A stretch of DNA of 64,000 nucleotides, taken from Ignavibacteriota bacterium. GTDB lineage: Bacteria > Bacteroidota > Ignavibacteria > UBA10030 > SZUA-254. The stretch's first letter is position 1; every line of letters starts with the position of its first letter. A program made the translations under genes and the position numbers. The stretch is from positions 1 to 64,000 of the forward strand of contig JANYJZ010000040.1 in the NCBI GenBank assembly GCA_025358305.1. Direction: 5' to 3'. Shown in pieces: positions 1 to 64,000 of this stretch. The notes beneath the pieces were generated by a model. The model was not told the DNA's origin, did not search any database, and saw only the letters and a program-made list of their open reading frames with translations.

Positions 1-327
1 GCCAAGCATCCTCTGGAGCTGAAGCGAAGAGACAGACTTCTTAGAGGCGCTAATGATGAAGAACGCAGTTAGCCACGTTACGAGTTTGATGTGCGAGGAT
101 TCCATGATCGTGCCGACAGTAACGGTAAACTGCTTACGGCAACCCCCGCAAAAGTAGAGTCCAGCACGCACCTTTTTAGCCGGATTCTGGGCAATCTTGT
201 GGATTCTATCAGATTGGCAGCGAGGGCATTTGGGCTTACCCGCCCAACGCAAATTCTCGAAAAATTCGCGTGCTTTATCCTCTGTTCCGTGCTGTTTTAG
301 AAGGTCTGTAAGAGTTATGCTTTTCAT
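1..327 (-). CDS. IS1595-family transposase, N-terminal fragment (runs off the window)
   Basis: I translated the minus strand from an ATG at 327 with AAGGA about 8 nt upstream. The 109 visible residues form the zinc-ribbon N-terminus of an IS1595/ISXO2-type transposase. CPRC lies at residues 34-37 and CGGC at 60-63, followed by the family's 'KQFTVTVGTIMESSH' stretch (residues 65-79) and W85. The catalytic DDE-type domain would lie to the left, outside the window, so it is unknown whether the gene is intact. A near-consensus promoter sits just upstream (355-383). Base composition here is clearly AT-richer than in the neighbouring housekeeping genes, as expected of an inserted element. Terminal inverted repeats could not be assigned with only one end visible. 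Confidence 0.85.
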   Translation of the reverse strand, partial: MKSITLTDLLKQHGTEDKAREFFENLRWAGKPKCPRCQSDRIHKIAQNPAKKVRAGLYFCGGCRKQFTVTVGTIMESSHIKLVTWLTAFFIISASKKSVSSLQLQRMLG

Positions 328-354
328 GTGGAAATCCTTGTTATTGACTCCCCT

Positions 355-383
355 AATATACAAAACAAAAGTGCGTTTGTCAA
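355..383 (-). promoter_or_regulatory. Promoter of the transposase gene
   Basis: On the minus strand TTGACA (383-378), a 17-bp spacer and TATATT (360-355) make an almost perfect sigma-A type promoter. It points into the transposase ATG at 327. Confidence 0.6.
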
Positions 384-397
384 GTATATAATTCCGC

Positions 398-425
398 TTG
401 ACTTTGAGCAGCCAAAATATATATT
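398..425 (+). promoter_or_regulatory. Promoter of the mntR-mntH operon
   Basis: TTGACT (398-403), a 16-bp spacer and TATATT (420-425). The predicted start of transcription, about 432, falls inside the palindromic operator at 424-439. A bound repressor would therefore block RNA polymerase directly. Confidence 0.55.
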
Positions 426-439
426 TAGGTAAGCCTAAA
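424..439. promoter_or_regulatory. DtxR/MntR-type operator
   Basis: Perfect inverted repeat TTTAGG-TAAG-CCTAAA, extendable by one A/T pair on each side. It closely resembles known DtxR/IdeR-family boxes (TTAGGTTAGCCTAACC type). It overlaps the -10 end and the start region of the promoter, 20 bp before the regulator gene, so autoregulation by the metal-bound repressor is the natural reading. Confidence 0.7.
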
Positions 440-458
440 TAATCGATCGCCGCATTCG

Positions 459-1115
459 ATGCAAAATCAGTCAACTGAAGACTATATCAAGGGGATCTAC
501 CAGCTCCGGCGCAGAACAGGCGCCGCCGTCTCCACGTCCGATCTCGCCCGGCATCTCAAAGTGGGGGACGGTTCCGTCACGGATATGGTGAAGCGGCTCT
601 CCGCCAAGAAGCTTCTCAATTACGTCCCGTACAAGGGCGTCACGCTCACCGAAGTCGGCGTGAAGCTCGCGATGAAGACCATCCGCCGCCATCGTCTCTG
701 GGAGATGTTTCTCGTCCGTCACCTCGGGTATTCCTGGGACGAGGTGCACGAGGAGGCGGAGCGTCTCGAGCACGTGACCTCCCTCGAGCTCGAGGAACGG
801 CTGGACCGCGCCCTCGGCTCGCCTTCTGTGGATCCGCACGGAGACCCCATCCCCACGCGAGAAGGAGAGCTCAAAGAGCTCATCCATCCGAGCGTCGCCG
901 AGTGCCGTGAGGGCGGACGGTACCGGATCGCGCGCGTGAGCGACGAGAGCCCGGAGGTCCTCCAGTATCTGAAGAAGCTCGGTCTGACGCTGAACAAAAG
1001 GATCGCGATCAAGCAGATGATCAAGTTCGACGGGTCCGTCATCGTCGAATGGAACAAGCGCGAGATCTTCCTCAGCGGCCTCATGGCCCGAAACATCTTC
1101 GTCGAGGAGGCATAG
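459..1115 (+). CDS. mntR: Manganese-responsive transcriptional repressor, DtxR/MntR family
   Basis: A 218-aa metal-dependent repressor: N-terminal winged helix (residues about 5-65), dimerisation/metal-binding helices (about 70-130) and a C-terminal FeoA/SH3-like domain (about 145-218), so the long DtxR layout. The metal site looks MntR-like. Asp8 stands where DtxR/IdeR has Met10, Glu101 where they have Cys102, and His78 matches MntR His77. MntR Glu11 is replaced by Lys11. I infer Mn(II) rather than Fe(II) sensing. This fits the downstream Nramp transporter, whose ATG lies 4 nt after this stop. The ATG at 459 has no clear Shine-Dalgarno sequence; the predicted leader is about 27 nt. The operator at 424-439 implies autoregulation. 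Confidence 0.85.
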   Translation: MQNQSTEDYIKGIYQLRRRTGAAVSTSDLARHLKVGDGSVTDMVKRLSAKKLLNYVPYKGVTLTEVGVKLAMKTIRRHRLWEMFLVRHLGYSWDEVHEEAERLEHVTSLELEERLDRALGSPSVDPHGDPIPTREGELKELIHPSVAECREGGRYRIARVSDESPEVLQYLKKLGLTLNKRIAIKQMIKFDGSVIVEWNKREIFLSGLMARNIFVEEA

Positions 1116-1119
1116 GACC

Positions 1120-2982
1120 ATGCACCGCGACAGACCCAACTCCCTATCGGAGGTCCACCGCAGCGTCGAGATCCCGCCGAACAGCGGATTCATGCGGCGC
1201 ATGTTCGCGTTCGCGGGCCCCGCATACCTCGTGAGCGTTGGATACATGGATCCCGGGAACTGGGCGACGGACCTCGAGGGGGGTGCCCGATTCGGCTACC
1301 AGCTCATCTGGGTGCTCCTCATGTCGAACCTCATGGCGGTGCTCCTCCAGACGCTCTCCGCGCGGCTCGGAATCGTGTCCGGCCGCGACCTCGCGCAGGC
1401 ATGCCGCGAGTCGTATCCCCGGCCCGTCGCATACGTCCTCTGGGTCCTGTGCGAGATCGCCATCGCGGCGTGCGACCTCGCCGAGGTGCTCGGCACGGCG
1501 ATCGGGCTGAACCTCCTCTTGAAGGTGCCCCTGCTCTACGGCGTCATCATCACGGGATTCGACACGATGATCTTCCTCGTGATCCAAAACCTCGGCATCA
1601 GGAAGATGGAGGCCTTCATCCTCATGCTCGTGACCACGATCGGCGTCTGTTTCGGGATCGAAGTGTTCCTGTCGGAGCCCGCCTGGGGCGAGGTCGTCGG
1701 CGGGTTCGCCCCGCGCCTCACCTCCGAGAGCCTCTATGTCGCCATCGGCATCCTCGGCGCGACGGTCATGCCGCATAACCTCTACCTTCATTCGGCGCTC
1801 GTGCAGACGCGCTCCGTGCAGCAGACCCCGGAGGGAAAGCGCACGGCCTGCACGTACAATTTCATCGACACGGCGGTCGCGCTCAACGCCGCATTCTTCG
1901 TCAACGCGGCGATCCTTGTCGTCGCCGCGGCCGTCTTCTTCAAACACGGCGTCATCGTCACGGAGATCCAGCAGGCGCACCAGCTGCTCTCCCCGCTCCT
2001 CGGGACGGCGGTCGCGAGCACGCTCTTCGCGGTCGCGCTCCTCTCCGCCGGCCAGAGCTCGACGCTTACCGGCACGCTCGCCGGACAGATCGTCATGGAG
2101 GGATTCCTCCAGCTCAAGGTTCGTCCCGTCCTTCGGCGCCTCATCACCCGTTCCATCGCGATCATACCGGCCATCCTCGTCATCGCGCTCAAGGGCGAAG
2201 GAGGCACGTACGGCCTTCTCATCCTGAGCCAGGTGATCCTCAGCCTGCAGCTCCCGTTCGCTGTCATCCCGCTCATACACTTCACGAGCGAACGCTCCCG
2301 GATGGGGGAATTCACGAGCGCGACATGGGTAAAGGTGCTCGCGTGGGTCAGCGCTGCGATCATCGTGGGGCTCAACGGAAAACTCATCGGCGATACGCTC
2401 TCGTCCTGGATCGCAGGAGCAGGGTCCGGGGCGATCTGGATATGGCTGACGGTGATCCCGGTGGTCGCCGGATGCGCCGGACTCCTTGTCTATATCACCA
2501 TCCCGCGCTCGTGGCGGCGGCGATCATCGGTGCGCACGCAGCCGGCGGGCGATCTTGACCTGACGACGCAGACCTACCACCGGATCGGCGTGGCGCTCGA
2601 CTACGGCGCGCTCGACGCAAAGGTGCTCTCCCATGCGCAGACGCTCGCGCATCAGCACGGCGCTTCCATCGCGCTCTTCCATATCGTCGAGGGTGTGAGC
2701 GGACAGCTCTACGGACACGATGCGTTCGACGACGAGGCCCGCAAGGACCTGGAACGCTTGGACGGCATCGCCCGGCAGCTCAGGAAGGGGGGCCACGAAG
2801 TATTCCCCGTGCTGGGGTTCGGAAGGGTCCCCGAACAGCTCGTCGCGCTCTCCCGCGAACAGGGGATCGATCTCCTCGTCATGGGCGGCCACCGCCACCG
2901 CGGCATCAAGGATCTCTTCTTTGGTGCGTCTGTGTCGGAGGTGCGGCACCAGCTCTCGATACCGGTGCTCGTCGTGCAGTAG
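1120..2982 (+). CDS. mntH: Nramp-family Mn2+/metal transporter fused to a C-terminal UspA domain
   Basis: A 620-aa inner-membrane protein. The first ~465 residues are an Nramp (MntH/NRAMP1 type) proton-coupled divalent metal importer. The metal-binding 'DPGNW' motif of helix 1 is at about residues 44-48 and 'MPHNLYLHS' of helix 6 is near residues 217-225, with around eleven membrane spans. Residues about 485-620 form a cytoplasmic universal stress protein (UspA) domain ending in 'SIPVLVVQ'. Its nucleotide-binding signature is imperfect: in G-2x-G-9x-G the second Gly is Arg (GGHR) and the last Gly is followed by Ala, so ATP binding is uncertain. The ATG is preceded by GAGGAGG and lies 4 nt after mntR, so the two are one operon. 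Mn import under MntR control is the expected role. Confidence 0.9.
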   Translation: MHRDRPNSLSEVHRSVEIPPNSGFMRRMFAFAGPAYLVSVGYMDPGNWATDLEGGARFGYQLIWVLLMSNLMAVLLQTLSARLGIVSGRDLAQACRESYPRPVAYVLWVLCEIAIAACDLAEVLGTAIGLNLLLKVPLLYGVIITGFDTMIFLVIQNLGIRKMEAFILMLVTTIGVCFGIEVFLSEPAWGEVVGGFAPRLTSESLYVAIGILGATVMPHNLYLHSALVQTRSVQQTPEGKRTACTYNFIDTAVALNAAFFVNAAILVVAAAVFFKHGVIVTEIQQAHQLLSPLLGTAVASTLFAVALLSAGQSSTLTGTLAGQIVMEGFLQLKVRPVLRRLITRSIAIIPAILVIALKGEGGTYGLLILSQVILSLQLPFAVIPLIHFTSERSRMGEFTSATWVKVLAWVSAAIIVGLNGKLIGDTLSSWIAGAGSGAIWIWLTVIPVVAGCAGLLVYITIPRSWRRRSSVRTQPAGDLDLTTQTYHRIGVALDYGALDAKVLSHAQTLAHQHGASIALFHIVEGVSGQLYGHDAFDDEARKDLERLDGIARQLRKGGHEVFPVLGFGRVPEQLVALSREQGIDLLVMGGHRHRGIKDLFFGASVSEVRHQLSIPVLVVQ

Positions 2983-3010
2983 GTTGTGGTTCTGAGGAGA
3001 GGGGTGCGGG

Positions 3011-4594
3011 TTATTCGCCGGTGCCTTGATCGCTCCCCTCAAGGAGCGACCGTTCATACTCGTGCTTGTACCGCTTCACGCCGTTGAAGATCGACTCAGC
3101 GATGCGCTCCTGTCCCTTCGCGCTCCTGAGCGTGCTTTCGTCCTTGCGATTGGAGAGGTAGGCTGTTTCTACGAGGACGTTCGGCATCGATGCCCCCACC
3201 AGGACGTAGAACCCCGCCTGCTTCACGCCGTTGTTCTCGATGTCGAGGTGCTTGCCCATCTCCTGCTGGAGGATCGCGGCGAACTTCTCGCTGTACTTCA
3301 CATACGCGCTTTGGGCCATCGTCAGAAGGATGAAGTTCTCTTCGGTCAGCTGCTGGTAGCGCTGTTCGTACCCCTCTTCCAACTTCACGACGGCATTCTC
3401 CTCTTCTGCGATGTGGATCGCCGCGTCGGTCTTGCCGGGCCGGAGGAGGTAGATCTCGAACCCGTCCACCGGACTCGGCTTCCTCCGCGTCGCGTTGCAG
3501 TGGATGCTGATGAAGAGCTTGCCCCCGGCCTGGTTCGCGATCTGGCCGCGGCGGAAGAGTTCGACAAAATGGTCCGTCGTCCTCGTATAGATGACCTTCA
3601 CGTCGGGGAGGCCCTTCTGGATGAGTCTTCCCAGCTTGAGGGCGATGCCGAGCGTGACGTCCTTCTCCTTCGTCCCCCCGGTGCCCGTCGTTCCGGGATC
3701 GGTCCCGCCGTGCCCCGCGTCGATGACGACGACGTCGAGCTTCCAGCGGCTCCGCTCGCGGTCGAGGTTCTGCTCGAAGCTCCGCTCCTTCCGGCTTGCG
3801 ATCTGCTCCTCGGTCGGCATGTGGACGGCGACGAGGATGTCGTTGCTGTTCTCCGCGGGGATGAGTTCCGTGCTGCTCACTTCGCCTTTCAGCCTCAGGG
3901 TGAGCTGGACCGAGGCGGGGGACTGGATGACGACGATCTTCGTGACGATGCCGGACGGCTTGATGGCGTTGATGGCGCGGAGATCCGCTTTGGCGTTCGC
4001 GATCGTGATATACAGCCAGGTGTCGCTGCCGATCGTCTTGAGGAAGCTCTCGTAGTCGGAGAGCTTCCGGCCGCATTTGATCCGGATGAGAAACCCGTTC
4101 GCCTTCTGGCCGAAGCTCAGGCCGGCGACGTCGAACGCCGACTCGGCGAGGGGACGCCCCACGATGATCTCGCGGTCGCGCTTCACGTACGTGATCTCTT
4201 CGGCCAAGAGAGAGTTGAAGAGCGGTATGAACTGCTCCACGGGGGCGTAGAAGGCCTGCCGGTCCCCGATGACGTTCATCGGGAGCTGGATGATGCTCGC
4301 GTTCTGCAGCCGGTCCGCGATGATGATGAAGGGGTTCTCCGCGGAGACCCGCACGGTGAACGTGCCGGCCTGGAGCTCGAGCCTCTGCGTCTCAGGGTCG
4401 GGAGCGAGCCGCAGGCCGAAGGCCGGTCCGAGGTCGTTGAGGGAGATGTAGACCGTTCCTTCGCGCTCGATCATGCCGAGGTCGGCATTGCGCGCCGGTT
4501 CTTGGAGGAACCGCAGCGGAAGCGTCGTCTGGGCTGAGAGGGGTCCGGCGGCGCAGAACAGCGTGCACCAGATGATGAGTCGGAGGAAGCGCAT
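3011..4594 (-). CDS. N-acetylmuramoyl-L-alanine amidase (Amidase_3) with N-terminal AMIN-like region
   Basis: A 527-aa exported amidase cutting the bond between MurNAc and L-Ala in peptidoglycan, acting in the periplasm. A signal peptide (residues 1-21, ending 'GPLSAQ') is followed by a beta-rich region of about 240 residues resembling copper-amine-oxidase-N/AMIN domains that target the cell wall. The Zn-dependent Amidase_3 domain follows. Its ligands are visible: His in 'DAGHGG' (about residue 293), His in 'SIHCNA' (about 363) and the catalytic Glu in 'VETAYLSN' (about 478). The ATG lies 5 nt after the yajQ stop, with no strong Shine-Dalgarno, so coupling to yajQ is likely. This is the last gene of the minus-strand run that begins with mutT. 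Confidence 0.88.
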   Translation of the reverse strand: MRFLRLIIWCTLFCAAGPLSAQTTLPLRFLQEPARNADLGMIEREGTVYISLNDLGPAFGLRLAPDPETQRLELQAGTFTVRVSAENPFIIIADRLQNASIIQLPMNVIGDRQAFYAPVEQFIPLFNSLLAEEITYVKRDREIIVGRPLAESAFDVAGLSFGQKANGFLIRIKCGRKLSDYESFLKTIGSDTWLYITIANAKADLRAINAIKPSGIVTKIVVIQSPASVQLTLRLKGEVSSTELIPAENSNDILVAVHMPTEEQIASRKERSFEQNLDRERSRWKLDVVVIDAGHGGTDPGTTGTGGTKEKDVTLGIALKLGRLIQKGLPDVKVIYTRTTDHFVELFRRGQIANQAGGKLFISIHCNATRRKPSPVDGFEIYLLRPGKTDAAIHIAEEENAVVKLEEGYEQRYQQLTEENFILLTMAQSAYVKYSEKFAAILQQEMGKHLDIENNGVKQAGFYVLVGASMPNVLVETAYLSNRKDESTLRSAKGQERIAESIFNGVKRYKHEYERSLLEGSDQGTGE

Positions 4595-4599
4595 CGCGT

Positions 4600-5097
4600 T
4601 CAGCGGTAGTTCTCGAACTGGACGGCGAACTTCAGGTCCGCCGTACGGACCATCGCCATGACCGCTTGGAGGTCGTCCTTGCTCTTGCCGCTGACGCGGA
4701 CCTGGTCCTCCATGATCTGCGCCTGGACCTTTAGCTTTGAGTCCTTGATCATCTTTACGATGAGTTTCGCGTTCTCCTTGTCGATGCCGTTCTGCAGCGT
4801 GATCGTCTGCCGGACGGTCCCGCCTGCGGCGGGCTCCACGGCGCTGTACGTGAGCGCCTTGAGGGAAACGCCCCGTTTGACGAACTTGGACTGGAGGATG
4901 TCGAGGACGGCTTTCATCTTGAAATCGTCGTCCGAAACGAGGACGAGCTCGTGTTCCTTTTCGTTCAGTTCGATGGAGGACTTCGAGCCTTTGAAGTCGT
5001 AGCGCTGGATGATCTCCTTGCGCGCCTGGTTCAGCGCGTTGTCGACCTCCTGCATGTCGACGTCGGAGACGATGTCGAACGAGCTTGTGTCTGCCAT
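4600..5097 (-). CDS. yajQ: YajQ family nucleotide-binding protein
   Basis: 165 aa, the family's usual length. It opens with '[20 protein letters not shown]' and contains the conserved '[13 protein letters not shown]' segment and the C-terminal '[15 protein letters not shown]' segment, so both ferredoxin-like halves of YajQ are present. Members bind nucleotides; some bind cyclic di-GMP and act as cytoplasmic effectors, but the role here cannot be told from sequence. It lies 28 nt after a small ORF and 5 nt before the amidase, on the same strand. The start is well fixed because the conserved N-terminus begins at the first Met. Confidence 0.93.
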
Positions 5098-5125
5098 GAT
5101 GGTCCCTTCTTCCTGTCTGTCCCGA

Positions 5126-5269
5126 CTACGAGAACGTAAAGACGGCCTTGAGAAAGATCGCGAAGAGCTTCAGGCGCGGGAAGCTCGTCTGCACGTCGAA
5201 CCGCTGGTGGGTCTCGCGCAGTGTCTTCGGATCCTTTGATATGACGACAACCGACAATGGACGCTTCAT
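5126..5269 (-). CDS. Small protein of 47 aa, unknown function
   Basis: A short reading frame from an ATG at 5269 to TAG at 5126, preceded by GAAGGGA at about 7 nt, a good ribosome binding site. The product starts '[20 protein letters not shown]' and ends in a hydrophobic stretch rich in Phe, Leu and Val. I do not recognise a family. It fills the gap between the saccharopine-dehydrogenase-like gene (25 nt) and yajQ (28 nt) on the same strand, so it is probably co-transcribed. It could be a real small gene or a remnant of a longer one. Confidence 0.4.
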
Positions 5270-5294
5270 ACGCTTCCCTTCGTAGTGGACGTTC

Positions 5295-6437
5295 TTACGT
5301 AAGTGTTTCTTGGATGAGGATGTTCCGCTTCTTGAGTTCCGCGAGGAACGGCTCGAGGGGCACGCATTGCTCCGGCGGAAATGCGCCGCGCGCCGTGATG
5401 ACCCCCTGGGCGACCATCTGGGCGATGATCGACGTCGGAAACGCTGTCGTGCGCATCATCGCGGTGATCTTCAGTCGTTCATCATAACGATCTATCATTT
5501 CATACGCAAGTGTCCTCCGGCGTCCGTCCATCGTCCCGGTGACCGAGACGCGCATGAGGACGACGTCGGGGCCGTTCGCGGGGAGCTTCCGCCGGAGCAT
5601 CTCCTCGAAGATCTCCCGCGCCGTCCGGACGGTGCTGCCGACCATGAACGGTTCGGCGCTCGCGAACCCGAGGTCGAGGAGCGTCATGAACTTCTCGCAG
5701 TGCCCCGGGTAGCGGATGGTCTTGTAGTCCAGATCCGGGACGCGCCCTTCGAACATCTTCGTGAGCGTCGAGACGCCGCCGGACGTATGAAACGCCTCGA
5801 GTTTCCCGAACGGCGCCGGAAAGGTGAGTTCCTCGACCCCCGTCATGGACTCCACGCGCCGGAGGGCCCCGCGTTCGAGCACTTCGGCCGGTTCGAGGTA
5901 TTCATTGATGAGCCCTTCGGCCGAGAACACGAGCTGGTAGTTGAGCGGGGGGACCGGGTGCTGAGGGAGTCCGCCGACGCGGATGTGGATCGCGTCGACC
6001 TTCGTGAACCGCTTCGCACCGCCCGCCGCGATGACGCAGGCCATACCAGGCGCAAGCCCGCAGTTCGGGAGGATCGTGACGTTCGCCTGCTTCGCCTGCG
6101 CATCCGAGGACATCTGGGCGTAGACGACGTCCATGTTGCCGCCGAGGTCGCAGAAGTGGACCCCCGCCTCGATCGCGGCCGACGAGAGCTGCACGTTGTG
6201 CGTGTACGATGTGGCGCCGACGGCGACCTGCACGCGCCGCATGAGCGCGAGGAGCGCGGGCCGGTCTTGAGTATCGAGAGCGTGCGCTTCGACGTTCGGG
6301 CCGATCGATGCGGCGACCGCGCGGGCTCGTTCCCCGTCGATGTCGGCGAGCAGGACCCCGCCGACGCCGGTCGAATGCGCGAGATCGTACGCCATTGCGC
6401 TTCCCATCATTCCCGCGCCGATGACCAGTGCCTTCAT
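5295..6437 (-). CDS. Saccharopine dehydrogenase-like NAD(P)-binding oxidoreductase
   Basis: 380 aa from the ATG at 6437, chosen because the protein then begins with the Rossmann motif 'MKALVIGAGMMGSAMAYDLA' (GxGxMG at residues 7-12), has AAAGGG upstream and clears the preceding gene. An in-frame start at 6503 would overlap that gene. The 'LADID' acidic strand end, a central 'LGGNMDVV' and 'LPNCGLAPGMACVIA' follow the saccharopine dehydrogenase/lysine-ketoglutarate reductase fold. Likely substrates are an amino-acid adduct such as saccharopine or carboxynorspermidine. No complete lysine-degradation pathway is nearby to decide. The gene lies 13 nt after ogg. Confidence 0.82.
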   Translation of the reverse strand: MKALVIGAGMMGSAMAYDLAHSTGVGGVLLADIDGERARAVAASIGPNVEAHALDTQDRPALLALMRRVQVAVGATSYTHNVQLSSAAIEAGVHFCDLGGNMDVVYAQMSSDAQAKQANVTILPNCGLAPGMACVIAAGGAKRFTKVDAIHIRVGGLPQHPVPPLNYQLVFSAEGLINEYLEPAEVLERGALRRVESMTGVEELTFPAPFGKLEAFHTSGGVSTLTKMFEGRVPDLDYKTIRYPGHCEKFMTLLDLGFASAEPFMVGSTVRTAREIFEEMLRRKLPANGPDVVLMRVSVTGTMDGRRRTLAYEMIDRYDERLKITAMMRTTAFPTSIIAQMVAQGVITARGAFPPEQCVPLEPFLAELKKRNILIQETLT

Positions 6438-6450
6438 CAATAACCCTTTC

Positions 6451-7092
6451 TCATTTGAGGATTTCCCCTGTTTCCATGCTCCAGAAGAGGAGGTCGAGCT
6501 CATCCATGGGGATCCCGGATGATGCGGCGAACTTCAGGAACTTCGCCTCGATCGACAGATACCTCTTCGGCGTCAGCGAGGCCGGGAGCGACCGCAAGAC
6601 CCCGGCGCGCAAGAGGTTCCTAAGAATATGCCGATCGAGGATGGCAAGGTCCCTGTGACCGATGTTCCGCAAGAAATGCGATGCTTCCTTCCACCCCAGA
6701 CCCCGTACGTTCGTCACGAGCCAGGCCCTGAGCTCGGGACTCGGTGCGCCCGCGGACAGCCGGGAGCGGATCTCTCCGAACTGCTCCTTCGCCGAGAGAA
6801 GATGCTTTGCCTTCGTCCGGTGAAACCTGATGTAGAACTCCTTCTGGTGCAGGAGTGGTTCCGGGTCGACATCCTGAGCGTGAAAGCGGTGCCGGCGCAG
6901 GAGCTCGACGGCTTTCCCCGCGTTCACAGCGCTCGACTGCGGCGTCATGAGGCAGTAGAAGAGCTCATAGGCGTAATCGCTTTCCGGGACGCGCTCGAAG
7001 TCTCGCAGCCGCGCCCGAATAGCGGCCTTCCTCGGCGCATAGAGTTCTCTCAGCTCGCCTGTGGAGAAGCGCGTCGGACGCGGCCGCTTCAC
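6451..7092 (-). CDS. ogg: N-glycosylase/DNA lyase, Ogg2-type 8-oxoguanine DNA glycosylase
   Basis: 213 aa from a GTG at 7092 that overlaps the mutY stop as GTGA, the typical sign of translational coupling. An in-frame start at 7182 would lie wholly inside mutY. The HhH-GPD core reads 'GLGWKEASHFLRNIGHRDLA' followed by 'ILDRHIL'. The Lys in 'GWKEASH' is the lyase nucleophile and the Asp in 'ILDRH' the catalytic acid of the Ogg2/TmOgg family. The enzyme removes 8-oxoG paired with C and nicks the abasic site. It sits directly after mutT and mutY, so this operon holds all three functions of the GO system, with Ogg2 in the place usually held by MutM. Confidence 0.88.
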   Translation of the reverse strand: MKRPRPTRFSTGELRELYAPRKAAIRARLRDFERVPESDYAYELFYCLMTPQSSAVNAGKAVELLRRHRFHAQDVDPEPLLHQKEFYIRFHRTKAKHLLSAKEQFGEIRSRLSAGAPSPELRAWLVTNVRGLGWKEASHFLRNIGHRDLAILDRHILRNLLRAGVLRSLPASLTPKRYLSIEAKFLKFAASSGIPMDELDLLFWSMETGEILK

Positions 7093-8024
7093 GACGCGAG
7101 ACGCACACGCGTTGCGGAACCGGCGCTGCGGGTCTCGACGATCCCGTCCTTCGCGAGGCCCTCGATAACGGAAAGAAGCCACCCGGCTTCCCCCTCATGA
7201 AAATCGGGTTTGAGCCTCCGGCCGAGTTCCCCCAGCGGGATCGAGGAGGCTGCGCGCACCTTCCGGAGCGCCTCGACCGCCCTTCCGCGCCAGATGCGCT
7301 GGGGAACGCCCTGATAGGACGGCTCCGTTCCGGCACGAGTGATTCTTCGGGCGGGCCGAGCGTGTTCCAGGAGCGCGGCCGATGCGCACTGGCTCCGGAT
7401 CGGGCACGAGGCGCAGAGCGGTCGCCGAGCGGTGCAGACCGTCGCTCCGAGATCCATGAGCGCCTGGTTCCAGACGTAGGCGTCGCGCGGAAGGATCTCC
7501 GCGGCGAGCTCCCACGCTGCGGCGTCGGCCACCGAGGAGGAGAGGTCGTCCATCTTCCAAAAGACGCGCGACAGGACGCGCCGGATATTCACGTCGACGA
7601 GGGGGACGCGTTTTCCGAACGCGAAGCAGAGGAGCGCATGCGCCGTGTAGGGACCGATACCGGGGAGACCGAGCAAAGCTTTCGACTGCCGCGGCAGCGC
7701 ACCGCCGTGCAGCTCCAAGACCGTGCGGGCGAGCTCCCGGAGGCGGACGGCGCGGTTATTGTATCCCATGCCGGTCCATGCCCGGAGGACGTCGCTGTTC
7801 GAGGCCCGCGCGAGCGCCCTGAGCGTCGGAAAACTCTTCAAAAAGAGGGGAAGTTTCGCCTTGACGCGGCTGACCTGCGTCTGCTGGAGCATGACCTCCG
7901 AGACGAGGATCTCGTACGGATCGGTGGTCGTCCTCCACTGGAGCTCTCGGCGGTGCTTCTCGTACCAATCCCGGACGCGGCGGTGGAGGAGGATGGAGTT
8001 CCGCACTGACCGGCGCCTAGCCAT
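7089..8024 (-). CDS. mutY: A/G-specific adenine DNA glycosylase
   Basis: 311 aa. The catalytic core shows Glu in 'EVMLQQTQV' (about residue 43), the helix-hairpin-helix 'LLGLPGIGPYTAHA' (about 117-130) and the catalytic Asp in 'PLVDVNIRRVL'. The [4Fe-4S] loop has the exact C-x6-C-x2-C-x5-C spacing ('CTARRPLCASCPIRSQC'). It removes adenine mispaired with 8-oxoG. The C-terminus has a short alpha/beta region rather than a full NUDIX-like recognition domain, so the protein is about 40 residues shorter than E. coli MutY. It overlaps mutT by 8 nt and ogg by 4 nt. Confidence 0.93.
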   Translation of the reverse strand: MARRRSVRNSILLHRRVRDWYEKHRRELQWRTTTDPYEILVSEVMLQQTQVSRVKAKLPLFLKSFPTLRALARASNSDVLRAWTGMGYNNRAVRLRELARTVLELHGGALPRQSKALLGLPGIGPYTAHALLCFAFGKRVPLVDVNIRRVLSRVFWKMDDLSSSVADAAAWELAAEILPRDAYVWNQALMDLGATVCTARRPLCASCPIRSQCASAALLEHARPARRITRAGTEPSYQGVPQRIWRGRAVEALRKVRAASSIPLGELGRRLKPDFHEGEAGWLLSVIEGLAKDGIVETRSAGSATRVRLAS

Positions 8025-8424
8025 GCGCGTCGATGAGCTTTGTCACGACGTTGCGGTTTCCTTCGAGAATGTCGTATTCGGAGAGCCGGGCGATCGGCAC
8101 CCACTCGAACCGTTCGAAGACGCGGTTCTCCATCTCCCCCGAAAGGTGCTGGACGAGGTAGTAGAGCACGTCGAATGTGCCGCTGTCCGGATATGTGTAG
8201 TGCTGCTGGTGGTAGAGGGTGCCGACCGTCGCCTGGACGTGCAGTTCCTCGAAGAGCTCGCGCCGGAGGCACTCTTCCGGATGTTCGTTCGGTTCGACCT
8301 TCCCGCCGGGGAACTCCCATTTGAGGGGGTAGCGCGCCGATTGCTTCCGCTGACAGAGGAGGACCTGGCGCGGACCGGGTGACGGGTCCTCTTTGATGAT
8401 GATGCCGACTGCAACGTTGATCAT
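8017..8424 (-). CDS. mutT: NUDIX hydrolase, 8-oxo-dGTP diphosphatase type
   Basis: 135 aa. A complete Nudix box (GGKVEPN...ECLRRELFEEL, residues 40-61) matches Gx5Ex7REUxEExGU up to its last positions. The preceding 'YPLKWEFPGGK' is typical of MutT enzymes, which clean 8-oxo-dGTP from the nucleotide pool. It is the first gene of the mutT-mutY-ogg set. The predicted -10 element ends 6 nt before the ATG and no Shine-Dalgarno is present, so the message is probably leaderless. Confidence 0.9.
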   Translation of the reverse strand: MINVAVGIIIKEDPSPGPRQVLLCQRKQSARYPLKWEFPGGKVEPNEHPEECLRRELFEELHVQATVGTLYHQQHYTYPDSGTFDVLYYLVQHLSGEMENRVFERFEWVPIARLSEYDILEGNRNVVTKLIDAHG

Positions 8425-8430
8425 GGCTCA

Positions 8431-8459
8431 AAGATACGGAAAGGTGGAAGGAAAAACAA
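8431..8459 (-). promoter_or_regulatory. Promoter of the mutT-mutY-ogg operon, leaderless layout
   Basis: TTGTTT (8459-8454), 17-bp spacer, TATCTT (8436-8431), extended as TATCTTTG, a good fit to TAnnTTTG. Only six bases (TGAGCC) separate the -10 box from the mutT ATG, so transcription should begin at or within a base of the start codon. Confidence 0.5.
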
Positions 8460-8526
8460 AGGAGAGGACCCCGGTCGGCCGCCGCATGCCGGCCGAGCGC
8501 GGGCGAAAGGAGTGGAATTTCTTTTC

Positions 8527-9429
8527 ATGTTTCACTATCTTGCAACCCACAACGGACAAAGGAAAGAACTCTTGGCACACCTCACGAACCCGCAGGCCGA
8601 GGCGCTTCTCGACAAGGAACTGAAATGTCTCAACGCCGGTTTTGTCAGGCTCGTGGACTACATGGGCGGCGACGAAGCGATCGTCCAGGCGGCGCGCGTC
8701 TCCTACGGCAAAGGCACGAAATCGGTCAACGAGGACCGCGGCCTCATCCGGTACCTCATGCGCCACCTCCATACGACCCCGTTCGAGATGGTGGAGCTGA
8801 AATTCCACGTCAAGCTGCCGATCTTCGTCGCGCGGCAGTGGATACGGCACCGCACGGCGAACGTCAACGAGTATTCGGGCCGGTATTCAGTCATGAAGGA
8901 CGAGTTCTACATCCCGGAACACCACGCGATCCACTACCAGAGCCTCCGAAACAAGCAGGGCCGGAGCGAGGAGGACGTTCCCGCGGAACTCAGAGGGCGC
9001 GTTCTCGACATCCTCACCGGGTCCCAGCAGCAGATGTACAAGGAATACGAGCAGATGCTCGAGTCCGACATCGCCCGGGAGCTCGCGCGAATCAACCTTC
9101 CCCTCTCCCTCTACACGGAATGGTACTGGAAGATCGACCTTCACAACCTGTTCCATTTCCTGCGGCTCAGGATCGACCCGCACGCCCAGTATGAGATCCG
9201 CGTCTACGGCGAGGCGATGGCGGAGATCACGAAGGCGGTCGCGCCGATGGCGTGGGAGGCGTTCGAGGATTACATTCTGAAGAGCGAGAAGTTCTCACGG
9301 CTTGAGCTCGCGGTCCTCGCGGAGCACGTCGACACGAAAGCCTTCACGCAGGAGTACCTGGAATCCAAGGGCCTCGGCAAGCGTGAAGCCGAAGAGTTCC
9401 TCGGGAAGGTGAAGCGCTTCAGCGCCTAG
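8527..9429 (+). CDS. thyX: Flavin-dependent thymidylate synthase
   Basis: 300 aa. It makes dTMP from dUMP using FAD, NADPH and methylene-tetrahydrofolate. The ThyX signature appears as 'RHRTANVNEYSGRYS', and 'QAARVSYGKGTKSVNEDRGL' is also diagnostic. No thyA is visible. The start is not certain. ATG 8527 has AAAGGAG 14 nt upstream. A GTG at 8512 abuts that site. A TTG at 8572 has AAAGGAA at better spacing and would fit a -10-like TATCTT at 8536-8541. All three leave the catalytic core intact. The stop shares a CTAG with the convergent DUF2339 gene. Confidence 0.95.
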   Translation: MFHYLATHNGQRKELLAHLTNPQAEALLDKELKCLNAGFVRLVDYMGGDEAIVQAARVSYGKGTKSVNEDRGLIRYLMRHLHTTPFEMVELKFHVKLPIFVARQWIRHRTANVNEYSGRYSVMKDEFYIPEHHAIHYQSLRNKQGRSEEDVPAELRGRVLDILTGSQQQMYKEYEQMLESDIARELARINLPLSLYTEWYWKIDLHNLFHFLRLRIDPHAQYEIRVYGEAMAEITKAVAPMAWEAFEDYILKSEKFSRLELAVLAEHVDTKAFTQEYLESKGLGKREAEEFLGKVKRFSA

Positions 9430-11744
9430 CGCCCAGCGTCCTTGTTCGCGATATCGTCGATGATGATCGACTTGTACCTTTGGTAGAGGTACGACGCTGC
9501 AAGGAGTATGACTCCGAGGCCGATGAACGAGAAGATGCGGTAGAGCGCCTCAAGGAACGACAGATCGTAGATGAAGATCTTCAGTATCGCAACGGCGAGG
9601 AGAGCGATCGCGGCGATCCGCAGCCCCCGTTTCCGCCGCCAAAGCCCCACCACCATGAGCAAGCCCCCGTAGAACATCCAGAGTCCCGAGAGCGACAACT
9701 GTTTGAGGTTCTCCAGCTGCGATGCTTCTGCGGACCCTCCCAGACCGAGAGCGTGCGCCCGGAAGATCCGGAGCTCAAACAGGTCGCGCGTCTCGCCGGT
9801 GAGCAGGGTCAGGATGACCAAGATCGCCGCGATCGCGATCGGGCCGCTCACCTCGGGCGCCCACGGAATTGCCGACGCGCTGCGCTCGAGCCAGCGACAG
9901 TGCACCGCCATAGACGCAGCGACGACGAGAAGCGCAAGGACGCGCACGTTGAGGATCGGGGAGAAGTATTCGATCGGGGAATACGCGACGCCCTTGATCA
10001 CCGCCAGCCAGAACGACATTGTGACGATGAGAAGTCCCGGGACGATGAGGGAGCGCAGCTTGCCCCGGAGTCCGAAGAACACGATCGGGAGCGACAGGAC
10101 CACCCACGCGGAGGTCATCATGAGGAACTTCGCAAATTCCAGATGGTTTTGTTCCGTCATCGAAGCTGCGATGGCGCGCTGCGAGTACCCGTCGTTGATC
10201 TCGACGGTGCAGAAGAGGACGAGAACCATGATCCAGGCGCCGTCGAGCCAGGGGACGACCTTCGCGACGGAAGCCTCCGGCGTGCGCCGGAACATGAACG
10301 CGCCGGCGAAGACCGAGGCGGCCATGGCGGCGTACGTAAGCGCCCGGTAGTTCAGGACCGGTGCATAGTCCGCGAGCGGCAGATAGCCGAACGTGCCCGA
10401 GGTCGAGGCGAACTTGAGCGCTGCGCAGGCAAAGAGGCCGATGGCAAAGAGCGCGACGTTGTACGATTCCCACCGCTGGGCGCACCAGACGAGGAACGCC
10501 GCCTCGAGCGACCAGAAGATGATCGTCGTCCACCCCGAATATTGTATCCCCGTCGCAATGACGAGGAGGAGAAGCGTGAGGAACAGGTTCTGTGCGATCA
10601 TCGCGGCGTTGGCCGCCCACTTGCGGAGGATGACCGCCTGGAGGAGATAGATCCCGGAGAGGATGAGCGATGTCGCGCCCATCCAGGGATGATGCGGGCC
10701 GTCGATGAGGTCGTAGAGGACGGCGTAATAGATGCACGCGTTGAGGAGGTTCATGGCCTGCCGCATGAGGGCGCCGGAAATCTCCTGCCGCATCGCCTGG
10801 TACAGGTCGAAGAGCAGGAACAAGAACCAGAACGCAGTCAGGAAAAAGAGCGTCACTCCCAATGCGTCATCATGGTAATACCCAAACCGCCAGGCGAAGA
10901 AGACGAGATACGTTCCGGCGAGCGTGAGGCCGGCGAGGATGTTCCACGACGGCTTCCTCACGACCAGCGCGAGCAGTCCCGCCTCGAGGAGAAAGACGTA
11001 CGCGAACAGCCCCACCTCGTTCGCGTTCCCCGTGCTGAGCATGAAGGGCGTCAGGAAGCCCCCTGCCCAGGCGAGAAGAGAGGTCGCAAGGGAATCATAC
11101 CGCACAGCGATCGCGAACCCGAGCATCGTCACGAGCGACATCACCGCGAACGCCGCGGCCTGCGGCACGAGATGATAGAAGTTGAATGAGGCATAGATCG
11201 AGAGGTACAGGATGGAGATCCCGGCCCCGAAGAGACCCTGGGCGAAGATCGCAAACCCCTTCTTCTCCGTTCTGACGCCGAGAAGGAGGACCCCGATGCC
11301 CGCTGCGAGGCCGATGGCGACCCGCATCGTTTCGTTGATCCAGTTGTTGTCGAAGGCGTACTTGAGGAAGAACCCGACGCCCATGACGAGCGCAAGCGCG
11401 CCGATGCGGTTGAGAAGCTTCCCTCCGACAAACGCTTCGAACTCTTCCTTTGTCCGCGATGGTACCTTTGGAGGGGCTGGAGGAATGATGGCAACAGGAG
11501 GCGGTGAGGGTGGAACGGTGGCCTGAGCGCGCGGCGGCTCGGTTCGTACCGGGGTTGCTGCCGGCGGTGGAACGGATTGTCCGGGAGGCGCTTCCGGCTG
11601 CTGTTGCGGCGCATTCTCGCGAACCGCGCCTTCCAGCTTTCGTTCCAGCCAGCGCACTCGCTCGTCAACCGAGGTGACCCTGAGGAAGAGCATCACGAGA
11701 ATGGCTATCCCGGAGATGGCGAACAGGACCATGAATCCTTCCAT
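9426..11744 (-). CDS. DUF2339 polytopic membrane protein
   Basis: 772 aa. After an N-terminal membrane anchor (residues 4-21) come a short coiled segment ('SVDERVRWLERKLEG') and a Pro/Ala/Gln-rich linker (about 45-95). A long membrane region of some twenty or more hydrophobic spans follows. The motif 'FVGGKLLNRIGALALVMGVGFFLKYA' region (about residues 105-130) is the DUF2339 hallmark. Function is unknown; the family is widespread in Bacteroidota and Proteobacteria. Its TAG stop lies on the same CTAG as the thyX stop. It has its own promoter (11789-11817). Confidence 0.88.
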   Translation of the reverse strand: MEGFMVLFAISGIAILVMLFLRVTSVDERVRWLERKLEGAVRENAPQQQPEAPPGQSVPPPAATPVRTEPPRAQATVPPSPPPVAIIPPAPPKVPSRTKEEFEAFVGGKLLNRIGALALVMGVGFFLKYAFDNNWINETMRVAIGLAAGIGVLLLGVRTEKKGFAIFAQGLFGAGISILYLSIYASFNFYHLVPQAAAFAVMSLVTMLGFAIAVRYDSLATSLLAWAGGFLTPFMLSTGNANEVGLFAYVFLLEAGLLALVVRKPSWNILAGLTLAGTYLVFFAWRFGYYHDDALGVTLFFLTAFWFLFLLFDLYQAMRQEISGALMRQAMNLLNACIYYAVLYDLIDGPHHPWMGATSLILSGIYLLQAVILRKWAANAAMIAQNLFLTLLLLVIATGIQYSGWTTIIFWSLEAAFLVWCAQRWESYNVALFAIGLFACAALKFASTSGTFGYLPLADYAPVLNYRALTYAAMAASVFAGAFMFRRTPEASVAKVVPWLDGAWIMVLVLFCTVEINDGYSQRAIAASMTEQNHLEFAKFLMMTSAWVVLSLPIVFFGLRGKLRSLIVPGLLIVTMSFWLAVIKGVAYSPIEYFSPILNVRVLALLVVAASMAVHCRWLERSASAIPWAPEVSGPIAIAAILVILTLLTGETRDLFELRIFRAHALGLGGSAEASQLENLKQLSLSGLWMFYGGLLMVVGLWRRKRGLRIAAIALLAVAILKIFIYDLSFLEALYRIFSFIGLGVILLAASYLYQRYKSIIIDDIANKDAGR

Positions 11745-11788
11745 GTCTTCTCCCTTTCGACTCTCAATGGATGAATGCGAGGGTGTCT

Positions 11789-11817
11789 AATATACCGACA
11801 GACAGAGGGAAAGTCAA
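11789..11817 (-). promoter_or_regulatory. Promoter of the DUF2339 gene
   Basis: TTGACT (11817-11812), 17-bp spacer, TATATT (11794-11789) on the minus strand. Predicted transcription starts about 40 nt before the ATG at 11744. Confidence 0.6.
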
Positions 11818-11864
11818 CGGGGTCTGGGAATGGGAGAACGGGCCGAAATCAGCTTCGGTGGGGG

Positions 11865-12287
11865 TTAGCTGTCGATCCTGCGCAAGCGCTTCTTGTCGCC
11901 GCGTCGTTTCTTGTCGTCGATACGGCGTTGTTTTGCCGCTCGCGAGACCTTCGTCTTCACCCGTTTCTTCACCGGCTTGAGGGCCGCTTGGAGGAGTTCG
12001 ATGAACCGCGTCAGCGCGGCCTGCCGGTTCTGCCACTGGCTGCGCGATTCCCCCGCGACGATGTGGAGGATGCCGGCCGTGTCGAGGCGCGACCGGAGGC
12101 GGTCGAAGAGGGTCGAGCGCATCTCGCCGGTGAGGGAGGGGGACTGGGCGACGTCGAAGAGGAGCTCGACCTTTGTCTCCACCTTGTTGACGTTCTGCCC
12201 GCCGGGCCCCCCGCCCCGCGCGTAGCGGAATTCCAGCTCCGACAGCGGGATCGTGAGCGCCTTTGTGATGATGAGTGCCGATCGCAT
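11865..12287 (-). CDS. arfB: Alternative ribosome-rescue peptidyl-tRNA hydrolase ArfB (YaeJ)
   Basis: 140 aa from the ATG at 12287; a TTG two codons upstream is possible but less likely. The release-factor-like 'ARGGGPGGQNVNKVETKVEL' carries the catalytic GGQ, with no codon-recognition domain. The Lys/Arg-rich tail ('KKRRGDKKRLRRID') inserts into the empty mRNA channel of stalled ribosomes in characterised ArfB. It hydrolyses peptidyl-tRNA on non-stop ribosomes. A TATGTTTG -10 element ends 5 nt before the ATG, so this gene also looks leaderless. Confidence 0.92.
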   Translation of the reverse strand: MRSALIITKALTIPLSELEFRYARGGGPGGQNVNKVETKVELLFDVAQSPSLTGEMRSTLFDRLRSRLDTAGILHIVAGESRSQWQNRQAALTRFIELLQAALKPVKKRVKTKVSRAAKQRRIDDKKRRGDKKRLRRIDS

Positions 12288-12292
12288 CCACA

Positions 12293-12321
12293 AACATACA
12301 AAATTGCCGCGTGATTTTCAC
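12293..12321 (-). promoter_or_regulatory. Promoter of arfB, leaderless layout
   Basis: GTGAAA (12321-12316; weak -35), 17-bp spacer, TATGTT (12298-12293), extended as TATGTTTG. Five bases then lead to the ATG at 12287. Confidence 0.4.
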
Positions 12322-12382
12322 GGTGGCGGGAGCTTCGTCCGATCACCGCCTTCAATTCCGGACTCGGAGGTCGGATTTATGG

Positions 12383-12411
12383 TTGCTTTTGCGGCGGCAT
12401 TTTTGTACACT
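12383..12411 (+). promoter_or_regulatory. Promoter of the DUF3857/transglutaminase-like pair
   Basis: TTGCTT (12383-12388), 17-bp spacer, TACACT (12406-12411). An inverted repeat CACTCA-N11-TGAGTG (12408-12430) covers the expected start of transcription and could be a repressor site. Confidence 0.4.
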
Positions 12412-12531
12412 CATGCAGATTTCGTGAGTGTGAAGCGTTCGCCGAATGCGGGGGGGAGCGAGACACGATGGGATGAAGGAATGATTCGCACCTCGACACT
12501 GAATCCACATGGTCTTTCGAGGATCGCCCCC

Positions 12532-14589
12532 ATGACCCGCCGCCATCTCACGCCACTCCTTTCGCTCTGTACCCTCTTCTCTCTCACCCTCCTGTCCCGA
12601 GCGGTCGCCGGCACCGACGCACCCTCCAAGGAATGGGGGAGCGTGCCCAAGGAGCACTTCCTCATGTCGTCCTATCCCCCCGACAGCAACGCCGCTGCCG
12701 TGATCCTCTTCGACATCGGGGAGGCGTCGTTCGACTCACACTATGATCTCGAGTTCCACCGGCACACCCGCATCAAGATCCTCCGGAAGGAAGGGTACGC
12801 GCTGGGCACGGTGAAGGTGAGCTATCAGAAGCAAGTGCAGGACATCGGCGACATCGAAGGACAGACGCTCACGCTCGGGCCGGACGGCACCATCGTCCGG
12901 CAGGAACTGAGGGGTGACGACGTCTTCACCGAGGAGAGCGGAGAAAAATTCAAGACGGCAAAATTCACCCTGCCGGCGCTCGCGCCCGGCAGCGTCATCG
13001 AGTACCGCTACACCATCCGATCGACGAACGCCAACTACCTCAATGATTGGTCGTTCCAGAATGACGAACCGACGCTGTGGAGCGAGTACGAGCTCCGGAC
13101 GCCGAACGTGTTCGCATACGCCTCCGTCACGCAAGGGTACCACAAGTTCTTCGTTCAGACGTCCGAACAGCTCAAGGAGTCCTTCCAGGGCCCCGCCGGC
13201 ATGAACATCGTCCCGGTCTCCCACTCTCACTGGGTCATGAAGGATGTCCCGGCCCTGCGCGAAGAGCCGTTCATCACGACGCTCGACGACTACCGCGACC
13301 GCGTCTCCTTTCAGCTTTCCGGCGTGGCGTGGCCCGGGGAGGTCCCGCAGCCGATCCTCCGCACATGGGACAAGGTCGCAGAGGAATTGCGGAATCACGA
13401 CCGTTTCGGCGGGCAGCTGGACGGCTCCGGGAGCATCCGCCGCGTCGCCGAATCGCTCTCGGCGGGGATCGCCGACTCGGCGAAAAGGATGGAGACGGTC
13501 TACGACTTTGTCCGCAACTCCATCCTCTGGGACGGCCGACATGCGCTCTTGACGCGGAAAGGCCTTGACGATGTGCTGGAAAAGAAGGCCGGCAACTCCG
13601 CGGACATCAACCTTCTTTTGACGGCAATGCTCCGCGCGGCCGGCCTGCCGGCGCACCCCGTGCTCGTGAGCACGCGCGACAACGGCAGGGTCGTCGATGT
13701 CTATCCTCTCGTCGACCAGTTCAACACGGTGATCTGCCAGACCTCCGTCGGCGGACGGAACGTCCTCCTGGATGCGACCGAGCGGATGCGCCCCTGGCCG
13801 CTTCTTCCGTTCGCGGATCTGAATCACACAGGATTTCTTGTGGGCGACGAGGGCTACGCCTGGATCCCGGTGGAACCCACCGCGACAAAGAACGCCCTCA
13901 CCTTCGCCGACATGTCGCTCGACACCGCCGGAGCGATCGCCGGCAGGGTGCAGATGAAGCTGTCGGATTATGCGGCGGTGAACGAACGAGCGGCCCTGGC
14001 GGAGGGGAAGCGCGACAAATTTGTCTCGTCGCTCCTGAAATCCTCGTCGAACGGGATCAACGTCGATGCCTTCACGATCACGAACGCGGACAGCGTGCTC
14101 CTGCCGCTCGTCGTCGATGCGACCGTGTCTTCAGGCGTCTATGCGCAGGTGCTGAACGACTTCATCTACGTGAACCCCATGACGGTTGCCCGGTCGATGG
14201 AGAACCCCTTCAAGCGCAATGAGCGGCTCTTTCCCGTGGACTACGCCTACCCAAGGTCGTTCACCTACAAGCTGAACCTCAAGATCCCCCCCGGCTACGC
14301 GCTGATGGATCATCCGAAGGACCTGACGATCCAGCTTCCCATGAACGGCGCCATGTATCAGCGCCTCAGCCAGCAGGCGGAGAATGTGTTCATGCTCTCT
14401 GTCCGATTTGACCTGACGCAGACCTCGTTTCCTCCCGAGAAGTACGCGGCTCTCCGAGAGTTCTACGAACGCATCGTGGCGCTTGAATCAGAACAGCTCG
14501 TGCTGCAGAAGCAGAGCAGTGCCGCTCCTGCGCCGACGAATCGTACGGAACCCGCGAAAGCAAGGGGCCGAACGAAGGGGAAGAAATGA
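12532..14589 (+). CDS. Secreted DUF3857/transglutaminase-like protein with degenerate active site
   Basis: 685 aa from the ATG at 12532, chosen because it starts a clean signal peptide ('MTRRHLTPLLSLCTLFSLTL') with GAGGAT upstream; the frame is open further upstream. A DUF3857 beta-sandwich (about residues 60-260) is followed by a transglutaminase-like core (about 310-440). The core has lost its catalytic residues. The expected Cys is Ser356 in 'KAGNSADIN', and the expected His of 'FNHVI' is Thr399 ('FNTVI'). The Asp in 'LLDAT' remains. It is probably a binding protein, not an enzyme, in the periplasm or outer membrane. Its TGA overlaps the next ATG (ATGA). Confidence 0.82.
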   Translation: MTRRHLTPLLSLCTLFSLTLLSRAVAGTDAPSKEWGSVPKEHFLMSSYPPDSNAAAVILFDIGEASFDSHYDLEFHRHTRIKILRKEGYALGTVKVSYQKQVQDIGDIEGQTLTLGPDGTIVRQELRGDDVFTEESGEKFKTAKFTLPALAPGSVIEYRYTIRSTNANYLNDWSFQNDEPTLWSEYELRTPNVFAYASVTQGYHKFFVQTSEQLKESFQGPAGMNIVPVSHSHWVMKDVPALREEPFITTLDDYRDRVSFQLSGVAWPGEVPQPILRTWDKVAEELRNHDRFGGQLDGSGSIRRVAESLSAGIADSAKRMETVYDFVRNSILWDGRHALLTRKGLDDVLEKKAGNSADINLLLTAMLRAAGLPAHPVLVSTRDNGRVVDVYPLVDQFNTVICQTSVGGRNVLLDATERMRPWPLLPFADLNHTGFLVGDEGYAWIPVEPTATKNALTFADMSLDTAGAIAGRVQMKLSDYAAVNERAALAEGKRDKFVSSLLKSSSNGINVDAFTITNADSVLLPLVVDATVSSGVYAQVLNDFIYVNPMTVARSMENPFKRNERLFPVDYAYPRSFTYKLNLKIPPGYALMDHPKDLTIQLPMNGAMYQRLSQQAENVFMLSVRFDLTQTSFPPEKYAALREFYERIVALESEQLVLQKQSSAAPAPTNRTEPAKARGRTKGKK

Positions 14590-16511
14590 GCACCTGCCGC
14601 GCTCTTGCGACCAGTTTCGTGCTGATGTGCGCCTGCTCGGGCCGGGCTCTCACCGCAAAGATGCCGTCGCCGGAGACCTACCGCGCTTCGGCCATTTCGC
14701 CCGCGTTGCTGCCGAATGCGCATGCGGTCATCCGGTTCGAGCGGAGCGAATTTTCTGCCACGGATCTCCGCACGGCGACGTACAAGGTCGTGCGGATCGC
14801 GACGATCCTCGATCCAGAAGGACGCGACTTCGGAGAACTGCGCCTCTTCTACGACCGGTTCCGGGAGCTGCGGAGCGTCAAGGGAGCCTTGTATGATGCG
14901 GGGGGTGAAAAGATCAGATCGTTGGAAGAGCAGGATCTCAAGGATTACGCAGCGACGCAGGAATTCTCCCTCTATGACGACAATCGCATTCGCATCGCAT
15001 CGCTCTTCCACAGCGGATATCCCTATACCGTCGAATTTTCATACGAGTACCAGTATGACGGATACATCGCCTGGCCTTCGTGGTATCCGGAAGAGAGGAA
15101 CGCCTCGGTCGAGTATTCCGCCATCGAACTGACGCTTCCGAAGGACATGTCGCACCGCTCCTGGACCGACATGACCATAGCGCCGGCGGTCACGCACGAA
15201 GGCGGCCGGGATCGCTATCTCTGGGAGGCGTTCTCCCTCCTTCCATTCGAACCTGAGCCGTACGGCCCGGCATTGATCGATCAATACCAGTGCGTCAAGC
15301 TCGCGCCCGACAAGTTTGAGATCGACAAGCACGCCGGCGATCTCTCCACGTGGAAGTCGTTCGGAAAGTGGTTCTTCGGCCTCCAGACGAACAGGCAGAC
15401 GCTTCCTCCGCCGGTCGTTCAGGATGCCGCCGCTCTGGCCGCCGGGAAGGCGACGCAGCGCGAGACCGTGCGCGCGCTGTACAATTATCTGCAGTCAAAG
15501 ACGCGGTACGTGAGCGTTCAGCTCGGCATCGGGGGCTGGCAGCCCTTCGACGCGACGTTCGTGTCGGAGCGCGGCTACGGCGACTGCAAGGCGCTGACGA
15601 ACTATATGCAGTCGCTTCTTCAGTCGGCGGGCATTCGGTCGTTTCCGGTGCTCATCAGCAACGGCGATCCGGCTCGCGGCCTTGACGCCTCATTCCCTTC
15701 GAATGTCTTTAACCATGTGATCCTCTGCGTTCCTGACCGGCCGGATACGATCTGGCTGGAGTGTACAAGTCAGACGGTGCCGTTCGGCCATATCGAAAGC
15801 AGCAACGAGAACCGTCTGGCCCTTCTGGTCACGCCTGAAGGAGGGGAGATCGTCCGGACTCCCGCGAGCCGGGCGGGCGAGAACCTCCAGCTTCGGCGGG
15901 CGAAGGTGGAACTTGCCCCCGACGGCCGCGGGAGCGCCAGCGTCCGGTCGATCTTCGCGGGGGACCAGCAGGATGAGGCCAGAAGCGGGCTTGTGGGAGT
16001 CTCTCCGCAGGACAGGGACGACTGGGTGCGAGAACACATCGAGATCCCGTCCTATACGCTTGACGCCGCAGATTACTCCCGTCTCGCGTCCGACGACGGG
16101 ATGCTGGAATATTCGTTGCGGCTGCAGCTTCCACGGTATGCCACCATGTCGGGGAACCGGCTGATCTTCCAGCCGAACCTTATGGATAAGCGCGCCACCG
16201 TACCGCCGCTGCTCTCGCGCCGATCCCAGCCGATACGCCTGGCCTATCCCTACGTGGACATCGACACGATCGAATATCATCTGCCGCAGGGATATGCCGT
16301 CGAGGCGCTCCCGACAGCGGTGTCGCTCGCAACCTCCTTCGCCGCTTACTCCTCCAGTACGACGGCCCCTGATCCTTCGACCATCCTCTACATCCGCCGT
16401 TTAGAAGTCTCGTCGACGGAGCTGCCGCCGGAGAAGTACGGCGAGTTCCGCAAGTTCTACCAGGATGTCGCGCAATCGGACAAGGCGAACGCATCCATTG
16501 TCAGGGAGTGA
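14586..16511 (+). CDS. Secreted DUF3857/transglutaminase-like protein with intact catalytic triad
   Basis: 641 aa, translationally coupled to the preceding homologue by an ATGA overlap. A signal peptide (residues 1-24) precedes DUF3857 and a transglutaminase-like domain in which Cys ('GYGDCKALTN'), His ('VFNHVIL') and the acidic residue ('WLECTSQ') are all present. A papain-like hydrolase or acyl-transferase chemistry is therefore possible. The C-terminal ~130 residues form another beta domain ending in the 'LPPEKYGEFRKFYQDV' type helix seen in the partner ('FPPEKYAALREFYERI'), so the two arose by duplication. Substrate unknown. Confidence 0.85.
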   Translation: MSTCRALATSFVLMCACSGRALTAKMPSPETYRASAISPALLPNAHAVIRFERSEFSATDLRTATYKVVRIATILDPEGRDFGELRLFYDRFRELRSVKGALYDAGGEKIRSLEEQDLKDYAATQEFSLYDDNRIRIASLFHSGYPYTVEFSYEYQYDGYIAWPSWYPEERNASVEYSAIELTLPKDMSHRSWTDMTIAPAVTHEGGRDRYLWEAFSLLPFEPEPYGPALIDQYQCVKLAPDKFEIDKHAGDLSTWKSFGKWFFGLQTNRQTLPPPVVQDAAALAAGKATQRETVRALYNYLQSKTRYVSVQLGIGGWQPFDATFVSERGYGDCKALTNYMQSLLQSAGIRSFPVLISNGDPARGLDASFPSNVFNHVILCVPDRPDTIWLECTSQTVPFGHIESSNENRLALLVTPEGGEIVRTPASRAGENLQLRRAKVELAPDGRGSASVRSIFAGDQQDEARSGLVGVSPQDRDDWVREHIEIPSYTLDAADYSRLASDDGMLEYSLRLQLPRYATMSGNRLIFQPNLMDKRATVPPLLSRRSQPIRLAYPYVDIDTIEYHLPQGYAVEALPTAVSLATSFAAYSSSTTAPDPSTILYIRRLEVSSTELPPEKYGEFRKFYQDVAQSDKANASIVRE

Positions 16512-16584
16512 GCAGGGAGGGGCGGGATCACGATCGAGCGCGCATGGGTGATCAGCGCCCGGCGTGATCGTCGCGCCGGCCTCC

Positions 16585-16613
16585 TTGCAAATCCGCCCCG
16601 GTCTGCGTATGTT
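16585..16613 (+). promoter_or_regulatory. Promoter of mfd
   Basis: TTGCAA (16585-16590), 17-bp spacer, TATGTT (16608-16613). Predicted transcription starts near 16620, about 95 nt before the chosen ATG at 16714, which argues against the upstream in-frame start at 16564. Confidence 0.45.
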
Positions 16614-16713
16614 ACAGCACCCTTACTGCAGCGTATCCTCCCCGGACGCTGCGGTAGGGGTGGAGTGTTTTCATCCCGTGCAGCGCGCGGGTCACATTCA
16701 CCTGTCATGGGCC

Positions 16714-19700
16714 ATGCTGAAGAAGCTGAAAGAAGACATCGTCCGGTCGGCGCCGATGCGCGACCTCCAGGAACGGGCAGGTTCGCTCAGGGCCGGCGAC
16801 CGCCTCGTCCTCACTGGCATGGCCGGCTCCCTTCTGGCCTTTGGCGCGGCCGCACTCTTCGAGCGGACCAGGCGGCAGATCCTCCTCATCGGCGCCGACG
16901 AGGAGAGAAGCGAGAAGCTGCGCGATGACTGCGCGCTCCTCGTCGGCGAATCCGGCGTGCGGTTCTTCGGCGCGCGGCCTTCCCATCCTGCGCAATCCCT
17001 CGACCTGAGCTCGTCGATCGCGCAGATCGAGACGCTTAAATCCCTCGCCGCAGGGACCGTCACGCTCACGGTCGCGTCGCCCCATTCGGTGGGCGAACGC
17101 GTCCCCCTGCCCGCCTCGTTTCGGAAGACCGTCATCGAGATCACGAAGGACGCCGAGGTCCCGTTCCAAGCGCTCCTCGCTCAGCTCGACAGCCTCGGTT
17201 TCGAACGGAAGGACTTTGTCGGCGCGTACGGCGAATATGCCGTGCGCGGGGGGATCGTCGACATCTTCCCGTTCGTCGGCGAAAACCCGGTCCGCATCGA
17301 GTTCTGGGGCGACACCGTGGAATCCGTGCGCGAGTTCGACGTACTCTCCCAGCGCTCCATCCGGGAACTCCAGACCGCCAGCGTCGTGCCGGACCTCGCC
17401 GGCGCGCCCGAAGGTCCCGGCGGCGAAACGGCGGCCGCGCCCGAAGGGACGATCTTTGACTACCTGGCGTCCGACGCGATCGTTCTGATCGATAATTCCG
17501 CGAGCGTCGAACGGGAGATCGAGGAGCTTCTGAAGGAGGGAGCGGCGGGGCTCCTGACCTTCGGGGAGGTCCTCGAACGCTCCCGGAAGCATCCGCTCAT
17601 ACTGTCCGAGAGCCGCGCCACGGCTCGGCCTGAGGGCGCCCCCGTGATCGACGCCGCCGCGCTCTCGCAGCCGTCGTTCAACGGCAGCGTCGCACTGCTC
17701 CTCCAAAAACTCGAGAGCCTCGGGCATGAGGGGTACCGGTGCATCCTCGCCTGCGACACAAAGGAGGAGGCGGAACGCTTGCGGGAACTCCTCGAGGAGA
17801 CGATGCGTCTTCCCCCGAAGGAGCCCGGCGCCGCCGCCCCCGCGCAGCTCGACCAAATGCCGGAGTTCCTCACCGAGACCATCCATTCGGGATTCCTCTC
17901 TCCGGATGCGCGCATCGCCGTCTTCACCGAGCACGAGATCTTCAACCGCCTGCGGCGCCGGGGGACGGGGAAGCGCCGAAGGTTCAAGGGCCTCTCGTCG
18001 AAGGAGCTCCAGCAGCTGCGGCGCGGCGATTACGTCGTGCACGTCGACTACGGCATTGGCACGTTCGCCGGCCTCACGAAGCTTCAGGTCGCCGGGTCGG
18101 AGCAGGAAGTACTGAAGCTCGTCTTCCTCGAGAATGACGTCCTCTATGTCAATCTCAACTTCGTCAACAGGGTCCAGAAATACTCCTCGCAGGAGGGCCA
18201 CGTTCCGAAGCTCACGCGGCTGGGAACGGGCGAGTGGGACCGCATCACCGAGCGGGCGAAGCGCCGCATCAAGGACATCGCCCGAGACATCATCGCGCTC
18301 TACGCCCGCCGGAAGCAGGAGCCGGGGTTCGCCTTCGGCCCCGACACCCACTGGCAGAAGGAGCTCGAGGCGTCGTTCATGTACGAAGACACGCCGGACC
18401 AAGCCAGGGCGACGCACGAAGTGAAGGCGGACATGGAGCTGCCGACGCCGATGGACCGGCTCGTCTGCGGGGACGTCGGGTTTGGGAAGACGGAGGTCGC
18501 CGTCCGGGCAGCGTTCAAGGCCGTCATGGGCGGGAAGCAGGTCGCCGTGCTCGTGCCGACGACGATCCTCGCCATCCAGCACTACAACACGTTCCATGAC
18601 CGGCTGTCGCGCTACACTACCCGCATTGAGCACCTTACCCGGTTCAAGTCGGCGAAGGAGCAAAAGGCCACCGTCGAGGCCCTCCGGCAGGGGAACGTCG
18701 ACATCATCATTGGGACGCACCGCATCCTTTCGAAGGACATCGCATTCAAGGATATTGGCCTCCTCATCATCGACGAGGAGCACCGGTTCGGCGTGGCGGC
18801 GAAGGAAAAGCTGCGCCAGCTCAAGGCGAACGTCGACACGCTCGCAATGACGGCCACGCCGATCCCGCGGACGCTCCATTTCTCCCTCATCGGCGCGCGC
18901 GACCTCTCGATCATCAACACGCCGCCGCGCAACCGTATGCCCATTCTCACGGAGATCATCCCCGCGGATGCCACCGGCCGCCAGACGCACTGGAAGCTCA
19001 TCCGGGAAGCGGTCATGAAGGAGCTCTACCGCGGGGGGCAGATCTACTTCGTGCACGACCGGGTAAGCAACATCGACGCGATCGCCGAGCAGGTCCGTAA
19101 GCACGTGCCTGAAGCGAAGGTCCACGTGGCGCACGGCCAGATGTCAGGGCACGAGCTGGAGAAGGCGATGCTCAACTTCCTGGAAAAGCGGCACGACGTG
19201 CTCGTCTGCACGAAGATCATCGAGTCGGGCGTCGACATTCCGAGCGTGAATACGATCATCATCAACCGGGCCGACATGTTCGGACTCGCCGAGCTCTACC
19301 AGCTCCGCGGCCGCGTCGGCCGGTCGAACGTGCAGGCGTACAGCTACCTTCTCACGCCTCCCCTGAGCGTCATGCCGAAGCAGTCGCTGCGGCGCCTCCA
19401 GGTCATCGAAGAGTTCACCGAGTTGGGATCGGGGTTCAATCTCGCGATGCGTGACCTGGAGATCCGGGGTGCAGGGAACCTCCTCGGCGGAGAGCAGTCG
19501 GGATACATCATGGAAATGGGCTTCGAGATGTACGAGCGCATCGTCCGGGAGGCCGTCGAGGAGCTCCGTCAAGATGAGTTCCAGGAGATCTTCCAGAAGC
19601 AGGGCGGCGCGTCGGCGGGAGAACCGGCCCGCGTCGAGACCGTCATCGAGTCCGACATCGAATCGCTCATCCCGGATGTCTACATCGAATCCGATGCGGA

Positions 19701-20139
19701 GCGGCTCGACGTCTACCGAAGGATCTACGGGACGCACTCGGCCGACGAACTCCGGGCGCTCCAGCTGGAACTCCGCGACCGGTTCGGAGAATACCCCGAA
19801 GAGGTCGGGAACCTCTTCGGGCTCGTCGACCTGCGGCTGCGCGCCGCGGATCTCCGGCTGCAAAAGCTCGCTTTACGGGCCGGAACATTCAAGGTGACGC
19901 TGCCGCCGGGCACCGACACGGCGTTTTATGGCGAAAGCGACGGCTCCTCGGCCCCGTTCCAACGGATCATGAAGCGCATGGCGGCGGAGCGGAAGAAGCG
20001 CGTGCAGTTCCGCCAAGAAGGCGAGATGCTCTCATTGACGTTCACGCTTGACGGGGCTGCGAGCGCGGCCGATCGGATGGACGAAGCGCGGAGGTACCTC
20101 GATGAAGTGCGCGGGTGGGCGGCGGCGGACGGAGCCTAG
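16714..20139 (+). CDS. mfd: Transcription-repair coupling factor
   Basis: 1141 aa, the family's usual length, from the ATG at 16714 ('MLKKLKEDIVRSAPMRDLQE'). In order: a UvrB-like domain (about residues 1-330); the RNA polymerase interaction domain beginning 'LRRGDYVVHVDYGIGTFAGL' (about 435-500); a RecG-like translocase with Walker A 'GFGKTEV' (about 589) and 'IIDEEHRFG' (about 686); the 'SGVDIPSVNTII' and 'QLRGRVGRS' motifs; and the C-terminal regulatory domain. It removes stalled RNA polymerase at DNA lesions and recruits UvrA. The end overlaps the convergent small gene through a shared CTAG. Confidence 0.96.
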   Translation: MLKKLKEDIVRSAPMRDLQERAGSLRAGDRLVLTGMAGSLLAFGAAALFERTRRQILLIGADEERSEKLRDDCALLVGESGVRFFGARPSHPAQSLDLSSSIAQIETLKSLAAGTVTLTVASPHSVGERVPLPASFRKTVIEITKDAEVPFQALLAQLDSLGFERKDFVGAYGEYAVRGGIVDIFPFVGENPVRIEFWGDTVESVREFDVLSQRSIRELQTASVVPDLAGAPEGPGGETAAAPEGTIFDYLASDAIVLIDNSASVEREIEELLKEGAAGLLTFGEVLERSRKHPLILSESRATARPEGAPVIDAAALSQPSFNGSVALLLQKLESLGHEGYRCILACDTKEEAERLRELLEETMRLPPKEPGAAAPAQLDQMPEFLTETIHSGFLSPDARIAVFTEHEIFNRLRRRGTGKRRRFKGLSSKELQQLRRGDYVVHVDYGIGTFAGLTKLQVAGSEQEVLKLVFLENDVLYVNLNFVNRVQKYSSQEGHVPKLTRLGTGEWDRITERAKRRIKDIARDIIALYARRKQEPGFAFGPDTHWQKELEASFMYEDTPDQARATHEVKADMELPTPMDRLVCGDVGFGKTEVAVRAAFKAVMGGKQVAVLVPTTILAIQHYNTFHDRLSRYTTRIEHLTRFKSAKEQKATVEALRQGNVDIIIGTHRILSKDIAFKDIGLLIIDEEHRFGVAAKEKLRQLKANVDTLAMTATPIPRTLHFSLIGARDLSIINTPPRNRMPILTEIIPADATGRQTHWKLIREAVMKELYRGGQIYFVHDRVSNIDAIAEQVRKHVPEAKVHVAHGQMSGHELEKAMLNFLEKRHDVLVCTKIIESGVDIPSVNTIIINRADMFGLAELYQLRGRVGRSNVQAYSYLLTPPLSVMPKQSLRRLQVIEEFTELGSGFNLAMRDLEIRGAGNLLGGEQSGYIMEMGFEMYERIVREAVEELRQDEFQEIFQKQGGASAGEPARVETVIESDIESLIPDVYIESDAERLDVYRRIYGTHSADELRALQLELRDRFGEYPEEVGNLFGLVDLRLRAADLRLQKLALRAGTFKVTLPPGTDTAFYGESDGSSAPFQRIMKRMAAERKKRVQFRQEGEMLSLTFTLDGAASAADRMDEARRYLDEVRGWAAADGA

Positions 20140-20480
20140 TTCCGGCTCCAGTGCGGCAGGAGGATGATCTTTTCGATGGGACTCGTCACGAGCCGATTGA
20201 CAAACTCAAGACGGAGCCCGCAGGCGGCAGCGACGTCGATCTTTATGGCGCTCCCGCCCCAGGTGCAACCCGCGATGCGCGTCGTCGCCGGTGACAGTCC
20301 CTTCCGGTCGAACCAGCCGCCAGTGACGCGGCAAAAGCCGTCGGGGAGGACGCGCATGGAGTAGAGCGAGTTGCTCGTCTTCACCAGGACGATATCCCCC
20401 GGATGGAGGCTCGCCTTGGAGACGACGCCGAGATGCTCGACGCTCCGGACGATGGAAGAGAGTGTGATACCGTACGACAT
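20136..20480 (-). CDS. Conserved-looking hypothetical protein, 114 aa
   Basis: A mainly beta, soluble-looking small protein with no signal peptide or membrane span. The segment 'LHPGDIVLVKTSNSLYSMRV' (about residues 25-45) resembles a small beta-barrel strand pair, and 'GGWFDRKGLSP' and 'GCTWGGSAIKID' follow. I do not recognise the family. It is convergent with mfd, overlapping it by 4 nt, and divergent from the DUF2721 gene. Coding-type third-base GC preference and a clear ATG support it as real. Confidence 0.65.
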   Translation of the reverse strand: MSYGITLSSIVRSVEHLGVVSKASLHPGDIVLVKTSNSLYSMRVLPDGFCRVTGGWFDRKGLSPATTRIAGCTWGGSAIKIDVAAACGLRLEFVNRLVTSPIEKIILLPHWSRN

Positions 20481-20521
20481 GTGCGCACCGGATATGGGAC
20501 TGAATGCTCCGCAAAAGCTCC

Positions 20522-20549
20522 TTGAGAATGATACGAAATTTTCTAGATT
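20522..20549 (+). promoter_or_regulatory. Promoter of the DUF2721 gene
   Basis: TTGAGA (20522-20527), 16-bp spacer, TAGATT (20544-20549), just upstream of the ATG at 20578. Confidence 0.45.
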
Positions 20550-20577
20550 GAAAGCAAGATTTTATCCGCAGGGAACA

Positions 20578-21063
20578 ATGGAACCAACTTCGATGACCGC
20601 AATTCAGGCAATTCAGGCGATCTTGGCGCCCGCCGTCGGTATTTCCGCCGTCGGACTCCTCCTCTTGGGCCTGAGCAACCGCTACTCTGCCATCATCAGC
20701 CGCATCCGGCAGCTCAACGACGAGCGACGCCGGTTCAGCCGGCAGCTCGCCGACCAGCAGGAACTCGGCTACACCGACAACGCGCGCTTCATGAACATCC
20801 GAAAGCAGACCGAAGAGCTCCTCACCCGGAGCCGCACCGTGCGCAACGCCATCCTCGCGATGCAGGCCGCCATCGCGCTCTTCATCCTGACGTCGGTGGG
20901 GATCGGCCTCAGCCTCGTGCTGGGACGGGAGTTCGACGCGGTCGTTCCGCTCGTGATCTTCCTCGTCGGCATGCTCGCCGTCTTCGTCGGCATTACGTAT
21001 TCCGGCCTGGACGTCTACCGCTCGTTCCGCGTCGTCCTCATGGAGGCGAAGGCGGAGGAGTAG
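20578..21063 (+). CDS. DUF2721 membrane protein
   Basis: 161 aa. One membrane span lies near the N-terminus (about residues 14-32), followed by the DUF2721 'NRYSAIISRIRQLNDERRRF' type helix, a charged cytoplasmic helix and two further spans (about 98-145). Function is unknown. The ATG at 20578 follows the predicted promoter and a short AGGGA; upstream in-frame codons lie before the promoter. A bidirectional terminator (21091-21119) separates it from the convergent tricorn gene. Confidence 0.8.
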   Translation: MEPTSMTAIQAIQAILAPAVGISAVGLLLLGLSNRYSAIISRIRQLNDERRRFSRQLADQQELGYTDNARFMNIRKQTEELLTRSRTVRNAILAMQAAIALFILTSVGIGLSLVLGREFDAVVPLVIFLVGMLAVFVGITYSGLDVYRSFRVVLMEAKAEE

Positions 21064-21090
21064 ACATACTTCGACATGCCCAGAAATGAA

Positions 21091-21119
21091 CGCGCCCCGC
21101 TCTGTTCGAGCGGGGCGCG
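21091..21119. terminator. Bidirectional intrinsic terminator
   Basis: Perfect 12-bp stem (CGCGCCCCGCTC with its complement) and a 5-nt loop, between two genes that converge on it. On the minus strand it is followed by TTCATTTCT, a modest U-rich run; the plus-strand tail is weaker. Confidence 0.65.
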
Positions 21120-21143
21120 CGTGTTCTCCGTTTGGCCTGCGCC

Positions 21144-24100
21144 TCAGTGCCTGTCGGGATACGGGGGCGGAGGCGGTACGATGTGCGGGTTCTTCTTCAT
21201 CTCCTCCTTGATCACCTCGATCGCCTTGTTCAGCTGGTCGTCGACGCCGGAATATTCCCGTGCGGGATCGTTGTCGACGAAGATATCCGGATCGACGCCG
21301 TGACCTTCCATGATCCACTCCTTGCCGTCGGTGTCGTAGCGCGAGAACTCGGGCCGGTTGAGGAACCCGCCGTCAAGGAGCGGCAGAGTTCCGCGGATGC
21401 CCACAACCCCGCCCCACGTTCGTTTGCCGATGACGGGACCGAGCTTGTATTTCTTGAAGCGGTAGGTCACGATGTCGCCGTCGGAGGCGGAGAACTCGTC
21501 GGCGAGGAGGACCTTCGGTCCAAGCACCATCGCCGCAGGGTCGAACGTGCTCGACGTGTTCCGCGCGATGTCGATCATGGCGAGCTGGCGCTGGAGGCGT
21601 TCGATGATGATGGGCGAGACGAACCCTCCGCCGTTTCCGCGGACGTCGACGATGAGGGCTTCCTTCTGGACCTGCGGATAGAAGTACTTCGTGAACTCGA
21701 TGAGCCCACCGGTTCCCATGTCCGGAATGTGGAGGTAGCCGACCTTGCCGTCGGTGGCCTTCGTGACCTTGTCGATGTTGCCCTGGACCCAGTTATAGTA
21801 GTAGAGCGCATGCTCATCCCCGATGGGAATGACGACCGTCGCGCGCCCGCCGCTCTTTGGCTCGATGTTGAGGGTCAGCGTGACCTGCTTCCCGACGGTG
21901 TTGACGAGCGCCTCATAGAGGTCGGCCATGGCGCTGGTGGGCTTGCCGTCCACCGCCGTGATGTAATCCCCTTCGCGCGCGTCCACGCCCATTTCGGTGA
22001 GCGGGCTGCGCGTGCTCTTGTCCCAGTTCTGGCCCTTGAGGATCTTCTTGATCCGGAAGAACTTCGACGCCGGGTCCCGTTCGATCTTCGCGCCGAGGAG
22101 GCCTTGGGGGATGCGGTTCGGCTTCGGGTAGTCCCCGCCGCCCACGTACGCGTGGCCGATGCTCAGCTCGCTGATCATCTCGCCGATGACATAGGTGAGG
22201 TCCGCCCGATGCGAGACGTACGGGAGGAGCGCCGCGTATCGGTCGCGCATCTTCGGCCAGTCGACGCTCCGCATGTTCGGTGCGAAGAAGAAGTCGCGCA
22301 TCTGGCGCCAGCACTCATAGAAAATCTGGTTCCACTCCGCGCGGCGGTCGAGCGTCACCTTCATGTCGCCCAGGTTCAGCGCGTCCTTCACCTCGAGCTT
22401 GCCCGACGGCAGGTCGGCGATGTAATAGGCGCCGTCCGACCCCACGATCATCTTCTTGCCGTCCGCGGAGATCTCGAATCCGTTGAACTCGCCGACTGCC
22501 GTCTCCTTCGCCTTGTCGAACTCGAAGAAGTAGACCTTCGGCTTGTCCTCCTTCGTGCTCGCGCGGATGTAAAAGAGCTTGTCGCCGGCGGTCTCGAGGT
22601 TGCGGTATGCCCCGGCCGCAACCGGAAGCGACGTGATGCGGCTCTGGATACCGTCCACGTCGACTCGGACGGCGGCCTTCGTCTCGTCCTTCTTCTTCTC
22701 CTTCTCGTCGTCCGTCTTCGGGCTCGGCTTCTCCGCCTTCACCTTTACCTCGTCGCTCTTCGGAGCGAATGGGGACTTCGTGCCCTTCGCGAGGGCCACG
22801 AGGAAGATCCCCGACATGTCATTGAAGCCCGCGTTGAGTTCGACGTTGTTGAACGTCGGGTTGAACGTGCGGTCAGAGACGAAATAGAGGAACTTCCCGT
22901 CAGCGCTGAAGACCGGCTGCGTGGAGTCGAACCAGCCGTCGGTGACGCTGTATGTCGCATTCTTCTCCAGGGAGTAGAGCCGGATGGTCGTCATACCCTT
23001 GTCCTCGGGCTTCGCGTAGGCGATCCACTTGCTGTCCGGCGACCAGTTGTAGTCCGCGATCTCGAACGCCGTCGCCTCGGCGGCCGTCGTGACGGCCTTC
23101 GTGTCGATGTCGACGTACTGGAGCCGGAGCTTCTTGTCCGCCCACATGATCTTCTTGCTGTCGGGGGACCAGAGGATCTGGTACTTGTACGTGTCTGCGT
23201 TCTTCGTGAGCTGGATCGCTGTGCCGCTCCCGTCCTGGGGCTCGATCCAGACCTCGGACTCTCCCGACGCGTCGCTGACGTACGCGATATACTTGCCGTC
23301 GGGCGACCATTTGGAGTTCCGCTCGTGGACGCCGGGTGTTGCGGTGATGTTCCTCGTGTTGCCGTACTTCGCCGGCACGGTGAACACGTCGCCGCGGGCG
23401 CCGAAGAGGGCACGGTTGCCGTCCGGAGAAATGTCGAAGTTCGTGATCTCCTTGCTCACGTCTCGGAGTCCGCCGCGGCCGACCGCGAGGTCCTCCTGGA
23501 GGGAGATCGGGACCTTCACCGCCTGTTCCGTCGCAAGGTCGAGCTTGTAGATGTAGCCGCCGTTCTCGAAGACGATCGCAGTGTTCCCGAGCGACGGGAA
23601 CTTCACGTCGTACTCCGTGAAGTTCGTCAGCTTCTTCGTCTCCTTCGTCGTGAGATCGTACACGTAGAGGTTCATCTTCTTGAGCTCGTCCCGGTCGGAC
23701 GCGAAGTAGATCTTCGAGCCGCTCCACATCGGGATGATGTCTTGGGCCGGGTTGTCGGTGATGTTCGTGATCGTCTTCGTGGCGAAGTCGTAGATCCAAA
23801 TGTCGTCGGCCTGGCCGCCGCGGTAGCGCTTCCACGTCCGAAACTCACGGAAGACGCGGTTGTAGGCCATCTGTTTGCCGTCGGGCGAGAAGGAGCAGAA
23901 GCCCCCCCGCGGGAGCGGGAGCTGTTCGGGAATCCCGCCGTCCACCGACGCCTGGAAGAGCTGGCCGATGAAGTCGTTGTGCTCGATCATGCGGGAGCGG
24001 TAGACGATGTTCTTGTCGCCGCGCCACGTCATCACGATGTTGTTCGGCCCCATGCGGTCGGAGACGTCGTCGCGGCCGAGCGTCGCCGTGTAGGTGAGGC

Positions 24101-24410
24101 GCTTCGGGACCCCTCCCTCGGCGGGCATGAGGTACACCTCGGTGTTGCCGTCGTACTGACCGGTGAAGGCGATGCTCTTGCCGTCGGGCGAGAACCGGGC
24201 GAACAATTCGTAACCGACGTCGTTCGTGAGCTTCCGCGCGACGCCGCCGGCCGCCCCGACGGTGTAGAGGTCGCCGGCGTAGGTGAAGACGATCTGGTTG
24301 TCATGGATGGCGGGGAACCGAAGGAGCCGCGCCTCCTGCTGGGCGAACAGGGTCGCCGCGCAGAGGACCGCGGCGAGGAGCGCCCGGCCCAGTGTCCAAA
24401 GATGTTTCAT
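21144..24410 (-). CDS. Tricorn-like S41 protease, exported
   Basis: 1088 aa with a signal peptide (residues 1-24, 'CAATLFAQQ'). The first ~650 residues are WD40/TolB-type propeller blades with repeated 'SPDGK' turns ('FARFSPDGKSIAFTG', 'WSPDGKYIAYVSD', 'WSPDSKWIAYAK'). A Lys/Glu-rich linker (about 580-605), a PDZ domain (about 780-870, 'REGDYITAVDGKPTS') and a C-terminal S41 tail-specific-protease domain follow. Catalytic Ser is in 'EFSASDGD' (about residue 975), with 'VDVRGNGGG' before it. It most likely trims peptides in the periplasm. It follows the prolyl oligopeptidase by 126 nt on the same strand, and GAAAGGA precedes the ATG. Confidence 0.92.
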   Translation of the reverse strand: MKHLWTLGRALLAAVLCAATLFAQQEARLLRFPAIHDNQIVFTYAGDLYTVGAAGGVARKLTNDVGYELFARFSPDGKSIAFTGQYDGNTEVYLMPAEGGVPKRLTYTATLGRDDVSDRMGPNNIVMTWRGDKNIVYRSRMIEHNDFIGQLFQASVDGGIPEQLPLPRGGFCSFSPDGKQMAYNRVFREFRTWKRYRGGQADDIWIYDFATKTITNITDNPAQDIIPMWSGSKIYFASDRDELKKMNLYVYDLTTKETKKLTNFTEYDVKFPSLGNTAIVFENGGYIYKLDLATEQAVKVPISLQEDLAVGRGGLRDVSKEITNFDISPDGNRALFGARGDVFTVPAKYGNTRNITATPGVHERNSKWSPDGKYIAYVSDASGESEVWIEPQDGSGTAIQLTKNADTYKYQILWSPDSKKIMWADKKLRLQYVDIDTKAVTTAAEATAFEIADYNWSPDSKWIAYAKPEDKGMTTIRLYSLEKNATYSVTDGWFDSTQPVFSADGKFLYFVSDRTFNPTFNNVELNAGFNDMSGIFLVALAKGTKSPFAPKSDEVKVKAEKPSPKTDDEKEKKKDETKAAVRVDVDGIQSRITSLPVAAGAYRNLETAGDKLFYIRASTKEDKPKVYFFEFDKAKETAVGEFNGFEISADGKKMIVGSDGAYYIADLPSGKLEVKDALNLGDMKVTLDRRAEWNQIFYECWRQMRDFFFAPNMRSVDWPKMRDRYAALLPYVSHRADLTYVIGEMISELSIGHAYVGGGDYPKPNRIPQGLLGAKIERDPASKFFRIKKILKGQNWDKSTRSPLTEMGVDAREGDYITAVDGKPTSAMADLYEALVNTVGKQVTLTLNIEPKSGGRATVVIPIGDEHALYYYNWVQGNIDKVTKATDGKVGYLHIPDMGTGGLIEFTKYFYPQVQKEALIVDVRGNGGGFVSPIIIERLQRQLAMIDIARNTSSTFDPAAMVLGPKVLLADEFSASDGDIVTYRFKKYKLGPVIGKRTWGGVVGIRGTLPLLDGGFLNRPEFSRYDTDGKEWIMEGHGVDPDIFVDNDPAREYSGVDDQLNKAIEVIKEEMKKNPHIVPPPPPYPDRH

Positions 24411-24536
24411 GCGTAATTCCTTTCGTGGTTGTTCGGATCTTCTTTCACGTGCGTTTTTTCTGAAACTTTCCCCGGAGAGCGACGGGAGCCGGATCTCCCC
24501 TGCGCGTCCGAGCGCAGAGGTCGTTCGTGCGGGTGA

Positions 24537-26678
<2,142 letters not shown>

Positions 26679-26727
26679 GGTGTCTTCCAATCGATTGGTG
26701 AAAACGCAGATGCAGAACGGACGGTCC

Positions 26728-26756
26728 AAGGTAGCAAAATCCCGCATCTTCTTCAA
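26728..26756 (-). promoter_or_regulatory. Promoter of the prolyl oligopeptidase gene
   Basis: TTGAAG (26756-26751), 17-bp spacer, TACCTT (26733-26728) on the minus strand, about 40 nt upstream of the chosen ATG. Confidence 0.5.
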
Positions 26757-26781
26757 CTGCGCAACACGGCCTGCCGGGCAT

Positions 26782-26811
26782 AAAAAACCCCGGCCCTTGC
26801 GAGCCGGGGTT
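26782..26811 (-). terminator. Rho-independent terminator after the secreted-protein run
   Basis: Nine-bp stem AACCCCGGC/GCCGGGGTT with an 8-nt loop, followed on the minus strand by a run of T. It ends the transcript of the 1236-aa protein before the oligopeptidase promoter. Confidence 0.85.
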
Positions 26812-26852
26812 CTTCGTATCGCTCCCCTTGGTTCAATCTCGTCGATGCGGTG

Positions 26853-29800
26853 TTATTTAATGAGGATCATCTTCTTGATGGCGGTAAAGGTCGATGCGGC
26901 GGCACCCCCCTGTTCGTCCGGCAGGGCGTCGGCGGTCAGCCGGTAGAAGTAGACGCCGCTTGCCAGGCGTGACGCGTCAAAGGAGGCCTCCTGCGGGCCG
27001 TCATCCAAGATCTCGTGGTTCACGAGGGTCGCGACCTCCTGGCCGAGGATGTCGTACACCTTGAGTGTCACGGTGCTTGCGGCGCTCAGGGAAAATTCGA
27101 TCGTCGTCGTCGGGTTGAACGGGTTCGGATAGTTCTGCGCGAGGGAGAACTGGTCCGGCACCTCCTCCTCCCGAGCGAAGCCGCCCGGGATGATGGCCTC
27201 CGGCGGCACGTTCGTCGGCTGCAAGTACGCAACGTCGAAGAGCGGCCGGGTCCCCTTCACGCGCAGCGAGTCGGACCAGCTCACCGTATCCATATCGCCG
27301 CTGAACGACGCATTGAGCTTCATGATCGTCGAATCGAGCTTCATGTAAAGCGGCGTGTCGGAAACATGGAACGTCATGAGGGAGTCCGCCTTCTTCGCGA
27401 TGTCCCGAACGAGCATCGTAGAGTACGGATTGCCGCTCTCGACGAACCGCAGTTCGCCGAGCCCGGGAAGCGTGATGCCTTTCCTGCTGATGCCGATGTT
27501 GAACCGCAGCGTCATGAGGTCCGCGAAGAGACGGTTGTTGTGGATGCGCGGCGGGAGCTTGCGCTGTTCGCGGTTGAACGGCCGGCCGGATTCGAACGTC
27601 TCAAACCCGCGCGGGGTCCCCGAGTGGAGGACGGTCCTCCAAATGAGGGAGAAGAGCATGCTGCGGGAGCTTCTGAGGCGGACCCAGCCGTAGAACCGCG
27701 CCGAGTCCGTCCGCGGGACGCCGACGATGAGCCCCGCCGTGGAGCTGAATGCGCCGCGCCGGAACGCGTCTTCCCGGACGTTCGCGATGTTCGGCATGGG
27801 GAATTCCGGGTGCTGGAGGATCGGCTGGATCTTCATCAGGTACGGCGGGTGGCTGTAATTGCCGTACCAGAGCATGTCGATACGCTGCGGCGACGGCTTG
27901 ACGCTCCGGCCCTTCACCACGAACGAATCGCCCGGGGCGAGGAGGCCGTAGAAGGTCCACCGTTTGCGAGCGCCGATCGCGGCGAGATGGTCGGAGGAGA
28001 AGATGCTCAGAACCTCGCGCTGGAAGACGACGTTGACCTGCGTCGTCGGCGCCACATCGACGTTGTGGATGACGAATTCCCAGTAGTAGGTCACGGCCTT
28101 CTTCTTGATCGCCTTCGAGGTCGGGAGCTCGTCGTATGTGAACGTCCGGTACTGCGCTGCGTACGATCCCTGAAGCCGAAACGTCACGTTGATCGTGTGG
28201 CTCGACGTGATGTTCAAGAACGCGTACGTCGTCGCGCTGCCGGCATAGCTGCCGTCGACGACGATGCTGTCCACCTCGTAGTACTGGTCCGGCGTGAAAT
28301 TGAACGACTGGTTCTGGCCGTACACATAATGCAGAGTTCCCACGGGGGCGATGAGGCCGTGCGACCCCGCGCTCGCAATGATCGTGTAATCGTTCACGCT
28401 GAACCACGCGGAATCCGCAACCGGGCTGTTCATGGTGACCGAGGCCGGGTTGTTCGTGCCCGTATAGGCATCCGCTCCCGCGCCCACCCACCCGCCGAAG
28501 GTGTGTCCGGGCGTCGACGTCGCGGAGAGCTGGACGATGGTCCCGTGATTGTACCAACCGTCGCCGGAAGGCGGGTTGGCCGCCGCGGACCCGCCCGCGC
28601 CGGAGGCGAGGCTCAGCAGATGTTGTGTCGTGAACGTCGAGGTGAAGAGGGTATCCTGGACCGGGATGATGGAATGGGTGATCGTCCCGCCGTCGCTCCA
28701 GTTCGCCCACGCGTACCGCGTTCCCGGGGCGCCCGTCTGAGGCGTCGTGGTCGAGATCGAGTGCACCGAACTATGGTCCCAGATGAACGTCTGAGGCGCG
28801 GTGTACGGCACGCCGTCGATCGTCACGGAGAGCGCCGGAGGCGCCGTCTGGATCGTGACGGAGATCGGGACGCTCGTGAAGCTCGCCGTTTCCGTGACGG
28901 GGCCGTTCATCGTCACGCTCGAGGGGTTCAAGGGCCCGGTGTAAGCGCCCGCGCCGCTGCCGTTCCATCCGCTGAACGACTTGCCGATGCCGGCGGTGGC
29001 GGAGATGGGAACCAACTGCCCCGCGTTATACCAGCCGCTCAGGGGTGCGACGGTCCCGCCGCTCGAGGCGATCATCGTGAGGTAGTACTGCGTCGTAAAC
29101 GTCGCCGTGAATGTGGAATCGGAGACGGGAGAGACCGAATGCGTCATCAGGCCCGCGTCGCTCCAGTTCGCCCAGACGTACTGCGTACCGGGCGCGCCCG
29201 CCTGCGGACTCGATGTGCTGATCGTGTGCGGGGTGCCGTAGTTCCAGGTGAAGACCTGAGTCGTCGCGTACGGCGTGCCGTCGACGACGTACGACAGACC
29301 GCTTCCCGGGGCCGTCTGGACCGTGATCTGAAGCGCAATGAGCGCGAAGACGGCCGTTTCGGTGACGGGGCCGTTCATCGTCACGCTTGAGGCGTTCACA
29401 GGGCCGGTGTACGACCCGCTGCCGATGCCGGTCCATCCGGTGAACTGGTATCCCGCGGCGGCCGATGCGCTTATGCCGACGGCAGCGCCGCTGTTGAACC
29501 AGCCGCTCGGCGGGAGGACCGTGCCGCCGGTCCCCGCCGCCATCGTCAGGAAGTACTGCGTCCCGAACGCGGCGGTGAACGTGGAATCGACGAGCGAGCT
29601 GACGTTATGGGTCCTCGTCCCTCCGTCGCTCCAAGACTGCCAGAGGTAACGCGTTCCGGGCGTGCCCGCCTGGATGCTGTCGGTCGAGATCGCATGGACC
29701 TCAGCCGCGGTCCAGGAGAACGTGTGGGGAGACGCGTACGGCGTCCCGTCGACGATGATCGATCTGCCGGCGGGGTTCGTTTGGAGCGTCACCTGCACCG

Positions 29801-30563
29801 TGTTCGGCGCGAAGACGGCACGGATCGTGTGGTCGGCGGCGACGCCCGTAAAATTGTAGGTCGGCGCGACGGCCGTGAGTCCGCCGTCGATGAAGAGGCT
29901 GTCGAGGTGGTACCCGAGGTCGGCTGTCATCGTGAATCCCTTGGAACCGCCGCCGGCGACGACCGTCGCACCTGGCGACGAGATGAGGCCGTGGAGGCCC
30001 GCGCTCGCGCTGATGACGTAGCTGTTGAGATGGGAACCGCCCGTGCCGTCGGTGACGTCGCGGTAATTATTTGACGCGTCGATCTCACTGACGCCGGTCC
30101 GGATGATGTTCGGGAGGTTCACCCATGTGAGGCTGACGAGGGGGTCCGGGATGACAGCGCCCGTCATCTGGTACGTGGAGATCCTCGTGCCGTTCCCCGT
30201 CGTGCCGATGTCCGATGCGCCGGCGTAGGAGCCGTTGCCGCCGAGGGAGATCCGAAGTTCGTTGCCGACGATGACCTGATCGAAGAAGATCCCGGTGCCG
30301 ATTCCCTCCGACGCTGCCAGCCGGGAAGCCGAAGGCGCGGTGAACGCCCCGGCATTGAACGTCAGGATGTATTGGCTGTTGCCCAGCCGGAAGTTCGTCG
30401 CGCCGGTTCGTTTGATGAAGAGGTCGAACTGGTAGGTCGTCCCGACGAGGGTCCGGTTCTGTATCGAGAGCTCGTACTGCGGAATCGGCTGTGCGCCCGC
30501 CGTTACCGGAAGGAACAGGAGCAGCGTGAGGGCCAGGAGAAGTGTCGTTCCCAATGTTTTCAT
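26853..30563 (-). CDS. T9SS-sorted surface protein with InlB-like tandem repeats
   Basis: 1236 aa. A signal peptide (residues 1-24) is followed by a cohesin/BACON-like beta region (about 28-170). Residues about 185-255 hold a first 'GLHGLISSPGATVV' type unit. Three ~155-residue InlB-B-type repeats follow at 257-410, 411-566 and 567-722, each with 'VDGTPY', 'W..WSDGG' and 'VTMNGPVTET'. Residues about 725-1130 are beta-rich and unassigned. The last ~90 residues are the T9SS sorting domain: 'FSLAQNYPNPFNPTTTIEFS', 'VYDILGQEVATLV' and 'SGVYFYRL'. It is exported and placed on the surface or released; no enzyme motif is seen. Last gene of the four-gene run. Confidence 0.88.
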   Translation of the reverse strand: MKTLGTTLLLALTLLLFLPVTAGAQPIPQYELSIQNRTLVGTTYQFDLFIKRTGATNFRLGNSQYILTFNAGAFTAPSASRLAASEGIGTGIFFDQVIVGNELRISLGGNGSYAGASDIGTTGNGTRISTYQMTGAVIPDPLVSLTWVNLPNIIRTGVSEIDASNNYRDVTDGTGGSHLNSYVISASAGLHGLISSPGATVVAGGGSKGFTMTADLGYHLDSLFIDGGLTAVAPTYNFTGVAADHTIRAVFAPNTVQVTLQTNPAGRSIIVDGTPYASPHTFSWTAAEVHAISTDSIQAGTPGTRYLWQSWSDGGTRTHNVSSLVDSTFTAAFGTQYFLTMAAGTGGTVLPPSGWFNSGAAVGISASAAAGYQFTGWTGIGSGSYTGPVNASSVTMNGPVTETAVFALIALQITVQTAPGSGLSYVVDGTPYATTQVFTWNYGTPHTISTSSPQAGAPGTQYVWANWSDAGLMTHSVSPVSDSTFTATFTTQYYLTMIASSGGTVAPLSGWYNAGQLVPISATAGIGKSFSGWNGSGAGAYTGPLNPSSVTMNGPVTETASFTSVPISVTIQTAPPALSVTIDGVPYTAPQTFIWDHSSVHSISTTTPQTGAPGTRYAWANWSDGGTITHSIIPVQDTLFTSTFTTQHLLSLASGAGGSAAANPPSGDGWYNHGTIVQLSATSTPGHTFGGWVGAGADAYTGTNNPASVTMNSPVADSAWFSVNDYTIIASAGSHGLIAPVGTLHYVYGQNQSFNFTPDQYYEVDSIVVDGSYAGSATTYAFLNITSSHTINVTFRLQGSYAAQYRTFTYDELPTSKAIKKKAVTYYWEFVIHNVDVAPTTQVNVVFQREVLSIFSSDHLAAIGARKRWTFYGLLAPGDSFVVKGRSVKPSPQRIDMLWYGNYSHPPYLMKIQPILQHPEFPMPNIANVREDAFRRGAFSSTAGLIVGVPRTDSARFYGWVRLRSSRSMLFSLIWRTVLHSGTPRGFETFESGRPFNREQRKLPPRIHNNRLFADLMTLRFNIGISRKGITLPGLGELRFVESGNPYSTMLVRDIAKKADSLMTFHVSDTPLYMKLDSTIMKLNASFSGDMDTVSWSDSLRVKGTRPLFDVAYLQPTNVPPEAIIPGGFAREEEVPDQFSLAQNYPNPFNPTTTIEFSLSAASTVTLKVYDILGQEVATLVNHEILDDGPQEASFDASRLASGVYFYRLTADALPDEQGGAAASTFTAIKKMILIK
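28398..29795 (-). repeat. Three tandem InlB-type repeat units inside the 1236-aa surface protein
   Basis: In translation the units are 29795-29334, 29333-28866 and 28865-28398, each about 155 codons. Shared landmarks are 'DGTPY'/'DGVPY', 'GAPGTRY', 'WSDGG', 'SGWYN' and 'SSVTMNGPVTETA'. The nucleotide copies have diverged, so this is not a recent duplication. Confidence 0.8.
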
Positions 30564-30603
30564 AGGTCGTTTTTCGGTTGTCAGAATTTCATTCGAGGGA
30601 TCG

Positions 30604-31641
30604 TCACGGACGCTGACGAACGATTAGTCTGTTGTTGAGGACGATCGCGTCGTCCGACGTGTCGGTGACGTTATCACCCGTGCAGTCGGTGGCGAGGTAG
30701 CCGCTCATAGTCCTGTTGTTCCACGTGAGGTTCCGGTCGAGGAAGTCGACGACGCCGTCTTGGTTGACGTCCCCGCCCCAGGCGACATACACGCTTCCGA
30801 CGAGTTTCAACGCGTTCGTGCCGTAGGCCTGCGCCGCGCCGGTGCTGAAATCATACGCCGAGAAGGACGTTGTCGTGCGCGTCAGGGCGACGGGCGCCCC
30901 GCTCCAGATCTCCACGTGGTTGCGGTGGCGGACCGCGACGTAGTAGCTTCCCGCCTCCCCATTGGGGAAGGCCAGAAGCCCCGTCCCCGCGGACGAGAGG
31001 AACGTCTTCGCGGAATCGACGAGAGCGAACGGCGTCGTGCTCGCCGCGAGGTAGGCCGTGACGGTGTCCGGGACCTGGCTCGCGCCGTTCCAGAATCCTT
31101 CCAAGAGGCAGGTGAGGTTGATCTTCACGGAACCGACGATCTGGAAGTCGCGCTTCACGCTGTAGCTGAACGAGTACGTCCCGTGCTGCCGCATGTTCGT
31201 GTGCGTGCCGGCGGTGATGTCGTAGAGGAAGAGCTGGAGGCGCTGTTCGACCGCGTTCACGGCGGACGAGTCCCACGTCAGCGTCACCGTCCCAGCCGAC
31301 GATGCTTCGACGCTCATGTTCCACGTCGGATCGGCGGGGTCCTTGTAGTCGGTCGCGTACCGCGTTCCGAGGATCGCGGGATACGCTCCGCCGGAATGCG
31401 GAAAATAGACCTCGAGGTAGGAGCCTGAGGGCGAGCGCGGGGGCCGGGGAACATCGTACTGGTTGTCGTAGTCGGCGGTCGCGTCGGTGCGGACGCCCAA
31501 GTGCGCGAGAGAATCCGTGAACAGGCCGTTCCGCGCCTTCACGATGAAGTCCCAGCTGGTGTACGGCGTCTGGCCGAACAACGGGAGCGAAGCGAAAATG
31601 AGCGGCAGGAGAAGCCGTCGGATTGAAGTGTACATGTTCAT
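30604..31641 (-). CDS. Secreted protein with shared FCB module and dockerin-like tail
   Basis: 345 aa with a signal peptide (residues 1-23, 'SLPLFGQ'). Residues about 28-165 are the module shared with the 551-aa and 2230-aa neighbours: 'GVRTDATADYDNQYDVPRPP', 'YFPHSGG', 'LYDITAGTHTNMRQHGTYSF'. Residues about 165-280 are beta-rich. The last ~58 residues carry two calcium-loop-like segments, 'GDVNQDGVVDFLDR' and 'DCTGDNVTDTSDD', as in type I dockerin. There is no T9SS sorting tail, so anchoring through the dockerin-like tail or simple secretion is possible. GGGAG precedes the ATG. It lies 40 nt upstream of the 1236-aa gene and 25 nt after the 551-aa gene. Confidence 0.75.
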   Translation of the reverse strand: MNMYTSIRRLLLPLIFASLPLFGQTPYTSWDFIVKARNGLFTDSLAHLGVRTDATADYDNQYDVPRPPRSPSGSYLEVYFPHSGGAYPAILGTRYATDYKDPADPTWNMSVEASSAGTVTLTWDSSAVNAVEQRLQLFLYDITAGTHTNMRQHGTYSFSYSVKRDFQIVGSVKINLTCLLEGFWNGASQVPDTVTAYLAASTTPFALVDSAKTFLSSAGTGLLAFPNGEAGSYYVAVRHRNHVEIWSGAPVALTRTTTSFSAYDFSTGAAQAYGTNALKLVGSVYVAWGGDVNQDGVVDFLDRNLTWNNRTMSGYLATDCTGDNVTDTSDDAIVLNNRLIVRQRP

Positions 31642-31666
31642 GGCGTAGCTCCCAGAGTTGGCATTA

Positions 31667-33322
31667 TTATTTCATGAGAATTAATTTCTTCGCATCGCTG
31701 AACGTCCGGCCGGTCTCGAGCCCCGTGCCGGTGAGACGGTACCAATAGCTGCCGCTCGGAAGGTCGAGCTGCCGCGTGTCGAGGACGATCTCCCGGGCGC
31801 CGGCCTCCTGCGGCCCGTCGGCGAGTACGGAAACCGTCTGGCCGAGCAGGGTGACGATCGTGAGCCGTATGGCCGACCGTTCCGGGAGGGTGTACCGGAT
31901 CACCGTCGACGGGTTGAACGGGTTCGGATAGTTCTGTTCGAGCCGGAATGCCGACGGCTGCGCCGCCGCCGCAAATCGTAACCGCACCTGCCCGTTGTGT
32001 CGGAGGGTCACCGGGAGCGCCTTCCACGATATCCCGTCCACCGAGGCCTCGAGCTGCGGCGTCGTTCTTCCAGTCGTCAGGAGGATCGGCGTCTGCGCCG
32101 CTTGGATGAGAAGGACGCGAGGCCGTCCTTCCGGAGCGGCCGGGTCGTACTCCTCGGCGTAGCGCTGCGAGCTGAACCGCACGTCGAACGCTTCCGACGG
32201 GGGTACGGGAGGCAGCTCGTAGGACGCAGCGCCGAAACTCCCGGACGGAACGAGGTAGACCGTCTGCGCCGAGCCATCGGCGCCGGTCACCGTGACCGGG
32301 ATCGCCGTGCCGGAGACGCCGGAGGCGGTGCGCGGCGCCGCTCCGGGCCCACCGAGCGGTATCGTCCCGGATCCGGTCGCCTTCACCCAATATCCCATCG
32401 CCGGGTAGAGCGTGTCCGCCGTGACGTAGTGCCCTGCGTAACCGAAGAACTGCGAGCCGATGACGCCCCCGGCTGGGGCCGGGACGGGATGATCGAGCGC
32501 GCCGATAAGGTTCCAGCCCTGCTGGACCGGGATGGCGAGCGCGGGAAGAGAAGCGCCGCTGATCTCGATATCTCCGGCCGCGTCGAACTTGAGCCAGTAC
32601 CCGGCGCCGTTCTGCAGGAGCGCCTTCGGAAGGTAGGCGCCGTCAAATGCGAACGCGAGAGATACCGCGCCCGGGAAGAGTGCCAGTGCCGACGAGTCCG
32701 CCGGGATGCGCGGAACGGATACGATGTTCCACTTCGCCCCGACGGTGAAGCTCGTGACGTCCGCCGCCGTCCGCACGGCGATGGAGAACGCCCGCACGCC
32801 GCTGTAGAAAAATGTATACGATCTCCGGAGCCGCATGTTGAGTGTGACATGCGCGGCGGAGTCGCGCATGAGAATGGCATAGGTCGCCGGGAGCGCGCTC
32901 ATCCCGGTGGTGTCCCAGGAAAGGGCGACCGATCCGGTGTCGAAGGAGGATTCCACGTCCATGTTCCAGGCCGCGCTGTCGGGCTGCATAACATCGACGG
33001 CGAACCGGTTCCCCAGAAGCGTCGGCCAGTTTCCTCCCGTGTGCGGAAAGTACGCCTGGACCCAGTTCCCCGGCGGGTGAGGCGGCGAGGGCTGGTCGTA
33101 GGCCGGGTCGAAGTCGGATGTCGCGTCCGGCCGCACGCCGAACGTCGCCGACGAATCGAACACGCCCCCGACGGACGCCTCCACCAGGAGGGTCCACGAG
33201 TTCGCGCTCACGCTGTCGGCGTTTTCAGCGGGAGTGGAATACGCAACATGTGCGGACCCCACTATCATGAGGCCCGCACAAAGGAAAAACGCATATTTCG
33301 TTGGTTCAGACACTGCTCTCAC
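31667..33322 (-). CDS. T9SS-sorted secreted protein with shared FCB module
   Basis: 551 aa. The N-terminus ('YAFFLCAGLMIVGSAHVAYS', about residues 10-29) is a signal peptide. Residues about 42-185 repeat the module of the neighbours ('GVRPDATSDFDPAYDQPSPP', 'YFPHTGGNWPTLLGNRF', 'LNMRLRRSYTFFY'). A 'GWNLIGALDHPVP...GYWVKATGSG' repeat (about 265-340) resembles two copies in the 2230-aa protein. The C-terminal ~85 residues are a T9SS sorting domain ('FRLEQNYPNPFNPSTVIRY', 'SGSYWYRLTGTG'). The start is uncertain: GTG at 33322 is used, GTG at 33313 is equally possible. Function unknown. Confidence 0.8.
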   Translation of the reverse strand: MRAVSEPTKYAFFLCAGLMIVGSAHVAYSTPAENADSVSANSWTLLVEASVGGVFDSSATFGVRPDATSDFDPAYDQPSPPHPPGNWVQAYFPHTGGNWPTLLGNRFAVDVMQPDSAAWNMDVESSFDTGSVALSWDTTGMSALPATYAILMRDSAAHVTLNMRLRRSYTFFYSGVRAFSIAVRTAADVTSFTVGAKWNIVSVPRIPADSSALALFPGAVSLAFAFDGAYLPKALLQNGAGYWLKFDAAGDIEISGASLPALAIPVQQGWNLIGALDHPVPAPAGGVIGSQFFGYAGHYVTADTLYPAMGYWVKATGSGTIPLGGPGAAPRTASGVSGTAIPVTVTGADGSAQTVYLVPSGSFGAASYELPPVPPSEAFDVRFSSQRYAEEYDPAAPEGRPRVLLIQAAQTPILLTTGRTTPQLEASVDGISWKALPVTLRHNGQVRLRFAAAAQPSAFRLEQNYPNPFNPSTVIRYTLPERSAIRLTIVTLLGQTVSVLADGPQEAGAREIVLDTRQLDLPSGSYWYRLTGTGLETGRTFSDAKKLILMK

Positions 33323-33350
33323 TCGGTCTCGCTCGTCATGTGATACCCAT

Positions 33351-33384
33351 CCGGAGCCCGGCGTACGGTGACGCCGGGCTCCGG
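33351..33384. terminator. Long perfect hairpin after the 2230-aa gene
   Basis: A 14-bp perfect stem (CCGGAGCCCGGCGT and its complement) with a 6-nt loop between the stop of the giant gene and the 551-aa gene. No T-run follows on either strand, so it may be a processing or mRNA-stability element rather than a full terminator. Confidence 0.5.
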
Positions 33385-33398
33385 AACGTTCTCTGCGA

Positions 33399-36300
33399 TT
33401 ATTTCGTCAAGAGCATCTTATGTGATTGCGCGAACTGTGTCCCGTCGGTTCCAGCGGCGCGCAGGCGGTAGATATAGATGCCGCTCGAGAGTTGGGCGGC
33501 GTTGAAGGTCGCCTGGTGGTATCCCGCCGATTCACTCTGCCCGTCAAGGAGCGTCGCGACCTTCTGTCCAAGGGAATTATACACCTCCAGGAAGACGACC
33601 GCATCCGCCGGCAGTCCGAATTGGATCACCGACGTCGGGTTGAACGGATTGGGGTAGTTCTGCGCGAGCGAGAAGACGCTCGGGACCGCCGGGAGGTCCG
33701 TGGCGGCGGACTTGTTGATCACAAATCCGTGGCTCGTGCCGTCCTGCGCGTAGCTGTACGTTCCCGTACGCTTCATGTCGATGACGGTGTGGTTCGCCTT
33801 GTCGATGAGGTTGACGGCCACGTCCGCCGGCAGCGCGCTGATGGCGCTGTTGTCCCATGCGAGCGTGACGACGCCCTCCTTCGACGTGTTCACCGTGAAC
33901 TCCCATGCCGCGTTCGCAGCGGTCTTGAACGACCGCGCGAACGACGAACCGAACATCTTCGCCGACGGCTCATCCTTTGCGGGGAAGCTCACTTCGATGT
34001 ACCCTTGCGCCGGGCTCCGCGGAGGTCGCGGCGCGTCGTAGACCGGGCTGAAGCCCGCTGAGGCGTCCTCCCGCACGCCGAACGACGCGATGCGGTCGCT
34101 GAACGATTCACCGTCCGCCGTCAGTGTCGCTTCCAGGTTCACTTCCCAGTGCGCGGCGTTCGCGATGACCGGCTCCTTCGGGGTCGGTACCGCGACCGAC
34201 GGGCTGTACTGAACGGTGATGCCGCCCAGCAGCATGGGGATCCAGTATCCCTGCCAGACGCCGAGGGTCGTTGATTCGACGAAATAGCTCCCGCCGCTGT
34301 ATCCGTAGAGGACGTTCGAGAGCCACCCTGCCGACGCCGCCTGGGTCATGTCCTTCGTGAGGACGCCGTTGTAGAACCGGAGGTCGGCCTTCAGGGGCCC
34401 CGCGGGGAACGGATCGCCGATGAGGTTGAATCCGTTGCCGAGCGCGAGCGACGCGCTCGTCTGCGCCGTGCCGACCGCGTCGACCACCTGCGCGCTGTTC
34501 GATCCGAGCCAGTATCCCTGACCCATGTTGAGGGTTGACGGCACCGAATATCCGCTCGTCGTGCTGAACTGGAACGTATAGTACGGCGTCGCGCCGTAGT
34601 CGTCGCCGAACACGGCCGCCGGGGTCATCGTGCCCTGGAGCATCGGCGGGCTGACGAGGTTCCACCCCGACGCCGCGTTGAAGCTCACGGAGCCCGATGC
34701 GAGGATCGTGAACGTATGGTTGCTGACGTCGAAATCTTCGTTCATCACGGAGTCGCGCGCAACGACCTTCACGCTCGCGTTCAGTGACGCCAAGGCGGGC
34801 GTCCATGGGTACGAGTGGATGCTGCCGTTGACGGTCGCCAGGAGCGTGTACGGAGCGGCTCCCGTCAGCGAGTAGTACACTTCGTGTTCGAGGACGCCGG
34901 TCCCGTCGGACGATGTCCACGTGATGTTGTAGGGGGTGCCGACAACGAGGAACTCACCGCCGTTGGGGGCCGTCACGGCCACCGCGGGCTTCGTGCTGTC
35001 GCCCATGAGGAGCCGGAAGCTGTAGACCGACTCGGTCGGGGGCGAGGTGTAGGTGAGCGTCGAGTTGTCACGGAGGTTCTGATGCGTGCCCGCCGCGAGA
35101 TCGTAGATCGTCGGCTTGAAGCCGGTCGGGAGACCCGCATCGGGAAACTCGATCGTCACGAGCGAACTCGTGTGGTCGGTGATCGCCTTGAGGGCCCAGG
35201 CCTTCGCCACCGTCGCGACGCTCGCTTGATCCTTCTTGATGTCGATCGAATAGTTCTCGATCGGCTGTCCCGGATCCGTCCGGAAGTAGAGGTACAGGTA
35301 ATCCGACGGCGGAGGCGGAGGCGCCACGACATCGAGCGGGTCGACGCCGTCAAGCGCCGCGGGGTCGAGTCCTGCGAAGATGACGTTGGAGTTCGGATTG
35401 ACGTAGCCGCCGGCCCAGATGCCGCCGCTCAGCGCGCCGGCGCTGCCCGGACCATTCCACGGGAAGTAATCGACGTTATTGTCCGTCACCTTGACGCCGA
35501 GGCCCGTCGCGGGGACGGCGTTCTTCGTCGCGGTGACCGACGGCGCCGGAACGTGCGGGACCTCGATCGTGCCGCCGAGGTCTGACGGTCCGTGGATCGA
35601 ACCCCAGTAGTTGTGGCGCGCGTCGACGTACGGGTTGGTGCTGTTGATCCCGTATCCGGAGTTGTTGCCGAACGTATTGTTGGTCGCGACGACGACGCTC
35701 GCGTCCGCGCCGTCGTACCCGACGGCGACGCCGTCGGTATTATCGGTGAGCGTGCACCCGGTGATGGTCGCCTGAGTGCCCGGGCCGAAGTACGTCGTGA
35801 CAAGGATGCCGGCCGACGTGCTGCCGTCGGTCGCCACGCCCTGGCAGTTCGAGACCGTATTGTTGGTGATCGTGAGGTGTGCTCCGCCTTCCGGCAGCGG
35901 CGCTCCGCCGGCCTCGATGCCGTAGTCGAGCCAGTTCCCGGGACCCTTCCCGGTGAACGTATTGCCGCTCACGGTGCCCGTCGTGCCGGGTCCGCGGTAA
36001 TGCAGGCCGATCCGGCCCATGCCGGAGAAGGACGAGTTCGTGACGTTGACGTTCATGTGGGCGGTCTCCCGCACCGACATGCCGATGCCGGCGTATTCCG
36101 TGCTCTCGTTGTACTTCATGTTCATGAACGTGCAGCTGTCGATGGTCCCGTTGCCCTTGTTGAGGATGCCCATGTACACCAGGCGTCCCGTGCCGTCGAG
36201 CGTTACTCTGCTCAGGTTGAACGTGACGCCGGCGTTGACGAGGAACCATCCTCTCGCGTCACCGCTGTTGCTCGTGTTGCCGGACGGCTTGATGATCGTC

Positions 36301-39300
36301 GTCGCCCGGTCCACGCCAGCGATGCTGATGTTCTTCGTGACGACGATCTGGGGGCCTTCCGTGATCGTGCCCGCGGCCACCTGGAGCCGGTCTCCGGGGT
36401 TCGCGTTGTCGATGCCGTTCTGGATCGTCGGGCTGAAAGTGCTCTGGGTCAGATTATGGACCGGGTCGAATGTGAAGATCTGCCCGAGCGTCCCGTCGTC
36501 CGGCTTGTGCATGAGCTTCGTTTCGAGCGAGGAGCGTTCGCCGGCGTTCATCGCCGCCGGCAGCTTGAGGCCGGTGCCGACGTCGAACTTGTTATTCCGG
36601 CCATTGAGATCGTTCGCCCACGGCGCCATCGTCGTGAGGGCGCCCGCGCCGGCGCCGATGAGGGACGTGTACGCGGGGAAGGAGGAACCGGAACTCGTCC
36701 CGGTCTGGTTGTCGAAGAGGATGAAGTTCCCGGTTCCGGCGTTGAAGTTGTTCTCGTTGCCCGCCGTGCCGATCGTGAACGTGCCGAAGCTCGCCGCGTC
36801 GTTGTCATGGTTGTGGAACGACAGGGCTGTGCCGCCCGGCGTGCCGGAGCCGTTGAACGTGTTCTTCGTCAGGATCGCCGCGACGGTCACCTGGACGATC
36901 GACGCGGAGTTCGAGCTGATCGCCTTCGTGTCGATCGCGACATGATGGAACGTCGTGGAGCCGGCGAGCGGCGTGAACGTGTTGTTGTCGAGCGTGACCG
37001 CGTTGTAGTTCGAGAGATCAACGCCCCACTGGTGGTTCGTGAACGCGTTGCCGTTCACGAGTGTCGTCTTCGCGTAGTAGTTGTTCTGCAGACGGAGAAC
37101 GGCCGCCCCCGGCGATGCGACGTTCGCGAACGCGCCGTTGAAGTTGTTGCCCGAGACGGTCAGGACGCCGGCGCCGGCGTTCATGTCGTCGAGCTCGAGT
37201 CCGCCGCCGTTGAAGTTGTTGCCGGTGATCGTAATGTTCCCGTTGCTGCCGAATCGCGCGATGATGTCGTGGCTGATCGCCTGCAGCGTGTTGGCGGTAT
37301 AGGTCCCGCCGGACTCGTCCGTCGCGAGGCCCGACCGGAAGTAGCTTGTCGGGAGCGAACCATTGACGGTGTTGTTCTGGAACGTGATGCTGTTGACGCC
37401 GCCGGTCGCGACGCGATAGTTCGTCGGACCGCCGTAGTTCACGCTCACGGCGTTTCGGTCGCCGAAGGAGCCCGCCGGCGCGCCGTAGGCGTCGACGACG
37501 TTGTTCTTCACGGTGATATTGTCGATGCCAGCCGCGCTCGCGATGACCGCGCTGCGGAGTTTCGACATGTCAACATTGAAGTGGAGATTGTCGATCGTGA
37601 CCAGGTCCGCGGAGACGTCGAAGAGCGTCGGCTTCCCGGACACCGTGCCCGTGAAATCCACCGTCGGCTGGGAGGCGCCCACGCCCTTGACGGTGACGCT
37701 CTTGTTGACGAGCACCTGCTCGCTGAACGTTCCGGGGTGGACCTCCAGCGTGTGGCCGGAGAGCGTCCCGGCGTCGTTGATCGCCGCCTGGATCGAGCAG
37801 AACGATGCGGAGCTGTTGATGTTCGTGACGATGCCGGCCGCCACTCCGGGGCCGACGTCGCGGGTGTCGATCGTGTTCGATAGGATGTTTCCTGAGATCG
37901 TGATGCCGCACGAGACGGGGGAATTGCCGCGGCCGAAGTAGGTGTCGGCGACGTTGCTCTGATCGCCGTCCCCGGGATACGGCAGGTGGCCGGCCTGGCG
38001 CTGGATGCCGACGTCGCAGCCGCTCACCGTGTTGCCTGTGATCGTGTGGTTCATGCCTTCGGCGACGATGCCGAACCCGTCGCTCGTGCTGGGCTGGGTG
38101 TAGCCGGTGACGGTGTTGTTCTGTATGACGACGCCGGTCGGAACGTCGACGTTCCCGGCGAGCACGGAGCGGCGGAAGGCCGCGATGCCCACGATGTCGC
38201 GCAGATCGGCGATCGCGGTCGTCCGCGAGACGATGTTCTGTTCGACGACGACGCGGCCCGCGCCGGTCGTGGCGCCCGAGCCGCTCGCATTCTTCACCTC
38301 AATGCCAAACCGTCCGTTGTTCGTGAGTGTGTTGAGGTTGATGAGGTTCTGGCCCGGGCCCTGGAGGCCGACGAGCCCGATGCCGTTGTCCCCGTTGTCG
38401 TGGATGTTGTTGCTGGTCATCGTCACGCCCGAGGCGGTGCCGTCCTGCAGCTCGATGCCGCAGCAGTTGTTGTTGTACACGTCGCAGTTCGTGATCGTGA
38501 CGTTCTCCTTGAGGCCGTTCCAGATGACGATGCCGCGCGCGGCGCCGAAGACGTTCGTGTGGCCGGAGACGTCGAGGTTGTTGAGCGTGATGCCGTTGAC
38601 GGGGCCGTTCGCGTAGAACCCGCAGCCGCCGACGTTGTCCTTCAGCGTGACGTTCTGGACGGTCGTCCCGTTGTTCCCGCCGATCGCATAGATGCCGGCA
38701 TAGGAGTTCGGGGCCGTGCCCGCGTAGTTTTTCACGGTGAGGTCCTGGATGGTGACGTTTTGCACGCCGCTGTTGATGATGATGCCGCTTCCCGCTCCGA
38801 CGAGGCCTGCGCCGTCGAGGATGGTGCTCGTCTCACCGGCGCCGGCGAGCGAGAGGGACGTGGAGATGATCACCCGTTCGTTGTAGGTTCCGGCTGCCGC
38901 GGTGATCGAGTTGCCGGAGGAGGCGTCCGAGGACGCTCCCTGGATGGTCGGATAGTAGACGTCCTTCGTGACGTTGTGGACCGGGGGAGGGTACGCCGCA
39001 GCGATCCCCCAGATGGCCTCTCCCGTAAGTTCATTGTTCTCGCCGTACGTATCGCCGACGTAATCATCCCAGCCGCCCGTGCCGAGTTGGACGGACATGA
39101 GATACGTGGCCGCGCCCTGGATGGCGGTAAGATAGGTGGCACGGCTGACTTGGTTCAATGCGAGGATCGCATAGCCGGTCTCCTGGTTCGTTTCGTTCCC
39201 CGCGGAGACGGCCGTCGAGTTGTACGTGAAACCGCCGCCCGAGATCTGATAGCTGGCAAGGGTCGCCGCCAGGTCACTGACGCTGTTCGCGGCGGCGTAT

Positions 39301-40091
39301 GATCCCGCCGTGGGGTCGAATGTAGCGTTGACGAACGCCAGTCCGTAGACCGCGCCGGCCAGGCCGATCACGTCATAATCGTTGCCGCTGATGAGTTCAT
39401 TCACCTCGGCTTCCACGCCGGTGATCCAATCGGCGGTGGCGCCGCCGCACATCGATGCTCCGACGAGGCCTATGCCGAGGTCCCACGCCGCAATATTCGC
39501 CTGGGAACCAGAGCGGCTCGCGCGGATGAGAGCAACGTACGATGCCGTCGTGTAGAGCGTGCCGAGGCCGTTCTTGTTGTACGTGCCCGCGGCGAGTTGG
39601 TCGTAATAATTTGTCTTGACGTAGGTCGTGTAGGTCGTTCCGCCGAGCACCTTGTCAAGCTGGGCGGCGAGATAACCGTCCGAGGGGGAGAAGTTGTTCG
39701 TCTTCGCCAGCAGGAATGCGCCCGCGGTCGTGAGGCTCGTCTTCTGCCCGGAGACGCCGCTCTCCTGGTACGCCTGTGCCAGGCCCATCCCGATCGGGCC
39801 GATGATGTTGAGCGGGCTTGAGACATCAGCGATGTACCAGCCCCAACCGCCGTCGGTATGCTGCAATGCGACCAATCTGTTCCCTGCGAGGACCGAGGAG
39901 CTCGAGGCGGTCGAGATGCCTCGCTGCCCCATGCGGGACGCCATGGTGGCATCCGATTGCGCTTTCGACGGTGGAGCGAATGGGGTGTCGAAGCCTGGTG
40001 TCGCGGCGTTTGGTCGCACTTCGGCGGCGGAGACCCAGCCGGCAAACGTCACGACCATAAGAATGGCAAGGATAGTTGCAATGGACTTCAT
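33399..40091 (-). CDS. Giant T9SS-sorted surface protein: terpene-cyclase-like toroid plus parallel beta-helix
   Basis: 2230 aa from the ATG at 40091, which has GAGGAGG at ideal spacing and opens a signal peptide ('MKSIATILAILMVVTFAGWV'). Residues about 60-380 are helical with 'LQHTDGGWGW' and 'YLMSVQLGTGGWDDYV' motifs, as in squalene-cyclase/prenyltransferase alpha-toroids. Residues about 385-1690 are right-handed beta-helix (NosD/pectate-lyase-like PbH1 repeats, many 'I.NNTV.G' and 'ITGNTVS' turns) with two 'TIQ.GI..A..GD' starts. Ig-like and 'GWNLVSPP...GYWLGS' units follow, then the shared FCB module and a T9SS tail ('FSLAQNYPNPFNPTSVIQFG'). A carbohydrate-binding or carbohydrate-cleaving surface role is plausible but unproven. 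Confidence 0.85.
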   Translation of the reverse strand: MKSIATILAILMVVTFAGWVSAAEVRPNAATPGFDTPFAPPSKAQSDATMASRMGQRGISTASSSSVLAGNRLVALQHTDGGWGWYIADVSSPLNIIGPIGMGLAQAYQESGVSGQKTSLTTAGAFLLAKTNNFSPSDGYLAAQLDKVLGGTTYTTYVKTNYYDQLAAGTYNKNGLGTLYTTASYVALIRASRSGSQANIAAWDLGIGLVGASMCGGATADWITGVEAEVNELISGNDYDVIGLAGAVYGLAFVNATFDPTAGSYAAANSVSDLAATLASYQISGGGFTYNSTAVSAGNETNQETGYAILALNQVSRATYLTAIQGAATYLMSVQLGTGGWDDYVGDTYGENNELTGEAIWGIAAAYPPPVHNVTKDVYYPTIQGASSDASSGNSITAAAGTYNERVIISTSLSLAGAGETSTILDGAGLVGAGSGIIINSGVQNVTIQDLTVKNYAGTAPNSYAGIYAIGGNNGTTVQNVTLKDNVGGCGFYANGPVNGITLNNLDVSGHTNVFGAARGIVIWNGLKENVTITNCDVYNNNCCGIELQDGTASGVTMTSNNIHDNGDNGIGLVGLQGPGQNLINLNTLTNNGRFGIEVKNASGSGATTGAGRVVVEQNIVSRTTAIADLRDIVGIAAFRRSVLAGNVDVPTGVVIQNNTVTGYTQPSTSDGFGIVAEGMNHTITGNTVSGCDVGIQRQAGHLPYPGDGDQSNVADTYFGRGNSPVSCGITISGNILSNTIDTRDVGPGVAAGIVTNINSSASFCSIQAAINDAGTLSGHTLEVHPGTFSEQVLVNKSVTVKGVGASQPTVDFTGTVSGKPTLFDVSADLVTIDNLHFNVDMSKLRSAVIASAAGIDNITVKNNVVDAYGAPAGSFGDRNAVSVNYGGPTNYRVATGGVNSITFQNNTVNGSLPTSYFRSGLATDESGGTYTANTLQAISHDIIARFGSNGNITITGNNFNGGGLELDDMNAGAGVLTVSGNNFNGAFANVASPGAAVLRLQNNYYAKTTLVNGNAFTNHQWGVDLSNYNAVTLDNNTFTPLAGSTTFHHVAIDTKAISSNSASIVQVTVAAILTKNTFNGSGTPGGTALSFHNHDNDAASFGTFTIGTAGNENNFNAGTGNFILFDNQTGTSSGSSFPAYTSLIGAGAGALTTMAPWANDLNGRNNKFDVGTGLKLPAAMNAGERSSLETKLMHKPDDGTLGQIFTFDPVHNLTQSTFSPTIQNGIDNANPGDRLQVAAGTITEGPQIVVTKNISIAGVDRATTIIKPSGNTSNSGDARGWFLVNAGVTFNLSRVTLDGTGRLVYMGILNKGNGTIDSCTFMNMKYNESTEYAGIGMSVRETAHMNVNVTNSSFSGMGRIGLHYRGPGTTGTVSGNTFTGKGPGNWLDYGIEAGGAPLPEGGAHLTITNNTVSNCQGVATDGSTSAGILVTTYFGPGTQATITGCTLTDNTDGVAVGYDGADASVVVATNNTFGNNSGYGINSTNPYVDARHNYWGSIHGPSDLGGTIEVPHVPAPSVTATKNAVPATGLGVKVTDNNVDYFPWNGPGSAGALSGGIWAGGYVNPNSNVIFAGLDPAALDGVDPLDVVAPPPPPSDYLYLYFRTDPGQPIENYSIDIKKDQASVATVAKAWALKAITDHTSSLVTIEFPDAGLPTGFKPTIYDLAAGTHQNLRDNSTLTYTSPPTESVYSFRLLMGDSTKPAVAVTAPNGGEFLVVGTPYNITWTSSDGTGVLEHEVYYSLTGAAPYTLLATVNGSIHSYPWTPALASLNASVKVVARDSVMNEDFDVSNHTFTILASGSVSFNAASGWNLVSPPMLQGTMTPAAVFGDDYGATPYYTFQFSTTSGYSVPSTLNMGQGYWLGSNSAQVVDAVGTAQTSASLALGNGFNLIGDPFPAGPLKADLRFYNGVLTKDMTQAASAGWLSNVLYGYSGGSYFVESTTLGVWQGYWIPMLLGGITVQYSPSVAVPTPKEPVIANAAHWEVNLEATLTADGESFSDRIASFGVREDASAGFSPVYDAPRPPRSPAQGYIEVSFPAKDEPSAKMFGSSFARSFKTAANAAWEFTVNTSKEGVVTLAWDNSAISALPADVAVNLIDKANHTVIDMKRTGTYSYAQDGTSHGFVINKSAATDLPAVPSVFSLAQNYPNPFNPTSVIQFGLPADAVVFLEVYNSLGQKVATLLDGQSESAGYHQATFNAAQLSSGIYIYRLRAAGTDGTQFAQSHKMLLTK

Positions 40092-40444
40092 GGTAGTACC
40101 TCCTCGAGAGATGGATGAGAGATGTGCTGTGCTTATGAACGTGATAAATCGTCGATGCCGTGCATCGACGGTCGTGGTTCGGTGTATGATGAACATGAGT
40201 GTTACAGCAGATACGATGGTCCGAGATTGGTCTTCGAAAGATGCGTTCCGTGGTGTTGTGCTTGATCCCTACGGTCGGAACGCAGCAAATTTTTTTCTGT
40301 TGTTGTCTCTCTCGAATATCAGTCTGATGCAGACGACACCGGCATTGCTGGCCCCCGATGTCCTCAGAAGTGACGTTCTCACGTCTTGCCTCCCCTGTTC
40401 GCGTGATAGGAGTTCAGCAGCGTCCGGCAGGTGGTGTTCACATC

Positions 40445-40459
40445 ACAATTTTCGTGCCG
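40445..40459 (-). promoter_or_regulatory. Possible sigma-54 (-24/-12) promoter for the surface-protein run
   Basis: The minus strand reads CGGCACG-AAAA-TTGT, two mismatches from the consensus TGGCACG-N4-TTGC. It lies downstream of the regulator's terminator and points at the giant gene, about 350 nt away. An NtrC-type activator is encoded next door. Confidence 0.35.
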
Positions 40460-40604
40460 CAACGGCAAACGCCGCAATGCAGCCTCAACGTCGTCAATTC
40501 GGGAATCCCAGAAACTGAGGAAACTAGCGATGTGCAGAAATTCACACCATGCAAACGGGACAATTTGGTCTTTTTCTTGGAGGGGTCTCGAGCGTCGATA
40601 TAAT

Positions 40605-40636
40605 AAAAAGACCCCGTTATAGAGTACGTAACGGGG
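40605..40636 (-). terminator. Rho-independent terminator of the sensor kinase-regulator operon
   Basis: Stem CCCCGTTA/TAACGGGG with a 9-nt loop, followed on the minus strand by TCTTTTT. It lies 255 nt after the regulator stop. Confidence 0.75.
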
Positions 40637-40890
40637 CTTCCTCTACTCATCCACTTTCCACGGTAACAACTATTCTACTGACAAATCTCATGCCAGCCTG
40701 AAAGAGCGCTTCAGGAGCGAAGAGGTAGCCTGCATTCGGTCCATACGGGGGAATTCAGGGGGGATTCACTCCGTAAAACCCCCCTGCAGCCGTGAAGAAT
40801 CGTCACGGTCTGAGGAGGTAAATCGTGCAATAGTCGGGCTATCGGGGGCAGAATCTCTGCGAATTCTCCTGCCGTGATCGGGCGGAAACG

Positions 40891-42261
40891 TCATGGTTCG
40901 CTATTGTTCGACTTGATGCCGAGCCGCTTGATCTTCTTCGAGAGCGTCGCGCGGTCGATCCGGAGCTTCTCAGCCGCCCGGGTGATGTTGCCTTCCGTTT
41001 CGGTGAGGACCTTCTGGATGAGCGCCTTTTCAAAGGAGAGGGTTGAGTGGTGAAGCGAGCTGCCGGTGTGCTGGGTGTTCAATGGCGCGCTCGTCCCGGA
41101 GAGCGATTGAAGCAGCGTCAGGACGGCAAGATGGTCGATCGTCTCGTCATCAGAAAAGATCGCGAGGTTCTCGATGCAGTGCTTCAGTTCGCGGACATTC
41201 CCGCGCCATTCCTGCTGCTGGAGCGTCTCGAGGGCGTCCCCGGTGAGCCGCTTCAGCGGGATGCCCCGTTCCCGGCAGAACGTGGAGAGAAAATGCTCGG
41301 CGAGAGGCGGGATGTCGCTGCGGCGTTCCCGCAAGGACGGGATGTGGAGCGTGACGCCGCGGAGCCGGTAGTAGAGGTCCTCCCGGAAGCGGCTCTGGCG
41401 GATCTCTTCGGGGAGGTTCTTGTTCGTGGCGGCGAGGATCCGGACGTTCACGGTCGTCGAGGTCGTGCCGCCGACCTTCGTGATCTCCTTCCCTTCCAAG
41501 GCGCGGAGGATCTTCGCCTGCGTGCCGTGGCTCATGTCCCCGATCTCATCGAGGAAAAGCGTCCCGCCGTCGGCCGCTTCGAATTTTCCCGTCTTTTCCA
41601 TCACCGCCCCGGTAAACGAGCCCTTATGGTGTCCGAAGAGCTCGCTCTCGATGAGCTCCTGCGGTATCGCCGCGCAGTTGATGCAGACGAGAGTCGGCAA
41701 ACCGGAAAAATTATGGATCATCCTTGCCATGAGCTCCTTCCCGGTGCCGTTCTCCCCCGTGATGAGGACGGGGATCTCGAGCCGGGCGATCCGGGCGACG
41801 CTCGTGCAGAGCTTGCGCATCACGTCGCTCACGCCGACGATCCCGTACCGGGTCATCATGTCCTCGACGAGCATCAGCTGGCTCCGTTCGAGTTTCCCCT
41901 TTTCCAGCGCGTTCTTCATGGTCACGAGGACCCTCTTCGGGTCGAGCGGCTTTTCGATGAAGTCGTAGGCCCCGAGCTTCGTCGCCTGGACGGCACGGTC
42001 GATCGTCGCGAAGCCGCTGATGATGATGACCGGGATCTGCGGCTTTTGCTGAAGGAACTGCTTCAGGAGGTCGAGGCCGTCGATATCAGGCAGACCGATG
42101 TCGAGGAGGACGAGGTCGACGTGGTTCTGAAAGAAGATGTTCGCCGCGTCGTGGCCGTTCATGGCGGTGAGGATCGTAAATCCTTCGTGGCGCAGCACTT
42201 CGGCGACGATGGTCTTCATCTTCGCGTCGTCGTCGACCAAGAGGATGGTCTCAGGAAGCAC
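40891..42261 (-). CDS. Sigma-54-dependent response regulator, NtrC family
   Basis: 456 aa from a GTG at 42261, chosen because GGAGGA lies 5 nt upstream and it overlaps the kinase stop by 11 nt. Earlier in-frame ATGs would lie deep in the kinase gene. Domains: receiver (about 5-120) with phospho-acceptor Asp54 ('LVLLDIGLPD'); AAA+ (about 140-370) with Walker A 'GENGTGKE' and the sigma-54 contact loop 'GSFTGA', a tolerated variant of GAFTGA; Arg-finger-type 'FREDLYYRL'; and a Fis-type helix-turn-helix (about 410-452, 'ITRAAEKLRIDRATLSKKIK'). It activates sigma-54 promoters when phosphorylated by the adjacent kinase. A sigma-54-like site lies in the following intergenic region. Confidence 0.93.
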   Translation of the reverse strand: MLPETILLVDDDAKMKTIVAEVLRHEGFTILTAMNGHDAANIFFQNHVDLVLLDIGLPDIDGLDLLKQFLQQKPQIPVIIISGFATIDRAVQATKLGAYDFIEKPLDPKRVLVTMKNALEKGKLERSQLMLVEDMMTRYGIVGVSDVMRKLCTSVARIARLEIPVLITGENGTGKELMARMIHNFSGLPTLVCINCAAIPQELIESELFGHHKGSFTGAVMEKTGKFEAADGGTLFLDEIGDMSHGTQAKILRALEGKEITKVGGTTSTTVNVRILAATNKNLPEEIRQSRFREDLYYRLRGVTLHIPSLRERRSDIPPLAEHFLSTFCRERGIPLKRLTGDALETLQQQEWRGNVRELKHCIENLAIFSDDETIDHLAVLTLLQSLSGTSAPLNTQHTGSSLHHSTLSFEKALIQKVLTETEGNITRAAEKLRIDRATLSKKIKRLGIKSNNSEP

Positions 42262-44734
42262 TGGTTCCTCCGCCGATGTGGTCGGAAACAGGGAATTGAA
42301 CGATAAATTCAGTTCCGAAGCCTTCCCGGGAGGTAAACGTAATGCTTCCTTCATGGTCTTCAACGATCTTCTTCGTGATGAGGAGACCCAATCCTGTACC
42401 CCCCTCCGACGTCGAATAGTAGGGCTGGAACACCTTCGGGAGGTCCTTCTCTCTGATACCGCAGCCGGTGTCGGAGAGTGCGAGATACACGGAGTTCTTC
42501 ATCAAGTTCCGTACCAAATATGTGGACACCTTCAAAACACCCTTCCCTTTCATAGCCGTGACCGCATTGTCGAACAAATTTCTCAGTGCCACCGTGAAAA
42601 GGTTCACATCGAGTTGGACCGGCGGCAGCCCCTGCGCGAGATCAAGCGTAATGGCGGTCGTTTCCGGAAGCTTCTCCCGGTACGATTCAAGGACTTCCTC
42701 GATCGCAGCGTTCACGTCGATAGCGCCAACGTTCGGCGGGTTGATGTTCGCGAGCTTCATGAACCCTTTGAGATAGTTGTCGACCCTCCGGACCTCCTCC
42801 TCGATCGACTCGAGCCGGCCTTCGACCTGCGCGCCGGCCCCGTCGGCGATCTCTTGTCGGATGCGCGCGAGCGTGAACCAGATAGTGGACAGCGGGGTCT
42901 TCATTTCGTGGGCCATGTTGTGTGCGACCATCGCCCAGCTCACCATGCGGTCGGACTTGAGCACCTGTGTGATGTCGTGGAGGGCGACGAACGTCCCGAG
43001 CCGGACGGGACCGAGATAGACCGGGTGCGACCGAGCGAGCACGCTGCCGCTGAAGCCCGGAGTGAAGAGATCGACCTGCTCTTCCGGCGATTCCTTCATG
43101 ACCGTCACACGCGCAAGGAGGTCCCGCAAGGGCTTCTGGTACTCCTCCGTCAGACAGGAACTCCAGCGTCTTCCCACGACCGTCTGAGGCGTGGTGGAAA
43201 AATTCGAGCAGAATGCCGCGTTCGCCAAAACGATCCTCCCACGCGAGGTGAGGAGAAGGATCGAGACGATCCGCGATTTCGACGTCGCGGTCCGGAACGC
43301 ATTGACGTAGAGAAGGCCGCGGTATGTCACGACGGCGAGGAGAATGCATCCGAGGCCCGCCCCCGCCCAGAGAAGAAGCCCCTGCGCTAGGCCGGACATG
43401 GGCAGAAGGCTCCCGGCGATGACGTTCTTCCCGTTCTCGACGACGATCATCGGTTCCGTACCGGCATTGCACCGGGAGACCGAGATCCGCGTGTTCCCGC
43501 TGATGACCGTGACGGGCGCGAGCTGCTGGTCGAGGATAAGCGTCCTATCGTTGCGCAGCGAGACGATGATCTCCTCGTCGTCGTTGCCGGTGATATTTTT
43601 CACCTGGAGGCCGAGCACTTCGGCGGGCAGCCGACGCTCGAGCACCGTCTCAAAATCCTTTTTGATGAGAGAGACGGTCCCGGCGTAGGTGCAGACGACG
43701 AAAAACTTCTCATGTTTCCTGCTGACGACCGGGAGCTCGTCCGAAAGGATGATGCGCTCGTTGAACTCCTTCGTCGATCCGACCTGCGCCCCGTTGCGGG
43801 GGTCGAAGATCTTCATGTAGCTCTTTTCCACCTGGCGGTTGGAGCTGGAAAAGAAGCAGACGAGCTCGCTTTCGCCGTCGCCGTTGACGTCGTAGAGGTA
43901 CACCTTCGACGTGGCGAAGGCTCCGCCGAGCACCCGTGGCTTCCAGAGCGGTTCGCCGCTCGAGCGCAGACCGACGAGATACGTGTGCGCGTCGTCCATC
44001 CCGCTGCCGAGCGCGGCGGTGCCGGACGACGTTGTGCCGAAATAGAGTTCGGAGCCGTCGTGCTGCGCGGCAGGCGAGGCCGAAGCGAACTCCGGCCTCG
44101 GCCCCATGGGGTACTGCCAGAGGAGCTTGCCGGTGAGCGCGTTGATGCCGAAGAGGACGGACGACTGATGCGAAAGTCCGGGCGTATACGAAGCGATGAT
44201 GACCGGCGATCGTTTGTCGGCGCCGTCGACAAGGTCAACGAGCCGAACGGTCTCGTCGGAATAGAACCGCGTCAGCGTGTCGGCGGAGATGCTGAGGGGG
44301 TAGCGCCGGAAGACAGGGGAGGTCACGCCCGAGGCATAGACATTGACGATCGTCAGGAAGAGGGAGTCCTGGTTCCGGGAGACGAGGAAGAGTTCCTTGA
44401 AGCCGTCGTTGTTGATATCCCGGGCCAGCTGGTATTCGATGCCGCTCGCAACGGGGAGGCTGATCTGGCTGATCGTCGTTCCGTTGTACCTCGTCGTGAC
44501 GACGCTGCTCTGGCGGAGGTCCGTGCCGCACGTCATGACGACGCGCGACTCGATCCCAGCCCCGTCGAGATCGACGAAATGCGTGCAGGAATTATTGGTG
44601 GTGTAGGACTCCTTCTCGACGAAGCGGTAGGGCGCATCGCTCAGGTCGAGAGGCGCAGTGTCGCGGCCGGGCGAGCTGCATCCTGCAAGGATGCAGAGCA
44701 CGGAACAGGCGAATATGACGAACGATCTCATCAT
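42251..44734 (-). CDS. Membrane histidine kinase with FG-GAP-like periplasmic sensor
   Basis: 827 aa from the ATG at 44734. The N-terminus is a lipoprotein-type signal (lipobox 'ILAGC', Cys19). Residues about 30-445 look like a beta-propeller with integrin-type calcium loops: 'FVDLDGAG', 'ARDINNDGFKELFL' and 'LYDVNGDGESELVC'. One membrane span is at about 450-476, then a PAS-like domain (about 490-590). A HisKA domain carries the phospho-acceptor His609 ('HNMAHEMKTPLS'), and the HATPase domain has N-box 'LFDNAV', 'DTGCGI' and 'GGTGLGL'. It would pass signal to the NtrC-type regulator. A lipobox plus an internal span in one kinase is unusual. Confidence 0.9.
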   Translation of the reverse strand: MMRSFVIFACSVLCILAGCSSPGRDTAPLDLSDAPYRFVEKESYTTNNSCTHFVDLDGAGIESRVVMTCGTDLRQSSVVTTRYNGTTISQISLPVASGIEYQLARDINNDGFKELFLVSRNQDSLFLTIVNVYASGVTSPVFRRYPLSISADTLTRFYSDETVRLVDLVDGADKRSPVIIASYTPGLSHQSSVLFGINALTGKLLWQYPMGPRPEFASASPAAQHDGSELYFGTTSSGTAALGSGMDDAHTYLVGLRSSGEPLWKPRVLGGAFATSKVYLYDVNGDGESELVCFFSSSNRQVEKSYMKIFDPRNGAQVGSTKEFNERIILSDELPVVSRKHEKFFVVCTYAGTVSLIKKDFETVLERRLPAEVLGLQVKNITGNDDEEIIVSLRNDRTLILDQQLAPVTVISGNTRISVSRCNAGTEPMIVVENGKNVIAGSLLPMSGLAQGLLLWAGAGLGCILLAVVTYRGLLYVNAFRTATSKSRIVSILLLTSRGRIVLANAAFCSNFSTTPQTVVGRRWSSCLTEEYQKPLRDLLARVTVMKESPEEQVDLFTPGFSGSVLARSHPVYLGPVRLGTFVALHDITQVLKSDRMVSWAMVAHNMAHEMKTPLSTIWFTLARIRQEIADGAGAQVEGRLESIEEEVRRVDNYLKGFMKLANINPPNVGAIDVNAAIEEVLESYREKLPETTAITLDLAQGLPPVQLDVNLFTVALRNLFDNAVTAMKGKGVLKVSTYLVRNLMKNSVYLALSDTGCGIREKDLPKVFQPYYSTSEGGTGLGLLITKKIVEDHEGSITFTSREGFGTEFIVQFPVSDHIGGGTSAS

Positions 44735-45109
44735 GTTCGGTTCCGCGTTCCCGCGATGCCCAAGTGGGTACAGTGCGATGCGACCGTGCAGAGAAACTAA
44801 GGACACGGTACAGCCCGATCAAATCGTGCCGCCAGCATAGAACCTCCTCATGCGAATGACGCCTTTTCCCCGAGCAACCTCGGCCTCACCCGCGGTAAAT
44901 AATCGATGACGCTGCGACGATATGGGGCGGAACGCTCGCAGGTCGATGGCAGCCCCCAATAGTAGAATAATGTACGGAAATGACGTACGACTGTCAATGG
45001 AAAGGAAGGGACAAAATTATCCCGGATGAGGGAGGAGAGCGTTCCTGAGGTAATTTCTAGGAAAACCGTGCACGCGTGTGCGCACCGGGAGGACAACGCG
45101 TTCGGTGGT
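44735..45109. other. Intergenic region upstream of the histidine kinase
   Basis: 375 bp between the kinase gene and the stop of the sixth Ser/Thr kinase. It holds the promoter at 44969-44997 and about 230 nt of predicted untranslated leader. I see no gene and no clear terminator for the array at its upstream edge. Confidence 0.5.
44969..44997 (-). promoter_or_regulatory. Promoter of the histidine kinase-regulator operon
   Basis: TTGACA (44997-44992), 17-bp spacer, TACATT (44974-44969) on the minus strand. Confidence 0.6.
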
Positions 45110-47782
45110 TCAGTTCTTCCCGGCGATGAGCGCCTGGAACCGGGGGAGAGATCGCAATGGTGCCCAGTGGGGCGAAATCGAGAGGAGGCTGGTCGATATC
45201 TCCGTGGGAGCGGCGAGGAGCACGGCGAGGAGGTCGATCGCCTTGTCGTACTCGCCGGTCATGACCTCGATGTGAGCGAGGTCCCTGACCCTGTACGACC
45301 CGCGCCACGCTTCCTTGGACATCGGCATAAGGTCGACGCCCTCTTGCCCTTCGTGAATGGCGGCCTCTTTCTCACCGAGGCCGGCAAGGGCAATGCCGAG
45401 GGCGCTGTGATACCGGGGATCGTCAGGGTGCTCGCGGACGAGCCGCTCCATGAGGATGTGCGTCGAGTCGTAATAGGCGTGCGCCAGGGAGTTCTTGCCC
45501 ATGAGGCCGTAGATCTCTGCGAGGAGCTGGTCCTTCGGAACGAACTGAAATTGGTCCTCATCGCTTCCTTCGACCGCCTGGGCGGGAGCAGCGAGGAGTA
45601 TCGCGAGTGCCTCGTCATAGTTTCCCTTGATGGCCGCGATCCTCGACCGCATGACGAGTGCGGGCCAATTCGTTGCGTATCCGGAGATGGCCGAGGCGTC
45701 GTTGAGCGCGGAAGCCGCTTTGTCCGTATTGCCGTCCCAGATGAGGTGGACGGCCGCCTTGTAGACATATCGGTTGATCACCTCCGGCGTGAGGAAGATC
45801 GTCCGATCCATGAGACGGATCGCCTCCGGATACTTGCGAAGAAGCGTATAGGTCTGAGCGGCATTGTAGACGACCTCCGATGACCGGGGGTCGATCTGCA
45901 GCGCCTTGTCCATGCTCTGGGCCGCGAGTTCCATTTTGCCCTGGCGGCGCTGGACCGAGCCGATGCCGAGGAGGAGCCGGCTGTCGTTGGACCGGAATTT
46001 CTCCGCAATGGCGAACTCCTTCAGCGCGCTGTCATAATCGAGGAATCCCCAGTAGTAGTAGAACCCGAGGGACAGGTGGGCGTCGGGAGAATTCGGGTCA
46101 AGCTTGAGCGCCTCGTCGATGACCGCTCTCGACCTCGCGAGCCGGTCGGCGGTGTGGTCGTAGTAGAACCAGTACATCGCCGCATGCGTCTCGGCGAGCC
46201 GCGCGTAGGCGAGCGTGAACTTCGGATCAAGGTCGATCGCCTTCTGGAACATGTCGATCGCGATGCGGAAATCCTGAACAAGGTAGCTCCGGCGGTAGTA
46301 ATCGGATCCGCGCAGGTAGTAATCGTACGCCTCGGAGTTCTCCGTCGGCTTCGCCTCGAGGGACTGGCGTTCGGGCTGGAGGAGGGTGACGCCCAGGGCT
46401 CCCGCGACCTGCGTCGAGATGTCCGACTGGAGCTTGAAAACGTCGGAGAAGACCGCGTCATACGGCTGCGACCAGACCTGCGTCGCGTCGGCGACCCGGA
46501 CGAGCGCAGGGTTGATGCGCACGCGGACCTTGCCGTCCTCGGTCGTACCCCAGCGGATGGTGCCCTGGAGAACGTACTCGATGCCGAGTTCCTTCCCGAT
46601 GTCCTGGAGGGATTTCGTCGTCTTCTTGTACTGCATGACGCTTGTGCGGGCAATGACGCCGAGGCCCGAGAGGCCGGAGAGGCGGCTCGTGATCTCCTCG
46701 GTGATGCCGTCGGCGAAATACTCCTGGTCCGGCGTCCCCATGTTCTCGAAAGGAAGGACCGCCATCATCTTCTTTCCCGTGCCGGCAGCCGAGCCCGCCG
46801 CGCCGCCACGCAGGAGGAAGAACGCGGCCGCTCCCCCGCCGATGAGGACGATGCCCGCAAGAGCGATGAGCGCGTAGCGCATCGTCGGGCGTGCGCCGGA
46901 CGATGTCGCATGGGCGCCTTTGCGTTCATGGGCAGGCATCGATGCGAGCGATGCACGGGAGACCTTCGTCGACTCGCGCTTGACCCTCCGGAGGTCGATG
47001 AGGAGGTCGTTCATCGCCTGGTACCGGTCCGCCGGGTCCTTCTCGAGGGTGCGGTTGAAGATGTGGAGGATGTCGGCCGGCAGCTCCGGTCGGTACTTCG
47101 TCGCCAGTTCGGGGTCCTCGTTGATGATGGAGTACATCATCGACGCCTCGTGCTCGCCGCGGAACGGCATGTGTCCGGTGAGCATCTCGAAGAGGACGAC
47201 GCCGAACGAGAAGATGTCGCTCCGCTGGTCGACCTCCCCTCCCTGGATCTGCTCCGGCGCCATGTAGCCGAGTGTGCCGACGGTGCTCGAGGTCTTCGTG
47301 AGCTTCAGCGAGCCCTTGAGCTTCGCGAGCCCGAAATCCATGACTTTGATCTGATTGCGCGAGTTCACCATGATGTTCTCGCACTTGATGTCCCGGTGGA
47401 CAATGCCCTTCGAGTGCGCCTCGGCGAGCGCCTCGCCGATCTGTATCGCGTAGGAGACGGCGTCCTCGACCTTCAGGCCGGCGCCCTTGATCTTCGAGCG
47501 CATCGTTTCGCCGTCGATGTATTCCATGACGATGAATTGTTCGCCCTGGAACTCCTGGATGTCGATGATGGAGCAGACGTTTGGATGGTTGATCTGGGCC
47601 GCGGCCTTCGCCTCCTGGAGGAAGCGGGCCTGTTCCGCGGCGTTCGCCGTGAGGTGGTGCGGAAGGAACTTCAGCGCGACGGTACGGTCGAGCTTGGTAT
47701 CCTCGGCCTTGTAGACGACGCCCATGCCGCCTTCACCGAGCTTTTCGAGGATCTTGTAGTGCGAGACTGTTTGGCCGATCAT
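45110..47782 (-). CDS. Ser/Thr protein kinase with TolB-like and TPR sensor tail (sixth of array)
   Basis: 890 aa. A PknB-type kinase domain (about residues 9-270) has 'GEGGMGVV', Lys38, 'HRDIKCEN' (His129-Arg130-Asp131) and DFG 149-151; all catalytic residues are present. A membrane span is at 302-324. The outer part starts with a FlgO/TolB-like domain ('MAVLPFENMGTPDQEYFADG', 'VLQGTIRWG', 'VWSQPYD', about 339-480), the type found in CadC and adenylate-cyclase-like proteins. Several TPR units follow (about 500-880). It probably senses or scaffolds in the periplasm and phosphorylates cytoplasmic targets. It has its own promoter (47819-47847). Confidence 0.93.
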   Translation of the reverse strand: MIGQTVSHYKILEKLGEGGMGVVYKAEDTKLDRTVALKFLPHHLTANAAEQARFLQEAKAAAQINHPNVCSIIDIQEFQGEQFIVMEYIDGETMRSKIKGAGLKVEDAVSYAIQIGEALAEAHSKGIVHRDIKCENIMVNSRNQIKVMDFGLAKLKGSLKLTKTSSTVGTLGYMAPEQIQGGEVDQRSDIFSFGVVLFEMLTGHMPFRGEHEASMMYSIINEDPELATKYRPELPADILHIFNRTLEKDPADRYQAMNDLLIDLRRVKRESTKVSRASLASMPAHERKGAHATSSGARPTMRYALIALAGIVLIGGGAAAFFLLRGGAAGSAAGTGKKMMAVLPFENMGTPDQEYFADGITEEITSRLSGLSGLGVIARTSVMQYKKTTKSLQDIGKELGIEYVLQGTIRWGTTEDGKVRVRINPALVRVADATQVWSQPYDAVFSDVFKLQSDISTQVAGALGVTLLQPERQSLEAKPTENSEAYDYYLRGSDYYRRSYLVQDFRIAIDMFQKAIDLDPKFTLAYARLAETHAAMYWFYYDHTADRLARSRAVIDEALKLDPNSPDAHLSLGFYYYWGFLDYDSALKEFAIAEKFRSNDSRLLLGIGSVQRRQGKMELAAQSMDKALQIDPRSSEVVYNAAQTYTLLRKYPEAIRLMDRTIFLTPEVINRYVYKAAVHLIWDGNTDKAASALNDASAISGYATNWPALVMRSRIAAIKGNYDEALAILLAAPAQAVEGSDEDQFQFVPKDQLLAEIYGLMGKNSLAHAYYDSTHILMERLVREHPDDPRYHSALGIALAGLGEKEAAIHEGQEGVDLMPMSKEAWRGSYRVRDLAHIEVMTGEYDKAIDLLAVLLAAPTEISTSLLSISPHWAPLRSLPRFQALIAGKN

Positions 47783-47818
47783 GCCTACGTTGGAAAGTGC
47801 TGATGGAAAATCGATATC

Positions 47819-47847
47819 AAACTAACCATTATATCGATGAGTATCAA
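47819..47847 (-). promoter_or_regulatory. Promoter of the sixth Ser/Thr kinase
   Basis: TTGATA (47847-47842), 17-bp spacer, TAGTTT (47824-47819), extended as TAGTTTG (TAnnTTTG). The leader is about 30 nt. A small hairpin CGGGAG-4-CTCCCG at 47853-47868 lies just upstream and may end the preceding small gene. Confidence 0.55.
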
Positions 47848-47874
47848 CTGTTCGGGAGTGCTCTCCCGGCATCT

Positions 47875-48129
47875 CTAGCCCTTCATCGCCTGCACGTCTT
47901 CCGGGCTGAACTTCATCAGCTTGACGGCGTGCGCGTTGTTCCGGAGGAGGGGCGGCACGACCATGAGCGCCTGCGGCTTGTTTTCCGCCTCGATGATGAC
48001 CCATCCCGTGTGCTCCCCGTCCTTGCAGCCCCAGTCGAAATGCGCCAGCATGCCGACCGCATCGATCGCTTTGAGCGCCCGGATGCAGTCTTCCATTGTG
48101 TGCGTCACCGAAACCAAGTATCTGTCCAC
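47875..48129 (-). CDS. Small protein of 84 aa embedded in the kinase array, unknown
   Basis: The start is a GTG at 48129 with AGAAGGAG 6 nt upstream; longer readings of the frame lack a ribosome site. The protein 'VDRYLVSVTHTMEDCIRALK...' alternates strand and helix in a way that suggests a ferredoxin-like alpha/beta fold. It contains 'HFDWGCKDGEHTGWVIIEA' and ends 'MKFSPEDVQAMKG'. No family is recognised with confidence; small DUF3303-like proteins look similar. It lies between kinases five and six, on the same strand, and follows kinase five by about 100 nt. Confidence 0.65.
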   Translation of the reverse strand: MDRYLVSVTHTMEDCIRALKAIDAVGMLAHFDWGCKDGEHTGWVIIEAENKPQALMVVPPLLRNNAHAVKLMKFSPEDVQAMKG

Positions 48130-48230
48130 GATATGCTCCTTCTGATGTATGTGTGAAGTGACATGCTCTCTCGATCGATGCGGACCGGCTCTGACATGAG
48201 CTCGGCCCAACGGCCAAAGTGCGTCTCCAG

Positions 48231-50885
48231 CTATTGGGACAACTTCTGCTTCAGTTCGTCAAGCCATCCGATGATGACGTTTACCTGTGTGGCGGCCCCG
48301 CCCTTCATGCTCTCGAGTGCGACGAGCGCCTTCGATCCGTTCGGCATGAAGGCGACCGTCTGCTTGTTCCACTCGGCCGGGAGGTCGAGATATTTGCGCG
48401 ACGACCCAAAATCGAACTGCGCCCCGAGCGTCACGTCGACGCGCATGATGCTCTGGGCTGCAGTGTAGAACAGCGTCTTTCCGTCCGGGGCCCACCGGGG
48501 AGCGATGCCGCCGGTCGTGGAGATCTGCCATTTGCCCTCGCCCTTCGGGAACGGGACGACGTAGACATCGTTTTGGCCCGACTCGTCGGAGGTGTATGCG
48601 AGATACCTGCCGTCGGGGCTGAACCGCGGCCAGGATTCGGCCGCAGGCGACTGGACGAGGACCTGCGGCTGGCGATCGGCGTCGAGGGAGAGCGTCCAGA
48701 TGTCCCCCTTCGAGGGGTAGGCGATCGTCCGGCCGTCCGGGGAGAAGCTCGGCGGGGCAAGTGGGTCGACGGTGATGTTGTTGCCCACGCGGCGCTCGGC
48801 GCCGCCTCCGTCCCACGGCTTGAGAAGATAGACGAAGTTCGTGCCGACCTCTTTGGCGTACAGGATCTGCTTCCCGTCGGGGGTCCAGACGGGGAGGTCG
48901 CTGTTCCCGCCGCCGAACGTGAGTCTGGTGAGTGCCTTCCGGCCCATGTGGTAGATCCAGATGTCGTCGTTCGCCGCGCGAATGTTCATCGCGATCCGCT
49001 CGCCGTCGGGCGAGATGGCCACCGAGCCATACGCCCGGAGCGTGTCGAGAACGGGCTCGGTCGATCCGTCCGGCAGAAGCCATTTGAGCCGCTGCTGTCC
49101 GTCCTGCGCCGGCCCCGAGGGCGTGTAGACCATGGTCCCGTTGTCGGAGACGTCGAAGTTCGAGAGGCCGGAGAACGGATTGGGCAGGCCGCCTTCGAGG
49201 ACCGCGAGCGGCGAACCCTTGAGCTGCGGCCCCGAAGCGTCCATGCCGGCGGCAAAGATCGATTGACCGCGCGAGTAGAGCAGGTAGCCCGCCGTCAGAT
49301 ACCGTCCGAAGGACCCTCCGCGCACGAGCGTCGTGCGCTGGTGCGTCTCGATGTTCTCCGCGACGATGAGCGCATCATCGAAGCTCGTGATGTTGTTCTG
49401 CTTCACCGTGTAGACGACCGTCTTGTTGTCGGGAAGGACGCAGGGGAACCGGTGGCTGATCTCCCTGTTGGTCGTGTCCATCGTCGTCACCGGCACGGGC
49501 ACGCCGCCCGAGGCCGCGACGCGGTAGATCGGCTGATTGATCTTCCCGAACCAGATCTGGTCGTCCGAGCTCCACCAACCCCCCCGCGGGTAGCTGTCGT
49601 AGGTGCAGACCTGGACGGGCGTGCCGCCGTGAACGGAGACCTTCATGAGCTTGCCGTACGCGAAGAAGCCGATCCACTGGCCGTCCCGGGAGAAGAAGGG
49701 ATCGGCGGCGCCGTCCGTTCCCGGCAGGAGCGTCGCGTCGAACTTATCGAACGAGCGGAGGAAGAGCTTCCCGACCCCCGAAGCGTTCGCGAGATAGACG
49801 ATGTGGCTGCCGTCGGGCGAGACTGCGAGCGTCGACGAGCCGTTCACCAGAGGCGTTCCGAGGGGGAGATTGATCGGGATCCTCATGACGGGCGTGCGCG
49901 CCGTGCCGAACCCCCGCCAGGCGCCCCACGCCAGGACGACGAGCGCGACGGCGAGGAGAGCGGAAACGGCCGGCCAGAGGAGCCGGATCTTCGACGGAGC
50001 CGCAGCCGCGCCCGCAGGAGCAGCGGCGGGGATCTGCCGCGTCGGGATCGACCGGCTCATGCGCTGCTTGCTCGATTCGCGTTTGTAGCGCTTGAGGTCC
50101 TTCGAGATATCCTTTACCCCCTGGTAGCGCTCGTCGGGGTCCTTCTGCAGGCACTCGAGGACGATGCGGTCGATCTCCGGGCCGAGTTCCGGCTTCACCG
50201 CGCTCGGGGGCGCGGGGTCGACGTTCACGATCTCGTAGAGCAGCGCGGTCTCATGGACGCCCTTGAAGGGGAGTTCGCCGGTGAAGAGCTCATAGAGGAG
50301 GACGCCGAGCGAAAAGATGTCGGAGCGGTGGTCGGTCTCCTGGCCCTGGACCTGTTCCGGCGCCATGAACCCGGCCGTCCCGACGGTGCTTCCCTCCTTC
50401 GTGAGTCTGCTCGCACGCGACGCACGGAGCTTCGCGAGGCCGAAGTCCATGATCTGGACGATGCCGTCCTTCCGGACCATGATGTTCTCGGGCTTGATGT
50501 CGCGGTGGACGATCCCCTTCTCGTGCGCGATGGCGAGGCCGTCCGCGATCTGGATCCCGATCTCGATCGCCTTGGCGATATTTATCGTGCCGCGCTTCTC
50601 GCGCAGTGTCTGGCCGTCGACGAACTCCATCGCGATGAACGAGTGGCCGTCGGTCTCCTCGATGCCGTAGATCGTGCAGATGTTCGGATGGTTGAGGGCG
50701 GCCGCGGCCTGGGCCTCGAGGAGAAAGCGCGCGCGGTCGGTCTCGCTCGCGCTGACATGCGGCGGAAGGAATTTCAGCGCCACCGTGCGCTTGAGCGTCA
50801 GATCTTCGGCCTTGTAGACGACGCCCATGCCGCCTTCGCCGAGCTTCTCGAGGATCTTGTAGTGGGAAATGGTCAGGCCGATCAT
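48231..50885 (-). CDS. Ser/Thr protein kinase with WD40/TolB propeller tail (fifth of array)
   Basis: 884 aa from the ATG at 50885 ('MIGLTISHYKILEKLGEGGM'), matching the starts of the other five; an upstream in-frame start would lie inside the promoter. The kinase domain (about 9-270) is complete: 'VALKFLP', 'HRDIKPEN', 'DFGLAKL' and 'GTAGFMAPEQ'. A membrane span is at about 315-340. The rest is a propeller with PD40-type 'SPDG' blades ('LAVSPDGSHIVYLA', 'FSRDGQWIGFF', 'FSPDGRYLAYTSDESGQNDV'). The last blade, including 'GKWQIST.GG', is very similar to that of kinase three. No Shine-Dalgarno is evident. It has its own promoter. Confidence 0.93.
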   Translation of the reverse strand: MIGLTISHYKILEKLGEGGMGVVYKAEDLTLKRTVALKFLPPHVSASETDRARFLLEAQAAAALNHPNICTIYGIEETDGHSFIAMEFVDGQTLREKRGTINIAKAIEIGIQIADGLAIAHEKGIVHRDIKPENIMVRKDGIVQIMDFGLAKLRASRASRLTKEGSTVGTAGFMAPEQVQGQETDHRSDIFSLGVLLYELFTGELPFKGVHETALLYEIVNVDPAPPSAVKPELGPEIDRIVLECLQKDPDERYQGVKDISKDLKRYKRESSKQRMSRSIPTRQIPAAAPAGAAAAPSKIRLLWPAVSALLAVALVVLAWGAWRGFGTARTPVMRIPINLPLGTPLVNGSSTLAVSPDGSHIVYLANASGVGKLFLRSFDKFDATLLPGTDGAADPFFSRDGQWIGFFAYGKLMKVSVHGGTPVQVCTYDSYPRGGWWSSDDQIWFGKINQPIYRVAASGGVPVPVTTMDTTNREISHRFPCVLPDNKTVVYTVKQNNITSFDDALIVAENIETHQRTTLVRGGSFGRYLTAGYLLYSRGQSIFAAGMDASGPQLKGSPLAVLEGGLPNPFSGLSNFDVSDNGTMVYTPSGPAQDGQQRLKWLLPDGSTEPVLDTLRAYGSVAISPDGERIAMNIRAANDDIWIYHMGRKALTRLTFGGGNSDLPVWTPDGKQILYAKEVGTNFVYLLKPWDGGGAERRVGNNITVDPLAPPSFSPDGRTIAYPSKGDIWTLSLDADRQPQVLVQSPAAESWPRFSPDGRYLAYTSDESGQNDVYVVPFPKGEGKWQISTTGGIAPRWAPDGKTLFYTAAQSIMRVDVTLGAQFDFGSSRKYLDLPAEWNKQTVAFMPNGSKALVALESMKGGAATQVNVIIGWLDELKQKLSQ

Positions 50886-50916
50886 CGCGGTACGAGGTTT
50901 GGGGTCATAGGGTACA

Positions 50917-50945
50917 AGTCTACCGAAAAGATGGGACTTTCTCAA
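50917..50945 (-). promoter_or_regulatory. Promoter of the fifth Ser/Thr kinase
   Basis: TTGAGA (50945-50940), 17-bp spacer, TAGACT (50922-50917). The spacer and flanks (TCCCAT..TTT..GGTAG) match the promoter of kinase four base for base over much of their length. Confidence 0.55.
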
Positions 50946-50977
50946 GGGTAGGGGTGTAAATCGGTCCAAGAAGCCGG

Positions 50978-51000
50978 AAAAAGCCGGAACGGACTCCGGC
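50978..51000 (-). terminator. Intrinsic terminator after the kinase four-ABM unit
   Basis: Six-bp stem GCCGGA/TCCGGC with a 6-nt loop, followed on the minus strand by TTTTT. It lies 30 nt after the stop of the 120-aa gene. Confidence 0.55.
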
Positions 51001-51030
51001 CAAGGACCATTCGATCGGAGTTCGGGGACG

Positions 51031-51393
51031 CTACCGGCTCATGCCATCGAAGGAGCGGTAGCGCTTCGCGCCGATCGCGGCGGCGGCCGCTTCCGCCTCG
51101 GGCGAAAGGTCCCCGAGGATCTCGAAGCGGGTGACATGCGCCACCGCGCTGAGCTCCGGGAGGAGTCGCGCGATATTCTTATTATGGAGGAGCATTGCCT
51201 CGGAGTCCGCGTAGCACTCAGTGAGCAGGAACGTCCTGCGCTGCTCGTCGCGGTACCAGAGGTAGCGCAGCGCCAGCGGTTCCTCGTCGCGGACCATCTC
51301 CGCGGCTCTGCGCGCGAGGCGTTCGAACTCCGCCATGTCGCCCGTGACGGTCCACTCGACGATGAATTCGATCTGCATGTCCTTCCCGGTCAT
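51031..51393 (-). CDS. Antibiotic-biosynthesis-monooxygenase (ABM)-like small protein
   Basis: 120 aa. A dimeric alpha/beta-barrel (ferredoxin-like) layout of the ABM family: 'MQIEFIVEWTVTGDMAEFER' (first strand and helix), 'ALRYLWYRDEQRRTFLLTEC' (strands), 'SEAMLLHNKN' (helix) and 'VTRFEILGD' (last strand). Such proteins include quinol monooxygenases and haem-degrading enzymes, but many have no known reaction. Its ATG overlaps the stop of kinase four (ATGA), so the two are made together. The C-terminal ~20 residues are an Ala-rich extension. Confidence 0.72.
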   Translation of the reverse strand: MTGKDMQIEFIVEWTVTGDMAEFERLARRAAEMVRDEEPLALRYLWYRDEQRRTFLLTECYADSEAMLLHNKNIARLLPELSAVAHVTRFEILGDLSPEAEAAAAAIGAKRYRSFDGMSR

Positions 51394-53789
51394 AGTGGGA
51401 GGCCCACCTTCCTGATGAGCGCGACGAATCTCGGGTCATTCCGGATCGGGTCGTAGATCGGGTCGATGGCGAGGAACTCCATCTGACCGGAATGCGCGTC
51501 GATCGCCTTGTCGAGCCAGAGGAACGCATGATCGGCGTCTCGTACGCTGATATAGGCTTGAGCGACGAGCGAGGGATCGACGTAGCGGCGCTGAGCGCGG
51601 CCGAGAAGACTCTGGAGAAGCGTCGTTGCCTCGTCGCGGTGGCCGGCCAGACCGAGAACGTTCGCGAGCCACGCGACATACTCGTCGCCGCTGTCGGAGA
51701 GCGCGACGGCCGTCCGCGATTGTGCGATTGCATCCTCCGTCCTGCCTTCGAAGAAGGTGAGCTGGGCGCGGATGGCGATCCCGCGGATGAACGCCGGGTC
51801 GAGCTCGAGGATCTTTTCGCTGAGCCGCCGCGCATCGGCGTACCGCTTCTGCGCACAGAGGATCCATGTCGCGGACGAGAAGGCGACGGGAGAGAGCGGG
51901 TCGAGTTCTATCGCCCGCTGGAGTTGCGCGTTCGATTCATCCCACCGGCGCTGGCCGCTCAGGAACTCCCCGTACCACTGGTGGCCCGTGGCGTAGTTCG
52001 GGTTGAGTTCGATCGTGCGCTTGTATTCGCGCTCTGCGGCCGGCCAGTTCCATTCAAAGTTGTCGTAGAGCGATGCTAGGACGATATGGGCCTCTGCGAG
52101 GTGCTCGTCGATCTGGATCGCCTTCTGCGCCATGGCTCGGCCCTTCTCGATCGCCTCTTTCGTGGAGAGAATGAAGTACGCTCCTTGAAGGGCATACACG
52201 TTCGCAAGCCCCGCATAGGCGAGGGCGTAACTTGGGTCCTTCGCGATCGCCTGCTGGTAGAATCCGATCGCCTTTTCGAACCCGTCCTTCGTCCTCTTGG
52301 TCCAGTAGAATCTTCCCTGGAGATAGAGCTGGTATGCTTCGGTGTTCTCGGTCGGATGGCCGATGAGTGCGCGCTGTTCTTCGCCGGTGAGCGTAATCTT
52401 CAGCTGGTTGGAGATCTCCTGCGAGATGTCGCTCTGGACCGCGAGGATGTCGGAGAGCTTGCGTTGATACTGGTTGCCCCAGATGTGGCTGTTGTCGTTC
52501 ACGTTGATGAGCTCGACGCTCACCGAGAGGGCGTCCCCTCGCCGGGTGAACTTGCCGGTGAGAACCGCGTTGACGCCGAGATCCTTGCCGGCCTTCTGGG
52601 GGTCGACGTCCTTTCCTTTGAACCGGAACACCGAGTTGCTCGACATGAGCTTCATCCCGGGAAGCGTCGAGAGCGAGTTGATGAGGCTTTCGGTGAACCC
52701 GTCGCTCAGGTATTCGCTCGTGGAATCGGCCGCGGCGCCCGAGAACGGCAGCACGGCGATCGACGAGATCGTCGCCGATGGGCGCGACGAAAAGTAGAAC
52801 GCGATCCCGGCGATGAGCGCGACGCCGACGGCCACGGCGCCGATGACAGGAAGCCGCAGGCGCGTCCTGGACGAATCCCCCTTTGGCGCTTCCGCCGGCG
52901 GTTGCGGGGTCTGCCGCGGTGAGATGCCGCTCCGGTCGAGCTTCTTCCCTTCCGAGTCGCGGCGGTAGCGCCGGAGATCCGCCACGACCTCGCGCATCGA
53001 CTGATAACGGGTCTCCCGGTCCTTCTCGAGGCACTTCATGACGATCCGGTTCACCTCGTCGTCGAGACTCTGGCGGATCGTCCCGAGGGCGGGCGGTTCG
53101 ACGTTGATGATCTCGTACATGAGCGCGGCCTCGTGGACCGCCTGGAACGGCAGCGTGCCCGAGAAGAGCTCGAACAGGAGGACGCCGAACGAGAAGATGT
53201 CCGTCCGGTTGTCGGTCTCGAGGCCTTCGACCTGCTCGGGGGACATGTACGCCATCGTCCCGATAGTGGAGCCGACCTTCGTGAGCTTCGAGACGCCCTG
53301 GAGCTTTGCCAGGCCGAAGTCCATGACCTTCGCGCGCCCGTCGGCGGTGACCATGATGTTCTCCGACTTGACGTCGCGGTGGACGATCTGCTTGTCGTGC
53401 GCCGCCTGGAGGCCTTCGGCGATCTGGAGCGCAAGGTCCATCGCCTCGCGGACGGCGAGCTTCCGGTATCCTTCGGCCTCCTGCATCTTGCGCTGGATCC
53501 ACTCCCGCAGGGTCACCCCCTCGACGAGCTCCCTGACGATGAACGTCTCGTCGTTCACCTCGTCGATCTCATAGATCGTGCAGATGTTCGGGTGGTTGAG
53601 GCTCGAGGCGGCCTGCGCCTCCTGGAGAAATCGGTCCCGCTCCTCCCCGTGCGCGGCGAGATGCTTCGGGAGGAACTTCAGCGCGACCGCCCGCCGGAGC
53701 TTCGTATCCTCGGCCTTATAGACGATGCCCATGCCGCCCTGGCCGAGCTTCTCGACGATCTTATAGTGCGATATGGTCTGACCGATCAT
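51390..53789 (-). CDS. Ser/Thr protein kinase with TolB-like and TPR sensor tail (fourth of array)
   Basis: 799 aa from the ATG at 53789 ('MIGQTISHYKIVEKLGQGGM'). Kinase domain complete ('VALKFLP', 'HRDVKSEN', 'DFGLAKLQG', 'GTMAYMSPEQ'). It has a slightly longer N-lobe helix region ('REWIQRKMQEAEGYRKLAVR') than its neighbours. A membrane span is at about 320-340, then a FlgO/TolB-like domain ('IAVLPFSGAAADSTSEYLSDG', 'VLTGKFTRRGDAL', 'HIWGNQYQR') and about seven TPRs to the end. The predicted -10 box ends 8 nt before the ATG, so the message is probably leaderless or nearly so. It is coupled to the ABM-like gene. Confidence 0.93.
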   Translation of the reverse strand: MIGQTISHYKIVEKLGQGGMGIVYKAEDTKLRRAVALKFLPKHLAAHGEERDRFLQEAQAASSLNHPNICTIYEIDEVNDETFIVRELVEGVTLREWIQRKMQEAEGYRKLAVREAMDLALQIAEGLQAAHDKQIVHRDVKSENIMVTADGRAKVMDFGLAKLQGVSKLTKVGSTIGTMAYMSPEQVEGLETDNRTDIFSFGVLLFELFSGTLPFQAVHEAALMYEIINVEPPALGTIRQSLDDEVNRIVMKCLEKDRETRYQSMREVVADLRRYRRDSEGKKLDRSGISPRQTPQPPAEAPKGDSSRTRLRLPVIGAVAVGVALIAGIAFYFSSRPSATISSIAVLPFSGAAADSTSEYLSDGFTESLINSLSTLPGMKLMSSNSVFRFKGKDVDPQKAGKDLGVNAVLTGKFTRRGDALSVSVELINVNDNSHIWGNQYQRKLSDILAVQSDISQEISNQLKITLTGEEQRALIGHPTENTEAYQLYLQGRFYWTKRTKDGFEKAIGFYQQAIAKDPSYALAYAGLANVYALQGAYFILSTKEAIEKGRAMAQKAIQIDEHLAEAHIVLASLYDNFEWNWPAAEREYKRTIELNPNYATGHQWYGEFLSGQRRWDESNAQLQRAIELDPLSPVAFSSATWILCAQKRYADARRLSEKILELDPAFIRGIAIRAQLTFFEGRTEDAIAQSRTAVALSDSGDEYVAWLANVLGLAGHRDEATTLLQSLLGRAQRRYVDPSLVAQAYISVRDADHAFLWLDKAIDAHSGQMEFLAIDPIYDPIRNDPRFVALIRKVGLPL

Positions 53790-53797
53790 AGGGTGTA

Positions 53798-53826
53798 AAA
53801 CTACCAATAAAATGGGAGAATCTCAA
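53798..53826 (-). promoter_or_regulatory. Promoter of the kinase four-ABM unit
   Basis: TTGAGA (53826-53821), 17-bp spacer, TAGTTT (53803-53798), then TACACCCT and the ATG. It is a sequence relative of the kinase five promoter. Confidence 0.55.
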
Positions 53827-53849
53827 TTCCGCGGCGGGACCCCGCAAAC

Positions 53850-53879
53850 GCAACAGGCCGGAATGATCCGGCCTGTTGC
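53850..53879. terminator. Long perfect hairpin after kinase three
   Basis: A 13-bp perfect stem (GCAACAGGCCGGA and its complement) with a 4-nt loop, 34 nt after the kinase three stop. The T-run is missing, but position and strength suggest it ends the kinase one-two-three transcript. Confidence 0.6.
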
Positions 53880-53913
53880 ATGGAACGTTGCGTCGCGGGT
53901 TCGCGCCGAGGAC

Positions 53914-56610
<2,697 letters not shown>

Positions 56611-56613
56611 GCG

Positions 56614-59580
56614 TTAGGCCTTTTTCTTCAGTCGTGAGAGGCGCTGCCGTGCGTCGCCGATCTCGGGGATCGCGGTGTCGGCGTTCTTGAGGCAGTCGAG
56701 GAATGTCTCGTACTGCTGGACTGCCTTGTCGGAGCTGCCGGAGAGTTCGTACGCCGTCCCAAGGTAGTAGTAGAAGATCGGCCCGTACTGCACGAGCCTC
56801 CCCTCTTCGAAATAATTGGACTCCATCGCCTCGAGCTCGCGAATGGCGTCGGCGTACCGCTTGGCTTCGAGGTACGCGAGCACAAGGTGCATGTGCCGCG
56901 GCGTGAACGTGTTGCCGGCGACCCCCTTCTCGAGGCTCCCGATCGCCGCGCCAAGGTCGCCCTTGGCCTGTTGGATGCATCCAAGGCCGGCCCAGTACGC
57001 CTGGAGATAGACGCTGTCGAGGCCGTCGATGTCGTGCTTCAATTCTGCGAGAACTGTCTCGGCCTTGGGCAGTTCATGGTTCTGGACGAGGAGCGCGATG
57101 AGCCACATCCGGAGGTAGACCGGACCATTGGACTTTGCCTGCTGCATGGCGCGCACCGACTTGTCGGCTTCCTTCGCCGCGGCCGGGTAATTGTGCATCG
57201 CGCAGTGTATATTCGCCCGCAGGCCGTCGAAGAAGGCCAGATCCACGCTCAGCCATTCTCCCGAGGCGTTCTCGTCGAGGCGGTCGAGCCGTGAGAGCGC
57301 GCTCTTGAACTTGCCCTGATAGGCGTCGAGAACGACCATGTTGCGCGCCGCGAGCGCGCGCATCGCGTGGTCCTTCGCGGCCGACAGCGCCTGGAAGCAG
57401 CTCTCGGCCTGAGCGTACTGCTTCGTGAAGATCATCGCCTGGCCGAGCTTCGCGAGGGATTCGTAAAAGTCGGGCTTGATGGCGAGCGCCTTGCGGTACG
57501 AGTCGATCGCCTCGGCGAGCTTGCCGTGCTTCGCATAGAGGTCTCCCCTCGAGTCGAACGGGTTCGCCTCGCTTGGAGCGAGCGAGATGTACTTGTCGAT
57601 GGCCCAGATCGACCTGTCGAAGTCTCCCGACATGTCGTAGGCGTACGCCAGCGTATTGTAGGCGACCTTATTGTACGGGTCGAGCTCGACCGTCTTGGAG
57701 AATGCGGCGATGGCGCCGGTATAATCCGCGGCGGACTGGCAGAGGATGCCAAGGTAGTAGTATCCCTCCTTGTCGTCGGGATAGTTCGCTGCATAGTCGC
57801 GCAGCCGGCGGATGCTCTCGCGCAGGTCATTTCTGAGGAACTGCGGCTCGGATGCCCGGATGAGTTCGCGGTCCTTGCGTGTCGCGCGGTCGGAGAACCG
57901 CATCGCACGCTGGAAGGAGGCGAGCGAAAGGTCCTGGGAAGGCTGAAGCGCCGCGAGCTGGAAGTGCGCCATCGCGAACGTCGAATCGAGGGCGATGGCG
58001 CGCTCGAAGTGCGGCACGGCTTCGCGCTGATAGAGCTTGTCCAGATCGTCCATGCCCTCGAGGTATTCCTTGTAGGCCTCGGAGGAATGCGTCGTCACAT
58101 CGGCGACCGTGCTGGCGGCGCCGGGATCCGCCGGCTGGGAGGCAAGAAGGTTTCGCTTGATGTTCTCGCTCAATTTGTCGACGATCGCGAAGATCGTCTC
58201 CTCCGGCGTCCCGGCGAGCTTCTCCGCGGCGAGGATCTTGCCGCCGTCGACCTCGGAGACTTCTGCCGTCAGGATGATCGTCGGCTTGGACTGGAGGATC
58301 TCGCCGGTGACGACGATATTCACCCCCGCCTTTTTCGCGATCTCGGAGGCCACCCCCTTGTCGATCGATTTCTCCCCCTCCTTGCCGAGCTGCTTCAGGA
58401 TGTCGTAGAGCCGCTGCGTGCTCATGACCGTCAGCGACTTTGATTCCGAAAGGCCGGTCACAAGGAGCGAAGTGATCATCTTCGCCGTCCTGTCCTTGTC
58501 CTCGGGGTCGGTGACGTTCTCAAAGTACATCACGGCGAGGGAGTTGTGGGCGCTCCCCGCGCCCTGCGGCGCGGAAGGAGAGCCGAACGGCTTGAAATAG
58601 AACGCGAGCGCGGCGAGAACGACGAGGACTGCCCCGGCCCCTCCAATCCAGAGCGCCTTCGACCGCGGTGCGCCGCCTGACGCAGGTGCCGCCGACGCTA
58701 GAGGCGCCGGCCACGACGGCGGCGGGGGAGCGCCCGCCGCCGGCACGTGGCCCGAACTTCGCATGACCTTCGATGTCTTCTTCATGGAGCGTCGGAGGTC
58801 CGCGGAGATGTCGTCGAAATGCTGGTAGCGGTTCCCCGGGTCCTTCTCGAGGCAGCGCGCAATGAGGTTCGCGACGATCGGAGAGATGTCCGGCAGGAGC
58901 GCGGAGATCTCCTGCGGCTCCTCGTTCACGATGGAGTAGACCATCGCCGCCTCGTGCTCTCCGCGGAACGGGAGCTTGCCCGTGAGCATTTCAAAGAGGA
59001 GAACGCCGAAGGAGAAGATGTCGCTCCGGTGGTCGACCTCGCCCCCCTGGATCTGTTCGGGGGCCATGTAGCCGAGCGTTCCGACGGTGCTCGAGGTGCG
59101 CGTGAGCTTCAGGGATCCCTTGAGCTTCGCCAGTCCGAAATCCATCACCTTTGCCTGGCCCTTCGCGGTGAGCATGACGTTGTCGGCCTTGATGTCGCGG
59201 TGGACGATCCCCTTGGAATGGGCCTCCTGAAGCGCGTCGCTGATCTGGATGGCGACCGAGAGCGCTTCCTCGGCGCGCGCGAAGGGGAGCTTCTCCCGCA
59301 GTGTGCCTCCTTCGAGGTACTCCATCACCATGAACAGAGCGCCGTTGTTCTCCTCGATGGAATAAACGGTGCAGATGTTCGCGTGGTTCAAGGCGGCGGC
59401 AGCCCGGGCTTCCTGGAGGAACCGCGCCTTTTCGGTCTCGTGCTGGTTCACGCGCTCCGGGAGGAACTTCAGCGCGACGACGCGGTCGAGCCGCGTGTCA
59501 TGGGCCTTGTAGACGACACCCATGCCCCCCTCGCCGAGCTTTGCGAGGATCTTGTAGTGCGAAACGGTCTGTCCGATCAT
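56614..59580 (-). CDS. Ser/Thr protein kinase with FlgO-like and TPR sensor tail (second of array)
   Basis: 988 aa, the longest kinase. The kinase domain (about 9-270) has 'GEGGMGVV', 'VALKFLP', 'HRDIKADN' and 'DFGLAKLKG', with activation loop 'RTSSTVGTLGYMAPEQIQGG' nearly identical to that of kinase six. A membrane span is at about 317-335. A FlgO-like domain ('LAVMYFENVTDPEDKDRTAK', 'VNIVVTGEILQSKPTIIL') follows, then roughly a dozen TPRs to residue 985. The ATG overlaps the kinase one TGA (ATGA) and 'AAGAAGGA' inside kinase one serves as ribosome site. Kinases two and six form the closer pair among the TPR kinases. Confidence 0.93.
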   Translation of the reverse strand: MIGQTVSHYKILAKLGEGGMGVVYKAHDTRLDRVVALKFLPERVNQHETEKARFLQEARAAAALNHANICTVYSIEENNGALFMVMEYLEGGTLREKLPFARAEEALSVAIQISDALQEAHSKGIVHRDIKADNVMLTAKGQAKVMDFGLAKLKGSLKLTRTSSTVGTLGYMAPEQIQGGEVDHRSDIFSFGVLLFEMLTGKLPFRGEHEAAMVYSIVNEEPQEISALLPDISPIVANLIARCLEKDPGNRYQHFDDISADLRRSMKKTSKVMRSSGHVPAAGAPPPPSWPAPLASAAPASGGAPRSKALWIGGAGAVLVVLAALAFYFKPFGSPSAPQGAGSAHNSLAVMYFENVTDPEDKDRTAKMITSLLVTGLSESKSLTVMSTQRLYDILKQLGKEGEKSIDKGVASEIAKKAGVNIVVTGEILQSKPTIILTAEVSEVDGGKILAAEKLAGTPEETIFAIVDKLSENIKRNLLASQPADPGAASTVADVTTHSSEAYKEYLEGMDDLDKLYQREAVPHFERAIALDSTFAMAHFQLAALQPSQDLSLASFQRAMRFSDRATRKDRELIRASEPQFLRNDLRESIRRLRDYAANYPDDKEGYYYLGILCQSAADYTGAIAAFSKTVELDPYNKVAYNTLAYAYDMSGDFDRSIWAIDKYISLAPSEANPFDSRGDLYAKHGKLAEAIDSYRKALAIKPDFYESLAKLGQAMIFTKQYAQAESCFQALSAAKDHAMRALAARNMVVLDAYQGKFKSALSRLDRLDENASGEWLSVDLAFFDGLRANIHCAMHNYPAAAKEADKSVRAMQQAKSNGPVYLRMWLIALLVQNHELPKAETVLAELKHDIDGLDSVYLQAYWAGLGCIQQAKGDLGAAIGSLEKGVAGNTFTPRHMHLVLAYLEAKRYADAIRELEAMESNYFEEGRLVQYGPIFYYYLGTAYELSGSSDKAVQQYETFLDCLKNADTAIPEIGDARQRLSRLKKKA

Positions 59581-62288
59581 TCCTTCTTCAGGCCTTCCAT
59601 CCAGTTATTGACAATGGTTACCGGCGTCACCTTCCGCACTTCGAGATAGCGGTTGATGACGATCGTAGCGCCGTCATGCGAGACGTCATAGTCCTCGAGA
59701 AACGGGGGCATGCCAAAGAGCGGTTTCACCGACGCGACGGCGACGCCGTCGGGAGAGTAGCGGAGCGTCACCTGCATGAGCTTATTCTCCTTCGAGACGT
59801 AGAGAAGGTCCTCGCCGCTCTTTCCCCATCGCGGGAACCCGCCGCCGCTGCTCGAGATCTTCCAGAGTCGGTTGTCGGTCGCGCCGAACCGGCGAAGATA
59901 GACCTCGTTCTCGCCGCTCTCGTTCGACATGTAGGCGACCCAGCGGCCGTCCGGGGAGAATCGGGCGTCGCACTCGCCGAACTCGGTCTTGAGGAACGGT
60001 GTCGCATCGTGCGCTCCCGACGCTGAGACGGCCATGATGTCGGAGGTACCCACTTCGTACCGTGTGCCGGAAATGAGGATCGTGGAGCCGTCGCGGGACC
60101 AGTCCGTCGGTCCGAAGAGCGAGCCGATGACCTGTCCGGCGGGGGCATAGATGAGCTCCTCTCCCCCCGATTCGGCGAGCGTCTTCATGAAGATCCCCGA
60201 CTGGCGCTGTCCTGCGCTCCTGTGCGCGTAGACGATCCGCGCTCCGTCCGGGGACCAGACGGGAAAATCCTCACCGGCGCCGTTGGTGACGCGGTTGTGC
60301 GCCCCGCTCGCGATGTCGTAGGCCCAGATGTTGAGGCGGAACGTCCGGATATCGAAGAAGCTCGAAACGACCTTCTTGTCGTCCGGGGAGAACCGCGGCC
60401 GGAACTGCTCCGCGAGTTCGCCGAGCGTGCCGATCTGTTTGCCCGAACGGTCGACGAGCAGCAGCGGCGCGCCGGCCCGGGCGGTTCCTGACTGATAGGT
60501 GAGCACGCCGGTCTGCGACGCGGAGAACACGGCGAGATTAAACGAAGGATCGTTCACGACCTGTTCCGCGATCGTCACGGGCGAGCCTGCGAGCTCGAGC
60601 GTGCGTTCGTCCATCTCCTGCGCCAGGAGCGTCGTTCCGCGCATGAAAAGGAGCCTCCCCGAGGCATACATCGCCTGAGCATTTGAGTGCACAAGGAGCT
60701 TGCTCACCGAGTGGTCGACCGATCCGACGAACACCGCCATGCCTTCCGCGTCGCCCGACGAGCTTGCCACGCGGGCGAAGTAGAGGAACCGGTTCCCGTC
60801 GGGAAGGAATGACGGATAGCGGTGGGATGACTCATGGCGGATCGTGTCGAGCGTCGTCACCTGCTCTGGCGTGCCGCCGTCGGAGGAGATCTTGAAAAGG
60901 GGCTGCTGGAAGTCGAGCGTGAAGACGATCGTGTTGTTGGCGCCCCAGGTGCCGCCGCGGGGGTTCCGCACCCCGGTGAGTGTGATCGGCTGGCCGCCCG
61001 CCGCTTCGACCTTCTTGAGTTTTCCGTCGGACGTGAAGAAGCCGATGTACTTGTCGTCCGGGGACCAGAACGGGGTGTATCCGAGCCGGGTCCCTTCGAC
61101 CGGTATGCTCTCAAGTCCTTCCACTCTGCGAAGATAGAGCTGCTGCAGCCCGTCGTTCGAAACGCCGGAGAACGCGATGAACTTGCCGTCGTGCGATACC
61201 GCAGGCGGGCCCGACCAGAACCCGAAGGTGTGCACATAGAGGCTTTCCGGAACGACGAGCGACGCGCGCATCTGCCGCGAGACCGCAGCCGCAGGCGCTG
61301 GACGCGCGGCGAGGTAGATGACCGCCGCAAGGAGAACGGCGGCGAGCGCCCAGGGAAGCCAGCTCTTGATCGGCCGCTGCGCGCTCGCCGCAGCGGAAGC
61401 TCCGGCGGCGGTGACAGCGCCGCGCTGCGCGGGCACGGCGGAGTAAGTCTTGCTCATCCTCTGACGGCTTGATTCGCGCTTCACGTGCCGGAGGTCCTTC
61501 GCCGCTTCCGCGACCGACTGCGAGCGCTCCGCGGGCTCCTTCATGAGGCATTCCATGACGATTGCGTCGAGGGCCGGGTCGATCTCGCTCTTGACGGAGG
61601 ACATCGGCGGCGCTTCCACGTTGACTATTTCATACAACAGCGCGGTCTCGTGGACCCCCTTGAACGGCAATTGCCCGGTGAACATCTCGTAGAGGACGAC
61701 GCCGAACGAGAAGATGTCGCTCCGGTGGTCGACGTCGTGGCCCTGGACCTGCTCCGGGGACATGTAGCCCGCCGTGCCGACGGTGCTCCCCTCTTTCGTG
61801 AGGCGGTTGATCTTGCTCGAGGCCGACCGGAGCTTCGCCAGGCCGAAGTCCATGATCTGGGCGATGCCGTCCTTGCGGATCATGATGTTCTCGGGCTTGA
61901 TGTCGCGGTGGACGATCCCCTTCTCGTGCGCCGCCGCGAGGCCGTCGGCGATCTGGATCCCGACGTCGAGGGCGGTCTTGTAGCTTATGGAGCCCTCTTT
62001 TTGGCGGAGGGTCTGGCCGTCGACGAACTCCATGACGATGAAGAGCTGTCCGTGGTGCTCTTCGATGGCGTGGATCGTGCAGACGTTCGGATGGTTGAGC
62101 GCCGAGGCGGCCTTCGCCTCCTGGATGAAGCGCGCCTTGTCCTGCTCGGAGGCGTTGAGGTGCGCCGGTAGAAACTTCAGAGCGACGAGTCGGTCGAGCT
62201 TGGTGTCCTGAGCCTGATAGACGACGCCCATGCCGCCTTCGCCGAGTTTTTCCTGGATGGTGTAATGCGAAACTACTTTTCCGATCAT
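59577..62288 (-). CDS. Ser/Thr protein kinase with WD40/TolB propeller tail (first of array)
   Basis: 903 aa ('MIGKVVSHYTIQEKLGEGGM'). Kinase domain about 10-270 with Lys38, His127-Arg128-Asp129 and Asp147-Phe148-Gly149, so an active RD kinase. Juxtamembrane 'KRESSRQRMSKTYS' is Ser/Thr-rich and could be self-phosphorylated. A membrane span is at about 309-327. A C-terminal propeller has PD40-type blades ('WSPDDKYIGFFTSDG', 'WSPDGARIVYAH', 'FSPDGRWVAYMSNESGENEV'). It is the first gene of a three-kinase operon with the promoter at 62400-62428 and a leader of about 105 nt. Confidence 0.93.
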   Translation of the reverse strand: MIGKVVSHYTIQEKLGEGGMGVVYQAQDTKLDRLVALKFLPAHLNASEQDKARFIQEAKAASALNHPNVCTIHAIEEHHGQLFIVMEFVDGQTLRQKEGSISYKTALDVGIQIADGLAAAHEKGIVHRDIKPENIMIRKDGIAQIMDFGLAKLRSASSKINRLTKEGSTVGTAGYMSPEQVQGHDVDHRSDIFSFGVVLYEMFTGQLPFKGVHETALLYEIVNVEAPPMSSVKSEIDPALDAIVMECLMKEPAERSQSVAEAAKDLRHVKRESSRQRMSKTYSAVPAQRGAVTAAGASAAASAQRPIKSWLPWALAAVLLAAVIYLAARPAPAAAVSRQMRASLVVPESLYVHTFGFWSGPPAVSHDGKFIAFSGVSNDGLQQLYLRRVEGLESIPVEGTRLGYTPFWSPDDKYIGFFTSDGKLKKVEAAGGQPITLTGVRNPRGGTWGANNTIVFTLDFQQPLFKISSDGGTPEQVTTLDTIRHESSHRYPSFLPDGNRFLYFARVASSSGDAEGMAVFVGSVDHSVSKLLVHSNAQAMYASGRLLFMRGTTLLAQEMDERTLELAGSPVTIAEQVVNDPSFNLAVFSASQTGVLTYQSGTARAGAPLLLVDRSGKQIGTLGELAEQFRPRFSPDDKKVVSSFFDIRTFRLNIWAYDIASGAHNRVTNGAGEDFPVWSPDGARIVYAHRSAGQRQSGIFMKTLAESGGEELIYAPAGQVIGSLFGPTDWSRDGSTILISGTRYEVGTSDIMAVSASGAHDATPFLKTEFGECDARFSPDGRWVAYMSNESGENEVYLRRFGATDNRLWKISSSGGGFPRWGKSGEDLLYVSKENKLMQVTLRYSPDGVAVASVKPLFGMPPFLEDYDVSHDGATIVINRYLEVRKVTPVTIVNNWMEGLKKE

Positions 62289-62399
62289 ACTGTGAAAGCT
62301 CTTTCTCTAAATTGATGACGGCGATGACGTGCCGGATCGACTCTCCGGCGGCACGGCCGCATGATAACGGTTGGTAAAATCCCCCTTGATTCAACAATT

Positions 62400-62428
62400 A
62401 AGGTAGGGATAAATGCACGTAATGTCAA
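62400..62428 (-). promoter_or_regulatory. Promoter of the kinase one-two-three operon
   Basis: TTGACA (62428-62423), 17-bp spacer, TACCTT (62405-62400) on the minus strand. Confidence 0.6.
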
Positions 62429-62465
62429 CGGACGAAAGCCCCGTAACTGAAAGAAATACGGAGGT

Positions 62466-63122
62466 TTAGAGGGCCTGTGTCCGGTGACGGTCTCCCCAGT
62501 ATGCCAGGGCGATGAAGAGCCAGATGCCGAAGGAGATCCAGGCGATCGCCTCGGGGCTGGGAGGCGGCGCGGGGGAGAAGAGGTTCATGACGTACGTGAC
62601 GAAGAGGAGGACGAGGAGGATGATCGGAACGACCATTCCCGTCCGGTCGACCGCCTTCGTGCTGCGGAAATAGAGCCATGCCCCGGCGACGAACATGGCG
62701 GTCTCGACAAGAAACGTGACGGGGAGGCTTCCCCACATGCCGAGTCCGACAAGCGGCGACGCCCAAGGGGCCAGGGGAAGGTCGGGGCGGTGCGTGACGA
62801 GGTCGAGGATCCAGTGGCTCAGGACAACGGCGCCAAGGTAGAGCGCGGTTCGTTTGTCCGACCGGATGAGAGCGTAGCCGCCGGCGAAGAGGAGCGCGTA
62901 GGCGCAGGCCATGATGAGACTGTGCGAGTAGGGATAGCTCACGAAGTTCAGCGGCGTCACGGCGGTGTCGCCGGGATGGACCTCCACCCGTTCAAGTCCG
63001 AGGAGGAGCAGGACGGGCCAGAGGAGATCGAGGAACTGCGCTGCGACGAAGTACGTCCCGAGCGAGGGCTTTGGCGCGCGCGATTTCGCGGCGAGTCCGA
63101 TGGCAAAGTGTCCGATGAACAT
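62466..63122 (-). CDS. Polytopic membrane protein, DUF457/YdjM-like
   Basis: 218 aa from the ATG at 63122, chosen because 'MFIGHFAIGLAAKSRAPKPS' is the typical N-terminus of this kind of protein; a GTG at 63206 is the alternative. Six or so hydrophobic spans. The conserved His/Asp residues lie in 'GHFAIG', 'YSHSLIMA' and 'LSHWILDLVTHRPDLP', as in membrane-bound DUF457/YdjM-type putative metal-dependent hydrolases. Those are named by similarity; no reaction is known. It lies upstream of the kinase array on the same strand, but the array has its own promoter in between. Confidence 0.75.
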   Translation of the reverse strand: MFIGHFAIGLAAKSRAPKPSLGTYFVAAQFLDLLWPVLLLLGLERVEVHPGDTAVTPLNFVSYPYSHSLIMACAYALLFAGGYALIRSDKRTALYLGAVVLSHWILDLVTHRPDLPLAPWASPLVGLGMWGSLPVTFLVETAMFVAGAWLYFRSTKAVDRTGMVVPIILLVLLFVTYVMNLFSPAPPPSPEAIAWISFGIWLFIALAYWGDRHRTQAL

Positions 63123-63258
63123 GGTCTCGGTGTTCTCTCCTCCTTCCGGTCCGTAGAAGACGACCCAGGCGACGAGGTCGTGTCTCAATTGTTCGAAGCC
63201 GAACACGTCCTTCTTCGAGTGTGAGGCGGCGCTCGTGTGTCGCGGTCATGACAACGAT

Positions 63259-63287
63259 AATGTACAAAAGCAATGACATGAACTCAA
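63259..63287 (-). promoter_or_regulatory. Promoter of the DUF457-like gene
   Basis: TTGAGT (63287-63282), 17-bp spacer, TACATT (63264-63259) on the minus strand. Confidence 0.5.
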
Positions 63288-63676
63288 GCGCAGCACCGCA
63301 CACGAGCGTTGATTTTCTGCAGCACAATTGGTACACTTCGAGCATCGTAGCACCGCCGCGAGACGTATGAATTCCTTGAAAATAATGCAATTGAAGCGTT
63401 TTTTCACGCCTCCATTACCTATGTGTCAGACCACAGCGCAGAGCGGATCATCCGCGCGTATCGTCGTTTGCAAATGGGCCGGCGTCTCTCTCCACAGTAT
63501 GTACTACCAGATGATCCGGCGATGAAGTTCCTCGCGCTCACCGACATATCTCCATTGCTTGTCTGTCGATGGTAGCCGCAATGCCTTGTGCTATGATGAG
63601 TCTACCGCTTGTTTCGTCCAAGACCAGCTCCTTCTTCTTCACCGGGAATATCCTCTAACCTTTTCCAATTGAGCTC
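63288..63676. other. AT-richer intergenic stretch without a convincing gene
   Basis: About 390 bp. A 34-codon minus-strand frame (GTG at 63642 to TGA at 63538, AGAGGA upstream) is the only candidate and resembles nothing I know. A 13-bp palindrome GCGGAT-C-ATCCGC is at 63443-63455. The composition suggests acquired or decayed DNA next to the toxin gene. Confidence 0.4.
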
Positions 63677-63705
63677 TTGTTTCTTGAGGAAATATGTAGT
63701 ATATT
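63677..63705 (+). promoter_or_regulatory. Promoter of the toxin gene
   Basis: TTGTTT (63677-63682), 17-bp spacer, TATATT (63700-63705). Predicted transcription starts near 63712, within the operator palindrome that follows. Confidence 0.5.
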
Positions 63706-63708
63706 TCA

Positions 63709-63725
63709 TTTACCAAGTAGGTAAA
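63709..63725. promoter_or_regulatory. Operator palindrome of the toxin-antitoxin locus
   Basis: Perfect inverted repeat TTTACC-N5-GGTAAA directly downstream of the -10 box. This is the usual place for autorepression by a toxin-antitoxin complex. Confidence 0.5.
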
Positions 63726-63761
63726 CGAAAATACTTGCATTAGTTATAGCCGCATGCTATC

Positions 63762-64000
63762 ATGAAAATAGATTTCGATAGCCCTACTCACGAACGGCTA
63801 GCCAATGATATCGCCGCCTTGAGTAAGCGCTATAATAAGACCAAGGGAGTTGATTCGGCAACCGCAATCGTACTGGCCTTGAACGTGCTTAAGGCTGCCG
63901 ATTCACTCGCGGATGTCCCTGCGAGCTATCGCCCCCATCCGCTCAAGGGAAAATACAAGGGCTGCTTTGCGGCCGATGTTGACAAAGTACATCGGATTAT
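63762..64000 (+). CDS. HigB/RelE-type toxin, partial (cut by the window end)
   Basis: 79 residues are visible from an ATG at 63762. The start 'MKIDFDSPTHERLANDIAAL' and the segment 'SYRPHPLKGKYKGCFAADV' followed by 'DKVHRI' match the ParE/RelE-fold 'killer' proteins of the HigB type. In those the 'HPL.G...G.F..D......I' core is conserved; they cut mRNA on the ribosome or are related non-toxic forms. In higBA loci the toxin gene comes first and an Xre-type antitoxin follows, so the partner is expected just past the window. The promoter and operator upstream fit this. Confidence 0.65.
   Translation, partial: MKIDFDSPTHERLANDIAALSKRYNKTKGVDSATAIVLALNVLKAADSLADVPASYRPHPLKGKYKGCFAADVDKVHRI

Follow-up and report, generated by a model that had tools for sequence, protein, structure and literature searches.

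Several transglutaminase-like domains that lost their catalytic residues have been described. As reported in the accessible part of PMC12239564, RloB, encoded in an operon with enzymes, carries an inactive transglutaminase-like domain that faces the periplasm and has a genetically assigned role. The polymorphic toxins treated in the accessible part of PMC3482391 contain exported, inactive transglutaminase domains in which C, H and D were lost and for which peptide binding was proposed. Protein 4.2 (EPB42) is named an inactive transglutaminase homologue in the available text of PMC10318531. For the DUF3857 domain, the open-access literature yielded one passing mention and no known function, and we found there no description of a pair formed by an inactive ("dead") and an active ("live") homologue.

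Two adjacent genes arranged as such a pair, with products named here P1 (dead) and P2 (live), are located in the 64,000-nucleotide stretch of an Ignavibacteriota bacterium genome that was analysed (the window). RloB, from the Pseudomonas rlo operon, is a membrane protein with seven transmembrane helices, unlike P1 and P2, and its partners, in the accessible part of PMC12239564, are an aspartic protease and an ATP-grasp protein, with no active homologue. A test for the RloB-type arrangement, i.e. seven transmembrane helices after the domain, was negative: beyond the core, the P1 model consisted mainly of beta structure, no helix there was longer than 18 residues, and the one long helix was N-terminal (residues 6-25). 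A Pfam search up to E 1 gave no RloB-type match either. In the polymorphic toxins, the domain forms the N-terminal part of RHS proteins and is not described with an active homologue in the accessible part of PMC3482391. Protein 4.2 is, like P1, a pseudoenzyme of the transglutaminase fold, and its structures were among the P1 matches with Z about 9. It is an animal protein with a scaffold role and is not known to be paired with an active copy in an operon.

Locus organization and protein architecture

The first-pass annotation had read the locus as two overlapping genes for homologous secreted proteins, which agrees with our results (Table 1). P1 and P2 aligned with E 1.2e-11 and 22% identity, and both belong to PF12969 (DUF3857; 50.2 bits for P1 and 75.1 bits for P2, gathering cut-off 24.6) and to PF01841 (Transglut_core; 35.7 bits for P1, and 23.0 for P2, the latter only at the cut-off of 23). 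They were the only DUF3857 matches in the genome. The length of P1 was counted from the ATG codon, and its open frame extends upstream to a GTG at 12253. Secretion was judged by eye from the hydrophobic N-termini of both proteins; across the dead and live families, the N-termini mostly had the look of ordinary signal peptides, also by eye, and a lipobox-like motif was seen in 9 of the 88 dead genes and in 2 of the 79 live ones. The Pfam search revealed no repeats or toxin domains in P1 or P2, the NCBIfam search gave no match, a single-sequence search of the PDB returned nothing real, and a promoter and terminator scan of the locus gave nothing useful.

Table 1. Features of the P1-P2 locus in window coordinates.
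Feature	Position	Strand	Remarks
RF-1-domain protein, upstream neighbour, divergent	11865..12293	-	presumably ArfB-like; adjoins mfd without the pair in relatives
P1, dead partner	12532..14589	+	685 aa; DUF3857, transglutaminase-like core without Cys/His, C-terminal beta domain
Ser356 of P1 (TCC)	13597..13599	+	catalytic Cys position; alignment
Thr399 of P1 (ACG)	13726..13728	+	catalytic His position; alignment
Asp414 of P1 (GAT)	13771..13773	+	retained third position; alignment
ATGA overlap	14586..14589	+	P1 stop / P2 start
P2, live partner	14586..16511	+	641 aa; architecture as P1, with Cys334, His377, Glu392
Cys334 of P2 (TGC)	15585..15587	+	YGDCKAL motif; alignment
His377 of P2 (CAT)	15714..15716	+	alignment
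Glu392 of P2 (GAG)	15759..15761	+	third position; alignment
Downstream neighbour, which we take to be mfd-like	16702..20139	+	TRCF, UvrB_inter and DEAD domains; start codon unsettled, frame opens at 16564

The AlphaFold models (pLDDT 92.6 for P1 and 92.3 for P2) both matched transglutaminase-fold structures. The best match of either was PDB 3KD4, the BDI_1141 protein of Parabacteroides distasonis annotated as 'putative protease', with Z 18.8, rmsd 5.3 and 482 aligned residues for P1, and Z 26.7, rmsd 3.7 and 487 aligned residues for P2. The matches span the whole mature P1 and P2, but the identity is only 12-14%. Since Pro takes the Cys position of 3KD4 in the profile alignment (YGTPLEI for YGDCKAL), this sole solved relative is probably catalytically dead, and hence also a pseudoenzyme. 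No paper about BDI_1141 or 3KD4 was found by title in the open-access literature. The DUF3857 domain (residues 47-271 of P1 and 43-243 of P2) resembled the N-terminal domains of M1 aminopeptidases and of ribophorin I/OST1, with Z 8 to 11. Residues 432-640 of the P2 model (window 15879-16505) gave a middling match to the FMO antenna protein found in green sulfur bacteria (Z 8.1, rmsd 3.8, 134 aligned), which may reflect just a common arrangement.

Catalytic positions and their orthologues

Ser356, Thr399 and Asp414 of P1 share alignment columns with Cys334, His377 and Glu392 of P2, and the three positions are structurally equivalent in both models, located at a helix start, at a strand start and at the residue after the next strand. 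Codons and alignment columns thus confirmed the initial assignment of Ser and Thr to the catalytic Cys and His positions of P1, as well as the retention of Cys, His and an acidic residue in P2. The acidic residue itself differs, being Asp in the dead and Glu in the live protein. Judged from these residues, P2 would be an active transglutaminase-like cysteine enzyme, whereas P1 lacks the Cys and His that define one.

P1 found a match in 14 of 60 relatives and in 122 of 296 genomes of the phylum. A first set, composed of 60 fetched loci and the window, contained 130 DUF3857-type ORFs. Cys did not occur at the nucleophile column in any of its 71 dead-type genes or gene pieces, one piece being gapped at this column, and 11 of the 71 showed Ser-His-Asp. 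The 48 live-type genes were Cys-His-Glu (46) or Cys-His-Asp (2), and seven further Cys-His-Asp genes belonged to another, mostly single-gene, type. For a second set, named genomes were scanned with the live profile, which is blind to the dead gene, and the best 80 of 587 confirmed matches were taken. All 80 live genes in this best 80 of 587 were Cys-His-Glu. The 97 dead genes of the same loci (best 80 of 587) had Val (34), Ala (26), Ser (26), Gly (4), Thr (3), Glu (2), Arg (1) or Cys (1) at the Cys column, Tyr (84), His (4), Asp (3), Asn (3), Ser (2) or Phe (1) at the His column, and Asp at the third position in 97/97. The single Cys-bearing dead gene among these best 80 of 587 loci has Tyr at the His column.

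Consequently, no dead protein with both Cys and His was found among the 71 first-set genes or pieces and the 97 genes of the second set (best 80 of 587), and it is orthologues of this kind that the first-pass annotation had named beforehand as refuting its reading. The conservation of Ser and Thr in orthologous pairs, which it had proposed to check, did not hold; Val, Ala and Ser mostly occupy the Cys column, and mostly Tyr the His column. In two relatives, a single dead copy is split into two frames (L077:1-1988 and L088:4867-6955).

Pairing across the phylum

In the live-selected loci (best 80 of 587), the dead gene was located upstream on the same strand in 78/80, with a median gap of 4 bp. 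The gap did not exceed 150 bp in 75 of these 78 pairs, 19 pairs overlapped or touched, and 10 had the 4-base overlap seen in the window (all within the best 80 of 587). The two loci without an adjacent dead gene (L157 and L175, again among the best 80 of 587) come from genomes with strong dead matches elsewhere. In some families, the live gene comes first (LD or LDD, 11 of 61 loci of the first set), with the genes still adjacent, and some first-set loci have extra dead copies in tandem. A conserved third gene was considered and rejected, as the commonest other neighbour family occurred in 19 of 141 loci. The 78/80 pairing (best 80 of 587), the adjacency and the lack of a commoner neighbour show that the pair is the conserved unit. 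The coupling is phylum-wide and not confined to the window, and loci of Chitinophaga and Pontibacter are among those that have it.

The census covered 296 genomes, which are related, so that the counts are not independent events. Both profiles separated well, with weakest counted best E of 1e-84 and the next at 3.5e-68 for the dead profile, and 6e-117 and 2.5e-78 for the live one. The dead gene was present in 87 genomes, the live gene in 72 and both in 71; in the sole live-only genome, the dead match is truncated where its contig stops. The dead gene occurred without the live one in 16/87 genomes, of which 14 belong to a single family (f32) and several are in a divergent subgroup. The live profile was applied again to six genomes in which a dead locus is orphaned, and a live gene was found only in the one that also has a normal pair (G335). 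No exported enzyme stood out by eye among the neighbours, with putative gene names, of six orphan loci. The counts are consistent with an asymmetry: the live gene needs the dead one, and the dead gene does without the live one.

The divergent dead subgroup has Gln or Ala at the Cys place (L130:6632-8662, L131:6022-8016 and L136:6951-8942), and the live gene is absent from two of these three genomes. The neighbouring genes look like dihydroorotase and tsaB, presumably.

Phylogeny and selection

A quick, unrooted tree of 127 rows, several of them long, was calculated with the three catalytic columns masked. It placed 69 dead rows in one branch (SH-aLRT 98) and 48 live rows in another (99), both across the phylum. 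The wider transglutaminase superfamily is catalytic, and as the root was not inferred, the direction of change, i.e. loss of catalysis, rests on this. In a genome of the window's order, three Ala-Arg-Asp homologues come after a DUF3857 gene of the Cys-His-Asp type (L084:4920-12784), with 4-base overlaps at two joints. The three homologues lie outside the main dead branch, beside the Cys-His-Asp gene, and the array looks like a separate, independent origin of the dead-live arrangement.

In close pairs, dN/dS was 0.04-0.27 for dead genes (8 of 11 comparisons with finite dS) and 0.05-0.31 for live genes (13 with finite dS among the 14 listed of 17). The dead gene is under purifying selection, as is the live gene. 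The ratio of dead to live mean distances was 1.09 over 72 adjacent pairs, and the two distance tables correlated at 0.85, a value that shared species history alone would give. Asn360, Ser380 and Asp414 are invariant in the dead family, and Thr381, Arg382 and Gly385 nearly so (63 rows). Conservation in this family is highest in the stretch from the Cys to the Asp position (0.49, the mean being 0.40), which contains 11 of the top 60 conserved residues, an enrichment that is marginal (one-sided p 0.055). In the live family, YGDCKAL around the Cys and the RYVSxQLGIGGWQP stretch are nearly invariant.

Proposed role of the dead partner

The proposal of a pseudoenzyme-enzyme pair is supported by the phylum-wide pairing, the separate dead and live branches and the purifying selection on the dead gene: the two proteins are homologues, one lacks the catalytic residues, and they are conserved together. 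That the pair was kept across much of the phylum suggests that the inactive partner has a real job. Our preferred reading, held with roughly even confidence, is an ancient exported two-gene module working as a complex, in which P2 would be the enzyme and P1 a binding subunit without catalysis. A DUF3857/transglutaminase-like cysteine enzyme would have been duplicated, and one of the two copies would have lost catalysis and been retained. P2 would be the working thiol enzyme, with Cys334-His377-Glu392 as its putative triad, and probably cuts or joins peptide or amide bonds in the cell envelope. In P1, the fold, the Asp and the invariant residues round the former active site are retained; this protein might hold or present the substrate or anchor the enzyme, and the gene coupling would let both be made in step for the complex. 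Our data show the pairing, the catalytic loss, the selection and, across genomes, the dependence of the live gene on the dead one. Export (probably to the periplasm), complex formation, substrate presentation and the reaction are steps that we infer. The enzyme needs the dead partner and not the reverse, which points to the dead protein as the binding subunit. By analogy, precedents exist for inactive transglutaminase domains that may act as binding or regulatory parts, namely RloB (PMC12239564) and the polymorphic toxins (PMC3482391), as far as the accessible parts of these sources go. Against this reading, the 16 dead-only genomes mean that the dead protein cannot serve this enzyme alone, the enrichment of conserved residues in the former active-site stretch is marginal, and the tandem extra dead copies allow for substitution or specialisation.

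The dead protein could also be a stand-alone envelope binding protein, with P2 acting on or beside it, e.g. by processing or cross-linking P1 or P1-bound material, in no lasting complex. This is a possible, though not a probable, explanation; it would account for the 16/87 dead-bearing genomes that miss the live gene and for the tandem dead copies, and it fits the peptide binding proposed for inactive domains elsewhere (accessible part of PMC3482391), but the tight adjacency or overlap in nearly all live loci (best 80 of 587) and the lack of live genes without dead ones indicate a functional link. Somewhat more doubtful is a reading that puts the dead protein at the centre of the system. It would be an envelope receptor that binds a peptide or cell-wall ligand in its ex-catalytic cleft (Asn360, Ser380-Thr381-Arg382, Asp414), with the live protein as an obligate client modifying the bound ligand. 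If true, this would be a phylum-wide two-subunit envelope-modifying machine, with a receptor that evolved from an enzyme and can outlive it. We consider it unlikely that the dead protein serves the live enzyme only, as an allosteric activator, a folding chaperone or an immunity-like inhibitor. The gene coupling and the lack of live-only genomes would suit such a role, but the 16 dead-only genomes of 87 speak against it, as does the slow evolution of the dead gene, close to that of the enzyme gene (ratio 1.09).

Two further explanations fare worse against the orthologues. Some other catalytic chemistry in P1, such as a Ser-His-Asp triad, has a counterpart in the 11/71 dead-type sequences noted above for the first set, but the window's P1 is Ser-Thr-Asp, the nucleophile place is Val, Ala or Gly in 64/97 and the His place Tyr in 84/97 dead genes (best 80 of 587), and we regard it as very improbable. 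A local mutation, a sequencing error or a decaying duplicate, for which only the single broken copies in L077 and L088 speak, is refuted by the orthologues, given the phylum-wide conservation and the purifying selection, and has practically no likelihood left. DUF3857 transglutaminase-like proteins are widespread in the phylum. Their dead-live pairing changes the way to annotate, express and assay them, namely together. The pair is also a clean and old example in which to study the retention of a pseudoenzyme, and the dead-only genomes provide a natural test of its own role.

History of the copy in the window

The pair was absent from 14/14 other genomes searched of the window's family, some of which are incomplete, and in 8 of these 14 the RF-1-domain gene directly precedes mfd without the pair (window region 11865-16702). 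In careful trees, both window genes grouped with a few same-class pairs, with support of 82/72 for the dead gene (not starred) and 97/95 for the live gene (starred). The absence in family relatives and the same-class placement imply that the pair either entered the window's lineage as one unit, from within the class, or was lost repeatedly by relatives. The GC content and third-position GC of the pair are ordinary for the window. A distant horizontal origin, raised by a quick tree that put both genes nearest other families, is unsupported, as the careful trees placed them in their own class. The best live match of the second set (best 80 of 587) lies on a 6.3 kb contig of a MAG labelled Gemmatimonadota (L137:921-5147), and reflects either cross-phylum transfer or mis-binning.
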